From positions 1 to 45,977 of IMG/VR virus record IMGVR_UViG_3300046323_000300: a stretch of 45,977 bases of DNA; one strand, given 5' to 3'. A program made the position numbers and the translations under genes. The first letter of the stretch is position 1. Every line of letters begins with the position of its first letter. A model generated the notes under the pieces. That model was not told where the DNA came from, searched no databases, and worked only from the letters and a program-made list of their open reading frames with translations. Shown piece by piece: positions 1 through 45,977 of the stretch. The stretch is from a virus.

Positions 1-127
1 TAATTGTAGATGCTAGTCATGGCACTGGGCGCAGAGATTTAGTCGCTCCTATGACATTGGCAGGGGTGGCCGCTGGTTCTGGTGGTTGCCTTGTGGAGTG
101 CCATTTGGAGCCATCATTGTCTATAAG
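1..127. repeat. Terminal direct repeat, left copy (circular overlap)
   Basis: These 127 bases are identical to 45851-45977. The repeat lies inside one open reading frame that continues without a break when the ends are joined, so the molecule is circular or circularly permuted, with 45,850 unique bases. 127 is a common assembler k-mer size, so I infer an assembly overlap rather than a physical terminal repeat. Confidence 0.97.
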
Positions 128-209
128 TGATGCAGATCAAGCCATTACACCTTTTGAGTTGAGTGAATTAAGCTATAAAATTAACAAAGTTAGAGAGGCT
201 ATCCGATGA
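1..209 (+). CDS. 3' part of the DAHP-synthase-like gene
   Basis: The frame enters at base 3 and stops with TGA at 207-209. It encodes the C-terminal third, including the histidine, glutamate and aspartate metal ligands (DASHGTGRRD, VECH, SISD). Bases 1-127 duplicate the other end of the window; 128-209 are present only here. The stop overlaps the ATG of the next gene at 206. Confidence 0.92.
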   Translation, partial: IVDASHGTGRRDLVAPMTLAGVAAGSGGCLVECHLEPSLSISDADQAITPFELSELSYKINKVREAIR

Positions 210-415
210 AAAAATCAATTGCAGCAAAAAACTACTGGTTCAATTATACGGCTAAACGTCGATACGAAGAACAAATGCGCCGTGATCAAATGACAATACA
301 AAAGAAATTCTCTCATGCGTTGACTAAACAATACGCACATATGATGAACTTCTTTGTTCGGCTTTGGTATGCTATTCAATGGTACATTAATAAATTATTT
401 AAAAAGGTGGCTTAA
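206..415 (+). CDS. Small basic hypothetical protein
   Basis: 69 residues, rich in lysine, arginine and aromatic residues, with a probable helix at 45-63 (MMNFFVRLWYAIQWYI) that is amphipathic or membrane-associated. The start overlaps the end of the DAHP-synthase-like gene and the stop overlaps the next start (TAATG), so it is translated as part of this operon. I do not recognise a family. Confidence 0.7.
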   Translation: MKKSIAAKNYWFNYTAKRRYEEQMRRDQMTIQKKFSHALTKQYAHMMNFFVRLWYAIQWYINKLFKKVA

Positions 416-1701
416 TGAGCGAGCACAAAATGACCTGTATTAATTGCGGGTCAAATTCATGGGAGAATGTGGATCAATTTAGACTTAAACCACAAGGGAT
501 GCATATCTGCACTGAGTGTGGATTTGTTTCCTACCCTTCAAAATGGCAGTCTTATGAGAAGATTAAAGCCCATTATCGTGCGGATTACCGCAAGCCTCCG
601 ACTTCTGCCAATTATTTCACAGGGCAAAGGAAAATTGCTTTTCATAATTCATTTTTATCTAGTTTATTTGAAGAGTGGACACTAAACCTAGTTCTGAGGC
701 CTAAAATATTTGAAGTCGGCGCTGCGTTTGGCATGGTTCTTGGGTGGCTTAAGGATCTCTATCCGAATTCAGTCCTGGCTGGCACCGAGTGGGCGACCTC
801 TTACAAAAGGGTCTGCAAGCATGAGTTCGGCCTGGATTTAGTCGATGATTTTGACGATACAGTTAAGCATGATTTAATCATATCTTATAAGGTAGCAGAA
901 CATCAGTTGGACGCAGACAAAGAATTGAGAAAGTATGCTTTATCCCTTACAGAAAACGGACGAGTTTATATTAGCGTTCCTACTTGGTTCGATAGTGCTA
1001 ATAACTTCGGTATGTCTGGGTTTGATTTGGAATATTACTATGATCCTAATCATATCAATTGTTGGACTCGTGATATTTTTGAGTCAATTCTTGCTAGAGC
1101 AGGACTCGAAATAGTCAAAAAAGATATAATGATGTACGACTCAACTTATCTTTGCAAAAGAAATGACGATCTCATGGCTACCGAGATACATAGAGAAAAC
1201 GTCGATGCAATCAAAGATAAAATGAACCGAATGAAACAAGCGTATCTTTTATATCAAGACCAAAAATATGCACAAGCAATAGCCATGTATTCTGATTATC
1301 CTCAGGCACATATCGCACTGTTTGAAATGAATCGTGCTCAGAACTTTAAAATGGGTTGGGCGTGGATGAAAAAACAGTGCATTGAACCAGCATTGGCTCA
1401 GTGTCCGACATCGGTAGACCTAATTGTGGCGGCAACTGATATGGCTATGCGCTCCGAACAATGGCAGGAGGCTATTAAGTGGGGAGAGTTAGGGTTGAAG
1501 GTTAAACCAGAGAATCCAAGCAGCCTAAGCCAATTAATTAACATCATGCGAGAGATTGCCTTAAGAGCCACCGATGAGAAATCAAAGGAGCATTATTTTA
1601 AACAGGCCAGGGATATTTCTCGTCATTTAAGGATGGTGTCGACGCAGCACTTTAGAGAAGCGGTTGATATGATTTACACTTTTGATGCACAACTAAACTA
1701 A
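415..1701 (+). CDS. Zinc-ribbon class I methyltransferase with C-terminal TPR-like helices
   Basis: 428 residues. The N-terminus has two CxxC pairs (C8/C11 and C32/C35) in the CxxC zinc ribbon that often precedes sugar or small-molecule C- and O-methyltransferases. A Rossmann SAM-binding motif I follows (FEVGAAFGMVL, 99-109), then a core to about 245 resembling the Methyltransf_23 group. Residues 270-428 are helical with TPR-like spacing (for example EAIKWGELGLKVKPEN). The start has AAGGTGG upstream and TAATG coupling. Its place beside sugar enzymes suggests methylation of a glycan or sugar precursor, but the substrate is unknown. Confidence 0.8.
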   Translation: MSEHKMTCINCGSNSWENVDQFRLKPQGMHICTECGFVSYPSKWQSYEKIKAHYRADYRKPPTSANYFTGQRKIAFHNSFLSSLFEEWTLNLVLRPKIFEVGAAFGMVLGWLKDLYPNSVLAGTEWATSYKRVCKHEFGLDLVDDFDDTVKHDLIISYKVAEHQLDADKELRKYALSLTENGRVYISVPTWFDSANNFGMSGFDLEYYYDPNHINCWTRDIFESILARAGLEIVKKDIMMYDSTYLCKRNDDLMATEIHRENVDAIKDKMNRMKQAYLLYQDQKYAQAIAMYSDYPQAHIALFEMNRAQNFKMGWAWMKKQCIEPALAQCPTSVDLIVAATDMAMRSEQWQEAIKWGELGLKVKPENPSSLSQLINIMREIALRATDEKSKEHYFKQARDISRHLRMVSTQHFREAVDMIYTFDAQLN

Positions 1702-1710
1702 GGAGAAAAC

Positions 1711-1932
1711 ATGACAGATCAATCGAAATCAGGCGCAACCGAAAGACAACAAAACCCAATAATGAAATACTTTTCGTATTCTCATTTGCCTGACAGACTT
1801 CAAACTATCAGCAAGCCATTCTTTGAGTTGGCCTCTAAGATAGATACTGTGTTGCCTCAAAACGCAGAGACTTCGACCGCCCTCAGAAAGCTTTTAGAAG
1901 CTAAAGATTGTGCAGTCCGATCTATAGTTTAG
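1711..1932 (+). CDS. Acb2/Tad1-like hairpin protein, candidate anti-CBASS cyclic-nucleotide sponge
   Basis: 73 residues with a strong ribosome site (AAGGAG, 5 bases before ATG). The pattern YFSYSHLP (20-27), then LQTISKPFFELA, then ALRKLLEAKD (57-66) is the one I associate with a widespread small phage family classed with the Acb2/Tad1 hairpin domain. Acb2 proteins bind cyclic oligonucleotides and block CBASS and related defences. The domain call is pattern recognition and the function is inferred from the family. The stop overlaps the stop of the convergent minus-strand gene by a few bases, with no terminator visible between them. Confidence 0.65.
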   Translation: MTDQSKSGATERQQNPIMKYFSYSHLPDRLQTISKPFFELASKIDTVLPQNAETSTALRKLLEAKDCAVRSIV

Positions 1933-2126
1933 TCTTCTTCAAGGCTTTTAATCAGGCGACCGATTCTGACCTGAGATGACCGATGTCGCCTTTGTCTAGC
2001 TCTTTTGTATTTCTCAATGAGATAACTTCTTCGAGTTCCCATAGAGCTAAGAGAAATATTCTCATTTACAGTCGGGAGTTTTGTTATTTTGAAATCACCA
2101 ATGTCCGTATTTTGTTTATTCTTCAT
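1929..2126 (-). CDS. Small basic hypothetical protein, last gene of the leftward operon
   Basis: 65 residues starting MKNKQNTD. A longer start at 2174 would overlap the upstream gene by 59 bases, whereas the ATG at 2126 gives an 11-base overlap. The centre is very basic (RRSYLIEKYKRARQRRHRSS), which suits nucleic-acid binding. No family recognised. Confidence 0.6.
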   Translation of the reverse strand: MKNKQNTDIGDFKITKLPTVNENISLSSMGTRRSYLIEKYKRARQRRHRSSQVRIGRLIKSLEED

Positions 2127-2433
2127 ATTGACCACTCTTCCATTTATTGATATTAGGATTGTATGCCCATCCATTTCTTGAAAGCCACAGCGAGATTTCT
2201 ACGTATTTTTCAGAAAACCGATTCAACCCGATTGCGTGAATTTCTGTATGGTGCTTTCTGCAAAGAGGTACTACGTTTGTTGGGATATCGTGTCCTCCCG
2301 AGCCTTTCGATTTCACGTGGTGGGGATCAGACTCGCCATAATTTCTACATACCAAACAGGGCTGCGCTCTTACTGTTTTTAGTAATGCTAAGTCTACTGT
2401 CCGCTTCGATCTTTTATTAATGTGATTAAGCAT
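2116..2433 (-). CDS. HNH-type zinc nuclease domain protein
   Basis: 105 residues from the ATG at 2433, which overlaps the upstream gene by 8 bases; an in-frame ATG at 2496 would overlap by 71. Seen: a CxxC pair (C26, C29), DPHHV (36-40), NVVPLC (53-58), and CRKHHTEIH (58-66). This matches compact phage HNH proteins of the Ref/DUF968-like type: DPHHV is the first H and the asparagine-to-histidine segment completes the beta-beta-alpha-metal fold. It probably nicks or cuts DNA. The exact role (recombination, packaging or mobile nuclease) is unknown. Confidence 0.8.
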   Translation of the reverse strand: MLNHINKRSKRTVDLALLKTVRAQPCLVCRNYGESDPHHVKSKGSGGHDIPTNVVPLCRKHHTEIHAIGLNRFSEKYVEISLWLSRNGWAYNPNINKWKSGQYEE

Positions 2434-2731
2434 AACCAAGCACTTCTTGAACTTTATCAGCTTCTCGCCTTTTAGCTTTTTGATTCTCGGATTCATACAA
2501 ACCCACTTCTTGAAACTTTCTTCTAATTCTACCCAAATTATCGACTTTTGGATTGTTCTTATTTAAAAGATATTCTCTAAGCTTCCACGTTGCTTCGGAA
2601 CCCATTAAATTTTCTAAATCATCTTTTACGTAATTCCACCAGAGAATTGAATCGTTCTCTCTTGAGATTGTGCTTACTTTTAAGACTTGCTCTACTTTAT
2701 CTTTGCAATTTTGTATTTGTTTTGCGCTCAT
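2426..2731 (-). CDS. Hypothetical early protein (charged, helical)
   Basis: 101 residues with a strong ribosome site (AAAAAGGAG about 6 bases before ATG). It is predicted mostly helical and charged, with a tract (LGRIRRKFQEVGLYES) resembling small phage proteins of unknown function found near HNH genes. It is the first gene of a three-gene leftward group that follows the opposite-strand VRR-NUC gene, so it may have its own promoter in 2732-2785. I cannot assign a function. Confidence 0.7.
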   Translation of the reverse strand: MSAKQIQNCKDKVEQVLKVSTISRENDSILWWNYVKDDLENLMGSEATWKLREYLLNKNNPKVDNLGRIRRKFQEVGLYESENQKAKRREADKVQEVLGYA

Positions 2732-2785
2732 AATAAACTCCTTTTTATTATTTACTTTTTAAGTCCGTACTGAAATGATGTCAGA

Positions 2786-3235
2786 ATGAGAATGAGTGGT
2801 AAAGAAAAAACACTGGTCGAGCCTAGTATTTTATATTGGGCAAAGAGAAACGGCTTTGACTTGTCGGTGGTTGATACTAGTGCAGTTTACAATCCGTATG
2901 CAGGGCGTTATTTAAGAAAGCAAGCTTCTGAAAGCTTGCCTGATGTGATCGGAAATTTTAAAGAATTGTCGGTCTGGATTGAATTGAAAGCGCCACAAAA
3001 AAGGAGATCCATTTTGCAATCTCCTCACCAGATAGCATTTTTAGAGCGCAAGATTAAGGCTGGATGCTTTGCTTGCGTGACCGATTCCGTCGAACACTTG
3101 TCGGCTTTGTGGAGTGGTTATCTGAAAGCCGAGGATCGGGTTGCTTTCCTGATCTCCGATCTTCCTCGGCGCAAATCTCCACCATTGAAGCAACAACCAT
3201 GTCATTCCAAGTCAAACCCCGAGACTTTAAAATAG
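2786..3235 (+). CDS. VRR-NUC family nuclease, opposite to the surrounding operon
   Basis: 149 residues. The PD-(D/E)xK core of VRR-NUC proteins is visible: SLPDVIG (50-56, D53), WIELKAP (64-70, E66 and K68) and QSPHQIAFLE (78-87), followed by KAGCFACVTDSVEHL. Phage VRR-NUC proteins cut branched or junction DNA. The gene is on the plus strand inside a minus-strand operon, and its last 182 bases lie opposite the coding end of the ribbon-helix-helix gene. A second ATG at 2792 is possible. The C-terminal tail after residue 125 is low in conserved features. Confidence 0.78.
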   Translation: MRMSGKEKTLVEPSILYWAKRNGFDLSVVDTSAVYNPYAGRYLRKQASESLPDVIGNFKELSVWIELKAPQKRRSILQSPHQIAFLERKIKAGCFACVTDSVEHLSALWSGYLKAEDRVAFLISDLPRRKSPPLKQQPCHSKSNPETLK

Positions 3236-3329
3236 CATGGGTTTTGTTCTTTAGAGTGGTCTTTACCTTAGCCTGAACCAATGATTCCGAACTATCATCC
3301 ACCTTGGGTAAAAAATTATTTATTGCCAT
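3054..3329 (-). CDS. Ribbon-helix-helix-like regulator
   Basis: 91 residues from ATG 3329, chosen because AAGGAGA lies about 6 bases upstream; an ATG at 3347 lacks this spacing. The segment VQAKVKTTLKNKTHAI followed by SRGLTWNDMVVASM has the strand-helix-turn-helix rhythm of RHH DNA-binding proteins. The tail after residue 65 is basic and overlaps the antisense end of the VRR-NUC gene. It could be a transcriptional repressor. A CopG/RelB-like antitoxin is possible, but no toxin is seen beside it. Confidence 0.65.
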   Translation of the reverse strand: MAINNFLPKVDDSSESLVQAKVKTTLKNKTHAILKSRGLTWNDMVVASMVEICAEEDRRSGKQPDPRLSDNHSTKPTSVRRNRSRKQSIQP

Positions 3330-3588
3330 TAGTTTCTCCTTCCGCAATTTGGATCTGGATCTTAGTAGAATACGATTTAACCAAAAAGGCTATGATCTTT
3401 TGTCGATCCTTTTCTTTGAATTTTAAAATCTCGAACATAGCTCCCAGAGTCTTCATTGGCACTTTTGACAATCCACGCTCGAATAATGATACGAATTGCA
3501 TCGAATCGTATCCAAGCGCAGTGGCTAGTTCGAGTTGAGTCAGTCCTGCTTTTAATCTGGTTTCTCTGATGATTAATCCTAAGTTCAT
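3316..3588 (-). CDS. XRE/Cro-like helix-turn-helix regulator
   Basis: 90 residues. An N-terminal HTH is clear: IIRETRLKAGLTQLELATAL with a following recognition helix (DSMQFVSLFERGLSK) and a third helix (PMKTLGAMFEIL). The length and lack of a C-terminal peptidase fit Cro-type rather than CI-type repressors. The ATG overlaps the upstream stop (ATGA) and its end overlaps the RHH gene by 14 bases. It may control the early promoters at 6204-6319 (inference). Confidence 0.8.
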   Translation of the reverse strand: MNLGLIIRETRLKAGLTQLELATALGYDSMQFVSLFERGLSKVPMKTLGAMFEILKFKEKDRQKIIAFLVKSYSTKIQIQIAEGETNGNK

Positions 3589-3860
3589 ACAAACCTCTTA
3601 GTTAAATTTTTTGAGTGCTTCAACGCAGCTTTAAAAGCACGCTGATACTCTTCTTTTTTTATTGGAAACTTCCAGCTTGCACCCTTTTCAAGCCAATTAA
3701 GCTCTGACGAGCTTTTACTAAACTCAACATTATTAGGATGGACGCAAAACGAGTCATAAAAAGTTCGGGCTTTTAAAGTTCTGTAATACCTATAAAACCG
3801 AGTGGATCTTTGGCCTTTTTTATTTTTGATTCCGTGACTTTTGAAGTATAAGGTCTTCAT
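3585..3860 (-). CDS. Basic hypothetical protein
   Basis: 91 residues rich in lysine, arginine and tyrosine (for example TRFYRYYRTLKARTFYD). It overlaps both neighbours by 4 bases. No known motif is seen; the charge suggests nucleic-acid contact. Confidence 0.65.
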   Translation of the reverse strand: MKTLYFKSHGIKNKKGQRSTRFYRYYRTLKARTFYDSFCVHPNNVEFSKSSSELNWLEKGASWKFPIKKEEYQRAFKAALKHSKNLTKRFV

Positions 3861-4132
3861 ATAAAGTCCTCGATCTCAAGCCCATGTTCTTCGGCAATAG
3901 CAAAAAAGGCTCCATCTGGAAGGTCATCAAACATTTCAGAGAAATCGTCTGCGCTCATTGAATATTGACGCTGTGGTTTTGAGTATGCTTTAATCTGTCC
4001 AGCCTCAGACGCCTCTTGATTTCTGGCACGATTAACATTCTTTTCACACTTAGAATTGTGGGTTTTGCGAGAAGACTTTGTCGGGAATTCTGCTGCGCAG
4101 AACTGACAAGGATACTTTTTTGTACTTTTCAT
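3857..4132 (-). CDS. Small zinc-finger-like protein
   Basis: 91 residues. The N-terminus YPCQFCAAEFPTKSSRKTH followed by a cysteine has C-x2-C-x12-H-x4-C spacing, close to a C2HC/C2H2 finger (C8, C11, H24, C29). The rest is acidic and ends EHGLEIEDFI. It sits in an ATG-overlap chain of early genes, so a regulatory or host-takeover role is plausible. Confidence 0.68.
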   Translation of the reverse strand: MKSTKKYPCQFCAAEFPTKSSRKTHNSKCEKNVNRARNQEASEAGQIKAYSKPQRQYSMSADDFSEMFDDLPDGAFFAIAEEHGLEIEDFI

Positions 4133-4431
4133 TGGCTACCGATCTCTTTCTTGATTGCAGCATACGCATCTTGCAGCTCCTTTATTTTAGCTCTAGCCTC
4201 GTCTTTTTTACGGGGTGCGAATTCCTTGGTTTGAATAATTCCCTCTTGGGTTTCGATATCCAGGGAGATTTCGGTCATTTTTTGATGCTTTCGCTCGATG
4301 ATTTCTGCGAGAACAGATTGGGCTTCGATTTCTTCCAATCCAGTAGCCAGAGGCCTATCTAAATGCCATAAGTTCCAAGTATGCTCCAGCATCATGTTTG
4401 GCTCTATCCTATAGTCACCTTTTTTAATCAC
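4129..4431 (-). CDS. Coiled-coil hypothetical protein
   Basis: 100 residues. The first 45 look globular (MLEHTWNLWHLDRPL). Residues 45-95 form a long charged helix (KHQKMTEISLDIE, KDEARAKIKELQDAYA). It overlaps both neighbours by 4 bases. No family recognised. Confidence 0.65.
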   Translation of the reverse strand: MIKKGDYRIEPNMMLEHTWNLWHLDRPLATGLEEIEAQSVLAEIIERKHQKMTEISLDIETQEGIIQTKEFAPRKKDEARAKIKELQDAYAAIKKEIGSQ

Positions 4432-4697
4432 TTTATACCTCCTTTGGTTTTAAAATCAATTGTAGCCATTTCCTTCGGGGTACTGATAACTTTTGAGAGA
4501 TAGAACTTGCCTGCGCATATCTCCGCAGAGAGGCTTATTGCGGCGACCATGCCCTCCAAATTAGGCTGGAATGGCTCGTGCTCGATAACTGAACCATCTT
4601 TGCAGTTGATGAACATTGACCACCCCTGCTTGGATTTCTCCACCCTTACGAGTGGAGTATTTACGATGACTGTCCCTAATGCGATATTTTGCACCAT
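4428..4697 (-). CDS. Hypothetical protein next to DUF932
   Basis: 89 residues, mainly beta-like in the first two thirds (ALGTVIVNTPLVRVEKS, GWSMFINCKDGSVIEHEP). It starts one base after the DUF932 stop and overlaps the next gene by 4 bases. No family recognised. Confidence 0.65.
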   Translation of the reverse strand: MVQNIALGTVIVNTPLVRVEKSKQGWSMFINCKDGSVIEHEPFQPNLEGMVAAISLSAEICAGKFYLSKVISTPKEMATIDFKTKGGIK

Positions 4698-4698
4698 A

Positions 4699-5721
4699 TT
4701 AAACCGCCTCTAAAGCTAGTTCTAAAGCAAAATCATTTGTGCGGAGTGCGCTGCCGAACCAATTATTATATAGACGAGTCGAAGATCCAGTCAGTTCGTT
4801 TTGGCTTCCAGAAAAGTGGGTCAGGAATTCGGTTGCAGCGTTGTAAGCGCCAAACCATGTTCCAGCAGCAGTTTTCAAGTGCGCTCCAGCTCCATTTTCG
4901 AACAGATTCGTGATTGATTCCTGCATTTTTTTAGCTCGCATTTGATCACGCTCGGTGCCAGTTGAGTTCAATTCAAAAACTATATTGATGTATTTTTCAA
5001 GATCCTTTTTGTTGATATTTTTCTTAGTAAGTGCTCGATATTGCTCTGCAGTTGCCTCGAATTTTGCGTCGATGGCATTGACTGTGCGCTGGATTTCGTC
5101 CAAATTTTCCTTAACCGATTGAGAATGTTTAATGCGGATAATTGAGTCTGCGGTATCGGCACCCCTAGAAAGCTGGTTCTGGCACCAGAAACGATTAGGA
5201 TTAAACGCCACTCGAACCGCCATGTTTCCGTTGTGGCCATTTGAAAGCAAAAGATGCTTATTGATGATGTCGCCGCCACCGAGATCAATCGGAGCTTTAT
5301 TTAGATTAGCCAAAACCCAAATTACGTTCCCGCCCTTTAATTCTCCAGCAGCCTCAAATGAAGCAAGCCCTGCGTCTACGAACGGATTGAAGAAGTTAAA
5401 AGCATGTTCATTTTGAAGTGGATGGTATGAGCTTTTTTGCAAAGAAAGAATTTTACCATCGGAGCTTCTAACAAGTGCCTGCGATTTAGGAACTTGCTGA
5501 AAAGATCCATCATTGATCTCGGTAAAAATTGGTTTAGATTCTACCTTCCAGTCTAGGCCAGCAGCTTTAATAGCCTCGGCTGCGGTTTTCGCTTCGTTGA
5601 CTTTGCAGCCATCTTTCGACCAAGGGGAAACATGCACGAGGCCGTTTCCTTTAGTCCCGTAAATTGCCATACGCTGCTCTTTATGATATCGGCCTCTCGG
5701 TTGTTGTTGCGTTGCTGTCAT
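4699..5721 (-). CDS. DUF932 phage/plasmid-like protein
   Basis: 340 residues from ATG 5721, where AGAGGA lies 4 bases upstream; an ATG at 5742 is also in frame. It matches the DUF932 / phage-plasmid-like (TIGR03299) pattern: SLQKSSYHPLQNEHAF near residue 100, a glycine-rich LLLSNGHNGNMAVRVAF segment, CQNQLSRG, and a C-terminal TWFGAYNAATEFLTHF. The family is common on plasmids and phages and has no settled function. It is the largest protein of the leftward early operon. Confidence 0.85.
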   Translation of the reverse strand: MTATQQQPRGRYHKEQRMAIYGTKGNGLVHVSPWSKDGCKVNEAKTAAEAIKAAGLDWKVESKPIFTEINDGSFQQVPKSQALVRSSDGKILSLQKSSYHPLQNEHAFNFFNPFVDAGLASFEAAGELKGGNVIWVLANLNKAPIDLGGGDIINKHLLLSNGHNGNMAVRVAFNPNRFWCQNQLSRGADTADSIIRIKHSQSVKENLDEIQRTVNAIDAKFEATAEQYRALTKKNINKKDLEKYINIVFELNSTGTERDQMRAKKMQESITNLFENGAGAHLKTAAGTWFGAYNAATEFLTHFSGSQNELTGSSTRLYNNWFGSALRTNDFALELALEAV

Positions 5722-5754
5722 AAATCCTCTTTTCTGCCTCAAAGGGCTTTGTTT

Positions 5755-5976
5755 TTATAATTGGCTAACGATTGCCCACATATCTGAATAATGCTTGGGC
5801 TTTGGTTGATCTAAATACCACCGATTGCATTTTAGAGCATAGGCGTTATTATCTAATGATTCCGAATCGGCCACGAACTTTTCAACTATGGCCAGCTCGG
5901 ATTTTGTCAGTTTTTTGAACAATCCCTTTAAATGTGGGTGGGATTTTAAAAGATTGAGTCGGTTTGATCGGGTCAT
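5755..5976 (-). CDS. Small hypothetical protein
   Basis: 73 residues with a helical first half (LKGLFKKLTKSELAIVEKF) and a tryptophan/tyrosine-rich end. It overlaps the upstream gene by 4 bases and leaves a 33-base gap to DUF932. No family recognised. Confidence 0.62.
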   Translation of the reverse strand: MTRSNRLNLLKSHPHLKGLFKKLTKSELAIVEKFVADSESLDNNAYALKCNRWYLDQPKPKHYSDMWAIVSQL

Positions 5977-6203
5977 TTCGCACCCTTTGGTATCAAATTA
6001 TTAAGATGCTCGGAGCGTTCCGCTAATGAAAAAGCGTATGTTTTCATGTTTTCTATATCAGAAAGAATTTGCTCAAGGGCTTCGATTTGAGTTTTGCATA
6101 AACCCATTGAAACATATTGTCGCCCAGCTAAGTTGATTAAGACCAAAGAAGCACCAGTTAATCGGTGGATTTGATCGGCTAATTTTCTTGTTTCGGTTTT
6201 CAT
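5973..6203 (-). CDS. Small hypothetical protein, first gene of the leftward operon
   Basis: 76 residues, predicted helical (QIHRLTGASLVLINLA, EALEQILSDIENM). A near-perfect ribosome site (AGGAGG, 5 bases before ATG) and a promoter at 6228-6256 lie upstream, so it should be strongly expressed early. No family recognised. Confidence 0.7.
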   Translation of the reverse strand: MKTETRKLADQIHRLTGASLVLINLAGRQYVSMGLCKTQIEALEQILSDIENMKTYAFSLAERSEHLNNLIPKGAK

Positions 6204-6227
6204 CTAAACCTCCTCGGATATATGACT

Positions 6228-6256
6228 ACAATAATGTTCTAAATAATGAGAGACAA
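6228..6256 (-). promoter_or_regulatory. Leftward sigma70-like promoter
   Basis: On the minus strand TTGTCT (6251-6256) and TATTGT (6228-6233) are 17 bases apart, 4 of 6 matches each. They lie about 25 bases before the first leftward gene, which has AGGAGG at 6209-6214. Confidence 0.5.
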
Positions 6257-6268
6257 GAATAAAGACCG

Positions 6269-6297
6269 TTGACTGGGTGATTTTTCTATGACCTAAT
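6269..6297 (+). promoter_or_regulatory. Rightward sigma70-like promoter
   Basis: TTGACT (6269-6274) and CCTAAT (6292-6297) are 17 bases apart, 5 of 6 and 4 of 6 matches. They lie just upstream of the ParB-like gene (ATG 6320), which has GGAG at 6308-6311. The two promoters are back to back, so one bound regulator could affect both operons. Confidence 0.5.
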
Positions 6298-6319
6298 CGA
6301 CCATAGTGGAGTTGATAAA

Positions 6320-6931
6320 ATGAATATAAAATGCGCCCATACCGAACTAGTGCCAGTTGATAAACTAATCATGCTGCAAAACCCAAAAAACAATAATAAG
6401 CACCCAAAAGAGCAGATTGAAAGGCTAGCCAAGATAATTGATTTTGCTGGCCAACGGCGCTCTATTGTGATCTCGAAAAGATCAGGCTTTATCATCAAAG
6501 GCCACTGCACTTTGCAATCTATAGCCAAATTGGGGTGGGATAAAGCAGCCGTTGATTACCAGGATTACGAAACCGAAGCTGCCGAATATCAGGACATGAC
6601 TGCAGACAATGAAATAGCTCGGTGGGCAAAACTCGACATTGATAAAATCAAATTGGATCTAAAAACCATCGATCTGGGCGACTTTGAATTGCTCGGTTTG
6701 GAATCAACTGAGGAATTATTCTCGGAGCCTAAAGAAGCGGATCTTCCAAACATGAGTGGGGTAAATCCGACTTATAGGCAGAGAACTTTTGTCCTAACCG
6801 ATGAGCAAAACACCCTAGTAGACGAAGCCATGAAGCGAGCAAGCGACGAAGAAGACTGCACCGATGAAGTGAATGAGAATAAAAATTCCAATCAACTAGT
6901 GGCGGCTTTAAGGGCATATGTTCAAAGCTAA
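6320..6931 (+). CDS. ParB/sulfiredoxin-fold N-terminal domain protein
   Basis: 203 residues. The N-terminus has the ParB-like pattern: VPVDKLIMLQNPKNNNKHP, IERLAKIIDFAG, IKGHCTLQSIAKLGW (GHCTLQS replaces the usual GHxRxxA) and ADNEIARWA. Phage proteins of this class are often linked to DNA modification or methylation genes. Here it overlaps the Mom-like gene by 14 bases, which supports a joint role (inference). The C-terminal third (FVLTDEQNTLVDEAMKRA) resembles tails of phage ParB-like proteins. It is the first gene of the rightward early operon. Confidence 0.82.
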   Translation: MNIKCAHTELVPVDKLIMLQNPKNNNKHPKEQIERLAKIIDFAGQRRSIVISKRSGFIIKGHCTLQSIAKLGWDKAAVDYQDYETEAAEYQDMTADNEIARWAKLDIDKIKLDLKTIDLGDFELLGLESTEELFSEPKEADLPNMSGVNPTYRQRTFVLTDEQNTLVDEAMKRASDEEDCTDEVNENKNSNQLVAALRAYVQS

Positions 6932-7706
6932 AGATATAGTCATCAAAGTAATAGACTCAAAAAGTGCATCAGAAATAGTCAAAAGGCTCCACTATTCAGG
7001 CAAGGTTGCCAATAATTCTCAAATCCATTTCGGGGTTTTCCTAAACGGAACTCTCCAGGGCGCTCTGCAGTTTGGCGCTTCAATCGATAAAAGACGAATG
7101 GCTCAAAACCTTGGCATTGGGTTTAATGAATCTTTAGAGCTTAATAGAATGGCACTTTCAGACCAATGTCCGAAAAATTCCGAGAGTCGAGCTTTAGGCA
7201 TTTGTCTACGTCTCTTAAAAAAGACCTACCCTCATTTAAAAGTCATTGTCTCTTTTGCTGATGCTTGTCAATGTGGTGACGGAACGATCTATCGTGCCTC
7301 GGGCTTCAAGCTCCACTCATTCAAGAAAAACAATTCTCTCCTTCACGATCCTACTGGCAAGATTGTGTTCAATCATGGCTCTAAAAAGTACAAAGGGGGG
7401 GGCGTTATCGCTAAAAAGTCATTGGACAATCACCTCAGGGAAGATGGGAAGTATCTCTCATCATCATTAAAAAAGCAGGGTCTGGTGCCTATCGAGGGCT
7501 TTCAGATGAAATATCTATTCTTTTTCGACAAAGAGCTGGAAAAGAAATTCAAGTTCGTAGAATTTGACAAGATACCTGATTCCGTGAGAATGTATAAAGG
7601 CAAGCGCACTGGAAGCAAAAATGATGTTGCGTCTCCCGTCCAGGGGGAAGATGGAGGTTTGATTCCTACCCCAGTGCTCCATAACTCCGCATCTCAAAAA
7701 AAATAA
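6918..7706 (+). CDS. Mom-like DNA base modification protein (GNAT fold)
   Basis: 262 residues. The first 135 match the Mu Mom-type family: RLHYSGKVANNSQIHFGVFL (23-42), GALQFG (48-53), ELNRMALSD (74-82), ICLRLLKKTYPHLKVIVSFAD (95-115) and GTIYRASGF (122-130). Mu Mom converts adenine to a methylcarbamoyl-type derivative and protects phage DNA from restriction. The C-terminal half (140-262) is longer and basic. It overlaps the ParB-like gene, as expected for a co-expressed pair. No Com-like translational activator was recognised nearby. Confidence 0.8.
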   Translation: MFKAKDIVIKVIDSKSASEIVKRLHYSGKVANNSQIHFGVFLNGTLQGALQFGASIDKRRMAQNLGIGFNESLELNRMALSDQCPKNSESRALGICLRLLKKTYPHLKVIVSFADACQCGDGTIYRASGFKLHSFKKNNSLLHDPTGKIVFNHGSKKYKGGGVIAKKSLDNHLREDGKYLSSSLKKQGLVPIEGFQMKYLFFFDKELEKKFKFVEFDKIPDSVRMYKGKRTGSKNDVASPVQGEDGGLIPTPVLHNSASQKK

Positions 7707-7774
7707 ATTTCATTTAGTTTCATTTTCTTATTGCATCACCTAAATAATGATTTAGCATTTTGTTAAATAAATAT

Positions 7775-7789
7775 GCCCCAGGATGGGGC
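7775..7789 (+). promoter_or_regulatory. Small hairpin in the leader of the replication gene
   Basis: GCCCC-AGGAT-GGGGC forms a 5-bp GC-only stem with a 5-base loop, 16 bases before the preferred ATG at 7806. An in-frame ATG at 7773 overlaps its left edge but has no ribosome site. It could modulate initiation or be an operator. The 99-base gap 7707-7805 holds nothing else I can support. Confidence 0.35.
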
Positions 7790-7805
7790 GCAACATGGGG
7801 AATTC

Positions 7806-8669
7806 ATGGCACGAATCAACATAGAAGATTCACTATTCAAGGATGGACGATTTACAAACTTATGCATTAAACTCGGAACTCGTAAACTAGCCATTGGTGC
7901 GCTAGTCGAAGCTTGGATGCTAGCTCAAACTTATGTTTCACCAGATAATCCAAAGGGGTTAATTCCTGTCGAAGCATGGGCAGAACATGAAATAGAAGAC
8001 GCGATCATTGAAAAGAAATTAGCCAAAGTAATAGACCAAATGGTGGTCGAGCTATGCGGTGCGCAAGAAAGTTTTGCTTGGTTGGTTCAAAAACAGATGG
8101 CTGCAAAAAAAGGCGGCATGGCAAACGCAAGCCGTATAGAAGCCGAACGGGAGCCTATAGGCTCGACTCGGAAGCCGAAATTAGCCGACTCGATCCCTCT
8201 TGATCTTACTCCTACTCTTCCTCCTCCTCTAGATCCAGATCCAACAGTGTTACTAAATTTTGATTTTGAAAGATTGTATAATTTATATCCAAGAAAAGAA
8301 GGTAAGTCTTTAGGATTTAAAAAGTGCTCAAAGATTAAGTCGCAGAAAGACTATCAAGCCCTGGAGCAAGCCATAAGAATTTATGCAGGCAAAGTGGCGG
8401 CAGAAAAAACCGAGATTCAATATATCAAGCAGTTTTCATCTTTTATGACCACATGGAGGGATTGGTTAGAATATAAACCTACAAAATCAGTCAGCACCAA
8501 CAAAATGATTTCAAATCGAGATAAAGATGAAATGTTCGCTCGCATGGCTAAAACCGACGAGCAGCGTGGTGATGGATTAACAAAAGCAGCGCAAGATCCA
8601 AAAATGAAAGAAATCATGGACAAATTATTAGGTAAAAAAATTCCCTCGACCCCAGAAAATAAAGAATGA
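7806..8669 (+). CDS. Phage replication initiator-like protein
   Basis: 287 residues from ATG 7806 (GGGG at 7797-7800), preferred over ATG 7773. The N-terminus (MARINIEDSLFKDGRF, then IGALVEAWMLAQTY) is the winged-helix-like start seen in phage replication proteins. A proline-rich linker follows (PTLPPPLDPDP). The C-terminal domain begins LYNLYPRKEGKSLGFKKC and runs to FSSFMTTWRDWLEY, the pattern of lambda O / DnaD-type replisome organisers. It probably binds the origin and recruits the host helicase. No phage helicase or polymerase is present. Confidence 0.75.
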   Translation: MARINIEDSLFKDGRFTNLCIKLGTRKLAIGALVEAWMLAQTYVSPDNPKGLIPVEAWAEHEIEDAIIEKKLAKVIDQMVVELCGAQESFAWLVQKQMAAKKGGMANASRIEAEREPIGSTRKPKLADSIPLDLTPTLPPPLDPDPTVLLNFDFERLYNLYPRKEGKSLGFKKCSKIKSQKDYQALEQAIRIYAGKVAAEKTEIQYIKQFSSFMTTWRDWLEYKPTKSVSTNKMISNRDKDEMFARMAKTDEQRGDGLTKAAQDPKMKEIMDKLLGKKIPSTPENKE

Positions 8670-8723
8670 CTTTAAAATTAGATGTGCTTTAATGAGACAA
8701 CAAACCACCAAGGAGGATGGATA

Positions 8724-9689
8724 ATGAGCGAACTAAGAAGGTTAGAAGAATTAGAACGGATCGATAAAAAAGTCTCGAGTGTTTCGGGATTGGTAGAGAT
8801 GATGGTTAGCCCCAAGCATTTTTATTCAAAATATGTCTTGAAAGAAGGCAAATCGACAAAGGCTATGGATGACGGAACCATGATTCATAAGGCCGTATTA
8901 GAGCCTGAATCATTCCACGAGATGTATGCGGTTCTCGAGCCTAAAGAAAAATTCATGCAAACCAAGGAAGATTTGCAGCAGTTTATCACTTTAAACGGAG
9001 TGGCTCCGTCAAAAGGCAAAAAAGAAGAATTAATCAATCAGGCGTTGGCCATCGATCCAGAAGCAAAAATCTGGGACATTTACTTTCAAAAAATGACTTC
9101 TACTGGCAAGTTGGTAATTTCATCGGATGAATATACCAAGTGTGAGCGAATCATAAAAGAAGTTGAATCACACGAGTGGCTTAAAAGATTGCCAGCGAAC
9201 CGACAAAATGAAGTTGCTGGATACTTTACCCATCCAAGCGGAGCAATTATCACTTTTCGGTTAGATTGCTTATTTTTTGGTAAAAATGGACGCCCTGTTA
9301 TCATAGATTTGAAAAAAACAACTGACGCCTCTCCCGAAGCATTTGCAAAACAAATCTGGAATAACAAACTATTCGTCCAAGCTGCTTGCTACGTCGATGC
9401 AATCAAAGATATCACTGGCATTGAGCCACTTTATTGTTGGGTTGTGGTCGAGGACAAAGCGCCATACTGCGTCGAAGTTTATTCTGCCGACGATGGGATG
9501 CTTTCAGCAGGTCATAATGTTTACAACAAAATGCTAAATAAATTCATTGAGTGCAAAGAGACTGGAATCTGGCCGAGCTATACCAATGGGCACGTTAATC
9601 CTATAGCGTTGCCTCATTGGGCTTTCGGTAAATTGGATGAGTTCGCAGATTCTGAGTTATATTTTAGCCAAGAAAGAGAGCAAGCATGA
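8724..9689 (+). CDS. RecE-like (DUF3799, PD-(D/E)xK) exonuclease
   Basis: 321 residues from ATG 8724 (AAGGAGGA upstream). Features of the RecE C-terminal/DUF3799 nuclease: SPKHFYSKYVL, then GTMIHKAVLEPE, the catalytic core FRLDCLFFGKNGRPVIIDLK with a D...D-x-K layout, and QAACYVDAIKDITG. A SAP-like insertion (TLNGVAPSKGKKEELINQAL) lies near residues 85-105. The family degrades double-stranded DNA 5' to 3' and hands single strands to RecT, whose gene follows with an ATGA overlap. Confidence 0.87.
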   Translation: MSELRRLEELERIDKKVSSVSGLVEMMVSPKHFYSKYVLKEGKSTKAMDDGTMIHKAVLEPESFHEMYAVLEPKEKFMQTKEDLQQFITLNGVAPSKGKKEELINQALAIDPEAKIWDIYFQKMTSTGKLVISSDEYTKCERIIKEVESHEWLKRLPANRQNEVAGYFTHPSGAIITFRLDCLFFGKNGRPVIIDLKKTTDASPEAFAKQIWNNKLFVQAACYVDAIKDITGIEPLYCWVVVEDKAPYCVEVYSADDGMLSAGHNVYNKMLNKFIECKETGIWPSYTNGHVNPIALPHWAFGKLDEFADSELYFSQEREQA

Positions 9690-10444
9690 AATCAGCAAGA
9701 GAAATAATAGAAGACGGAATGATCCCACAAGAGGCAGCAAAAGAAATCGAAAAAAAGAAGCCAGCGCAGCTATTGGTTCCAATGGGTACCGATGGTCGAT
9801 TTATTATTAACCACCACGAGGATTTAAAGGCTGCGGCAGCATGGGCTATGCATATTAAGCTAGCTCCTGCGGCTCTTGTTAAAGAAGGGGTTGAAGCAAT
9901 CATGTCGGCACTGACAGTTTGCCATGCTTTGAAAAAGCCCTATACGCTCATGCAATATATGTTTTACTACAAAGGAAACATCACATTGTTTGGTATCGGG
10001 TTCAGTTCATTAGCCGAAGAAAGTCCTAATTTCGGTGAGAAACGAGAATACTGGGTTGATAAAGATTATAAAAAAGTAACGCTAGAGAACAAAAACTTCG
10101 GTCAAGAATGGGCTGCGGTGGTTGAAATCAAGCGCAAGGATTCCAAGGAGTGGAATTCAACTTTTTTCACTATGGACGATGCTCGGAAAGCCGATCTCTA
10201 TCCAGCGCAAAAGAATGTCTGGAAAAATGGGCAAGTGGTGGGCAAAGAAGATAGTCCAGATTCACCTTGGAACAAATATACTCGTGATATGCTTATGTGG
10301 AAAGCAAGGGTTCGTGGATACAAAGCGAACTTTGCAGAGGCATTGGCAGGGGTTGAGTGCTATGAAGATGTGCGAGAAGTTTTGGAAGCCAAGGACGTTA
10401 CCCCGAGTTCGAATAATGCCGATGAGTTAAATTCAATCATATGA
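9686..10444 (+). CDS. RecT-family single-strand annealing protein
   Basis: 252 residues. The RecT signature is seen: LVKEGVEAIMSALTVCHALK, then KPYTLMQYMFYYKGN, and SPWNKYTRDMLMWKARVRGY near the C-terminus. RecT anneals complementary single strands and works with the adjacent RecE-like exonuclease in phage recombination and repair. Start and stop overlap the neighbours by 4 bases each. Confidence 0.88.
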   Translation: MKSAREIIEDGMIPQEAAKEIEKKKPAQLLVPMGTDGRFIINHHEDLKAAAAWAMHIKLAPAALVKEGVEAIMSALTVCHALKKPYTLMQYMFYYKGNITLFGIGFSSLAEESPNFGEKREYWVDKDYKKVTLENKNFGQEWAAVVEIKRKDSKEWNSTFFTMDDARKADLYPAQKNVWKNGQVVGKEDSPDSPWNKYTRDMLMWKARVRGYKANFAEALAGVECYEDVREVLEAKDVTPSSNNADELNSII

Positions 10445-10671
10445 ACAAGCAAATCGGAGAGTGGAATACAAAATCAAAACATGGCCGACCAAAATTGGCC
10501 TCGTATTATTATCCCGACAAAGAAGAAATCCAGGTCGAGAACATAAGAAAAAGCTTGAATATGCCACCCATTAAAATAGGATTTAGAGACTGCCTATGCT
10601 GTGGAAATAACTTCAAAAGCATGGACTTGAAAAATATGAAAACCTGCGTTAGATGTCGCAGAGAGGATTAA
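10441..10671 (+). CDS. Small zinc-ribbon protein
   Basis: 76 residues. The C-terminus has two CxxC knuckles: CLCCGNNF (C59/C61/C62 region) and CVRCRRED at the end. The N-terminal half is basic. It sits between RecT and an HTH gene. It probably binds nucleic acid; the function is unknown. Confidence 0.7.
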   Translation: MNKQIGEWNTKSKHGRPKLASYYYPDKEEIQVENIRKSLNMPPIKIGFRDCLCCGNNFKSMDLKNMKTCVRCRRED

Positions 10672-10899
10672 ATGGAAATTTTTAAACGAGATGCAAGCAG
10701 CACGATTAAACAAAATAAGGCACTCGTTCTTTTTAATGAGTTAGGCCTCACAGATGAGGAATTATCTAAAATGTCGGGAGTAGACAAAACCGATATTAAG
10801 AAATTTTCAGCAGGGACGCTGAGACTTTCTCACCGATCATTTTTTAGAATATCAATGGCGTTGGTTTCTGAAAAGATAGCGAGAAAATATGTCTCATAA
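10672..10899 (+). CDS. Small helix-turn-helix-like protein
   Basis: 75 residues. A Cro-like pattern is visible: FNELGLTDEELSKMSGVDKT, then DIKKFSAGTLRLSHRSF. It follows the zinc-ribbon gene immediately after its stop and overlaps the GGQ gene by 11 bases. It could be a DNA-binding regulator. The match is moderate. Confidence 0.6.
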   Translation: MEIFKRDASSTIKQNKALVLFNELGLTDEELSKMSGVDKTDIKKFSAGTLRLSHRSFFRISMALVSEKIARKYVS

Positions 10900-11227
10900 G
10901 AAAAAAGAGCTTCTATTTAGATTAACCGCCAAGGACTTTGACTTTCAAGCAAAGCGTGGATCTGGAGCTGGAGGCCAGAAGAAAAATAAAACTTCTTCTG
11001 CTATCCAATGCTTTCATCAACCGAGTGGCGCTATGGGAGAGTCCGAAGACCAAAGGGAGCAATCTCAGAATAGGAAAATTGCATTTAAAAGATGTACCGA
11101 TACTTTAGAGTTTCGAGCATGGCTGCGCATGAAGACTGACGCTGCTATGGGGAGAATTGAAATCACTGAGTCAGATGAAAATGGTGTCGAACGGACTCGA
11201 CTTTTAGATCACCAGGAGGTCAAGTGA
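10889..11227 (+). CDS. Release-factor-like protein with GGQ motif (RF-1 domain)
   Basis: 112 residues. The RF-1/ArfB catalytic pattern is present: RGSGAGGQKKNKTSSAIQ (23-40), with GGQ at 28-30, followed by a basic segment NRKIAFKRC. GGQ proteins hydrolyse peptidyl-tRNA on the ribosome. It lacks the codon-recognition domains of RF1 and RF2, so stop-codon-independent release (ArfB/PrfH-like) is the better comparison. The phage use is unknown; ribosome rescue or host translation control is possible. Confidence 0.82.
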   Translation: MSHKKKELLFRLTAKDFDFQAKRGSGAGGQKKNKTSSAIQCFHQPSGAMGESEDQREQSQNRKIAFKRCTDTLEFRAWLRMKTDAAMGRIEITESDENGVERTRLLDHQEVK

Positions 11228-11436
11228 GTGATAATTATCCAGATGGCGCTGCTAACGATAAGCGAGCTCCTTGGAATCAAGAAGACGAAACGGAGTGCCC
11301 TGATTGTGAAGGATACGGAACAATTGATAGATTGAATGGCGGTTCCGAATCTGAGTGTCAAAGATGCAGTGGAAAAGGATATTATTGGCAAGAGCGAGAT
11401 GAAGATTTTTACGAGGATGACGATTTAATTAACTAA
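11224..11436 (+). CDS. DnaJ-type cysteine-rich zinc protein
   Basis: 70 residues starting at GTG 11224, supported by AGGAGG 4 bases upstream and a 4-base overlap with the GGQ gene. Two CxxCxGxG-type motifs (CPDCEGYGTI and CQRCSGKGYY) match half of a DnaJ zinc centre. Such mini-DnaJ fingers are frequent in phages with unknown partners. The C-terminus is very acidic. Confidence 0.75.
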   Translation: MSDNYPDGAANDKRAPWNQEDETECPDCEGYGTIDRLNGGSESECQRCSGKGYYWQERDEDFYEDDDLIN

Positions 11437-11449
11437 CAAAGGAGTTATT

Positions 11450-11650
11450 ATGCGAAAAATGATTAAGGAAATGATAGAAGCTAGACAATTATCGATAAGA
11501 TCATGCAAAAGGTTAAAAGCCCAGGATGAACTTCTCGATAAAGAGACGAAATACTGGGACGAATCAATAGCTGGCTACGAGAAAGAAATAGCCACTCTCG
11601 AAGGAAAGTTAGCTGCTTTACCTGCGGAAGAACCATGTTTAGACGCTTAG
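11450..11650 (+). CDS. Small coiled-coil protein
   Basis: 66 residues, almost wholly charged helix (for example YEKEIATLEGKLAAL), with a good ribosome site (AAAGGAG). It overlaps the next gene by 16 bases. No family recognised. Confidence 0.65.
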   Translation: MRKMIKEMIEARQLSIRSCKRLKAQDELLDKETKYWDESIAGYEKEIATLEGKLAALPAEEPCLDA

Positions 11651-11826
11651 ATTTAATCATTGTGGCTTTGTTCGGAGCTTTTAGCATAGGGTGGTTCGTA
11701 TTCGGAGCCATCCTATCTAAACCGCAACCGACAATCATCAAGGTTTTGTATTACAAAAATGGTAAACTGACCCACACTGACGTCACCATGAATGATTCCG
11801 AGAAATATAAGGAGTGCGAAAAATGA
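11635..11826 (+). CDS. Small single-pass membrane protein
   Basis: 63 residues. A transmembrane helix is clear at about 8-27 (IIVALFGAFSIGWFVFGAIL), followed by a soluble tail. The N-terminus MFRRLD suggests the N-in, C-out orientation. Function unknown. Confidence 0.65.
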   Translation: MFRRLDLIIVALFGAFSIGWFVFGAILSKPQPTIIKVLYYKNGKLTHTDVTMNDSEKYKECEK

Positions 11827-12233
11827 ATTTAGAAAAAATCATAGGAAAAACATTTACTTCTGTAGAGCAATTTGAAAAAGAAAAAATAAAATTCACTGTA
11901 TCTGAAAACGAAGCTTATTTAATGCTTCACTCTCAAGATTGCTGCGAATCTGTTTTAATAGATGATATTGCTGGAGATTTACAGGATCTAGTTGGCAGTC
12001 CAATACTTCAAGCCGAGGTAGTAGCCAGCGCAGAGCCACCATCTCATATCAAAGAGCAGCGAGATAAAGAAAAAGCCGAAGCTGATGCTAAAGGCGACTA
12101 TTATTGTGATATTGATAGCGAAACATGGACATTTTATAAACTGGCTACAATTAAAGGTTCGGTTACTATTCGTTGGCGAGGTGAATCAAATGGCTATTAT
12201 TCTGAGTCGGTTGATTTCGAGGAAGCAATATGA
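11823..12233 (+). CDS. DUF7448-like protein
   Basis: 136 residues from ATG 11823 (ATGA overlap with the previous stop). The C-terminal pattern TWTFYKLATIKGSVTIRW then ESNGYYSESVDF is characteristic of a small phage family I recall as DUF7448, and the N-terminal ESVLIDDIAGDLQDLVGSPI also fits. Function not known. Confidence 0.7.
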   Translation: MNLEKIIGKTFTSVEQFEKEKIKFTVSENEAYLMLHSQDCCESVLIDDIAGDLQDLVGSPILQAEVVASAEPPSHIKEQRDKEKAEADAKGDYYCDIDSETWTFYKLATIKGSVTIRWRGESNGYYSESVDFEEAI

Positions 12234-12454
12234 GCTACGCAGCAAAAGCAGTTATGTTCGCCACTTTAGCAAAAGGTGGCTCAATGCAAATAAGCGAACT
12301 GACGGATTATCCTGGCGTCCATATTTCTCGCACTAGAGAAGATCGAAACGCCAAAACAGTCCAGCTAGTCACTTATAGAGAAAATGAATTCAAAACAATA
12401 GCCGAAGCGGTTGAAGCTTGGCAGAAGGATCAAAATGGAAAAAGCGAGGATTGA
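12230..12454 (+). CDS. Small hypothetical protein
   Basis: 74 residues with 4-base overlap to the previous gene and 20-base overlap to the next. Predicted mixed alpha/beta (VMFATLAKGGSMQISELTDY, FKTIAEAVEAWQKDQ). No family recognised. Confidence 0.62.
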   Translation: MSYAAKAVMFATLAKGGSMQISELTDYPGVHISRTREDRNAKTVQLVTYRENEFKTIAEAVEAWQKDQNGKSED

Positions 12455-12653
12455 AATAAAAAACGCAACGGTTCATAATGGCAAATTAACTGGAACCGTA
12501 TTTGACCACCCGAAACTAGGCAAGCATCCAGAGGGTTTATTTATCATGACTAGTGGCATTGTTAAATACGAAGGTAATGTGATTGAAACAAAAAATTCAA
12601 TATACGAAGTTCAAAGCTGGGCGGTTCAACCATCTCTAGAAGCGGAGATGTAA
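12435..12653 (+). CDS. Small beta-rich hypothetical protein
   Basis: 72 residues from ATG 12435 (an in-frame start at 12411 lies deeper in the upstream gene). Strand-like alternation is seen in ARIEIKNATVHNGKLTGTVF and IVKYEGNVIETKNSIYEV. The pattern of a short phage protein about a sequence of strands with GKLTGTV is familiar, but I cannot name a family. Confidence 0.62.
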   Translation: MEKARIEIKNATVHNGKLTGTVFDHPKLGKHPEGLFIMTSGIVKYEGNVIETKNSIYEVQSWAVQPSLEAEM

Positions 12654-12982
12654 TGACCGCAATAATCTTCAAAATCCTAATGATAGTCTGGATTCACTGG
12701 GTAGCGGATTTTGTCCTGCAGACCGATCAAATGGCTCAAAATAAATCTAAAAGCAATAGATGGCTTTCTATCCACATAATAGTCTATTCTTTGCCTTGGT
12801 TTATTTTCGGGTGGAAGTTTGCATTAGTTAATGCTGCGGCGCACTGGTTGATTGATTGGGTTACCTCTCGGATCACAAGTCAATTGTGGGCTAAAAAAGA
12901 TGTGCACAATTTCTTCGTGGTGATTGGATTCGATCAAGCGGCTCATTTGACTATTCTCATTTTGAGCGCAGTGTATTTATGA
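12653..12982 (+). CDS. DUF3307-like membrane protein
   Basis: 109 residues with three to four hydrophobic segments. HWVADFVLQTDQMAQNKSKS (15-34) and AAAHWLIDWVTS are the conserved parts of DUF3307, an inner-membrane family of unknown role found in phages and bacteria. It overlaps the upstream stop by one base. Confidence 0.78.
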   Translation: MTAIIFKILMIVWIHWVADFVLQTDQMAQNKSKSNRWLSIHIIVYSLPWFIFGWKFALVNAAAHWLIDWVTSRITSQLWAKKDVHNFFVVIGFDQAAHLTILILSAVYL

Positions 12983-13022
12983 AACTTTTTAACCGCTCCC
13001 CCGAGCATGAAGGAGAATTAGG

Positions 13023-13637
13023 ATGAGAGTTTTGGTAGCTTGTGAAGAATCAGGAGTACTTTTAAATGCCTTATTACCTAAAGGTGTTGACGCATACTCT
13101 TGTGATTTGCAACCAACTAGGTCTTTTCGTAAAGACAGGCACTTTCAATGTGATGTAATTGATTTGTTAACTAATAAAACAATGAGCAATCACAAATTTG
13201 ATGCTTTATTTGCTTTCCCAACCTGTACTGATCTTTGCGTAAGCGGAGCAAGGCATTTTGAAGCTAAAAGATTAGATGGCAGACAACAAAAGTCGATTGA
13301 TTTCTTTATGTTTTTCGTAAATTACCCAGCAAAAATTAAGTTAATAGAAAACCCAATAGGCATAATGAGCACAGTTTACAGAAAGCCAGATCAAATAATT
13401 CAACCTTGGCAATTTGGTCACGGCGAGACTAAAGCAACCTGTCTATGGCTTACAGGACTGCCGCCGTTGAAGCCAACAAATGTTGTTGATGGACGAGAAG
13501 CAAGAGTGCATAGAATGCCACCAAGCAAAGATAGAGCGCAAAAAAGATCAGAGACTTATCAAGGTATAGCCCAGGCAATAGCAGATCAGTACGCAGAATT
13601 TTTAATCCCCCCAGCGGGCAAAGAACGGATGGAGTGA
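13023..13637 (+). CDS. Phage DNA-cytosine-methylase-like protein
   Basis: 204 residues. The start MRVLVACEESGVLLNALLPK resembles the SAM motif of C5 methylases (CEESG), followed by YSCDLQPT, AFPTCTDLCVSGARHF (PPC-loop position replaced by PTC), IENPIGIMST (ENP motif), KPDQIIQPWQFGH and KATCLWLTGLPPL. This family is common in phages and is annotated as DNA methylase. The ENP and PTC motifs suggest a reduced C5-type fold. Actual modification is unproven. The ribosome site AAGGAG precedes it. Confidence 0.75.
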   Translation: MRVLVACEESGVLLNALLPKGVDAYSCDLQPTRSFRKDRHFQCDVIDLLTNKTMSNHKFDALFAFPTCTDLCVSGARHFEAKRLDGRQQKSIDFFMFFVNYPAKIKLIENPIGIMSTVYRKPDQIIQPWQFGHGETKATCLWLTGLPPLKPTNVVDGREARVHRMPPSKDRAQKRSETYQGIAQAIADQYAEFLIPPAGKERME

Positions 13638-13641
13638 ACGG

Positions 13642-14049
13642 ATGAAAAGCAAATATGTTAGAAGATTTGTATTAGAACCATATCAAAAACAGATGCACAC
13701 TAATTATGATGCTATTGAGGTTGATTCAAGAGACTTATCTTTCTTAAAAGACACTGGCAAGTTGGTTGTAGTTCTTGAGTCTGACTATAAAACCCTCCGC
13801 TCCCATCTCGATCTTGCTGTGAAGGCTATTAGATTTTATGCTGATAGAAAAAACTGGAATGATCGAGCTTATGAATCTCCAGATGGAAACAGCGATAATG
13901 ATGGAGATATTTTCGATGTAATTGATATTGAAGATGTAGAAATAGCTGTGGACGACAAACACAACGACGAGTCTTACATAGGACACTACACTTTCGGAGG
14001 CAAGCTCGCCAGAGCAACCCTAAAGCAATTAACCCAAGGAGAAGAGTAA
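13642..14049 (+). CDS. Hypothetical protein with FYADRxNW module
   Basis: 135 residues. The C-terminal 80 carry LDLAVKAIRFYADRKNW and end GGKLARATLKQLTQGEE, a module shared with the protein at 15101. The middle is acidic (DIEDVEIAVDDKHNDE). The stop overlaps the next start by one base. Function unknown. Confidence 0.68.
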   Translation: MKSKYVRRFVLEPYQKQMHTNYDAIEVDSRDLSFLKDTGKLVVVLESDYKTLRSHLDLAVKAIRFYADRKNWNDRAYESPDGNSDNDGDIFDVIDIEDVEIAVDDKHNDESYIGHYTFGGKLARATLKQLTQGEE

Positions 14050-14261
14050 TGAGTGGATTAAAAGACGGAGTTTATATTTCAAAGAGAACAGGTAAATTAA
14101 AAGTTTTAGATATGACTGGTTTAAAGTGGGTACTTGATGAGGGAATTATTAAACAGCATCCTTTGTTTAGGCTTAAGGTTCCTGTTGTTGCTGAAATGAC
14201 TCCTGGTTGGCCTTTAGATGAAACTAATCTTAAAAATTGTGAATATTTAGGAGAGCTTTAA
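14049..14261 (+). CDS. Small hypothetical protein
   Basis: 70 residues, strand-rich at the start (GVYISKRTGKLKVLDMT), with a conserved-looking tail ETNLKNCEYLGEL. It starts on the last base of the previous gene. No family recognised. Confidence 0.65.
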   Translation: MSGLKDGVYISKRTGKLKVLDMTGLKWVLDEGIIKQHPLFRLKVPVVAEMTPGWPLDETNLKNCEYLGEL

Positions 14262-14262
14262 A

Positions 14263-14853
14263 ATGACTAAAACAGCACAGGAAATGGCTGAGGAGTATGC
14301 AAACTCTGAAGTTCCAATCTCAGCAGGAGAAAGCTCCGAAATCAGGCGTCTTCTTATTAAGGGAGTAGCTGGTCATTGGCTTAAGGGCTACAAACAATGT
14401 GAAGCGGATAAGGATTTGAGAATAAAGGAACTTGAGAAGCTTTTATCTGAAGTAAACTCTTGCAAACTAGGCAATTTAGTAATCTACAACCCGAACGGCG
14501 AAGATAAAGACGCTAAGTTTGTGGCTGGCTTATGTCAGTCAATACAGACTGAGAATGAAAAACTTCAAGATGAAAATACCCTGCTGACCGCTAAGCTTGA
14601 GAAGGCTGATTTGCTTGGAGTAGCTGGTATTGAGCTAGAACAAGCTTTCGTTCATGTAATTGAAGAATGGAAAGGTTTTTGGATGAATCAGAGACAGAAT
14701 GACGAAGCTGATTATCAAAACTATTTGCATAGAGCTTTAGGCGTTGATGCGAATATGAAATATCACTTAGCTAAGAAATTGAGGGAGTTGATGATTTCAC
14801 GCCAAGCCCTAACCCCCGACAAAGCGAAGGGCTCCAATGGCTCCGATACATAA
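14263..14853 (+). CDS. Coiled-coil hypothetical protein
   Basis: 196 residues. A central helix has heptad-like spacing (DLRIKELEKLLSEV, TENEKLQDENTLLTAKLEKA). The N-terminus MTKTAQEMAEEYANSEVP and the region GVAGHWLKGYKQCEAD resemble phage proteins of unknown function. The last 17 bases overlap the next small gene. Confidence 0.65.
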   Translation: MTKTAQEMAEEYANSEVPISAGESSEIRRLLIKGVAGHWLKGYKQCEADKDLRIKELEKLLSEVNSCKLGNLVIYNPNGEDKDAKFVAGLCQSIQTENEKLQDENTLLTAKLEKADLLGVAGIELEQAFVHVIEEWKGFWMNQRQNDEADYQNYLHRALGVDANMKYHLAKKLRELMISRQALTPDKAKGSNGSDT

Positions 14854-14992
14854 ACCATATCACCCATACCAAGACGAGCGAGTGGCACCTATCTGCGGCG
14901 AAAAGCCTGTGTTGTTGAAGTACGCCTTTGAGACATGGATTAAAGTCACCTGTCTCAAGTGCCTAAACAAACTTAAACAGAAAGCGAAATGA
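14837..14992 (+). CDS. Short zinc-knuckle protein A
   Basis: 51 residues; overlaps the previous gene by 17 bases in another frame. It has one ICG cysteine and a VTCLKCLNKL knuckle near the end. The same layout occurs in the protein at 15721, so the two look like paralogues. Function unknown. Confidence 0.6.
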   Translation: MAPIHKPYHPYQDERVAPICGEKPVLLKYAFETWIKVTCLKCLNKLKQKAK

Positions 14993-14993
14993 T

Positions 14994-15104
14994 ATGAGTA
15001 GATCGAGTAGAGATTATAGAAATGAGCGAGGCTCGGGCGGCGGCTGGATTTTGATATTCTTTTTTATCGTCGCAGTATTTACGCTGTGTTCGAGGTATTT
15101 ATGA
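14994..15104 (+). CDS. Very small membrane protein
   Basis: 36 residues: a polar, arginine- and glycine-rich start (MSRSSRDYRNERGSG) then one hydrophobic helix (WILIFFFIVAVFTL). It starts 1 base after the previous stop and its own stop overlaps the next ATG (ATGA), which supports its being translated. Confidence 0.55.
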   Translation: MSRSSRDYRNERGSGGGWILIFFFIVAVFTLCSRYL

Positions 15105-15724
15105 CCATTCCACCACCCGAGAAGCAAAAGGCTTTAGCAAAAACAAATTGTCTGGTTATAGGCTTTCCAGATGGTGAAAACCCTCAACTGATAATTAATG
15201 GAACCGACCACGATCTTGCAAATGGCGCAAAGCTTTATATTGATCGAGAGACAACACTGGAAACCATAAACACCCAAGCCGAGACGATAGAGAGGCTGAC
15301 CTCATGGAACGAAGAACTACAAAGGCTTTGCCTTGAGAAAGATGATGAGATTGCGCAGATTAAAGCAAAACTCTGGATAGCTAACGACCGAGGACTAAGG
15401 ACTTATGATGGAATGGCTGAGAAGGCCGATAGGGCGGATAAGCTTCAAGCGGAACTCGATCAAGTTATCAAGATCGGCGTAGAGGGACAAAGAGAAATAA
15501 ACCGCAAGCTAAGCGTGGAACTAGCGAAGTGTAAAGCTGACTTGACAGTGGCGGTTGAAGCGCTGAAGTTTTATGCGGATAGAGATAACTGGACAACCGA
15601 GACAGCTCAAAAGTGTTGTGCGTTTACTGCTGGAGATCATGAATACACTGGAATTTACTTAGGGTTCAAAGCTGGCAAGTTAGCCCGAGAAGCCCTCGCA
15701 AAGATCAAGGAAGGTGCAGAATGA
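15101..15724 (+). CDS. Coiled-coil protein with FYADRxNW module
   Basis: 207 residues from ATG 15101, in ATGA overlap; a GTG at 15086 is in frame. The centre is a coiled coil (ETINTQAETIERLTSWNEEL, ELDQVIKIGVEGQREI). The C-terminus VAVEALKFYADRDNW ... GKLAREALAKIKEGAE repeats the module of the 13642 protein. This layout is common in phage early proteins (Ea22-like comparison only). Function unknown. Confidence 0.68.
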   Translation: MTIPPPEKQKALAKTNCLVIGFPDGENPQLIINGTDHDLANGAKLYIDRETTLETINTQAETIERLTSWNEELQRLCLEKDDEIAQIKAKLWIANDRGLRTYDGMAEKADRADKLQAELDQVIKIGVEGQREINRKLSVELAKCKADLTVAVEALKFYADRDNWTTETAQKCCAFTAGDHEYTGIYLGFKAGKLAREALAKIKEGAE

Positions 15725-15846
15725 GTAAGGTTCATAATTTTAGAACCCCATGTGGAGCTATATCAAAAACTTGGCTCGCTGTTGCTGCTGAAAAGAAAAA
15801 TATAACCTGCAAAAAATGCCTAGCGAAAATGAGAGGGAAGAAATGA
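15721..15846 (+). CDS. Short zinc-knuckle protein B
   Basis: 41 residues, coupled by ATGA overlap at both ends. It has TPCG near residue 10 and ITCKKCLAKM near residue 29, the same arrangement as the 14837 protein. Probably a metal-binding mini-protein. Confidence 0.6.
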   Translation: MSKVHNFRTPCGAISKTWLAVAAEKKNITCKKCLAKMRGKK

Positions 15847-16259
15847 TAGATAGAAAACATTTTAAAACACAAGCGAACTTTGATGGGTTTGTGAAGATGC
15901 ACCCTAAGCTCCAAGAAGTGGCTCTGGATGCGTTTAATTACGCCATAATCATAGGGGTAGAGCACCCAGTATTCACGGAAACTGCGACGACTGCAGAAGA
16001 AGATAAGGCATTAAAAAGGGTTTCAAAGACCCATCATGAGTGCAGGGCTTTCGACTTTCGTGTGATCGACTGGTCGGGAGAACAAATCGACGCCATGATT
16101 GAATATCTAAATAAAAAATATGGGCACATTGGGGCGTTACTGGCCAACGGCAAACGAGCAATTGTTGTCTATCATGACTCAGGGCATGGTTTTCACTTTC
16201 ACGTGCAACTTGACAGTTCTTACGCATTAAAGGCAATATTTAGCGGAGAGGCGGTTTAA
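15843..16259 (+). CDS. M15-family-like peptidase, probable endolysin
   Basis: 138 residues from ATG 15843 (ATGA overlap). The zinc-peptidase signature of M15/VanY-type enzymes is visible: SKTHHECRAFD (61-71, with H64 and D71 at SxHxxxxAxD-like spacing) and HGFHFHVQL (115-123, H118 and H120). The family cuts peptidoglycan cross-links, so this is the likely endolysin. It lies far from the other candidate lysis genes at 38767-39665. No signal peptide is seen, so export would need a holin. Confidence 0.72.
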   Translation: MIDRKHFKTQANFDGFVKMHPKLQEVALDAFNYAIIIGVEHPVFTETATTAEEDKALKRVSKTHHECRAFDFRVIDWSGEQIDAMIEYLNKKYGHIGALLANGKRAIVVYHDSGHGFHFHVQLDSSYALKAIFSGEAV

Positions 16260-16260
16260 A

Positions 16261-16449
16261 ATGATTCAACTAGATTGTACTGATACTTTGGCGGACATTG
16301 AGAAGAAAGCCATCACTTACTATTTGGAGTTCTTCAAAGGTAATAAAACTGAGGCTGCTAAGGCTTTAAAGATAGGCCGAGCGACGATGTATCGAAAATT
16401 ACATCAATATTCGATACAAGTTCAGCAACCTATCGCAAAACCCCTTTAA
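16261..16449 (+). CDS. Fis-type helix-turn-helix protein
   Basis: 62 residues. The pattern FFKGNKTEAAKALKIGRATM then YRKLHQY is the Fis/NtrC C-terminal HTH (HTH_8), which ends sigma54 activators but here stands alone. It starts 1 base after the peptidase stop. It may bind DNA and regulate or organise the phage genome. Confidence 0.78.
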   Translation: MIQLDCTDTLADIEKKAITYYLEFFKGNKTEAAKALKIGRATMYRKLHQYSIQVQQPIAKPL

Positions 16450-16458
16450 ATTCGATAT

Positions 16459-16535
16459 GCCGTTGTGATGAAATTGGTAGACTTACCTGACTTAAAATCA
16501 GGGTTTTGTAGGTTCAAGTCCTACCTTCGGCACCA
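16459..16535 (+). tRNA. tRNA-Leu(UAA)-like gene, atypical
   Basis: 77 bases with encoded CCA. The anticodon stem CCTGA/TCAGG with loop CTTAAAA gives anticodon UAA, and the T arm GTAGG-TTCAAGT-CCTAC is perfect. The acceptor GCCGTTG/CTTCGGC has two adjacent U-U mismatches, and the D stem ATG/CTT has another. The long variable arm of leucine tRNAs is absent. It could be a divergent functional tRNA or one decaying. Confidence 0.65.
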
Positions 16536-16541
16536 TTCATA

Positions 16542-16583
16542 AATTAATTATGCAAGAGTTTTTATAAAAATTAATAATTAATT
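16542..16583. repeat. A+T-only inverted repeat
   Basis: The arms 16542-16551 and 16574-16583 are exact 10-base complements made only of A and T, with a 22-base spacer. It lies between the tRNA and the exonuclease gene. The gap 16450-16647 otherwise holds only the tRNA and an A+T-rich stretch. Confidence 0.55.
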
Positions 16584-16647
16584 ACAGGACTCGACCATTT
16601 CAATTTCATGTTTTGACAGATCTATAAAAATTGCACAGACTTATATC

Positions 16648-17433
16648 ATGCAAAAAAACAAAATTAAGATTCTGTTTCTCGACATCGAAACTTTCCCGAT
16701 GGAGTGCTATCATTGGAGAATGTTTGACCCAGTGACCAGTCTTAAAATGATTAAGCAGCATACATCGATGGCTTCTTGGGCTGCGAAGTGGGCAGGGAAA
16801 GCCAAAATTTACTACCAAGATGTAAAAAATCAAAAAAATCTCCGAGATGATAGCAAGATATGTAAAGGATTGCAGGATAAAATTAACGAGGCCGACATCA
16901 TTGTTGGGCATAATATTCACCGATTCGATAAGAAAAAAAGCAATTATCGATTTCTGGTCAATGGCCTAAAGCCGACCCGACCAAATGCAATTGTCGACAC
17001 CTGGGTCATAATTAAAAAGCATTTCGGCTTTGATTCGAGTAAATTGGAGCACGTTGCCAAAATCCTAAATCTAAAATACCAAAAAGTTAAACATGAGAAG
17101 TTCGCTGGCGAGGAATTATGGACTGAGTGCCTTAATAGAAACCCTGCGGCTTGGAAAGAGATGAAACATTACAATAAGTACGATGTTTTAGTCCTCGAAG
17201 AAGCTTATAAAAAACTAATCCCTTGGGACAATGCGATAAACTTTAACGTCTACAATCCGAATAATGAAAACCGCTGCCAATGTGGGTCGTTTGTCGTTGT
17301 AAAAGAGGGTCAAAAGACTTTCAAAACCAAGGTCGGATCGTATCAGCAGTATTCTTGTAAAACTTGCGGTCATTGGTGGACTGGACGGACTAACCTTCTG
17401 ACTGCATTAAAACGAAGCGGTATGTTAAAATAA
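16648..17433 (+). CDS. DEDD-type 3'-5' exonuclease with C-terminal zinc ribbon
   Basis: 261 residues. RNase-H-fold exonuclease motifs: FLDIETFP (10-17, D12/E14), IIVGHNIHRFD (84-94, D94) and YNKYDVLVLEEA (175-186, D179). The C-terminus has two cysteine pairs (CQC at 210-212; CKTC at 237-240). Phage relatives with RNase_H_2/YprB-like domains process DNA ends. The zinc ribbon may aid DNA contact. Confidence 0.78.
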   Translation: MQKNKIKILFLDIETFPMECYHWRMFDPVTSLKMIKQHTSMASWAAKWAGKAKIYYQDVKNQKNLRDDSKICKGLQDKINEADIIVGHNIHRFDKKKSNYRFLVNGLKPTRPNAIVDTWVIIKKHFGFDSSKLEHVAKILNLKYQKVKHEKFAGEELWTECLNRNPAAWKEMKHYNKYDVLVLEEAYKKLIPWDNAINFNVYNPNNENRCQCGSFVVVKEGQKTFKTKVGSYQQYSCKTCGHWWTGRTNLLTALKRSGMLK

Positions 17434-17446
17434 ATGAGGGGTAATT

Positions 17447-17569
17447 ATGCTAGAGCAACTGCAATTCTTTTTGTTTTCTGTATCTACTGTCTACTGGTAT
17501 GTGCTAGCACCGCTTTCTGTGTTCTATATGACCATTATGATAATCAGAGAAATCAAGAAGAAGAACTAG
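17447..17569 (+). CDS. Very small membrane protein
   Basis: 40 residues. A ribosome site GAGGGG lies 5 bases before ATG 17447. One long hydrophobic segment (FFLFSVSTVYWYVLAPLSVF, to about 34) ends in a basic tail (REIKKKN). A second frame opening at 17434 also encodes a hydrophobic protein, but its start lacks a ribosome site. Confidence 0.5.
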   Translation: MLEQLQFFLFSVSTVYWYVLAPLSVFYMTIMIIREIKKKN

Positions 17570-17605
17570 AAGCATTGGATAGTGTTCTTTAATATGGAGG
17601 TTGAT

Positions 17606-17845
17606 ATGTTACCAAGGGGTGCTAAAACAGTCGAAGATGTGACTTTAATTAACCTTATAATTAAGGATGAAATTTACATCGGCAGCATGGAGTCCGAATA
17701 CGGCAAGATCAAAAATGTCCACGCCGACTGGGATCAAGGTCTAGTTATTTACGAATTTCTAAACGGAGATATGAAAAGCTCCGACATAGACAAGCTCCTA
17801 TCAAAACTAAAAGAGATCAATTACCTAGCCGAATACGCACAATAG
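17606..17845 (+). CDS. Small hypothetical protein
   Basis: 79 residues from ATG 17606, chosen for GGAGG 5 bases upstream; an earlier start at 17582 is weaker. It is strand-rich with a helical end (DIDKLLSKLKEINYL). No family recognised. Confidence 0.62.
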   Translation: MLPRGAKTVEDVTLINLIIKDEIYIGSMESEYGKIKNVHADWDQGLVIYEFLNGDMKSSDIDKLLSKLKEINYLAEYAQ

Positions 17846-17895
17846 TGTTGATTTAGTTAATCTTTGTGTTTTAATTGAGACAGTGGAGGTCTAAA

Positions 17896-18639
17896 ATGGT
17901 TGTTGGAATCATTGGAAACGGCGTCGTCGGTGGGACTCTAAATAAATGGTTTGTGGAAAACACCACTCATGAAGTGCGTTTGTATGATCCACCTAAAGGT
18001 CATCTTGATTTCTTGACCGATTGTGAAGCAATCTTCATATCAGTGCCAGTTCCTCCGAAAGCTGGTGGTCAAGATACTACTCTTCTCGCTGAGTCGGTCG
18101 AATTAGCTAAAAAATATACTCAAAATGTCTTCATTAGATCCACTGTTCTACCTGGAACAAACGATCATTTCAAAACAATTTCAATGCCTGAGTTTCTAAC
18201 AGAACGCAAAGCGTATTCTGATATGACAAAGTACCCGATTCTTTCTGGTGAATGTGATCCTCAATTGCTAGAGAGAGTCTTCCCAAATAAACAAATTATA
18301 ATGATGAAAAACACCGAGGCCGAGCTCTCGAAGTATGCTCACAATTGCTTTGGCGCTATGAAAGTGACTTACTTTAATATTATCAACCAAATGTGTGAAA
18401 TCTTTGAGATTGATTATGAAAAAGTATTAAAAGGGTGCATGATTACTGGTTTCATCGAGTCGCAACATACAAAAATAGCACTTGATGGTCAAAAAGGGTA
18501 TGGGGGCAGATGTTTTCCTGAGAATATCGATTCATTTATTAATTTGTTGGACACTATTGATATGAATCACGAAGCATCATTCATCGAACGAATTAAAAGT
18601 TTAAACGAAACCTATCGAACAACAAACGAGGAGTTTTAA
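17896..18639 (+). CDS. Truncated UDP-sugar dehydrogenase-like protein
   Basis: 247 residues from ATG 17896 (GGAGGT upstream). It matches the N-terminal and central domains of nucleotide-sugar dehydrogenases: NAD motif GIIGNGVVGG (4-13), SVPVP (49-53), STVLPGT (82-88), AELSKYAHN (142-150, K146 and N150) and GYGGRCFPEN (201-210, with the catalytic C206 of the GGxCFPKD site). Full-length enzymes have about 390-450 residues; the C-terminal UDP-binding domain is missing. It may still oxidise a nucleotide sugar or bind it in another way. It couples directly to the next gene. Confidence 0.82.
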   Translation: MVVGIIGNGVVGGTLNKWFVENTTHEVRLYDPPKGHLDFLTDCEAIFISVPVPPKAGGQDTTLLAESVELAKKYTQNVFIRSTVLPGTNDHFKTISMPEFLTERKAYSDMTKYPILSGECDPQLLERVFPNKQIIMMKNTEAELSKYAHNCFGAMKVTYFNIINQMCEIFEIDYEKVLKGCMITGFIESQHTKIALDGQKGYGGRCFPENIDSFINLLDTIDMNHEASFIERIKSLNETYRTTNEEF

Positions 18640-18851
18640 TGGGACAGCGACCAGAGCATTTAAAGGGATTGGGTGGACTTTATACCACTATGACCCCAGG
18701 AGAAAAGGCCACGATTGAAATTGATGGTAAAGTCCTAGAGGTTTACTATGTGCGTCGAAATGGTGGCAATTCTGCGGTTCAATTGCAGTTTGTCGGTGGA
18801 AAAGAATTTAAGATCGTGACTCCTTATGGTAAAAAGAAGTTGGGTATGTGA
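18639..18851 (+). CDS. Small beta-rich protein, weakly CsrA-like
   Basis: 70 residues. The run TPGEKATIEIDGKVLEVYYV then NSAVQLQFVGGKEFKIV has the strand order and the conserved GE of CsrA-type RNA-binding proteins, but key residues such as the arginine in the C-terminal helix are not clear. It lies between the dehydrogenase and epimerase genes. Treat CsrA as a suggestion only. Confidence 0.5.
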   Translation: MGQRPEHLKGLGGLYTTMTPGEKATIEIDGKVLEVYYVRRNGGNSAVQLQFVGGKEFKIVTPYGKKKLGM

Positions 18852-19030
18852 TGAAAGAACATAAAGATTGGTTCAATGAAGAAGTAAGTGCTGCGTTTAA
18901 TGAAGTTAAGAACGCCTTAATCGAGGACTACCAAGATAAATACATAATTCATAGCCTAGTAAAGCTTATTAATTCATGTAAATTTCTTATTACTGAAATA
19001 AAAGCTAAACCAATGGACTATGATTTATGA
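18848..19030 (+). CDS. Small helical hypothetical protein
   Basis: 60 residues, helical (EEVSAAFNEVKNALIEDY, VKLINSCKFLITEI). Overlaps of 4 bases at both ends tie it to the sugar operon. No family recognised. Confidence 0.62.
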   Translation: MMKEHKDWFNEEVSAAFNEVKNALIEDYQDKYIIHSLVKLINSCKFLITEIKAKPMDYDL

Positions 19031-19977
19031 AAATTTTAATCACAGGCGGCGTTGGCTTTATTGGTTCCAATCTTTGCTCGCATCTTTTAAACGAAGGTCA
19101 TGAGGTAATGTCCTATGACTCTTTAGTGAACCCATCAATAGACCCGACTGATCGAATCAAAGCGAAAAGTGGTCAGAATTGGGATAACTTCACATTCTTT
19201 CACGGCGACATTAGGGATATGACCACGCTCCAATCTGCTGCCGCTATGTTCGCTCCTGATGTTATTATCCATTTGGCTGCATTGGGTTCGGTTCCTAGAT
19301 CGTTCGCTAATCCTTCCGAAGTCCTAGAGGTCAATTGTGTCGGATTCTCTAATGTGATGATGGTCGCTACAATGCTAAATGTGAAACGAGTGGTATTTGC
19401 TTCATCATCATCGGTTTATGGAGACAGTGATGCCAAAATCAGATCAGAAGAAACAATCGGTAATCCATTAAGTCCGTATGCGTTATCTAAAAGAATGAAC
19501 GAGCAGTTCGCAGAAGTCTGGTGCAAAGGTATTCAATTACAATATGTCGGATTAAGGTTCTTTAATGTTTACGGCGCAGGTCAATTACCCGACAGTCCAT
19601 ATTCCGCGGTGGTTCCACGATTTTTGACCGAGAAATCTATCACTATTCACGGAGATGGTGAAACAGTCCGAGATTTCACATATGTGGACGATGTTTGCGA
19701 AGCCATCGAATTAGCTCTAACCACGGACAAAACGAACGATGTCTATAATGTTTGTTCAGGAAATGGCACCACACTCAATTATCTGAGTAAAATATGTAGC
19801 GATTCAAAAAAAGACATTAAGCATATCGCAGAGCGTCCAATGGACATCAAACATTCAATCGGCGCACCATTCAAGTCTCAATTATTCCTTAAGTTCAAGG
19901 CATCATATGACATTGAGACAGGGATAGCGCATACTAGAAAGTACTACGAAAGCCTAAAGGGAATTCATAATTTGTAG
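19027..19977 (+). CDS. NAD-dependent sugar epimerase/dehydratase (SDR)
   Basis: 316 residues, full-length for the extended SDR family. Seen: TGGVGFIGS (6-14) NAD motif, HLAALGSVP (82-90), SSSSVYG (126-132) and catalytic YALSK (Y151, K155), then GLRFFNVYG. It resembles UDP-glucose/UDP-GlcNAc 4-epimerases. With the upstream dehydrogenase-like gene it suggests phage-directed nucleotide-sugar conversion. The substrate cannot be read from sequence. Confidence 0.88.
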   Translation: MKILITGGVGFIGSNLCSHLLNEGHEVMSYDSLVNPSIDPTDRIKAKSGQNWDNFTFFHGDIRDMTTLQSAAAMFAPDVIIHLAALGSVPRSFANPSEVLEVNCVGFSNVMMVATMLNVKRVVFASSSSVYGDSDAKIRSEETIGNPLSPYALSKRMNEQFAEVWCKGIQLQYVGLRFFNVYGAGQLPDSPYSAVVPRFLTEKSITIHGDGETVRDFTYVDDVCEAIELALTTDKTNDVYNVCSGNGTTLNYLSKICSDSKKDIKHIAERPMDIKHSIGAPFKSQLFLKFKASYDIETGIAHTRKYYESLKGIHNL

Positions 19978-20003
19978 TATGAAACGTACAAAGTAGGGAC
20001 AGT

Positions 20004-20390
20004 TTGTTTCAAAAAGGTAATAAGTTATCAAAAGGTGGCCAGAAGCTCGACCCTGATCTAAGGGGTGTGAAGCTATTGAATCAACGAGAAGTTGAAAAGT
20101 TGGTCAATAAGTTGCTATCTTGGCCAGTTCGAGAGCTAGAGGCGTATAGTATTGATAAAAATAACCCTGCTGGTGATGTTATGGTGGCGCGGGTTGTTAT
20201 CGAGGCTATCAGAAGCGGTGATGAGAAGCGTCTCGAATTCATCTACAACCGATTATTGGGTAAACCTAGAGAGACGCGAGATGTAAACGTGAAGAACGGA
20301 AATCTCCACGATGAGCTAATGAGGCTGCAAGATGAACTCGAGCGAGATGTGACGCCGAGATTGGGCTATCATGGCGACCAAGAAGACTGA
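20004..20390 (+). CDS. Small terminase subunit candidate
   Basis: 128 residues from TTG 20004 (TAGGGA upstream). The opening FQKGNKLSKGGQ and the following helical region, with ARVVIEAIRSGDEKRLEFIY and LLGKPRE, match phage proteins that precede TerL and are typed as small terminase or DUF5681-like. It probably recognises the packaging site. It overlaps TerL by 20 bases. Confidence 0.75.
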   Translation: MFQKGNKLSKGGQKLDPDLRGVKLLNQREVEKLVNKLLSWPVRELEAYSIDKNNPAGDVMVARVVIEAIRSGDEKRLEFIYNRLLGKPRETRDVNVKNGNLHDELMRLQDELERDVTPRLGYHGDQED

Positions 20391-21900
20391 CGTAAAGCTC
20401 CTAGACCCCACTTATCGTATTAAAAACCTCTATAAAATAGTAAATAAAGACGGAAAACTCGTTAAATTCGTACCCAATGAGCACCAATGGTTAGTTCTGC
20501 AGGATCCTTCTTTATTAAAAGCCATCCTAAAAGCTCGACAAATTGGATTCTCGACCGCTTGCATTATCCAGATGTTAGATCGAACTCTATTCAATAAGAA
20601 TCAAACATCGGTCATCTTGGCGCACGAGCAGGATTCTATCACTAAGTTGTTCCGTATCGTTTTAAGAGCCTATAAATATATGGACGACGAGATTAAGCCC
20701 AAATTGGAACGTGGCGGCGGTGCGAAGCATGAGCTCTATTTTCCTTCTATTAATTCTCGGATCTATTGCGACTTAGAATCTCGTGGTGATACTATACAAA
20801 ACTTACATATCTCTGAGTTCGGATTGATGAAGGATGATGAAAAGGTCAAAGCGACACTTGATGCGGTACCCATGCGAACAGGCCGAATCACTTACGAATC
20901 AACGGCGTTCGGGTTAAATCACTTCTATGACCTATGGTTTGCTAGGGATCGTGCGGAGAAAAAGTTCTTCTTTCCTTGGTTTGTGTTCCCTGAATACGCC
21001 TTACCCACTAAAAAGATTACGGATTACTCGGAAGAAGAAGACGACTTGATTGTAAAGGCAGCTTTACACTTCAAGATTAAAATCTCGGACGAACAGATAG
21101 CTTTTAGACGTTGGAAAATAGCACAAAAGGGTGGCGGCACTAATGGTGAGCGTCATTTCATTCAGGAATACCCCGAGGACGAACAATCGTGCTTTCTAAC
21201 ATCGGGTAACGCAGTATTTAATCTATTTCATATCAGGAAACTGCTCAACAATGCACCAAAGCATTTAGAGACATTGGATGGCGGTATCAAGATATTCAAG
21301 CGACCCGACAAAACTCGCACTTATGTCTGCGGTGGTGACTGTGCCGAGGGAGTCGGTGGAGATAAATCCTATGGGGTTATGTTGGACGCTAGATCTCGGG
21401 AAGTCGTGGCCACTGTCTGCGCTGATGTTAAACCCTACGAATTTGCCGAACTTCTTAATAAAATGTGCATCCATTATCGTGCGCCTGGGAGACCATTCCC
21501 TATGTTGGCGGTTGAAAGAAACAATCATGGCCATGCAGTTCTCCTTCAATTAGAGGAACATATCAGGTATTCAAATTTATTCTTTCGCATTAAGTCAGTC
21601 GACCCAATATCTGGGAGGCAGCAGAAGGACGATAGGCCTGGATGGGTAACAGACAAAGTCACTCGTCCTATTATGATTAATGCTTTTGTCGATGCGGTGG
21701 AGAATTCCTATATGACTCTCAATGATTCTTACATACTTAACGAGTGCTTGACGCTGGTTAACAATGAAGGGAAAATAGAGGCTGCCGAGAATAAGAACGA
21801 CGACAGTATTATTGCGTCATCAATTGCGCTACAATTAGCTATAGAGATGGGCGGAAATCTCGTCCGTTATGATGATTTAAAATCAAAAATCAAAATGTAA
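20371..21900 (+). CDS. Terminase large subunit (packaging ATPase-nuclease)
   Basis: 509 residues. ATPase motifs: KARQIGFST (54-62, Walker A-like) and HISEFGLM (147-153 region, Walker B). The C-terminal RNase-H-like nuclease shows GGDCAEGVGGDKS (321-333, D323) and AVERNNHGHA (380-389, E382). The enzyme cuts and pumps concatemeric DNA into the prohead with the small subunit and portal. Confidence 0.93.
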   Translation: MATKKTDVKLLDPTYRIKNLYKIVNKDGKLVKFVPNEHQWLVLQDPSLLKAILKARQIGFSTACIIQMLDRTLFNKNQTSVILAHEQDSITKLFRIVLRAYKYMDDEIKPKLERGGGAKHELYFPSINSRIYCDLESRGDTIQNLHISEFGLMKDDEKVKATLDAVPMRTGRITYESTAFGLNHFYDLWFARDRAEKKFFFPWFVFPEYALPTKKITDYSEEEDDLIVKAALHFKIKISDEQIAFRRWKIAQKGGGTNGERHFIQEYPEDEQSCFLTSGNAVFNLFHIRKLLNNAPKHLETLDGGIKIFKRPDKTRTYVCGGDCAEGVGGDKSYGVMLDARSREVVATVCADVKPYEFAELLNKMCIHYRAPGRPFPMLAVERNNHGHAVLLQLEEHIRYSNLFFRIKSVDPISGRQQKDDRPGWVTDKVTRPIMINAFVDAVENSYMTLNDSYILNECLTLVNNEGKIEAAENKNDDSIIASSIALQLAIEMGGNLVRYDDLKSKIKM

Positions 21901-21909
21901 AGGGTGCAA

Positions 21910-24324
21910 ATGGCAAAAAAACCAGTCAAAGAAGTAGCTGAACCCCAAGAAAAACCAGCTACCGAAACGGCACTGCTTGCTGCTGGCGGCTCTAAAAACC
22001 CAATCGAAGATTTATATATAGGCGTTGCTGAACAAACATACAAACGCTCATCATATGTCCCTGAATCGTTCAAAATGCCCTACAATCCCGATGATATTTA
22101 CCAGAAAAAGGGTAATTATTCGATCTATGAAGACATGATGTACGACGATCAAGTCTCTATTTGTTCCAATTTAAAGAAAGATTTAATCCTTGGTTCTGGC
22201 TGGTCATTAGTGGCCGACGAGGACGACCAGCATGATATGTGCAAAGAATTACAGGAGTCTATTGAGGATTCGTCAGATACCACATTCACCGATAAGTTGC
22301 GTGAGATATTAGATGCCTATGAAAAAGGCTTTAGTTTGACTGAAAAAGTATTTCAGATAATGGACAACGGATGGCTGGCTTTAAAAGACCTATTCACTCG
22401 GCACCCGAATTCTTGGTTAATCTATCAAGATGACAAAGGTAATATCACTAAGTTCGAACAGAAAACCGCCGTTGGTGATCTTTCTATCAATCCAAAATCT
22501 CTAATTCACTACATCAACAATGCAAAATATCAAAACCCATACGGAACATCGGATCTACGTGCTGCCTATAATGCGTGGTTCACTAAGAGACAAGTCATTC
22601 GTTGGTATGCCATGTTTCTCGAGGCTAATGCCAAACCGATACCAGTGGGGCGTTATGATGTGAATTCTCCTCCAGGGACTGCTGATGAATTACTCGAGAT
22701 CTTAAAAGGATTTCAAGCGAAGACCGCAATTACCATACCAAGAGACATAGAAGTCGATTTCCTCGAGGCCAAATCAAACGGCGAAGCATATCACAAAGCA
22801 TTAAATATTTTTAATATGTTCATCGGTCGCTCTATGTTTATCCCTGATCTATTGGGAATGTCTGGAAGTGAAACAGCAGGTGGATCACTCGCACTAGGCA
22901 AAGAGCAAATGAATATCTTTTTCATGCACATTAATAGACGCCGAGCCACATTAGAGAAATTGGTTCAGCGCCACATTATTAAGCCATTAGTTGTCTATAA
23001 TTACGGCAACGTGCCTATTCCAAAGTTTAAGTTTAACCCATTGAATGACTCAGAAGCCGTAGAGCTTGCAAAGGTATGGCTGGATCTAGTCAAAGCTAAA
23101 GTGGCTAAAGTCACCGAAGAAGAAGTAAATCATTTCAGAAAATTGGTTAAGTTCCCAGAGGGTGATGTTGAATTAATCGCACCAGTCGAACCTGCCGAAT
23201 TGGGCGACGATGGTCTTCCTCTTAGACCCGAAACCGACAAAGATGGCAATCCATTACCTAACAAGAGAGTTGAGAAAGATGCGTCGAATAAAGACCCAAT
23301 CGACGCAAAAGATGCGGAGATAGATGAAAAAATGCAGAAGGACTTTGCTAAAATCTACAATCTTCCTCCAGGAGAATACCATAGAAAGTGCGACTTTAAG
23401 GCTATTGCTGCCAAATTAAACGACTATGACAAGTCCGTTGTGGCCGAAACTGCTCCAGTTGTGAAGAAAATGTATGCAGATTTATATGAGCAATTGAAAA
23501 AAAAGAATATTTTAACTAACCAAGACATTAGTAAAGTCGATTCTATTAACCTTAAGTATCGTTCAGAGCTAAAAAAGTTACTTAAACAATCATTCATGTC
23601 TATATATAAGGACGGACAAGTCCAAGCTGCGCATGAATTGAACAAATCTGATTTTAAAACCCCGACCACTTCGCAGGAATTCTTGGACTTATTGGATCAG
23701 GAAACCTTCGCTTATATCGGCAAGTATGAGTATGGAATCAAAGAAAAGGTGCGGCAACAATTGGTTGCTGCGATTAAAGACGGGCTTCCGTTGTCTAATG
23801 TTATCGATACGTTGGACAATGAGGGTAAAAGACTATCAGAAGTCAGCCTTGAAAGATTCGCTCGGACTAAGCATACCGAAGTTCTCAATAGAGGACGACT
23901 GGCATACTTTGAGGAATCTGGGGTAGTAGCTGCTTATCAATATTCTGCCATTTTAGACGACAGAACATCTGATATCTGCGCAGGATTAGACGGAAAGATA
24001 TTTGTCGCGGGGACTCAACCAGTTCCCCCTATGCATTTCAATTGCAGATCTCTATTAATAGCCATTACTAAATACGAGGAATTCAAACCAAGTGAAAAGG
24101 TCGGTAAAAAAGACATTGAGGAATTCATCGATGAGAATAAAGGCGACAGTTTCGCTCGGTTCTCCCTGGCTGATGATTTCACCACCGAGCACTTAGACGA
24201 CTGCATCGATGTAATCACCTACTCCAGAAAAGGTATTCCATTTGAAACGATAACCATAAAATACTCCGATAATACCCACAAAGAAGTTTTGTCAAAAATC
24301 ACAAGGGCTATAAATGCGGTTTAA
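21910..24324 (+). CDS. DUF935-type portal protein fused to a MuF-like domain
   Basis: 804 residues from ATG 21910 (AAAGGGTG upstream). Residues about 60-390 match Mu gp29-type portals (DUF935): RQVIRWYAMFLEANAKPIPV, TAITIPRDIEVDFLE, and SGSETAGGSLALGKEQ. Residues from about 560 on form a MuF/SPP1 gp7 domain: ERFARTKHTEVLNRGRL, SAILDDRTSDICAGLDGKIF and PPMHFNCRSLL. In Mu these are two genes (gp29 and gp30), so this is a fusion. The portal forms the DNA channel and MuF is a minor head protein. A linker rich in aspartate and lysine joins the two parts. Confidence 0.9.
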   Translation: MAKKPVKEVAEPQEKPATETALLAAGGSKNPIEDLYIGVAEQTYKRSSYVPESFKMPYNPDDIYQKKGNYSIYEDMMYDDQVSICSNLKKDLILGSGWSLVADEDDQHDMCKELQESIEDSSDTTFTDKLREILDAYEKGFSLTEKVFQIMDNGWLALKDLFTRHPNSWLIYQDDKGNITKFEQKTAVGDLSINPKSLIHYINNAKYQNPYGTSDLRAAYNAWFTKRQVIRWYAMFLEANAKPIPVGRYDVNSPPGTADELLEILKGFQAKTAITIPRDIEVDFLEAKSNGEAYHKALNIFNMFIGRSMFIPDLLGMSGSETAGGSLALGKEQMNIFFMHINRRRATLEKLVQRHIIKPLVVYNYGNVPIPKFKFNPLNDSEAVELAKVWLDLVKAKVAKVTEEEVNHFRKLVKFPEGDVELIAPVEPAELGDDGLPLRPETDKDGNPLPNKRVEKDASNKDPIDAKDAEIDEKMQKDFAKIYNLPPGEYHRKCDFKAIAAKLNDYDKSVVAETAPVVKKMYADLYEQLKKKNILTNQDISKVDSINLKYRSELKKLLKQSFMSIYKDGQVQAAHELNKSDFKTPTTSQEFLDLLDQETFAYIGKYEYGIKEKVRQQLVAAIKDGLPLSNVIDTLDNEGKRLSEVSLERFARTKHTEVLNRGRLAYFEESGVVAAYQYSAILDDRTSDICAGLDGKIFVAGTQPVPPMHFNCRSLLIAITKYEEFKPSEKVGKKDIEEFIDENKGDSFARFSLADDFTTEHLDDCIDVITYSRKGIPFETITIKYSDNTHKEVLSKITRAINAV

Positions 24325-25084
24325 TCCATTAACGAAACAAATGGAAGAGTCAGAAGATATCTTCACTGTTGTCCCAAAAGCTAAAGTGGCCAATGTCGTA
24401 GGCCCAAAGGGAGACAAGGGAGATATCGGCCCGCAGGGAGATCGTGGATTCAAAGGTGATAGCGGCGAGCGCGGCATACCTGGGATTAATGGAGAAAAGG
24501 GATCTAAAGGCGACGCTGGACAAACTGGGGCGCAGGGAATACCAGGCGACGTTGGGCCAAAAGGCGACAAAGGAGATCCAGGGCAGCGTGGTCAAATTGG
24601 ATTAAAAGGCGAGAACGGAAAAGACGGAACGCCGATATACTATACCGCAAAAATGCCATCAAATGATTTGGGTTCGGATGGCGAGTGGACTTTCAATGCT
24701 TTCCGTGAGGTTTTCCACAAAGAATCAGGCAATTGGAAATTTTATTCTATGATGGGTGGCGGTGCCGCCAAGGTTCGTAATATTCAGGACATAGGAAACG
24801 TGAAGCTGACAAATCTTACAATAGGTGATAATCTTCAATGGAACGGTTCCTATTGGTCAAACTCGCAGGAGGACGCGCTGGCAAATCTTAATATTCAGCT
24901 AGATGTTGTCGACGCCACAGTGACCTATATTGGTTACGCGCAGCCTGGTGCTCTGACTTCTGCCGCTTCTTGGAAGATTAAAAAAATAACTACCACTGGT
25001 GATGACATAGCGATCACGTGGGCAGATGGTAATGTAAATTTTGATAATATTTGGAATGATCATGCTAGTTTGACTTATTCATAA
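24314..25084 (+). CDS. Collagen-like virion fibre protein
   Basis: 256 residues. From G30 to 107 there are 26 uninterrupted Gly-X-Y triplets, rich in PKGDKGD. Such tracts form trimeric collagen-like stalks in phage fibres. The C-terminal part ends in a domain with YIGYAQPGALTSAASWKI and NVNFDNIWNDHASLTYS, a pattern found in other phage fibre proteins. It lies between the portal and the head protease, so it may be a head-attached fibre rather than a tail one. Confidence 0.85.
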   Translation: MRFNPLTKQMEESEDIFTVVPKAKVANVVGPKGDKGDIGPQGDRGFKGDSGERGIPGINGEKGSKGDAGQTGAQGIPGDVGPKGDKGDPGQRGQIGLKGENGKDGTPIYYTAKMPSNDLGSDGEWTFNAFREVFHKESGNWKFYSMMGGGAAKVRNIQDIGNVKLTNLTIGDNLQWNGSYWSNSQEDALANLNIQLDVVDATVTYIGYAQPGALTSAASWKIKKITTTGDDIAITWADGNVNFDNIWNDHASLTYS

Positions 25085-25094
25085 GGGGTTATAA

Positions 25095-25496
25095 ATGGCT
25101 TTGAAAATGGCAGTTGCTCTAAGAAATGCACGACTTGATGCGATAACTACCTTCGCTGGAGCGAGTGCAAAGCTGAGATTTTATGACGGAACCCAGCCTG
25201 CAACGGGTGGTGCTGCCACGAATCTTCTCGCAGAATGTATTATGAACGCTACGTTTGCTGACGCAGCAGCAGCAGCAGTTTTAACCATGAACGCCATTGC
25301 CAATGATGCGGCGGCAGATGCAACTGGAACGGCTACGTGGGCTCGAATTGTAAAATCTGATGGGACTACTCATGTCGTGGACTTAACTGTCACTGCAACT
25401 GGTGGCGGCGGTGATATCACTGTCGGCACAGTCTCTTTCGTGGCCAGCTCTATCATAAGCATTACGAGCGCGACAATTACGGAAGCAAATGCATAA
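25095..25496 (+). CDS. Structural protein candidate, alanine-rich
   Basis: 133 residues, rich in alanine and threonine (AAAAAVLTMNAIANDAAADAT). The opening MALKMAVALRNARLDAIT and GASAKLRFYDGTQPAT fit a small phage structural family placed in the head region. It starts 10 bases after the fibre gene and overlaps the next start by one base. Confidence 0.7.
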   Translation: MALKMAVALRNARLDAITTFAGASAKLRFYDGTQPATGGAATNLLAECIMNATFADAAAAAVLTMNAIANDAAADATGTATWARIVKSDGTTHVVDLTVTATGGGGDITVGTVSFVASSIISITSATITEANA

Positions 25497-26290
25497 TGGC
25501 AATCACAACTCTCGACGGGCTTATTGCCGCAGCAAAACAGAGAATTCAGCTTTATAAGTCTGCGACTAGAACCGCAGTCGCCAATAGTCCGTTTTCAGTT
25601 TTTGACTTAGCTGGTAATCCAGGCCTTGGAGTCTTGGCTGGAACTTCGACGACTACTGGAGTCGTTCCGACCGATGCGACCGCAGGGTGTCCTTTGATTA
25701 ATGCTTTCGGCGGCGGTGCGACTGGGTACGTTTCTCGGATTGAAGCGTCAAATCAAGTATCTTGCCGAATCCTGCTTTTCGATATGCTTTGGAAAGCAGG
25801 GGCTTACGCTTTCAACGCGAATACGACTGGTCAAACTCCAACCTCCTTTTCTTCACGAATCCCAAGCGGAACGGACTACAACGGACTCGAACTTTGGTAC
25901 GAGCAAGTTACCGCAGGGACATTGGTTCAGAACGTGGCCGTGACTTATAATGATGAAAACGCCGCATCATCTACCACTGGAACAGTGGCCATGCCAGCCG
26001 CTATGATTGTGGGTCGAATGTTCCAAATACCTCTAGCAGCAGGCGACAAGGGAATCCAGGGCGTGACGGGTGTTGTTGGGTCGGTTGCTTCGGCGGGGAC
26101 TTTCAACATTCTTATTATGCGGAGACTTGCAGAAGTTCGTATTAGAGTGGCTAACGACGGAATCATCCAAGATGCTCTCACGACTGGACTCACCCAAGTA
26201 TTCGAAGACTCTGCTATGAGATTGGTAGTTATTCCTGACTCAACTGCAACGTCCCTTCCAGAGATCATCGTAGACGTCGCAAATGGCTAA
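25496..26290 (+). CDS. Structural protein candidate
   Basis: 264 residues with beta-rich texture. Recognisable segments: GYVSRIEASNQVSCRILLFD, GLELWYEQVTAGTL and VRVANDGIIQDALTTGLT-like text near the end. Similar proteins sit beside capsid genes in some phages. No enzymatic motif. It overlaps its neighbour genes by one and 8 bases. Confidence 0.7.
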   Translation: MAITTLDGLIAAAKQRIQLYKSATRTAVANSPFSVFDLAGNPGLGVLAGTSTTTGVVPTDATAGCPLINAFGGGATGYVSRIEASNQVSCRILLFDMLWKAGAYAFNANTTGQTPTSFSSRIPSGTDYNGLELWYEQVTAGTLVQNVAVTYNDENAASSTTGTVAMPAAMIVGRMFQIPLAAGDKGIQGVTGVVGSVASAGTFNILIMRRLAEVRIRVANDGIIQDALTTGLTQVFEDSAMRLVVIPDSTATSLPEIIVDVANG

Positions 26291-26981
26291 CATCTGGCGA
26301 AGGCTTCGCTCAGATAGATTAACCACCACATCACTGATTAAAAAAAGCAGCGGAGGCGCTACTCAGCTAGTTGCTGATGATTTTTTTGAAGCGTCTGGTG
26401 GCAGCACGATAACTGGGACGATAGCCACAACCCTCGCGCCCGCGACAGCCTCAATCCAGGCGACTGAAACAATCAGTGGATCCTTATCTCCGTCTTTAGG
26501 TGACGCCACGTCATCGATTGCTTCAACGGAAACAATAGCCGCCACAATTGCTCCGACTCTCGAGCCAGCCACCTCTGCATTTGCCGCGACTGAAACGATC
26601 CAAGCGTCGTCTGCATCCTCCCTGCAAGATAGCACCGCGAGCTTCGTAGCGACTGAAAATATACCAGCAGTTATGGCCACGACGCTTCAAGATGCTACAA
26701 GCAGCATAGCATTAACGGAGGCAGTCGAGGCAATCCTTGCGGCAACCCTAGCCAATGCGACCTCTCAAATATCGGCTACGGAGACTATTTCAGCAGCCAT
26801 GGCCTCTAGTTTAGCTCCAGCTACCGCAAGCTTTAGTGATGGCTCTGGTGTTGGCGAGATTGTTTCCGACTATCGAAACTTTAAGAAAATCGGAAATAAG
26901 TATATAGTGATAAAAAATCGAAAAGACATAGATGAAGAAATAGGCTATGATGAAGCATCATTCCTTAAAGCCTTCGTTTAA
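26283..26981 (+). CDS. Repeat protein (21-residue tandem repeats), head-region structural candidate
   Basis: 232 residues. After a basic start, residues 42-167 form six 21-residue units and a seventh partial one to about 187; a typical unit is TIAATIAPTLEPATSAFAATE. The C-terminus (YRNFKKIGNKYIVIKNRKDI) is a separate small domain. The repeats suggest an extended or beta-solenoid fibre. I do not know a family. Confidence 0.72.
   Translation: MANIWRRLRSDRLTTTSLIKKSSGGATQLVADDFFEASGGSTITGTIATTLAPATASIQATETISGSLSPSLGDATSSIASTETIAATIAPTLEPATSAFAATETIQASSASSLQDSTASFVATENIPAVMATTLQDATSSIALTEAVEAILAATLANATSQISATETISAAMASSLAPATASFSDGSGVGEIVSDYRNFKKIGNKYIVIKNRKDIDEEIGYDEASFLKAFV
26406..26846 (+). repeat. 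63-bp coding tandem repeats (six full, one partial)
   Basis: The units encode 21-residue repeats with invariant threonine-glutamate ends (ATE/STE/LTE) and TL-x-x-AT cores. DNA identity between units is lower than protein similarity, so the array is old. Confidence 0.8.
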
Positions 26982-26995
26982 ATCCAGGAGAAATT

Positions 26996-28042
26996 ATGCA
27001 AAAATACACAATTAAGGACGTTCAGATATTCTCAGCAGGTGAGTGGAACGATGAAAAGTTCACCACAAAAGACTTAGAAAACATGGTTAAGTCATTCGAT
27101 GAGACTAAATCTGGCGTCAAACCCTATATAAAGCTCGGCCACGATAAAAATCAAAAAATAGCAAAAAATTCAAATTTACAAAAAGATGGGTTGCCAGCGT
27201 TGGGCTGGATTGATAAAATGAGTGTCACAGGCGATAAGTTAATTGCTGATTTAGTGGACATTCCAAAGAAAGTCTACGATCTGATTAAAATCGGCGCGTA
27301 TAAAAAAGTATCTTGTGAGATGTTTTTTAACGTGAAGATAAAAGATAAGCGATTCTCTCACCTGATCACTGCCATCTCTTTACTTGGTGCTGATACACCA
27401 GCCGTAATGAATCTCGATGACATTCACAGTTTATATTTTGAGGCCGAGGCCGATCCAAAGGCTTACGCATCTGAATTTATATTTAATGAGGAAACTCAAA
27501 CAAAGGAACAAATAATGGCAAAAACAGAAAACGAGATCAAGCTAGAGGTCGAGCTTGAGAATCAAAAGAAAGAATTTACGGCCACAAAAACAGAAGCAGA
27601 CGAGGCGAAAGCTAAGTTAGAAGCTGCTGAAAAAGAGAACACCGCTTTGAAGGAATTTAAAGCTAATGCAGAAAAAGTAGCTCTTGAGAATGAGATTGCT
27701 TTAAAAGCTGAAAAAGTTAAAACATTTGCTAAGTCATTAGTGACTGAAAAACTAGCAAGTCCTGCTATGGAGCCTTTAATATTGGAGCTTTTATCTGATA
27801 AAAAGGAATTCTCTGTAAAAGTAGGGGACAAAGACCTCAAAACTAAAGAGGATATTGTTAAAGAACTGTGCAAACTTTCATCTGTAAATAAAGATATCAA
27901 CGTGGATCAAAAAACCGCTGCTGATAAAACTTTCTCCGCTGATAAAGAAAAGCAAGTTGAAGAAAAGATCAAATCTTTGCAAAAAGATAACCCTAAATTG
28001 TCATACAAAAAAGCTTATTCACAAGCTATGAAGGAGTGCTAA
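26996..28042 (+). CDS. Mu I-like prohead protease with fused scaffold domain
   Basis: 348 residues. The N-terminal 155 resemble the Mu gpI/peptidase U35-like protease: IFSAGEWNDEKFTTKDLENM, PYIKLGHDKNQ (the H of the GH site), GLPALGWIDKM and HLITAISLLGADTPAVM. Residues 173-348 are a charged coiled coil (LENQKKEFTATKTEADEAKAK), as in scaffolds. The head protease cleaves scaffold and capsid precursors. An in-frame ATG at 27515 can produce the scaffold alone. Confidence 0.85.
   Translation: MQKYTIKDVQIFSAGEWNDEKFTTKDLENMVKSFDETKSGVKPYIKLGHDKNQKIAKNSNLQKDGLPALGWIDKMSVTGDKLIADLVDIPKKVYDLIKIGAYKKVSCEMFFNVKIKDKRFSHLITAISLLGADTPAVMNLDDIHSLYFEAEADPKAYASEFIFNEETQTKEQIMAKTENEIKLEVELENQKKEFTATKTEADEAKAKLEAAEKENTALKEFKANAEKVALENEIALKAEKVKTFAKSLVTEKLASPAMEPLILELLSDKKEFSVKVGDKDLKTKEDIVKELCKLSSVNKDINVDQKTAADKTFSADKEKQVEEKIKSLQKDNPKLSYKKAYSQAMKEC
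27515..28042 (+). CDS. Nested scaffold protein (internal in-frame start)
   Basis: 175 residues from ATG 27515, in the protease frame, with AAAGGA 7 bases upstream. It starts MAKTENEIKLEVEL, exactly where the protease domain ends and the coiled coil begins. This matches the Mu I/Z arrangement, where the scaffold is made from an internal start. Translation is inferred from the ribosome site and the domain boundary. Confidence 0.72.
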   Translation: MAKTENEIKLEVELENQKKEFTATKTEADEAKAKLEAAEKENTALKEFKANAEKVALENEIALKAEKVKTFAKSLVTEKLASPAMEPLILELLSDKKEFSVKVGDKDLKTKEDIVKELCKLSSVNKDINVDQKTAADKTFSADKEKQVEEKIKSLQKDNPKLSYKKAYSQAMKEC

Positions 28043-28043
28043 T

Positions 28044-28418
28044 ATGTCCGTACAAAACGATATTACCCTAAAGGTTTTAACAACTCTCTTGGCTCAACGT
28101 ATCGTTGCCTTGAGCACGGCTCCGCATACCGCAATCTATCCTGCGGCATTAACTAGCCCTATGGTTGGTATTACCCTGGATACAGTGCTTGATACGACTG
28201 GCTCTTTGCCTGTTCGGGTATCTGGTATTGCTAAAGTCTACATGAATGACACTTGTGCGGCTGGCGACTTAATTGCTGGCGACTCAAGCGGTTTTGGTAA
28301 GAAGCACGTTGATTCGACTGCTGGTTCATATGTTATCGGTCAAGCCCTGGAAGCATCTGCGGCCACTGCGACTGTGATCCAAGTATTAATTCAACCGAAG
28401 TTTAAATCAATTCCGTAA
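28044..28418 (+). CDS. Capsid decoration protein candidate (DUF2190-like)
   Basis: 124 residues with AAGGAG 8 bases upstream. It is glycine- and alanine-rich, beta-type, with GSLPVRVSGIAKVYMNDTC and AGDLIAGDSSGF, as in DUF2190/cement proteins encoded just before the major capsid gene. It probably binds the outer head surface. Confidence 0.75.
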   Translation: MSVQNDITLKVLTTLLAQRIVALSTAPHTAIYPAALTSPMVGITLDTVLDTTGSLPVRVSGIAKVYMNDTCAAGDLIAGDSSGFGKKHVDSTAGSYVIGQALEASAATATVIQVLIQPKFKSIP

Positions 28419-28445
28419 CATTTTATAATATAAAAGGAGCTTAAA

Positions 28446-29348
28446 ATGCCACAAAAAAGTCAATTGCACGTAGATAAGTTACTCTCGAACGTATCCGTAG
28501 AGTATAAAAATGAGGAATACATCGCAGATAAACTTTGCCCTGTCGTGCCAGTGGATAAGGATTCTGACAAATATCGTATCTATGAGAAAAACTGGAGAAT
28601 TGCGGAAGCTAAACGAGCACCTAAAGGTCTCGCTAAAGAATTCCAATTCAACTACTCTTTGGCTTCATACGCACTTGAGCAGTACGCTCTTAAAGACTAC
28701 GTCGGTGTTGATGAGGAAAGAAACAACGATCAAGGATCGGTTCGCGCCGATTGCGTTGAGAACTTAACGGATGCGCTACTGCGTGTGCGAGAAGATAAAG
28801 TGGCCGCTTTATATACCACCACTTCTTGGTCTCTAAATGTATCCTTGGCGTCTGGTGCGGCATTTACCGACAACACCACAACTTCAAATCCAATCCCTGT
28901 TTATGATACGGCCACCGCTACTATCATAGCAAACTCTGGGAAGACTCCTAACCACGGGTTCCAAACCCACGCGACTTATATCGCGGTTAAGAATCACGTA
29001 TCGATCCTTGATCGGATTAAATACACCAGTGCGGAGATTTCTGAGAATGTCGTTGCGGCACTCTTGGGAGTTCAAGAGCTTTACATAGCTAAGGCTCAGA
29101 AGGATACTGCTGCGGAAGGTCTGGCGTCAGTTTCTGCCAACTTCTTCGGTAATATCGCTTTCTTGGGTTGGAAAGCTCCAAGCCCTTCATTGAGAGCACC
29201 TTCTTGTGTTTATAACTTCGAGAATTCTGCGCCACGAGTTCGTGCTTGGCAGGATGAAGAAAGAAACGCAGAAGCCATTGAAGTTGAAATGAAATTCATT
29301 CCTAAAGTGGTTGCTTCCTTGACAGGTTACCTGATCAAAGGCGTATAA
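28446..29348 (+). CDS. Major capsid protein
   Basis: 300 residues with AAGGAG upstream. The pattern fits an HK97-fold capsid family: YIADKLCPVVPVDKDSDKYR, then LASYALEQYALKDYVGVDEE and LGVQELYIAKAQKD. Position after protease, scaffold and decoration genes and before the adaptors supports this. A hairpin terminator follows, so the gene is likely the most abundant transcript end in the head module. Confidence 0.88.
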   Translation: MPQKSQLHVDKLLSNVSVEYKNEEYIADKLCPVVPVDKDSDKYRIYEKNWRIAEAKRAPKGLAKEFQFNYSLASYALEQYALKDYVGVDEERNNDQGSVRADCVENLTDALLRVREDKVAALYTTTSWSLNVSLASGAAFTDNTTTSNPIPVYDTATATIIANSGKTPNHGFQTHATYIAVKNHVSILDRIKYTSAEISENVVAALLGVQELYIAKAQKDTAAEGLASVSANFFGNIAFLGWKAPSPSLRAPSCVYNFENSAPRVRAWQDEERNAEAIEVEMKFIPKVVASLTGYLIKGV

Positions 29349-29359
29349 TTTTAATAAAT

Positions 29360-29390
29360 GAGCCTGGCAATTACGCTGGGCTCTTTATCT
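29360..29390 (+). terminator. Rho-independent-type hairpin after the capsid gene
   Basis: GAGCCTGGC (29360-29368) pairs with GCTGGGCTC (29375-29383) over 9 bp including two G-U pairs, loop AATTAC, followed by TTTAT. The T tract is short, so partial termination is likely. Confidence 0.62.
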
Positions 29391-29406
29391 AAAAGGGGCA
29401 ACGCCA

Positions 29407-29826
29407 ATGGCAGGACTTACCAAAGAACAAAGAGAAGCGAAGAAAGCTGCGGCATTAGAAGCGGCAGGACTAGAACCAAATCCGACAACTGAAACTATCA
29501 ACTCAGATCCTTCATTTGCAGAAGTTCCAGGATCTCCAGCAATCGAGCACCAAAAGAAACTAGCTCGTGCTAAAAAAGTCGCTGCGAAAGTAGCAAAACC
29601 TTCCAAACAATTCTACACAATCAAAGATGGCAAAGTTTTGTCTATTAAAGTTAAACAAAACGGGGCGTACTCGACTTATGTCGGAACCAAGGCTAAGATG
29701 GAAAAGAAAGCCAAAGGGTCTTATTTCTCTCAAGTGAAAGTTTGGCAAAAAGCTGGATTGTGGGTTTCTGAGGAAGATTTCCAAGAACATTGTGAAAAAA
29801 TCAAAGATGAATTAGCTAAGGAGTAG
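29407..29826 (+). CDS. Hypothetical head-region protein
   Basis: 139 residues, lysine- and alanine-rich (KEQREAKKAAALEAAGL, KKVAAKVAKPSKQFYTIKDG). The first strong ribosome site after the terminator (AGGGGCAACGCC) precedes it. The C-terminus SEEDFQEHCEKIKDEL is helical. The position between capsid and DUF1320 adaptor suggests a small head or accessory protein. No family recognised. Confidence 0.66.
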   Translation: MAGLTKEQREAKKAAALEAAGLEPNPTTETINSDPSFAEVPGSPAIEHQKKLARAKKVAAKVAKPSKQFYTIKDGKVLSIKVKQNGAYSTYVGTKAKMEKKAKGSYFSQVKVWQKAGLWVSEEDFQEHCEKIKDELAKE

Positions 29827-29829
29827 ACA

Positions 29830-30324
29830 TTGGCAAAGTATTCAACCACGACTAGTCTTGAGATTATCATGGTGGGTACTTCATTTGATACTGCCACGAC
29901 TGCCTTAATGAACAAAATGATCGTTAGGGCAGAGAACGAAGTCGACAAATATCTCTCTAAAAGGTACGACATAGGCAATTATCTGGCCATGTCGCTCACC
30001 GCATTACCTCCACTTTTAACATCACTTACCGAAGATCTGGCTGAGGGGTACTATTTCTATAGAAATTCTCGAGGCGGTGGTAAGGATTCTGTCGCATACG
30101 GAAAAGAGTTAATAGAAGGAGCGCAGGCGAATCTTCAATTACTTCTCGAAAGAAAAGCCGACTTATTAGATGTGAACGGCGACCCTGTTGCTGAGTTCGC
30201 TAACGCATCTTATCAATTAAAATCATCAACTCGTAATTACCCTCAAACTACAAATGAGGATGACGAGCTTCTGTGGAAACAATCATCAGATAAATTGGAC
30301 GATATCGAGTCGGAGCGTAACTAA
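29830..30324 (+). CDS. Mu gp36-like (DUF1320) head-tail adaptor
   Basis: 164 residues from TTG 29830 (AAGGAG 6 bases upstream). MIVRAENEVDKYLSKRYDI and LTALPPLLTSLTEDLAEGYYF resemble the DUF1320 family, which closes the head below the portal. The position next to the tail-completion gene agrees. Confidence 0.78.
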   Translation: MAKYSTTTSLEIIMVGTSFDTATTALMNKMIVRAENEVDKYLSKRYDIGNYLAMSLTALPPLLTSLTEDLAEGYYFYRNSRGGGKDSVAYGKELIEGAQANLQLLLERKADLLDVNGDPVAEFANASYQLKSSTRNYPQTTNEDDELLWKQSSDKLDDIESERN

Positions 30325-30800
30325 TGTCCGAAATAGAGTTCCAAGACAAAGAGCTCAAGAAAACACTCAGGGCTCTAAGTAATAATTTAAAATATGTAAA
30401 AAATGGAGAGAAGAAATTCGTCGCTCTGATGTCGTCCGTTGTCTATGCAGACATCATGGATCACTTTAAAAAAGAACAAGGCGAGGATGGAGCTTGGCAG
30501 CATTGGTCATTTTGGTACGAGTTGCAATTGGCCAGAATGGGTAGGCAAGGTAATAAGATTCTCCAATTCAATGGTAAATTAAGAAACAATTTTAAACCCA
30601 CCGATGTTAAGATGACATCTCAGGGCATTACATGGTTTAATGATGCCAAAACTAAGAGCGGTTTCCCTTATGCGTTCGCACATAACGAGGGCGGAGGCAA
30701 GCTTCCTAAGAGGGATTTTATGTGGGCTTCTGACAATGCCATAGAGAAAATGGCCGACAATATGCTTGGGTTCATATTAGAAGAGGGATTAAATGGCTGA
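30324..30800 (+). CDS. Tail-completion/virion morphogenesis protein (Mu gpG- or HK97 gp10-like)
   Basis: 158 residues. Conserved text near the end, LPKRDFMWASDNAIEKMADN, is the motif of Mu gpG-type morphogenesis proteins. The first half is helical and charged. It joins head to tail and overlaps its neighbours by one and 8 bases. Confidence 0.75.
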   Translation: MSEIEFQDKELKKTLRALSNNLKYVKNGEKKFVALMSSVVYADIMDHFKKEQGEDGAWQHWSFWYELQLARMGRQGNKILQFNGKLRNNFKPTDVKMTSQGITWFNDAKTKSGFPYAFAHNEGGGKLPKRDFMWASDNAIEKMADNMLGFILEEGLNG

Positions 30801-31296
30801 TGTAGTCGACCTAAATGGAATTAAAGACAATATAAAGACTTTGATGGACTCAAAGAATGTTGCACTATCGACACCTGTCGATCTATCCAACAACTTGACT
30901 CAAAGAGTTAAAAAAGTCTTAACTGTAAACCCCGAAATGATCCCACCCCAGGCCTCATTCTTTCCTTTTGTGACCTGCTATATAACTGCAAAGAATATAA
31001 TTCAGGACGATATAGCCAAGGATCAATTAAGCACAAAAAGAAAAGCAGAGATTTCAATAGAAATAGTCGGTGCGGTTTTTAATCAAAACCAGACATCAGT
31101 TACAAAGGATCCTGCGGACACTGACATAAATTACTTGATGGAGAATGTTGAGTTGATTTTACGATCGGACTATAATTTAGGTAATAAAATCAAGTGGCAA
31201 AAGCCTAACGATGTGCAATACTATACCTCAGTCGTCGACGCACGAAACCATATCAGGGCTGGGATAATGAAAATTACAGCTATAGCTTACTATTAA
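30793..31296 (+). CDS. Tail terminator candidate
   Basis: 167 residues. The length, the placement between the tail-completion protein and the tail tube gene, and the strand-rich central part (FPFVTCYITAKNIIQDD, KRKAEISIEIVGAVFN) fit tail terminators, which cap the tail tube. No single signature residue was recognised. Confidence 0.66.
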   Translation: MADVVDLNGIKDNIKTLMDSKNVALSTPVDLSNNLTQRVKKVLTVNPEMIPPQASFFPFVTCYITAKNIIQDDIAKDQLSTKRKAEISIEIVGAVFNQNQTSVTKDPADTDINYLMENVELILRSDYNLGNKIKWQKPNDVQYYTSVVDARNHIRAGIMKITAIAYY

Positions 31297-31305
31297 AAGG
31301 ACTTT

Positions 31306-32289
31306 ATGAACAAAGACATGATGAGAGCTCAATCAGAGTCAGCATATAAGCAGTGGGCTCCACAATGGAGAAAACAGGCTAAAACTAACTCTATTCACAA
31401 TATGAAATCCTTGGCGGATCTAGAAAACTCTGGAGTCGGGAAAGCCGTTTTGTGCGTAGCTAATGGGTATTCTTTAGAAGAAAATATCAAAACAATCCAA
31501 AAAAATAAGGATAATGTCGACATCATAGCTTGTGATAAAACAATGGGTCATTTATTTAATCACGGAATTACCCCTAAATATGTGATGGTTTGTGATGCTA
31601 ACGTATCATATGAGACTTATATGAAGCCTTGGGAGAACAAACTTCAAGATACAATACTTCTTTCTAATGTTTGTGGATCTACGGAATGGCCAGCAAAAGG
31701 GAATTGGAAAGATAAATATTTCTTTATCAATTGCGATATATTGGGAACTGAAAAAGAATTCTCCGAAATATCGGGGTGCAAGAACTTTATACCTGCAGGA
31801 ACGAATGTTTCAAATGCTATGCTTGTAATATTGGCACAATCAGACAATGATGGTAAAAGGAATTTTTTTAACTATGATAAAATATTACTTATTGGGTACG
31901 ATTATTCGTGGAGATTCGGTGGAAAATACTACGCTTTCTGTGAAAAAGGCGGAGGAAAAGACAAGTATATGCGCCATCAATACCTCCAAACCTCAGACGG
32001 AGACTTTGCCTATTCATCGGGCAATCTTACGTTTTCTGCTCAATGGTTTGAGGACTATGTCAGGACTTTTAACCTTCCCGTTGTGAATTGTACGACAAAA
32101 AGCATCTTGAGCTTAAAGACTGGAAATCTCGAAGAACAAATGCAGTACAGTTTTAAACCAGAAGATTCATCAATTTTAAAACAAGCTTTTGATAATGTAA
32201 GAAAATTAGAAGCTGCAAAAAATGAATTACTAAAATTAATTAAAGGCATTGATCGAGAGCATAGGCACTCGTTCTTAGCCTCAGTTTAA
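31306..32289 (+). CDS. DUF115/Maf-like glycosyltransferase-type protein in the tail module
   Basis: 327 residues. The core resembles DUF115 (MptE-like/flagellin-modifying Maf) proteins: GKAVLCVANGYSLEENIKTI, then GITPKYVMVCDANVSYETY, FIPAGTNVSNAM and ILLIGYDYSW. Known Maf proteins transfer CMP-activated nonulosonic sugars to flagellin. Here the gene lies between the tail terminator and major tail protein genes, so a tail protein is a possible acceptor (inference). An inactive or non-transferase role cannot be excluded. Confidence 0.78.
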   Translation: MNKDMMRAQSESAYKQWAPQWRKQAKTNSIHNMKSLADLENSGVGKAVLCVANGYSLEENIKTIQKNKDNVDIIACDKTMGHLFNHGITPKYVMVCDANVSYETYMKPWENKLQDTILLSNVCGSTEWPAKGNWKDKYFFINCDILGTEKEFSEISGCKNFIPAGTNVSNAMLVILAQSDNDGKRNFFNYDKILLIGYDYSWRFGGKYYAFCEKGGGKDKYMRHQYLQTSDGDFAYSSGNLTFSAQWFEDYVRTFNLPVVNCTTKSILSLKTGNLEEQMQYSFKPEDSSILKQAFDNVRKLEAAKNELLKLIKGIDREHRHSFLASV

Positions 32290-32298
32290 GGAGATTAT

Positions 32299-33354
32299 AT
32301 GGCTGTCGGTCAAGGTTCAAACATGGGTCATGGCACCTATCTAGGTGTCGGTCGCGAGGTCACATACGGGACTTATGTCACGGCTACGGCTGGATTGAAC
32401 ATCTTGTCATCTTCTTTAAAGGTGACTAAAGAGACTAAAATCCTAGAGGAGTTGCAAACTTCTCGAACAAATTCTAACTTCATTCAATTGGGTCGCTCAG
32501 TTGGTGGGGACATTGAATTCGTTTTTTCTCCTAAACAGCCTGCTTGTAATTATTTACTTCAAAATGCTTTCGGTGGCGGAGCGATAACATCGGCTACAGC
32601 GACTGGTGATACTGTTGGTTCTGCCGCATGGACTCACCAAATCGATGTGCGTAATTTCGACTTAACCTATTCCTCGTTGTCTATCAATCATCGAAAAGGC
32701 GAAACCGCCACTGGTAAAATCTTTGAATACAAAGGAATCAGAGTCGACCAATTCTCCTTAAAAGCAGAGATTGATGAGGCTTTAATCGCGACCGCTTCTT
32801 TGATTGCCCAGGACGCATCTTTAACCACTAATGACGTTAGCGCCCAGGCAGGAATGGCCACCGCAAATCAAACTCCTCTTTCTTTCGTAAATGGACGATT
32901 GTCTTTAGAGCTAGCGACTGCATCTCAAACGACCACTTCATTCTGGCACGTTCAGTCTATTGATTTTAAAGTCTCTAATAATCTGGTATCAGATAAAGCG
33001 TCTCGTCGAATAGGTTCTGATGTCATCGGAGTCCTTCCTGCTGGAATGGCTCAGTTCGAACTATCGTGCACTATGAGATTCGACACTTCTACTGCTTACG
33101 ATGCTATGTTGGCAGGAACTAGATTCTATGGAGAATTAGAGTTCTTGGGTGATACTTTGACAGGTTCTTTAGTTCGAGAAGGAGTTAAGTTGAATTTCGC
33201 TAACTTAAGAATCACTGACGCAGGAGATCCAGAAATCACCTCGGCAGGGGACGCATTAACTTCTCAGGTTTCTTTTGCGGTCTTAAGAGATCCAACAGCT
33301 TCTGGGTATGCAGTTAGAGCGACTGTTACCAACGGAACTAGCTCATATGCTTAA
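32299..33354 (+). CDS. Major tail (tube) protein
   Basis: 351 residues with AAGGAG upstream. It fits phage tail tube proteins: GVGREVTYGTYVTATAGLNI at the start, a mid EYKGIRVDQFSLKAEI segment, and beta-rich text throughout. It is followed by the frameshifted chaperones, the normal order in siphoviruses. The C-terminal 50 residues (EITSAGDALTSQVSFAVL) may form the last strand set. Confidence 0.85.
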   Translation: MAVGQGSNMGHGTYLGVGREVTYGTYVTATAGLNILSSSLKVTKETKILEELQTSRTNSNFIQLGRSVGGDIEFVFSPKQPACNYLLQNAFGGGAITSATATGDTVGSAAWTHQIDVRNFDLTYSSLSINHRKGETATGKIFEYKGIRVDQFSLKAEIDEALIATASLIAQDASLTTNDVSAQAGMATANQTPLSFVNGRLSLELATASQTTTSFWHVQSIDFKVSNNLVSDKASRRIGSDVIGVLPAGMAQFELSCTMRFDTSTAYDAMLAGTRFYGELEFLGDTLTGSLVREGVKLNFANLRITDAGDPEITSAGDALTSQVSFAVLRDPTASGYAVRATVTNGTSSYA

Positions 33355-33730
33355 TTGGCTGAGTAATATCCTCCCGAGCAGATCATTAGGGTCTGTCTTG
33401 GGTGAGACAAAAACTGTGCGGATTAATGGTATTAGATTTAAGATTAAAAAAATCGACGCTATGGCTTTCCTTGATGGATCTAAAGTCATGCTTCAAATGT
33501 TTGATACTTACAATATTAAGCAAGATTCTCCAAAAGAAGTCTCTAACAAGAAAATTAGAGAACATATGAAAGAGATGTTAATTGCTGGTGTGGCCGAGCC
33601 TAAGCTAGCGTATAAAGCAGAAGACGGATATCTCGTCGACGATTTATTCGTAAATTTAAAACTAGTTAACCAACTATACAGCGAAGTGATACAATTCACT
33701 TATGGTAAAAAAAAAATACAAAATTCCTAA
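33347..33730 (+). CDS. Tail assembly chaperone, short (gpG-like) product
   Basis: 127 residues from ATG 33347, overlapping the tail protein stop by 8 bases. An earlier in-frame start at 33308 would overlap further. It ends just after an A10 tract (33707-33716). Position before the tape measure gene and the frameshift arrangement define it as the first tail chaperone. The sequence resembles small TAC proteins (GIRFKIKKIDAMAFLDGS). Confidence 0.82.
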   Translation: MLNWLSNILPSRSLGSVLGETKTVRINGIRFKIKKIDAMAFLDGSKVMLQMFDTYNIKQDSPKEVSNKKIREHMKEMLIAGVAEPKLAYKAEDGYLVDDLFVNLKLVNQLYSEVIQFTYGKKKIQNS

Positions 33731-33891
33731 ATAAAGAAAGACTGGGAGCTTTAGATATGATCTGCAGAAGATACTCTCTAAAACCTAGTGATGTGGCCAA
33801 AGATCACATAGAGGATTATCAGTTTAATCTTCTCGTTGCTTATAATGGCATCTCTTTAGAATCGAAAAAAGCGGGGAACAAACGTGGCTAA
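33347..33891 (+). CDS. Tail assembly chaperone, -1 frameshift (gpGT-like) product
   Basis: A -1 shift on the A10 tract joins the first frame to a downstream open frame of about 58 residues ending at TAA 33889-33891. The fusion has about 181 residues. The added part (DMICRRYSLKPSDVAKDHIE) lies with no start of its own that is as convincing. Only the -1 frame extends; the +1 frame stops after a few codons. This is the classic tail-chaperone frameshift of long-tailed phages. Confidence 0.8.
33707..33716 (+). promoter_or_regulatory. Slippery site (A10) for -1 frameshift
   Basis: Ten adenines in frame (AAA AAA AAA A) just before the zero-frame stop at 33728-33730. The tRNAs could re-pair one base back. 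I see no obvious downstream stem, so efficiency is uncertain. Confidence 0.75.
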
Positions 33892-35554
33892 GGGCGAAGC
33901 AACGCTACTCTTAAAGATTAAGTCGTTAGGTGAGGAAGTTCTCGACCGCTTGGTCATTACTTTTGATGATCTAAAAAATATGATTATGTCTATACCCGAG
34001 GCATTGGGTAAAGCCATAGATGCTTATCGTGAACAAGAACGAGCGGTAAATGAGCTTAATCAGTCCATGATTAACGCTGGTACTTTTACGGCCGAACTTC
34101 AAAATAAATACCTAGAACTCGCAGGAGCGCTTCAAAAAACAACCCTATTCTCCGACGATCAGATCAACTCTGCCCAAGCATTACTTCAAGCTCACATAGG
34201 AAACAAAGAAGTCACTGAGGGATTGTTAAGAGCCACATTGGATTTAGCCCAGGCTAAAAAAATGGATCTAGCCAGCGCAGCCTCTTTAGTGGGAAAAGCT
34301 ATCGGTGGAGAATCAGAAGTTTTAAAGAGATATGGAATAGTAGTCAAATCCTCCACCAATGATAGCGATAAACTGACCAATGTAACCGATGCATTGAATC
34401 AAAAGTTCGCTGGGCAGGCGGAGGCGGCAAGAAAAGGAACTGGTGGAATTGATGGGTTAAAGACCGCTACTGGGGAACTGGCCGAAGCTATCGGTAGCCA
34501 ATTGGCACCAAAGGTAGCTAAATTAGCCGAGTCGTTAATACCTATAGTCGATTGGTTCGCTAAGTGGGCTGATTCTGGAAATCTGGCAAAGAAAAGTGTC
34601 AATGAATTAAGCAACGAACTAGGTGAGATGCAGCTTAAGATTTTAGAACTCTTGGGCAAGCGTGGTAATCAATTCGTAGATCAAGCCGCAGTAGAAGCCG
34701 AGATAGATTATTTAACCAAACAAATGGTAGTTATAGAGGAACTGAAAGCAAAGCAATTAGCTGATGAAAAATTGGCCAAGGAAAATGCTAAAATTGAAGA
34801 AGATAATCGTCGCGCAGCGGACTCAATAAAACAACAGGATAAAATCCTAAAAGATGGCGAGTTTGAGCTGCAACAAAAACAGCTATTTGCCGACAGCTAT
34901 CAGGCCATGTTAGAAGGAAATGGATTAAAAGTCGAAGAAATCGAACTTAAATTCCTTCAAAATAGATACAAAAATGAGACGGATTTCCATAAGAAAAAAG
35001 CTCTATTAAAGCAAATAGGAGATCAGCAGGAGATTGTAGCCGAGACTAAAAAGTCCGAAATTTTAAAGAGGGATAGAGAAGATTTCTATTCTAAGATGAT
35101 CTCTTTGCAAGGATCTTCAAACTCTGTCTTATCGGCTGCTGGAAAAGCTTTTGCAATAAGACAAATTGCCATAGATACCCCGATTGCAATCACCAAAGCT
35201 CTGGCTGCTTTCCCACCTCCTTTTAACTTTGCTGCTGCTGGGTTAGTGGGTGCTGCCGCAGCCGAACAAGCGGCAAGAGTCGCAGGTATCCCTATGGCAG
35301 AGGGTGGGATAGTGAAAGCTAGACCTGGCGGAATTCAAGCGACTATCGGTGAGGGCGGTCGAGATGAGGCCGTGATACCATTGGAAAACGGACAAATCCC
35401 TGGAAGTCAGGGTGGAAATAACATCACGATCATTGTAAATGGTGGACTATTGGGAGACGAAAGAACTGCTCAAGAATTCGCTGGCGCTGTAGACAAAGAA
35501 CTTCTAAAATTAAGACTTAATGGCGGATCTGTAGCGTTCGAGGGGCTTACTTAA
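33884..35554 (+). CDS. Tail tape measure protein
   Basis: 556 residues from GTG 33884, overlapping the chaperone frame by 8 bases. The N-terminal half has LKIKSLGEEVLDRLV and repeated helical segments (AGALQKTTLFSDDQINSAQA, ASLVGKAIGGESEVLKRYGI), as in tape measure proteins. A hydrophobic stretch near 460 and the end EGGIVKARPGGIQATIGEGG / DEAVIPLENGQ are typical of these proteins. At about 1.5 angstrom per residue a tail near 80 nm would be expected (rule-based inference). Confidence 0.88.
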   Translation: MAKGEATLLLKIKSLGEEVLDRLVITFDDLKNMIMSIPEALGKAIDAYREQERAVNELNQSMINAGTFTAELQNKYLELAGALQKTTLFSDDQINSAQALLQAHIGNKEVTEGLLRATLDLAQAKKMDLASAASLVGKAIGGESEVLKRYGIVVKSSTNDSDKLTNVTDALNQKFAGQAEAARKGTGGIDGLKTATGELAEAIGSQLAPKVAKLAESLIPIVDWFAKWADSGNLAKKSVNELSNELGEMQLKILELLGKRGNQFVDQAAVEAEIDYLTKQMVVIEELKAKQLADEKLAKENAKIEEDNRRAADSIKQQDKILKDGEFELQQKQLFADSYQAMLEGNGLKVEEIELKFLQNRYKNETDFHKKKALLKQIGDQQEIVAETKKSEILKRDREDFYSKMISLQGSSNSVLSAAGKAFAIRQIAIDTPIAITKALAAFPPPFNFAAAGLVGAAAAEQAARVAGIPMAEGGIVKARPGGIQATIGEGGRDEAVIPLENGQIPGSQGGNNITIIVNGGLLGDERTAQEFAGAVDKELLKLRLNGGSVAFEGLT

Positions 35555-36330
35555 TGGAATTTCTTAAAGCAAATCTTATTAATACGACCACTCAATTGTC
35601 GGTGACTAATAATACCACTGTCGTTGCTAACATATTCAACAGAGATAAATTCTATCAGTATTATACAGATGGTTTGAATAATGACTTAACCACTGGATCT
35701 ATTACAGTGACTTTCGATGCGACCACAAATGTCTCTCGCATAGCTTTAATCGATACAAATGTGAAAAATTTTAATATTTTTTACAATGGGGTGACCGCAA
35801 ATACTTTTGCTCTGTCTTCACAAGCCACCACGACAAGTCAATTTACAGGAAATGCAGACTCAAACGTCTACCTAAGATTTCCGACGACTGCGGTTTCTTC
35901 GATCACAATTGATCTTAAAAAAACAATTACGGCCGACCAAGAGAAGTTCTTGGGAGTTTTATTTGTTTCCGATCTTCTATACACTATGGGACAGATCCCT
36001 AATTCAGGAGGATATAAACCTAATTTGAGCCCTAAGCAAATTGTGCACTTGTTATCCGATGGTGGATCAAGGGTTCACAATGTTCGCAAAAAATTCAATT
36101 TAAACATAGATTTAGACTATGTTCCAGAAACTATGGTTAGCTCCTTGAGAACTATATACGACTTAGAAGCTCCTTTTCAATTCTCGGCTTTCGGAACATC
36201 TACATCTTGGAAAAATCCAGTCTTTTTTGAGTCTGTTTGGCCTGGTGATTTTAGATTCTATGAATTTACTGACGATGCAATTGGATCTGGGTTCAGTGGG
36301 AAGATTAATCTCAAGGAAACGCCACTATGA
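35554..36330 (+). CDS. Distal tail protein candidate
   Basis: 258 residues. Position directly after the tape measure and a beta-rich composition (VSRIALIDTNVKNFNIFYNG) fit the distal tail protein, which starts the tail tip. No unmistakable family signature was seen. It overlaps the tape measure by one base and the next gene by 4. Confidence 0.68.
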   Translation: MEFLKANLINTTTQLSVTNNTTVVANIFNRDKFYQYYTDGLNNDLTTGSITVTFDATTNVSRIALIDTNVKNFNIFYNGVTANTFALSSQATTTSQFTGNADSNVYLRFPTTAVSSITIDLKKTITADQEKFLGVLFVSDLLYTMGQIPNSGGYKPNLSPKQIVHLLSDGGSRVHNVRKKFNLNIDLDYVPETMVSSLRTIYDLEAPFQFSAFGTSTSWKNPVFFESVWPGDFRFYEFTDDAIGSGFSGKINLKETPL

Positions 36331-37739
36331 GTTCAACACCAGAACTTTTAAGGCAGATTAAAAAGCCTAAGGCAAATACTTTTAAGAGAGCCAAGATCAA
36401 ACGAAGAGACGCCGTGACTGGACTATTCGAGTCGACATGGTTAGATATTTCTTCTGATGTTAAATCATATGGAAAAATCAAACAAGAAGTCGACCCAGCT
36501 CGTCTATATACGTTCTCGTTTTCCAACGCTAAGCTTGTCGTCGCGAACGATGAGGGTTTCTACAATCCCGAAGACAACGAGGCTTCCCTTTGGTACGGCT
36601 ATCTCAATCAACAAAGGACATTGGTTCAGATCGAGGCTGGATTCTTAAAAACTTCTCTCGCCTCATCAGGAAATTGGGTCACTACAGAATACCCAAATGC
36701 ATCTCTATACGACGAGGATATATGGGACGACGAGGATGCTATTTTTGACAATGGGTCTAACGCAGTCCAATTCACTGGAATTATATCTGGCGACATTGTT
36801 CTCTCTGATAAGAATGAAGTTGTTTTAAATGTAAAACCTTTAACTTCGGTATTTCAAGACTATCCTGCTAATATTTTGACTGGATGGACTTCGACAGGAT
36901 TCACCGCGAGTAATTTTATTGCTCTTTTAAGAGATCAAACCGATGGATCAGGATCGTTCGTTTTCCGTCCGTTCTTCGGTGACACCACTTCAAATTGGAA
37001 TATAACCTCGACCACAAATATTTATTCAAATCTAAACGCTCCGACTGCGACTGGAGTGATAGATAAAACAGTATGGGATATTATTACCAAGCTGGCCGAA
37101 GCAGAGGATTATGTTCCGTATGCTTCTAAAGATGGGAACTTTAACTTCGTTCCGAGGACTCCGACGACAGACGTAGCTTTTCAGTTTCACGGAGCTGGTT
37201 CGTTTAATACTACCTATGGAAATACCATAAAATCTATTCAATCCTATGGTCGAAAAATCACCAAATATTACTCTCAGGTAAATGTCAAATTTGTAAATTC
37301 GGATACGTCCACATCGTATTATTCCAAGACAGCCACATTCTCAGTAAGTGGGTCAAATACCCCTTGGACTCTAGGTCTTCGTAAATTGGACATAGAAAAC
37401 TATTTCATACCTAACACCGCCACCGCGCAGGCTATCGGTGACAATATATTCAATGAATACTCAGCTCTTAAGAATGAGATTACATTCACAACAAGTTTGG
37501 TGCCACATCTTGATTTACTTGATAGAATAAGCATTACATATGACCCATCAGAGGTCAGTGCTAACTCATTGTGGGATCAAAGCGACTGGGCGGCAGATGA
37601 CACTTCAACAAGCACTGATCTGGTTTTTGACTCTTCTCGAGGCGATTCGATCAAAATCCAGGGTGATGAATTTAAGTTTTTATCAATCGAAACTGACATA
37701 GATAATATGCAAAACGTATTTATAGCTAGGGAGATTTAA
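36327..37739 (+). CDS. Tail tip/baseplate hub protein candidate
   Basis: 470 residues. Early text (KRRDAVTGLFESTWLDIS, YGKIKQEVDPARLYTFSFSN) and later text (TATAQAIGDNIFNEYSALKN, LVPHLDLLDRISITYDP) match the phage tip proteins that follow the distal tail gene and form a hub ring. The exact family is not certain. Confidence 0.7.
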   Translation: MSSTPELLRQIKKPKANTFKRAKIKRRDAVTGLFESTWLDISSDVKSYGKIKQEVDPARLYTFSFSNAKLVVANDEGFYNPEDNEASLWYGYLNQQRTLVQIEAGFLKTSLASSGNWVTTEYPNASLYDEDIWDDEDAIFDNGSNAVQFTGIISGDIVLSDKNEVVLNVKPLTSVFQDYPANILTGWTSTGFTASNFIALLRDQTDGSGSFVFRPFFGDTTSNWNITSTTNIYSNLNAPTATGVIDKTVWDIITKLAEAEDYVPYASKDGNFNFVPRTPTTDVAFQFHGAGSFNTTYGNTIKSIQSYGRKITKYYSQVNVKFVNSDTSTSYYSKTATFSVSGSNTPWTLGLRKLDIENYFIPNTATAQAIGDNIFNEYSALKNEITFTTSLVPHLDLLDRISITYDPSEVSANSLWDQSDWAADDTSTSTDLVFDSSRGDSIKIQGDEFKFLSIETDIDNMQNVFIAREI

Positions 37740-38770
37740 TGCCTACTACTTTTGCCGCTGGGCAGAGAATTAAAAGTGCCGAAATAAACGGAAACTTCTC
37801 TGAGTTTCTTAGTGCAGACTTATTAAAAAACATAGGGCTGTCTTGCTCTGTAGGTTCAAGTGCTTTAACTATTGCATTAAAAAACGCTGCAGGGAATGAT
37901 GCATCTTATACCGATGCGGTTCAAATAGGATTTAGAAGTGCTACATTAACGACAGGGACTGTATCTTTAGTTTCTGTCACTTCTGCTCTTTCAACTGTAA
38001 TCTCATCTGGATCAACCGCTGGCCACTCAAACGCAGTAGAAGGAAAGATTTTTGTTTACGCAATTAATAACGCTGGAACAATCGAACTAGCCTGGTCTAG
38101 TAGATACCATAATGAAAACAATTTAGTTTCCACCACCGCCGAGGGCGGAGCAGGAGCAGCGGATAGTGCGGCAACTTTATACTCCACAGCCGCAAGATCA
38201 AACGTTGCGTGTAGATTAATTGGACAATTGGTTTCTACCCAAACTACAGCAGGAACATGGGCTGCTGTTCCCACAAATACAAGAGTCGGAGGAGTAGGCA
38301 AAATACTCCAAAATGAGAAAATAATAGCGGCTTATAATCATTCAGCAGGGACATCTATAAATACAGCTTCTACAACTATAGTAGATTTTGCTAATATTGA
38401 GTTCGACTCAAGAGCGTGCGTAACTACTGGCGCTTCTTGGAAATTTACAGTCCCTGCAGGGTGTGATGGTATTTACAAAATATATGCCAATGTAGTATTA
38501 AATGCCTCTACTGGTTGGGTGGATGCTGAGTCATTATCTATTGATTGTTACAAAAACGGAGCCCAGGCTAAGGGATTGGACTATCAAATGTCTTTCGGAT
38601 CTGCCAGCAATATCAACAATATGTGTCAAGGTATGTGCTATTTGAGGCTAGTCGCTGGAGATTACATTGATATAAGAATTACTCAAAACTCGGGTGCAGC
38701 GATAACTTTGGTTTCTTCTGGAGCTTACAACTACGTTATAGTTCAAAAAGTTGGAGAGTATACTGAATGA
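37739..38770 (+). CDS. Tail fibre/receptor-binding protein with C1q-like tip
   Basis: 343 residues. The N-terminus (FAAGQRIKSAEINGNFSEF) is the attachment segment common to many phage fibres. The C-terminal 140 residues (for example TIVDFANIEFDSRACVTTGA, WKFTVPAGCDGIYKIYANV, YLRLVAGDYIDIRITQN) form a C1q/TNF-like jelly roll, a usual trimeric receptor-binding tip. It probably binds the host surface. Confidence 0.8.
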   Translation: MPTTFAAGQRIKSAEINGNFSEFLSADLLKNIGLSCSVGSSALTIALKNAAGNDASYTDAVQIGFRSATLTTGTVSLVSVTSALSTVISSGSTAGHSNAVEGKIFVYAINNAGTIELAWSSRYHNENNLVSTTAEGGAGAADSAATLYSTAARSNVACRLIGQLVSTQTTAGTWAAVPTNTRVGGVGKILQNEKIIAAYNHSAGTSINTASTTIVDFANIEFDSRACVTTGASWKFTVPAGCDGIYKIYANVVLNASTGWVDAESLSIDCYKNGAQAKGLDYQMSFGSASNINNMCQGMCYLRLVAGDYIDIRITQNSGAAITLVSSGAYNYVIVQKVGEYTE

Positions 38771-38970
38771 CATGGCTAAAAGAAAACATCATTCATGTAT
38801 TGTTAATATTCGGAAGCGTCACTTTCGGGTATGCTAATTTTACGTCCGATATTAAGGCCAATGCTCAAGCCATTATAGAAGTGGACAAAAGGGTCGATAA
38901 GTACGAGGAAAAGATCGACAAAGCTATTCAATTACTGGAGAGAATAGACGAGAGGACTAAAAAATTGTGA
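38767..38970 (+). CDS. Small membrane-anchored coiled-coil protein
   Basis: 67 residues: a membrane helix at about 9-25 (HVLLIFGSVTFGYANF) then a coiled coil (VDKRVDKYEEKIDKAIQLLE). This layout resembles XhlA-type accessory lysis proteins. Role in lysis is inferred from position and layout. It overlaps its neighbours by 4 bases each. Confidence 0.62.
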   Translation: MTWLKENIIHVLLIFGSVTFGYANFTSDIKANAQAIIEVDKRVDKYEEKIDKAIQLLERIDERTKKL

Positions 38971-39194
38971 AATATTTAAAAGGAATTTTTGTATCAGTTC
39001 TGTTCGTTTTGCTTATTTTTGGGATTTATAAAGCTATTGAAAACAAAGAGTATGGATTATCTATTTTGACCACTTCTGTGCTATTTATGTTTGCACTTCT
39101 AATGTGGAAAATTAATCCGAAGAATTTTCACATAGGCGGAGATAAGTTAAATGTTTCGGTGAACCAGGACAACGATGATAAACCAAGTGAATAA
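38967..39194 (+). CDS. Two-helix membrane protein, possible holin
   Basis: 75 residues from GTG 38967 (GTGA coupling). Two hydrophobic helices (6-22 and 32-47) are followed by a charged tail (GGDKLNVSVNQDNDDKPSE). Size and topology suit a holin, which lets the endolysin cross the membrane, but no family signature is present. Confidence 0.58.
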   Translation: MKYLKGIFVSVLFVLLIFGIYKAIENKEYGLSILTTSVLFMFALLMWKINPKNFHIGGDKLNVSVNQDNDDKPSE

Positions 39195-39597
39195 AATCAT
39201 AGTTGGATTGCTATCTCTATGTTTGCTTTGCGGAGGTCTTATCATATGGCTTAGGCCAAAACCACCCGCTCCTGTAAAAATATCCGCCAAAGAAAAAGTG
39301 GCGGAGAAAAAGGAGCTTAGAAAGATTAAGAGGACTTTTACCCCTGATGGAAAGGTCGCAAGCGAGGAAATCGACGAGTTTCTATCTACAAGAAAGTCAT
39401 CGAATGTTGTAGATATTAAGCCAGAGTTGACAAAAAAAGATTTTTTGCTTGGAGTTACGCTAGGTTACGATTTTGATAAGACTAAAATCATCTACAATTT
39501 AGTTTTAGGTAAAGCTGTTTTTAATGATCTATATGTCATCGGGAAAGTAAATACTGACTGGAAAAAAGCCGAGGCTGGGATTATATGGGTGCATTAA
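39175..39597 (+). CDS. Membrane-anchored protein, possible spanin-like
   Basis: 140 residues. An N-terminal membrane helix (GLLSLCLLCGGLIIWL) is followed by a basic charged segment (KISAKEKVAEKKELRKIKR) and a beta-rich domain (DFLLGVTLGYDFDKTKI). In a lysis region this could be an inner-membrane spanin (Rz-like). The C-terminal domain is not typical of Rz, so the call is tentative. Confidence 0.55.
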   Translation: MINQVNKIIVGLLSLCLLCGGLIIWLRPKPPAPVKISAKEKVAEKKELRKIKRTFTPDGKVASEEIDEFLSTRKSSNVVDIKPELTKKDFLLGVTLGYDFDKTKIIYNLVLGKAVFNDLYVIGKVNTDWKKAEAGIIWVH

Positions 39598-39665
39598 GCG
39601 ACGAGGCTTATTGGATTATTTGTTGTTTGTTTTTTATGGGTTTTTTAATTTTATTTGTGGGGTGA
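39585..39665 (+). CDS. Very small membrane peptide
   Basis: 26 residues, almost wholly hydrophobic after residue 8 (YWIICCLFFMGFLILFVG). The start overlaps the previous gene by 13 bases and GGGA lies 4 bases upstream. It could be a lysis-related mini-membrane protein; being so short it could also be chance. Confidence 0.4.
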   Translation: MGALSDEAYWIICCLFFMGFLILFVG

Positions 39666-39668
39666 AAA

Positions 39669-40304
39669 ATGCCTAGTACGGCGACGATAACATCATTTTA
39701 TAGTTTTACCGCTGGGACTAAAGCCAGGGCTTCTCAAATGAATACTAATTTCAGCGTATTTAGAGGGCACATTCTCCCGTTAGATCCTAATACTGCGACC
39801 TCGATAAATAATACTTATGACCTAGGCTCATCAGAGTATAACTGGAGGAGAGTTTATACTAAGGGGCTTTATCTGCCTTCTGGTTATTCATCAACGGCAG
39901 CTATTTCGGGTATAGCAGCTACGGCTAAAATAAATGCCAGCATTTATACCACTACATCGACTCCTATAGCAGGAAGCACACTAACCATCTCAACGACTGG
40001 GAGGCCAGTAGAATACGCTTTGTTTGGAAGTGGTGGGTTAGGCACTGTGCAAACTGGCGCAGGAGCAACCGCTTCCAATTTTGCTTTTTGTACTTTATTT
40101 AGAGATGGATCTTCTATAGCTGTAATTTCTGTTTACTGGCCTCTCTCAGAGCCGTCGTTTACTCACCCACCTGGCGGTTTTAGATTTATAGATACCACAG
40201 TAGCAGCAGGGACTTATAAATATCACATTCAAGGGCATATAACTACTAAAACAGGAATCACTATTGCACAGTTGGATGGAGCATGGATCTGTAGAGAACT
40301 TTAA
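39669..40304 (+). CDS. Second tail fibre-like protein
   Basis: 211 residues. The N-terminus (FTAGTKARASQMNTNFSVFR) is the same fibre-attachment pattern as in the 37739 protein. NNTYDLGSSEYNWRRVYTKG is the common fibre motif that precedes tip domains. The rest is beta-rich with a hydrophobic-strand end. Its stop overlaps the stop of the convergent lipoprotein gene by 4 bases. Confidence 0.72.
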   Translation: MPSTATITSFYSFTAGTKARASQMNTNFSVFRGHILPLDPNTATSINNTYDLGSSEYNWRRVYTKGLYLPSGYSSTAAISGIAATAKINASIYTTTSTPIAGSTLTISTTGRPVEYALFGSGGLGTVQTGAGATASNFAFCTLFRDGSSIAVISVYWPLSEPSFTHPPGGFRFIDTTVAAGTYKYHIQGHITTKTGITIAQLDGAWICREL

Positions 40305-40738
40305 TTTTCTATCATATCTCGGACTAATTGAAGCCTGAATGATTCGGTTCCTAATTCTGCATATGTGTAATTTTGAATAGCATTAGGGTTCATCAATCTT
40401 CTAGGTTCAGAAACGTGCTGCAATCCAAAAAAACAGTGACCTATTTCATGGTAAATAACCAACATTCTTTGTTTTTCATTGTATGATTTTGTTCTCCTAC
40501 CTACCGCTATATTAGCTAAGCCTCCAGTTTTTATTGATGCTCCATAACATCTTCCGTCGAACGATAAATCATCGGTCTCTCTAATCACAGTCATTGAAAA
40601 ATCAATCGGAGCGTATCCCAGTCGAGCTAGATCTTGGTTGAAATCGACCAGATATTGGTCGTATTCATGCGTTGGCGTCCCTGGCAGATCCTTAGCGCAT
40701 CCAGATAAAAGAGCTAATAAAACTATCAGTTTTTTCAT
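40301..40738 (-). CDS. Lipoprotein zincin (HExxH metallopeptidase-like)
   Basis: 145 residues. A signal sequence ends in lipobox LLSGC (C14). The zinc site is HEIGHCFFGLQH (97-108) followed by RRLMNP (M116), similar to metzincins (HExxHxxGxxH with a Met turn) but one residue longer before the third histidine. It is the only minus-strand gene outside the early operon, has its own ribosome site (AGGAGA), and resembles a moron. It could act at the cell envelope, in superinfection exclusion or lysis; not established. Confidence 0.75.
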   Translation of the reverse strand: MKKLIVLLALLSGCAKDLPGTPTHEYDQYLVDFNQDLARLGYAPIDFSMTVIRETDDLSFDGRCYGASIKTGGLANIAVGRRTKSYNEKQRMLVIYHEIGHCFFGLQHVSEPRRLMNPNAIQNYTYAELGTESFRLQLVRDMIEN

Positions 40739-40811
40739 GTTTAATCTCCTAACTATACAATATCATAAGAATCTTGGTTGACAGAATCTTTTTTTACCTA
40801 AAGCATAGGGT

Positions 40812-41264
40812 ATGAACTTAATTTTAAAAGCCACCAATTGCTTTAATAACCAACGCCGACGATGCTATACGCCAACTAACCCGAGGTTCAAAGATTACGG
40901 AGCAAAAGGAATCAAAGTAGAATACAAAAAAGCCGAATTTATAGCATGGTATTTGAAGAATTACATTGAATTTAATGGTCAAATTAGTTCAGTTGGCAGG
41001 ATAGATCACTCAAAAAACTATAGCTTTGATAACATCGAATTCCAGTCTTTAGCCGAGAATTCTATGGAGAGGATTAATCGGTGCGGTTCTACAAAACCAA
41101 GAATAAAAGTCGATATCTATCTATTTGGCACATTCTTAAAAACTGTCGATAGTGGATTAGAAGCTTCACGGCAGACTGGTATTTTAAGCACCCACATTCC
41201 AAAGTATTGCAAAGGTAAGATTAAACAATCTAAAAAAGGGTATTCTTTAAAGTATGCTGAATAA
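40812..41264 (+). CDS. HNH-type homing endonuclease-like protein
   Basis: 150 residues. RRRCYTPTNPRFKDYGAKGI and GRIDHSKNYSFDNIEFQSLA, with SLAENSMERINR, match the phage HNH family that reads CYxPxHxxYxxYGGRGI and RIDxxxxYxxxNxxW. The final part (LKTVDSGLEASRQTGI) looks like a NUMOD1-type DNA-binding module. It is probably a selfish nuclease. Its start has only a weak ribosome site, and it overlaps the radical SAM gene by 11 bases. Confidence 0.78.
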   Translation: MNLILKATNCFNNQRRRCYTPTNPRFKDYGAKGIKVEYKKAEFIAWYLKNYIEFNGQISSVGRIDHSKNYSFDNIEFQSLAENSMERINRCGSTKPRIKVDIYLFGTFLKTVDSGLEASRQTGILSTHIPKYCKGKIKQSKKGYSLKYAE

Positions 41265-42225
41265 TATAAGAAATAAATTTAATTACGGACTATACAGATT
41301 TAAGTATAACAATGCACCTAAGTTGGATCTTGATCGCCCAGTAGATTTAAGCTTGGAATTAAGTTCTGCTTGTACGCTGCGGTGTGCCTACTGTTATCAC
41401 TCTGATACAAAAACGCTCCCCTTCAAAAAGGGTCTAATGTCCTTCGAATTGGCTAAAAGCCTAATAGAGCAGGGCTCCGAAATCGGGGTTCATTCCATTA
41501 AATACAATGGTCGGGGAGAATCCACCATGCATCCAAGGTTCAAGGATATTACATGGCTTGGGAAGAAATACGCCAAAGGCCGAACTTATATCGATAGAAT
41601 CACGAACTCGAACTTCTATTTTAGGAACAATCGAGATGAGATTTTTGAGGGATTAGCCAATCAAACAAAGGTTAAAGTTTCCTTTGATTCATTCAATAAA
41701 GAGGTCTTTGAAAAACAAAGAACTGGTGCGAGTTATTACAATGTTCTAACAAACGTATCAACCTTCTATCATTCTCGATGGAGAATCAAATCCGACACTC
41801 AATTGGTCATCCAGGCGGTGCGAACTCAGTTAAATAAGGACGAGGATATTGAGGGAGAAGTTAAAAAACTATGGCCAGAGGCTATCCTATCAGTCAGAGA
41901 TATGGTCGGCGGTCGGGTCGATAAAGACGTGTCTGATTTAGAGAACTTAAGTCGAGATAACCGAGAGCGTCAATCATGCATCCAGGCTCATGCTCGGTTA
42001 ATCGTTCACCATGATGGCAAAGTGGCACCATGTTGTCCAGCTTTCAAGGGAGACCTCATAATAGGGGATACGAACAAAGACTCGCTATACCATATTTACA
42101 ATTCATTAAATGCGAAAACATTACGCAAGGAATTATTGAACGGAGAAGCGTTTAAATTAGATCCATGCAAGACCTGCTCAAGTCACGAATCATATAAAGG
42201 GTATATCCCAAACAAGGAGAGTTAA
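41254..42225 (+). CDS. Radical SAM protein with SPASM-like C-terminal cluster region
   Basis: 323 residues. The radical SAM motif CTLRCAYC (C40, C44, C47; CxxxCxxC) follows LSLELSSA. GVHSIKYNGRGESTMHP fits the SAM-binding GGE-like strand. A second cysteine set (C242, CC 260-261, C305, C308) matches an auxiliary Fe-S (SPASM-type) region. The family includes peptide- and sugar-modifying enzymes. The substrate is unknown; the sugar-gene context suggests glycan or cofactor chemistry. Confidence 0.85.
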   Translation: MLNNIRNKFNYGLYRFKYNNAPKLDLDRPVDLSLELSSACTLRCAYCYHSDTKTLPFKKGLMSFELAKSLIEQGSEIGVHSIKYNGRGESTMHPRFKDITWLGKKYAKGRTYIDRITNSNFYFRNNRDEIFEGLANQTKVKVSFDSFNKEVFEKQRTGASYYNVLTNVSTFYHSRWRIKSDTQLVIQAVRTQLNKDEDIEGEVKKLWPEAILSVRDMVGGRVDKDVSDLENLSRDNRERQSCIQAHARLIVHHDGKVAPCCPAFKGDLIIGDTNKDSLYHIYNSLNAKTLRKELLNGEAFKLDPCKTCSSHESYKGYIPNKES

Positions 42226-42426
42226 GTGGAGGCGACTAACGTCATTCGAGCAGTATTTACCGATGAGTTTTTTGACAAAGCTTATGGGGTGATTAAATCC
42301 GAGGCCACTCCGTTCAATGGGGTGTTTGCTTTGCGTCGAGTTATGGCAGAACCGCCACTTAGTTTTTGTAATACTTTTATAAATGTGACCATCAAGCGTC
42401 TAAGAAAAAGAGGGTTAGTAAAATGA
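42226..42426 (+). CDS. Small winged-helix-like protein
   Basis: 66 residues from GTG 42226, directly after the radical SAM stop, with AAGGAGAG upstream. The run EPPLSFCNTFINVTIKRLRK then RGLVK resembles a winged-helix recognition segment. It may be a regulator. Moderate certainty. Confidence 0.6.
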   Translation: MEATNVIRAVFTDEFFDKAYGVIKSEATPFNGVFALRRVMAEPPLSFCNTFINVTIKRLRKRGLVK

Positions 42427-42680
42427 GCAGCGTGAGTCATCCTTTGCATTACAATTCAGGAAAGATCGAAGTCATTGAAGCAATAGAAGACTGGAGACTT
42501 CACTATCATCTCGGCAACGCAGTTAAATATATAGCAAGAGCAGGCAAGAAAGATCCTTCAAAAGAAATAGAAGATCTCCAAAAGGCAGTCTGGTATTTAA
42601 ATAGATATATTGAAAAACTATCAGCTAGCAAAGAGGGTCGTGAATCAGTTAGGCCGAACGATATGGTAAAGAGAGTTTAA
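42423..42680 (+). CDS. DUF3310 protein
   Basis: 85 residues. The pattern SVSHPLHYNSGKIEVIEAIE, then YHLGNAVKYIARAGKK and EIEDLQKAVWYLNRYIEKL, is DUF3310, a common small phage protein linked to nucleotide metabolism (sometimes called nucleotide kinase-like). It has 4-base overlap with the previous gene. Confidence 0.85.
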   Translation: MSSVSHPLHYNSGKIEVIEAIEDWRLHYHLGNAVKYIARAGKKDPSKEIEDLQKAVWYLNRYIEKLSASKEGRESVRPNDMVKRV

Positions 42681-42811
42681 TGGATTGGTTCTGGAAACTT
42701 TTCGATAATATTGAGTGCGTTGTTTTAGGTCACGATTATTCAGAATCAGAATATGGAATAATGTATACAAAATACACTTGTAGATGCTGTGGAAAAGAGA
42801 AAATAGAATGA
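42680..42811 (+). CDS. Small DUF1660-like zinc protein
   Basis: 43 residues. The pattern CVVLGHDYSES then YTCRCCGKEKIE fits DUF1660-type phage mini-proteins, which start with a C-x-x-x-GH motif and end in CxxCGK. It is coupled by one-base overlap with DUF3310 and by 4 bases with the next gene. Confidence 0.62.
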   Translation: MDWFWKLFDNIECVVLGHDYSESEYGIMYTKYTCRCCGKEKIE

Positions 42812-43293
42812 AAGAAGTTTGGAAAGAAATACCAGAGTACGATGAGTATGAGGTTTCTAATAATGGAAACATTAGAAAGAATAAGTTAAAAATAATAAAA
42901 TCATTTACCTATAAACTAGGGTATTTGGGAGTAACTCTATTTAGAGATAAAAAAAGAAAAATATTTCTAGTTCATCGTATAGTTGCATTAACATTTATTG
43001 GAGAGATACATAAAGGTATTCAGGTTAATCATAAAAATGGGATTAAGGCAGATAATAGGATTGAAAACTTAGAGCTTTGTACTGCATCTGAAAATCAAAA
43101 GCACTCATACAGAGTACTAAAGAGATCCAGACATATCGGAGAAAATCACCCTGTTTCTATTCTAACAAATGAGAATGTTTATAAGATAAAGTATCTAGAG
43201 AATGGTTCTCAAAGAAAAATAGCTGAAAAATATGGGATAAGCCAAACTCAAGTAGGCGCGATAAAGCTAAATAAACAATGGAAGCACATATGA
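42808..43293 (+). CDS. NUMOD4-HNH homing endonuclease
   Basis: 161 residues from ATG 42808 (ATGA overlap; an in-frame start at 42784 is less likely). NUMOD4: EVWKEIPEYDEYEVSNNGNI. HNH core: LVHRIVALTFIG, GIQVNHKNGIKADNRIENLE and TASENQKHSYRV. The C-terminus has an HTH (KIAEKYGISQTQVGAIKLN). Classic mobile nuclease found in phages. Confidence 0.88.
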   Translation: MKEVWKEIPEYDEYEVSNNGNIRKNKLKIIKSFTYKLGYLGVTLFRDKKRKIFLVHRIVALTFIGEIHKGIQVNHKNGIKADNRIENLELCTASENQKHSYRVLKRSRHIGENHPVSILTNENVYKIKYLENGSQRKIAEKYGISQTQVGAIKLNKQWKHI

Positions 43294-44666
43294 CTGCAAT
43301 AATAATTTGTACCAGAACCGATAGCGAGAGGCTTCCGAATAAGCCGTTTAGAAAGATCAACGGAACTCCGTTAATTGAGCACCTTATTAAGCGACTCCAG
43401 AAAGTAAATATACCCATTATTATTGCTTTTCCTCGGGAGCAGAAAGAGGCGTATTCGGTTTTAAAAGGCCTGGAGAATGTGATTCTGCATCCGTCTAAAT
43501 TGTATGGAGATCCACTCCGTCGAATGAATGAGGCAGCTATGGCGCACGATGTGGATACAGTGATTAGGGTTTCTCATGATAAGATTTTAGTTAATCCAGC
43601 AGACGTTGACGCAGCTATTTTGGACTTTCAAAATATGAAATTAGAATACTTGTATGGATCTAAATTCACACCTGGAACTGGGTTTGAAATCATTGGAATA
43701 GATGCGCTTCAACGTGCCGCCAAGAAGTTCAAGAATGTAGAATATATAGGCTATTCTGTTAGATCGGTGACTCCCAAAGAGAATATTTACAATTTTAATC
43801 CACGACATCAGCGTGGTGGGTTCCGTTTTCTCATAGATTATGAACAAGACTTAAAATTATTTGAGGTACTTTTATCGCAGCTTGGCGATAATTTGTCACT
43901 TTTGTCGGCCATGAAATATTTGGCCGATAACCCAGAAATTAAAGAAATAAACAAAATGCCAGTGATGACAGTTTACACTTGTGCGCACAATGCAGAGGAG
44001 TGGATAGAACGCTGCATGGATTCAGTTGCTCGCCAGAAGCATTTTTCTCGATATGAATACATTTTAATCGACGATCACTCCAAGGACAAAACCCTCGAAT
44101 TGATGGCTAAATTTGCTTTAAAATACCCGAATGTTTCATGGTCTAGGAATGGTGAAAATTTAGGATTATCGTCATCTAGCAATATTGCGTTGAAAAAAGC
44201 TCGTGGAAAATACATTCTCCGACTCGACGCAGATGATTATTTTGTGTCGACTACTGCGTTAGATCAAATGCTCAAGGCTATATCTGAGTCAGAGAAAGAT
44301 GCAATTTACCCCAACAATTACTTTGGGTCATTAAATACAATTCAGAACGGAAAGGAAAAACATCATGTTGGCGGTGCTATCTTCGATAAAGACGCAATTA
44401 ATCACATTAAGTTCACTGATGGACTTTCAAACCATGACTCTCTCGATATTTTTCTTCGTGCTAAATCTCAACTCGATATTGGATACCTTCAAAAGGCTAT
44501 GTTTTTTTACTATCAGCATGGTAAGTCGATGTCTAAAACCAATCTTGCCAATAGGGAAGAAATCAAAGAAAAGCTCCTAACTAAGTGGGCTAGAGATGAT
44601 TTTTATGACGAAGACGATGAAGTCGATTTCAAAGAATTAGGGGTGGACATTGAGCCGAGTCACTAG
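43290..44666 (+). CDS. Cytidylyltransferase-like domain fused to GT2 glycosyltransferase
   Basis: 458 residues from ATG 43290 (ATGA overlap; a start at 43278 is upstream). Residues 1-222 resemble the SpsF/NeuA/KdsB nucleotidyltransferase group: IICTRTDSERLPNK (5-18) and FRFLIDYEQDL near 178-188. Residues 223-458 are a GT-A GT2 domain: MTVYTCAHNAEEWIERC, DDHSKDK (261-267) and the metal-binding DADD (313-316). The fusion could activate a sugar acid as CMP-sugar and transfer it. The substrate is unknown. Confidence 0.86.
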   Translation: MTAIIICTRTDSERLPNKPFRKINGTPLIEHLIKRLQKVNIPIIIAFPREQKEAYSVLKGLENVILHPSKLYGDPLRRMNEAAMAHDVDTVIRVSHDKILVNPADVDAAILDFQNMKLEYLYGSKFTPGTGFEIIGIDALQRAAKKFKNVEYIGYSVRSVTPKENIYNFNPRHQRGGFRFLIDYEQDLKLFEVLLSQLGDNLSLLSAMKYLADNPEIKEINKMPVMTVYTCAHNAEEWIERCMDSVARQKHFSRYEYILIDDHSKDKTLELMAKFALKYPNVSWSRNGENLGLSSSSNIALKKARGKYILRLDADDYFVSTTALDQMLKAISESEKDAIYPNNYFGSLNTIQNGKEKHHVGGAIFDKDAINHIKFTDGLSNHDSLDIFLRAKSQLDIGYLQKAMFFYYQHGKSMSKTNLANREEIKEKLLTKWARDDFYDEDDEVDFKELGVDIEPSH

Positions 44667-45036
44667 AAAATACCCATCGATCGATATTATGAAGCTCTGG
44701 ACATTGGGCTCGGCTAACGGATGGAACGAGCAATTGGACAAGTGCGTTCACAATCAATCAATCAATGAACTCGCAAGAATCCGTTATGGCCTACAGGCAG
44801 GCATGACCGACCTTGCTAATCAAAAATTAAATGACGAAAAGATGAATGTTTTTTACGCACGACTAATGAAGTCTTTGGAAAACACCGCAAGATTAATAGT
44901 TCGAAAGATTCACCCCTTACCGCACGATGCTCCGACTATTCATGGAATCAAAAGCAAGCATCCAGTAAGTGCGCTAGTGGCAAAAAGAAACCGTGACAGA
45001 GAAATGGAATTGTTCTTTAATAAGAGCAGTTTCTAG
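44650..45036 (+). CDS. Small hypothetical protein beside the sugar genes
   Basis: 128 residues from TTG 44650, supported by AGGGGTGG 4 bases upstream and a 17-base overlap with the GT2 gene. It is helical and basic (LIVRKIHPLPHDAP). No family recognised. Confidence 0.66.
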   Translation: MSRVTRKYPSIDIMKLWTLGSANGWNEQLDKCVHNQSINELARIRYGLQAGMTDLANQKLNDEKMNVFYARLMKSLENTARLIVRKIHPLPHDAPTIHGIKSKHPVSALVAKRNRDREMELFFNKSSF

Positions 45037-45043
45037 GAGAAAT

Positions 45044-45250
45044 ATGTTAGAAAAATTACAGCAAAAACAAAAAGATTTAGAACAAGCTTTGATTGATATT
45101 CAAAAAGAGATCGAGGTCGAGCAATTTAAAGCTGATATAAATACAATCGAGAAGATTGAGGTTTATGTCCAGTCAGAAAGCAATTCATTCACCTTTGAGG
45201 TTAATAAAAATAATCATAAAAAATTCATAGATTTATTGGTGGGATTATGA
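45044..45250 (+). CDS. Small coiled-coil protein
   Basis: 68 residues from ATG 45044 (AGGAGA upstream). The first half is a coiled coil (LQQKQKDLEQALIDIQKEIE) and the end is beta-like. The stop overlaps the DAHP-synthase-like start (ATGA), so the two are translationally coupled. No family recognised. Confidence 0.66.
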   Translation: MLEKLQQKQKDLEQALIDIQKEIEVEQFKADINTIEKIEVYVQSESNSFTFEVNKNNHKKFIDLLVGL

Positions 45251-45977
45251 GCTTTGCCGATAGACGAGTTTGGGGTTTAAATCCTCGGTACGACCTAGTC
45301 CGTAATTATAAACCCAAGGATAATTCATTTGTTTTCATCTCAGGATCATGTTCGGTGGAATCTCGGGAGCAAGTCCTTCAAATTGCCAGCTATGTAAAGC
45401 GAGCAGGTGCCACTCATTTAAGGGGTGGGGTATTCAGAGCAGGGACTTATCCAGGCAGCAAGTTCGGATGGGTTCCAGAACCTTTGATTCAATCATTTTA
45501 CGAGGCAGCGCAAACCAATGGGTTGAAAAACATCATTGAGGTTTTGGACTATTCCGACGAATCATTTAAACTTATTGAGCCGTACTGTGATTGCTTTCAG
45601 GTGGGCGCTCGTTCGATGCAAAACTATACCTTGCTAAGTAAGCTAGGAAAATATAAAAAGCCAGTATTTTTAAAAAGGAATACAGGGGCGACCTTAGATG
45701 AGTGGCTCGGTGCCGCAGAGTACCTTCTAAAAAATGGCGTCGAGGAGTTGTATCTAATTGAAAGAGGTTCATCTACATTCCTTAATCATGTTCGGTGGGA
45801 TCTATCGTTGAGCCTAATCCCAGCAGTTAAAGCCCTCAGTGATATTCCAGTAATTGTAGATGCTAGTCATGGCACTGGGCGCAGAGATTTAGTCGCTCCT
45901 ATGACATTGGCAGGGGTGGCCGCTGGTTCTGGTGGTTGCCTTGTGGAGTGCCATTTGGAGCCATCATTGTCTATAAG
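45247..45977 (+). CDS. DAHP-synthase-like (class I-beta) enzyme, 5' part; gene continues at 128-209 across the join
   Basis: After circularisation the gene is 45247-45850 plus 1-209 and encodes 270 residues. It aligns by eye along its whole length with class I-beta 3-deoxy-7-phosphoheptulonate synthases, which condense PEP with an aldose phosphate in a TIM barrel. Seen: GSCSVES (33-39), RGGVF (59-63), GARSMQN (120-126), KPVFLKR (138-144), IERG (171-174), DASHGTGRRD (205-214), VECH (233-236) and SISD (242-245). The four metal ligands of the family fit C35, H208, E234 and D245. The aldose-phosphate loop, KPRTSxY in true DAHP synthases, reads RAGTYPG (64-70), so the co-substrate may differ. The ATG overlaps the upstream stop as ATGA. 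It lies after a cytidylyltransferase-GT2 gene, which suggests sugar-acid synthesis rather than shikimate supply (inference). Confidence 0.9.
   Translation, partial: MSFADRRVWGLNPRYDLVRNYKPKDNSFVFISGSCSVESREQVLQIASYVKRAGATHLRGGVFRAGTYPGSKFGWVPEPLIQSFYEAAQTNGLKNIIEVLDYSDESFKLIEPYCDCFQVGARSMQNYTLLSKLGKYKKPVFLKRNTGATLDEWLGAAEYLLKNGVEELYLIERGSSTFLNHVRWDLSLSLIPAVKALSDIPVIVDASHGTGRRDLVAPMTLAGVAAGSGGCLVECHLEPSLSI
45851..45977. repeat. Terminal direct repeat, right copy (circular overlap)
   Basis: Exact copy of 1-127. Joining the window at this repeat restores the reading frame of the DAHP-synthase-like gene. It should be counted once in the genome. Confidence 0.97.

Follow-up and report, generated by a model that had tools for sequence, protein, structure and literature searches.

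Automatic annotation assigns class I-beta DAHP synthases to the shikimate pathway and, for viromes, to the amino-acid auxiliary metabolic genes. NeuB, PseI, and LegI take sugars without a phosphate and yield products that are activated directly; the Kdo and Neu5Ac-9-P routes need a phosphatase. In Aro1A, PEP is bound by R60, K65, R120, K141, and R171, and erythrose 4-phosphate (E4P) is bound through the motif KPR[TS], with R67 and T68 as ligands (PMC6362186). Maf enzymes move CMP-activated nonulosonates, Kdo included, to Ser/Thr residues of flagellin (PMC11339370).

The window analyzed here is the whole 45,977-nucleotide stretch of the virus record IMGVR_UViG_3300046323_000300. It carries a gene, F3, that an initial annotation had described as a DAHP-synthase-like enzyme with an altered sugar-phosphate loop. 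From its active site, its gene neighborhood, and the enzymes found in its place in related phages, F3 is likely a ulosonate synthase derived from class I-beta DAHP synthases that feeds a phage CMP-ulosonate pathway.

Extent and family assignment of F3

An exact direct repeat of 127 bp lies at the two ends of the window, positions 1 to 127 being identical to 45851 to 45977, and joining them gives a circular record of 45,850 bp. F3 starts at an ATG at 45247 on the plus strand, downstream of GGTGGG, a good ribosome site, and its frame is open to the window end, so that the 5' part (45247 to 45977) encodes residues 1 to 243. Because the terminal repeat closes the record, the ORF is complete. It runs through the circular join into positions 1 to 209 (plus strand), of which 1 to 127 duplicate 45851 to 45977, and ends at a stop codon at 207 to 209, giving 270 aa with no internal stop. 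Homologues of F3 align over the join, and the gene 3' of F3 in the window matches the gene 3' of theirs. A truncated or degraded gene was ruled out by the closure of the ORF through the repeat, and a host fragment or contamination was ruled out by the capsid, portal, terminase, and tail genes around F3 and by its presence in 21 other contigs.

F3 matched Pfam DAHP_synth_1 with E = 4.5e-47 (160.7 bits), which together with the 21 conserved phage homologues places the resemblance beyond chance. Among solved structures, it comes nearest to class I-beta DAHP synthases, namely, those of P. furiosus, A. pernix, and T. maritima. An AlphaFold model with a mean pLDDT of 84 backed the fold; 1VR6, 1RZM, and 3PG8 ranked first with Z of about 31, so that the (beta/alpha)8 scaffold is nearest to class I-beta structures, the scaffold that the initial annotation had recognized. 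The sugar-phosphate loop was modeled with a pLDDT under 50, and therefore no loop geometry is claimed. F3 scored under all NCBIfam cut-offs for DAHP synthase and KDO8P synthase: 236.5 for the window protein and 245.5 for its relative L005 on TIGR01361 (cut-off 267.75), 265.7 and 272.7, respectively, on NF006421 (cut-off 335), and 47.2 bits on the KdsA model TIGR01362 (cut-off 314). On the NeuB-family model PF03102, the score was 26.9 bits, over the threshold of 22.1, against 160.7 on DAHP_synth_1.

Conserved ligands and a rebuilt loop in the active site

The active site was compared in an alignment of 21 phage F3 sequences with 30 cellular I-beta and 8 KdsA sequences. The four residues proposed earlier as metal ligands, C35, H208, E234, and D245, aligned with the known ligands and were invariant in 21/21 phage members; among the cellular I-beta sequences, one of the 30 has Asp at alignment position 234. 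The predicted PEP ligands R59, Q118, R122, K143, and R173 were also invariant in all 21 phage sequences, and the Aro1A ligand K65 is replaced by R64.

In the loop, R64-A65-G66-T67-Y68-P69 stands in place of K-P-R-T-S-P (45436 to 45453, plus strand). All 30 cellular I-beta sequences carry K-P-R-[TS] and all 21 phage sequences carry R-A-G-T, so F3 lacks the E4P-binding motif; the longer form RAGT[YF]P was invariant in the phage members and was found in 0/30 cellular sequences. The altered loop noted in the initial annotation (RAGTYPG for KPRTSxY) is thus a fixed property of the phage proteins. It comprises four changes, each fixed or nearly so in phages, namely, K to R64, P to A65, R to G66, and S to Y68, at positions where the cellular enzymes have K, P, and R in 30/30 each and S in 28/30. 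The Arg that binds E4P in Aro1A (R67) is Gly in 21/21 phage sequences, and it is kept at the aligned place in 8/8 KdsA sequences. The KdsA substrate motif KANR[ST] is absent from F3. Within the 182-187 stretch (HVRWDLS), positions 182, 184, 185, and 187 were re-fixed in the phage clade as V, W, D, and S. One relative, L085 (contig G029), has an odd loop neighborhood, reading GSCFCES and RSGVYRAGTF. Two neighboring motifs had also been reported as divergent: GSCSVES does have Ser for Pro, but only in the window and L061, nearly all other relatives having GPC, and GARSMQN proved to be a mild variant of the usual GARxxQN.

F3 therefore departs from two defining traits of DAHP synthases, the E4P motif and the curated cut-offs, and from two of KdsA. 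Since the metal and PEP ligands are kept and the sugar-phosphate loop is rebuilt, the PEP chemistry is expected to be preserved, with a different second substrate.

Gene cassette around F3

In every complete main-lineage locus, the gene order is F1-F2-F6-synthase-F4, on one strand and downstream of the tail-fiber genes. In the window, where all lie on the plus strand, F1 (41254 to 42225) encodes a radical SAM/SPASM protein, with CxxxCxxC in every cassette scanned. F2 (43278 to 44666) encodes a CTP_transf_3 domain of the KdsB/NeuA/SpsF type fused to a GT2 glycosyltransferase. F6 (44650 to 45036) encodes a small conserved protein for which a family search matched no family, and F4 (415 to 1701) combines a Cys4-type N terminus, Methyltransf_23, and a TPR-like C-terminal region. 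From F2 to F4, the genes overlap or lie a few bases apart, with small ORFs in between: a 68-aa ORF (45044 to 45250, plus strand) overlaps the F3 start by 4 bp, and a 69-aa ORF (206 to 415, plus strand) lies between F3 and F4 and overlaps both. A wider gap precedes F4 in L087 and L088. By eye, HNH homing endonuclease-like ORFs were seen inside the cassette (42784 to 43293) and before it (40812 to 41264).

The N-terminal domain of F2 scored 62.4 bits on PF02348, over the cut-off. The motif RxxSxRxPxK was found in the window F2 and in nearly all other F2 ORFs; it was missing in G040, L015, and L085, and in the last two the ORFs had been split or started late through ORF choice. In L085 (G029), F2 occupies two ORFs at 6319 to 7660. 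The last residue of F6 was Tyr or Phe in 18/18 members, often as ...FLRKSS[YF]-COOH, and F6 accompanies either type of synthase described below; it was undetected in the most divergent cassettes (L016, L087-L089, G040, and G042). Neither a conserved phosphatase nor a sugar-precursor pathway was recognized in the cassette, and no flippase, polymerase, or acceptor gene was recognized. A Pfam scan of 20 window ORFs found no shikimate family, and to that extent the earlier statement that shikimate genes are lacking nearby holds. F3 adjoins separate CTP_transf_3-like and GT2-like genes in a distant phage of 57 kb, in which neither a capsid nor a Maf homologue was detected. A literature search found no published account of the F1-F2-F6-synthase-F4 cassette and no described phage system with it.

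A NeuB-family gene in the same slot

Among phages reached through the capsid gene, not through F3, five contigs (G036, G037, G038, G039, and G040) shared the cassette, and the place between F6 (or F2) and F4 was taken by a NeuB-family gene. NeuB-like proteins were scanned from G036, G038, G040, and two contigs that have both enzymes, and all five scored over the PF03102 gathering score. F2 was carried by 29 of 44 contigs, of which 20 had F3 only, 7 a NeuB-like gene only, 2 both, and none neither; the capsid-found F2-carrying contigs had one or the other in 9/9 cases (F3 in 2, NeuB-like in 7). All contigs are from uncultured phages and many are fragments, so these are counts of contigs and not of independent events. 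Mapped on a tree of F1, F2, and F4, synthase type needed three changes, two of them forced by well-supported branches. The swap occurred at least two or three times.

The two contigs with both enzymes (L007 and L015) have the NeuB-like gene and F3 side by side in one cassette and lie on two separate tree branches. In G039 (19513 to 20230, L237/L238), a stop separates two pieces of the NeuB-like gene that lie in different frames, indicating either a broken gene or a sequencing error. The NeuB-like proteins are only about 225 to 260 aa, too short for the C-terminal domain of classical NeuB, and their own substrate is therefore uncertain. The best evidence for F3 as the maker of an ulosonic acid is its exchange with NeuB beside a CMP-sugar synthetase. 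This repeated exchange is also a natural test of the functional equivalence of two PEP-aldol synthase families, and as two unrelated-looking synthases should give substrates for one cytidylyltransferase, the substrate question is directly testable.

Distribution and phylogeny

In scans of viral contigs, F3 homologues with about 47 to 70% identity to the query turned up in 21 further contigs, and two additional F3 contigs were reached via capsid-gene neighbors. In a maximum-likelihood tree, the phage proteins formed a single clade (100/100) whose stem measured 1.18, and KdsA formed a separate clade (100/100). The initial annotation had named a placement well inside the bona fide DAHP synthases as counting against its reading, and the tree did not give one, though the phage clade branched among the I-beta enzymes; the reference sample was modest and the tree leaves the donor lineage unsettled.

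The exact pattern LRGGxFRAGT, searched in one genome per species for 84,980 bacterial and archaeal species, gave 36 matches, none of them relatives; in viral contigs, 17 of its 18 matches were relatives. The exact pattern overlooks variants, so rare cellular F3 members may exist. An initial genome scan with 3 sequences gave no match. When 149 genomes of one phylum were scored against the phage F3 profile, the best reached 255 bits, compared with 304 and 331 for two new phage members outside the profile-building set. A cellular origin of the RAGT motif was rejected on the absence of relatives among the 84,980 genomes by exact motif and on the profile ceiling of 255 bits in the one phylum sampled. 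In a collection of isolated phages, the matches to F3 were unannotated records with identities of at most about 42%, and several of these records were short; F4 and F1 had no close match. F3 thus seems to be phage-specific, having so far been found only in phages.

Elsewhere in the window, a Mom-family protein (6918 to 7706; PF25680, E 4.5e-46) suggests DNA adenine modification by the phage. A UDP-sugar dehydrogenase-like protein of only 254 aa (17875 to 18639) and a nucleotide-sugar epimerase (19027 to 19977) are encoded next to the terminase genes, and genes like these two recur in some related phages (G036 and G041). A stand-alone RF-1 domain protein of 112 aa (10889 to 11227) represents a release-factor-like phage gene, and a DUF932 protein is encoded on the minus strand (4699 to 5742; PF06067, E 2.3e-41).

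A Maf-like gene among the tail genes

A gene at 31306 to 32289 (plus strand), flanked by a tail-completion-type ORF and a tail gene, scored over the PF01973 cut-off. Its AF2 model (pLDDT 92) has the Maf fold, matching the Maf glycosyltransferase 5MU5 with Z of 22.4 over 236 residues; archaeal HPPK, which also shares the fold, gave 16, and sialyltransferases, including CstII, about 10. Of the 29 F2-carrying contigs, 28 have the gene, as do further contigs of the lineage, and in all near-complete members that were examined, tail genes flank it. A specific tie to F3 was ruled out, as it occurs with either synthase; it marks the lineage rather than F3.

Maf chemistry, combined with a Maf-like fold among tail genes, makes a virion target plausible, although F2 carries its own GT2 domain and a Maf role is not required. 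The likeliest acceptor would be a phage virion protein, with a host surface glycan second. If the Maf-like gene encodes the transferase, these phages would put ulosonic acid on their own virions, of which no described case was found in a literature search.

Proposed pathway and alternative explanations

In the order of steps that we infer, F3 would act as a metal-dependent enzyme whose active site retains its PEP/metal half. Its second substrate, joined to PEP, would be some aldehyde other than erythrose 4-phosphate, probably lacking a terminal phosphate. The product would be converted to CMP-ulosonate by the CTP_transf_3 domain of F2, with modification by F1 and/or F4 along the route, and the GT2 domain of F2, the Maf-like protein, or both would then transfer the sugar. 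In its most extended form, the proposal is tentative and may well be wrong in part: an uncultured tailed-phage lineage would have its own CMP-ulosonate pathway with interchangeable synthases, either a virus-only descendant of DAHP synthase or a minimal NeuB. The former would make a 3-deoxy-ulosonic acid not yet described, starting from a non-phosphorylated aldehyde, and the lineage would glycosylate its own tail via the Maf-like transferase.

It is possible, if somewhat doubtful, that the cassette instead remodels the host surface polysaccharide, in serotype change or superinfection exclusion, with the F2 GT2 domain as transferase and the Maf-like gene unrelated. The PHROG matches of that domain are GtrB-like O-antigen conversion proteins, and prophage EpaA/EpaB convert the pseudaminic acid of the host capsule (PMC12053666). 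However, the Maf-fold gene keeps its place between tail genes throughout the near-complete members examined, the cassette follows the tail-fiber genes, and, as noted, a flippase, polymerase, or acceptor gene was not recognized.

The second question concerns the substrate. The initial annotation had proposed an aldose phosphate other than erythrose 4-phosphate; that F3 is no ordinary DAHP synthase is supported, but the phosphate is doubtful. F3 using another aldose phosphate, held by R64 or the new 182-187 region, with a host phosphatase then freeing the product for CMP activation, is unlikely but deserves consideration. The known substrates of KdsA and DAHP synthase, in the same superfamily, are phosphorylated, the change to R64 adds a guanidinium that could still hold a phosphate, and four positions of the 182-187 region were re-fixed in the phage clade. 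Against this, the shared phosphate-binding Arg is Gly in F3, and the NeuB family that replaces it is best known for unphosphorylated sugars. The lost Arg, together with the lack of a conserved phosphatase recognized in the cassette, favors a free aldehyde by a modest degree, and a non-phosphorylated substrate is at least as likely as a phosphorylated one.

An ordinary auxiliary metabolic gene, that is, a real DAHP synthase boosting the host shikimate pathway, is very unlikely. DAHP synthase is the best family match of F3, PHROG 5045 is labeled an auxiliary metabolic gene, and 3-deoxy-7-phosphoheptulonate synthase is listed among viral amino-acid genes in a virome study (PMC13303688). These labels are outweighed by the loss of the E4P-binding Arg in every phage member, by scores below every NCBIfam DAHP-synthase cut-off, and by synteny with CMP-sugar genes in a slot that NeuB-like genes can take. 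The fixed loop, the CMP-sugar cassette, and the NeuB-family replacement indicate that F3 very probably makes a different 3-deoxy-ulosonic acid, as originally suggested. A whole phage clade carrying the DAHP-synthase label almost certainly does something else, and the label is misleading. Least probable of all, and barely credible, is a protein-bound aldehyde made on F6 by the SPASM enzyme F1 and condensed with PEP by the synthase: many SPASM enzymes act on peptides and F6 ends in Tyr or Phe with both synthase types, but F6 escapes detection in the divergent cassettes listed above, and we know of no precedent for DAHP-synthase folds acting on proteins.

For F3 as a ulosonate synthase, the first reading was thus supported in part, and it is extended here by the wrap-around of the gene, the cassette, the NeuB swap, and the Maf-like gene, none of which it had included.

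Comparison with known systems

Class I-beta DAHP synthases (T. maritima 1RZM/1VR6, P. furiosus 1ZCO, and A. pernix 1VS1; TIGR01361) share with F3 the (beta/alpha)8 fold, with Z of about 30 to 31 and 35 to 38% identity, and the metal and PEP ligands except for K65, which is R64. Unlike them, F3 has RAGT[YF]P for KPRTS, scores below the cut-offs, forms a separate clade, and lacks a shikimate context. KdsA (TIGR01362) has in common with F3 the superfamily, the metal ligands, and a likely coupling to a KdsB-type cytidylyltransferase, but its identity to F3 is about 24%, its KANR[ST] motif is lacking in F3, and its clade is separate (100/100). NeuB/SpsE/PseI (PF03102) occupy the same cassette slot in sister phages and perform the same general chemistry, PEP plus aldose to ulosonate, but are a distinct sequence family.

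The nearest pathway logic is that of the B. subtilis sps legionaminic acid pathway, in which the synthase SpsE is followed by the cytidylyltransferase SpsF (PMC7439481). That pathway differs in consisting of sporulation genes of a cell; to our knowledge, it includes neither a DAHP-synthase relative nor a CTP_transf_3::GT2 fusion. The Maf flagellin glycosyltransferases (5MU5; Maf of C. botulinum and G. kaustophilus) share the PF01973 domain and the fold (Z 22.4) with the phage gene, but the latter encodes about 330 aa, lies among tail genes, and scores far below the PseD cut-off. Finally, prophage EpaA/EpaB (PMC12053666) are likewise phage-encoded enzymes in ulosonate chemistry, but they do not synthesize pseudaminic acid; they modify only what the host has made.
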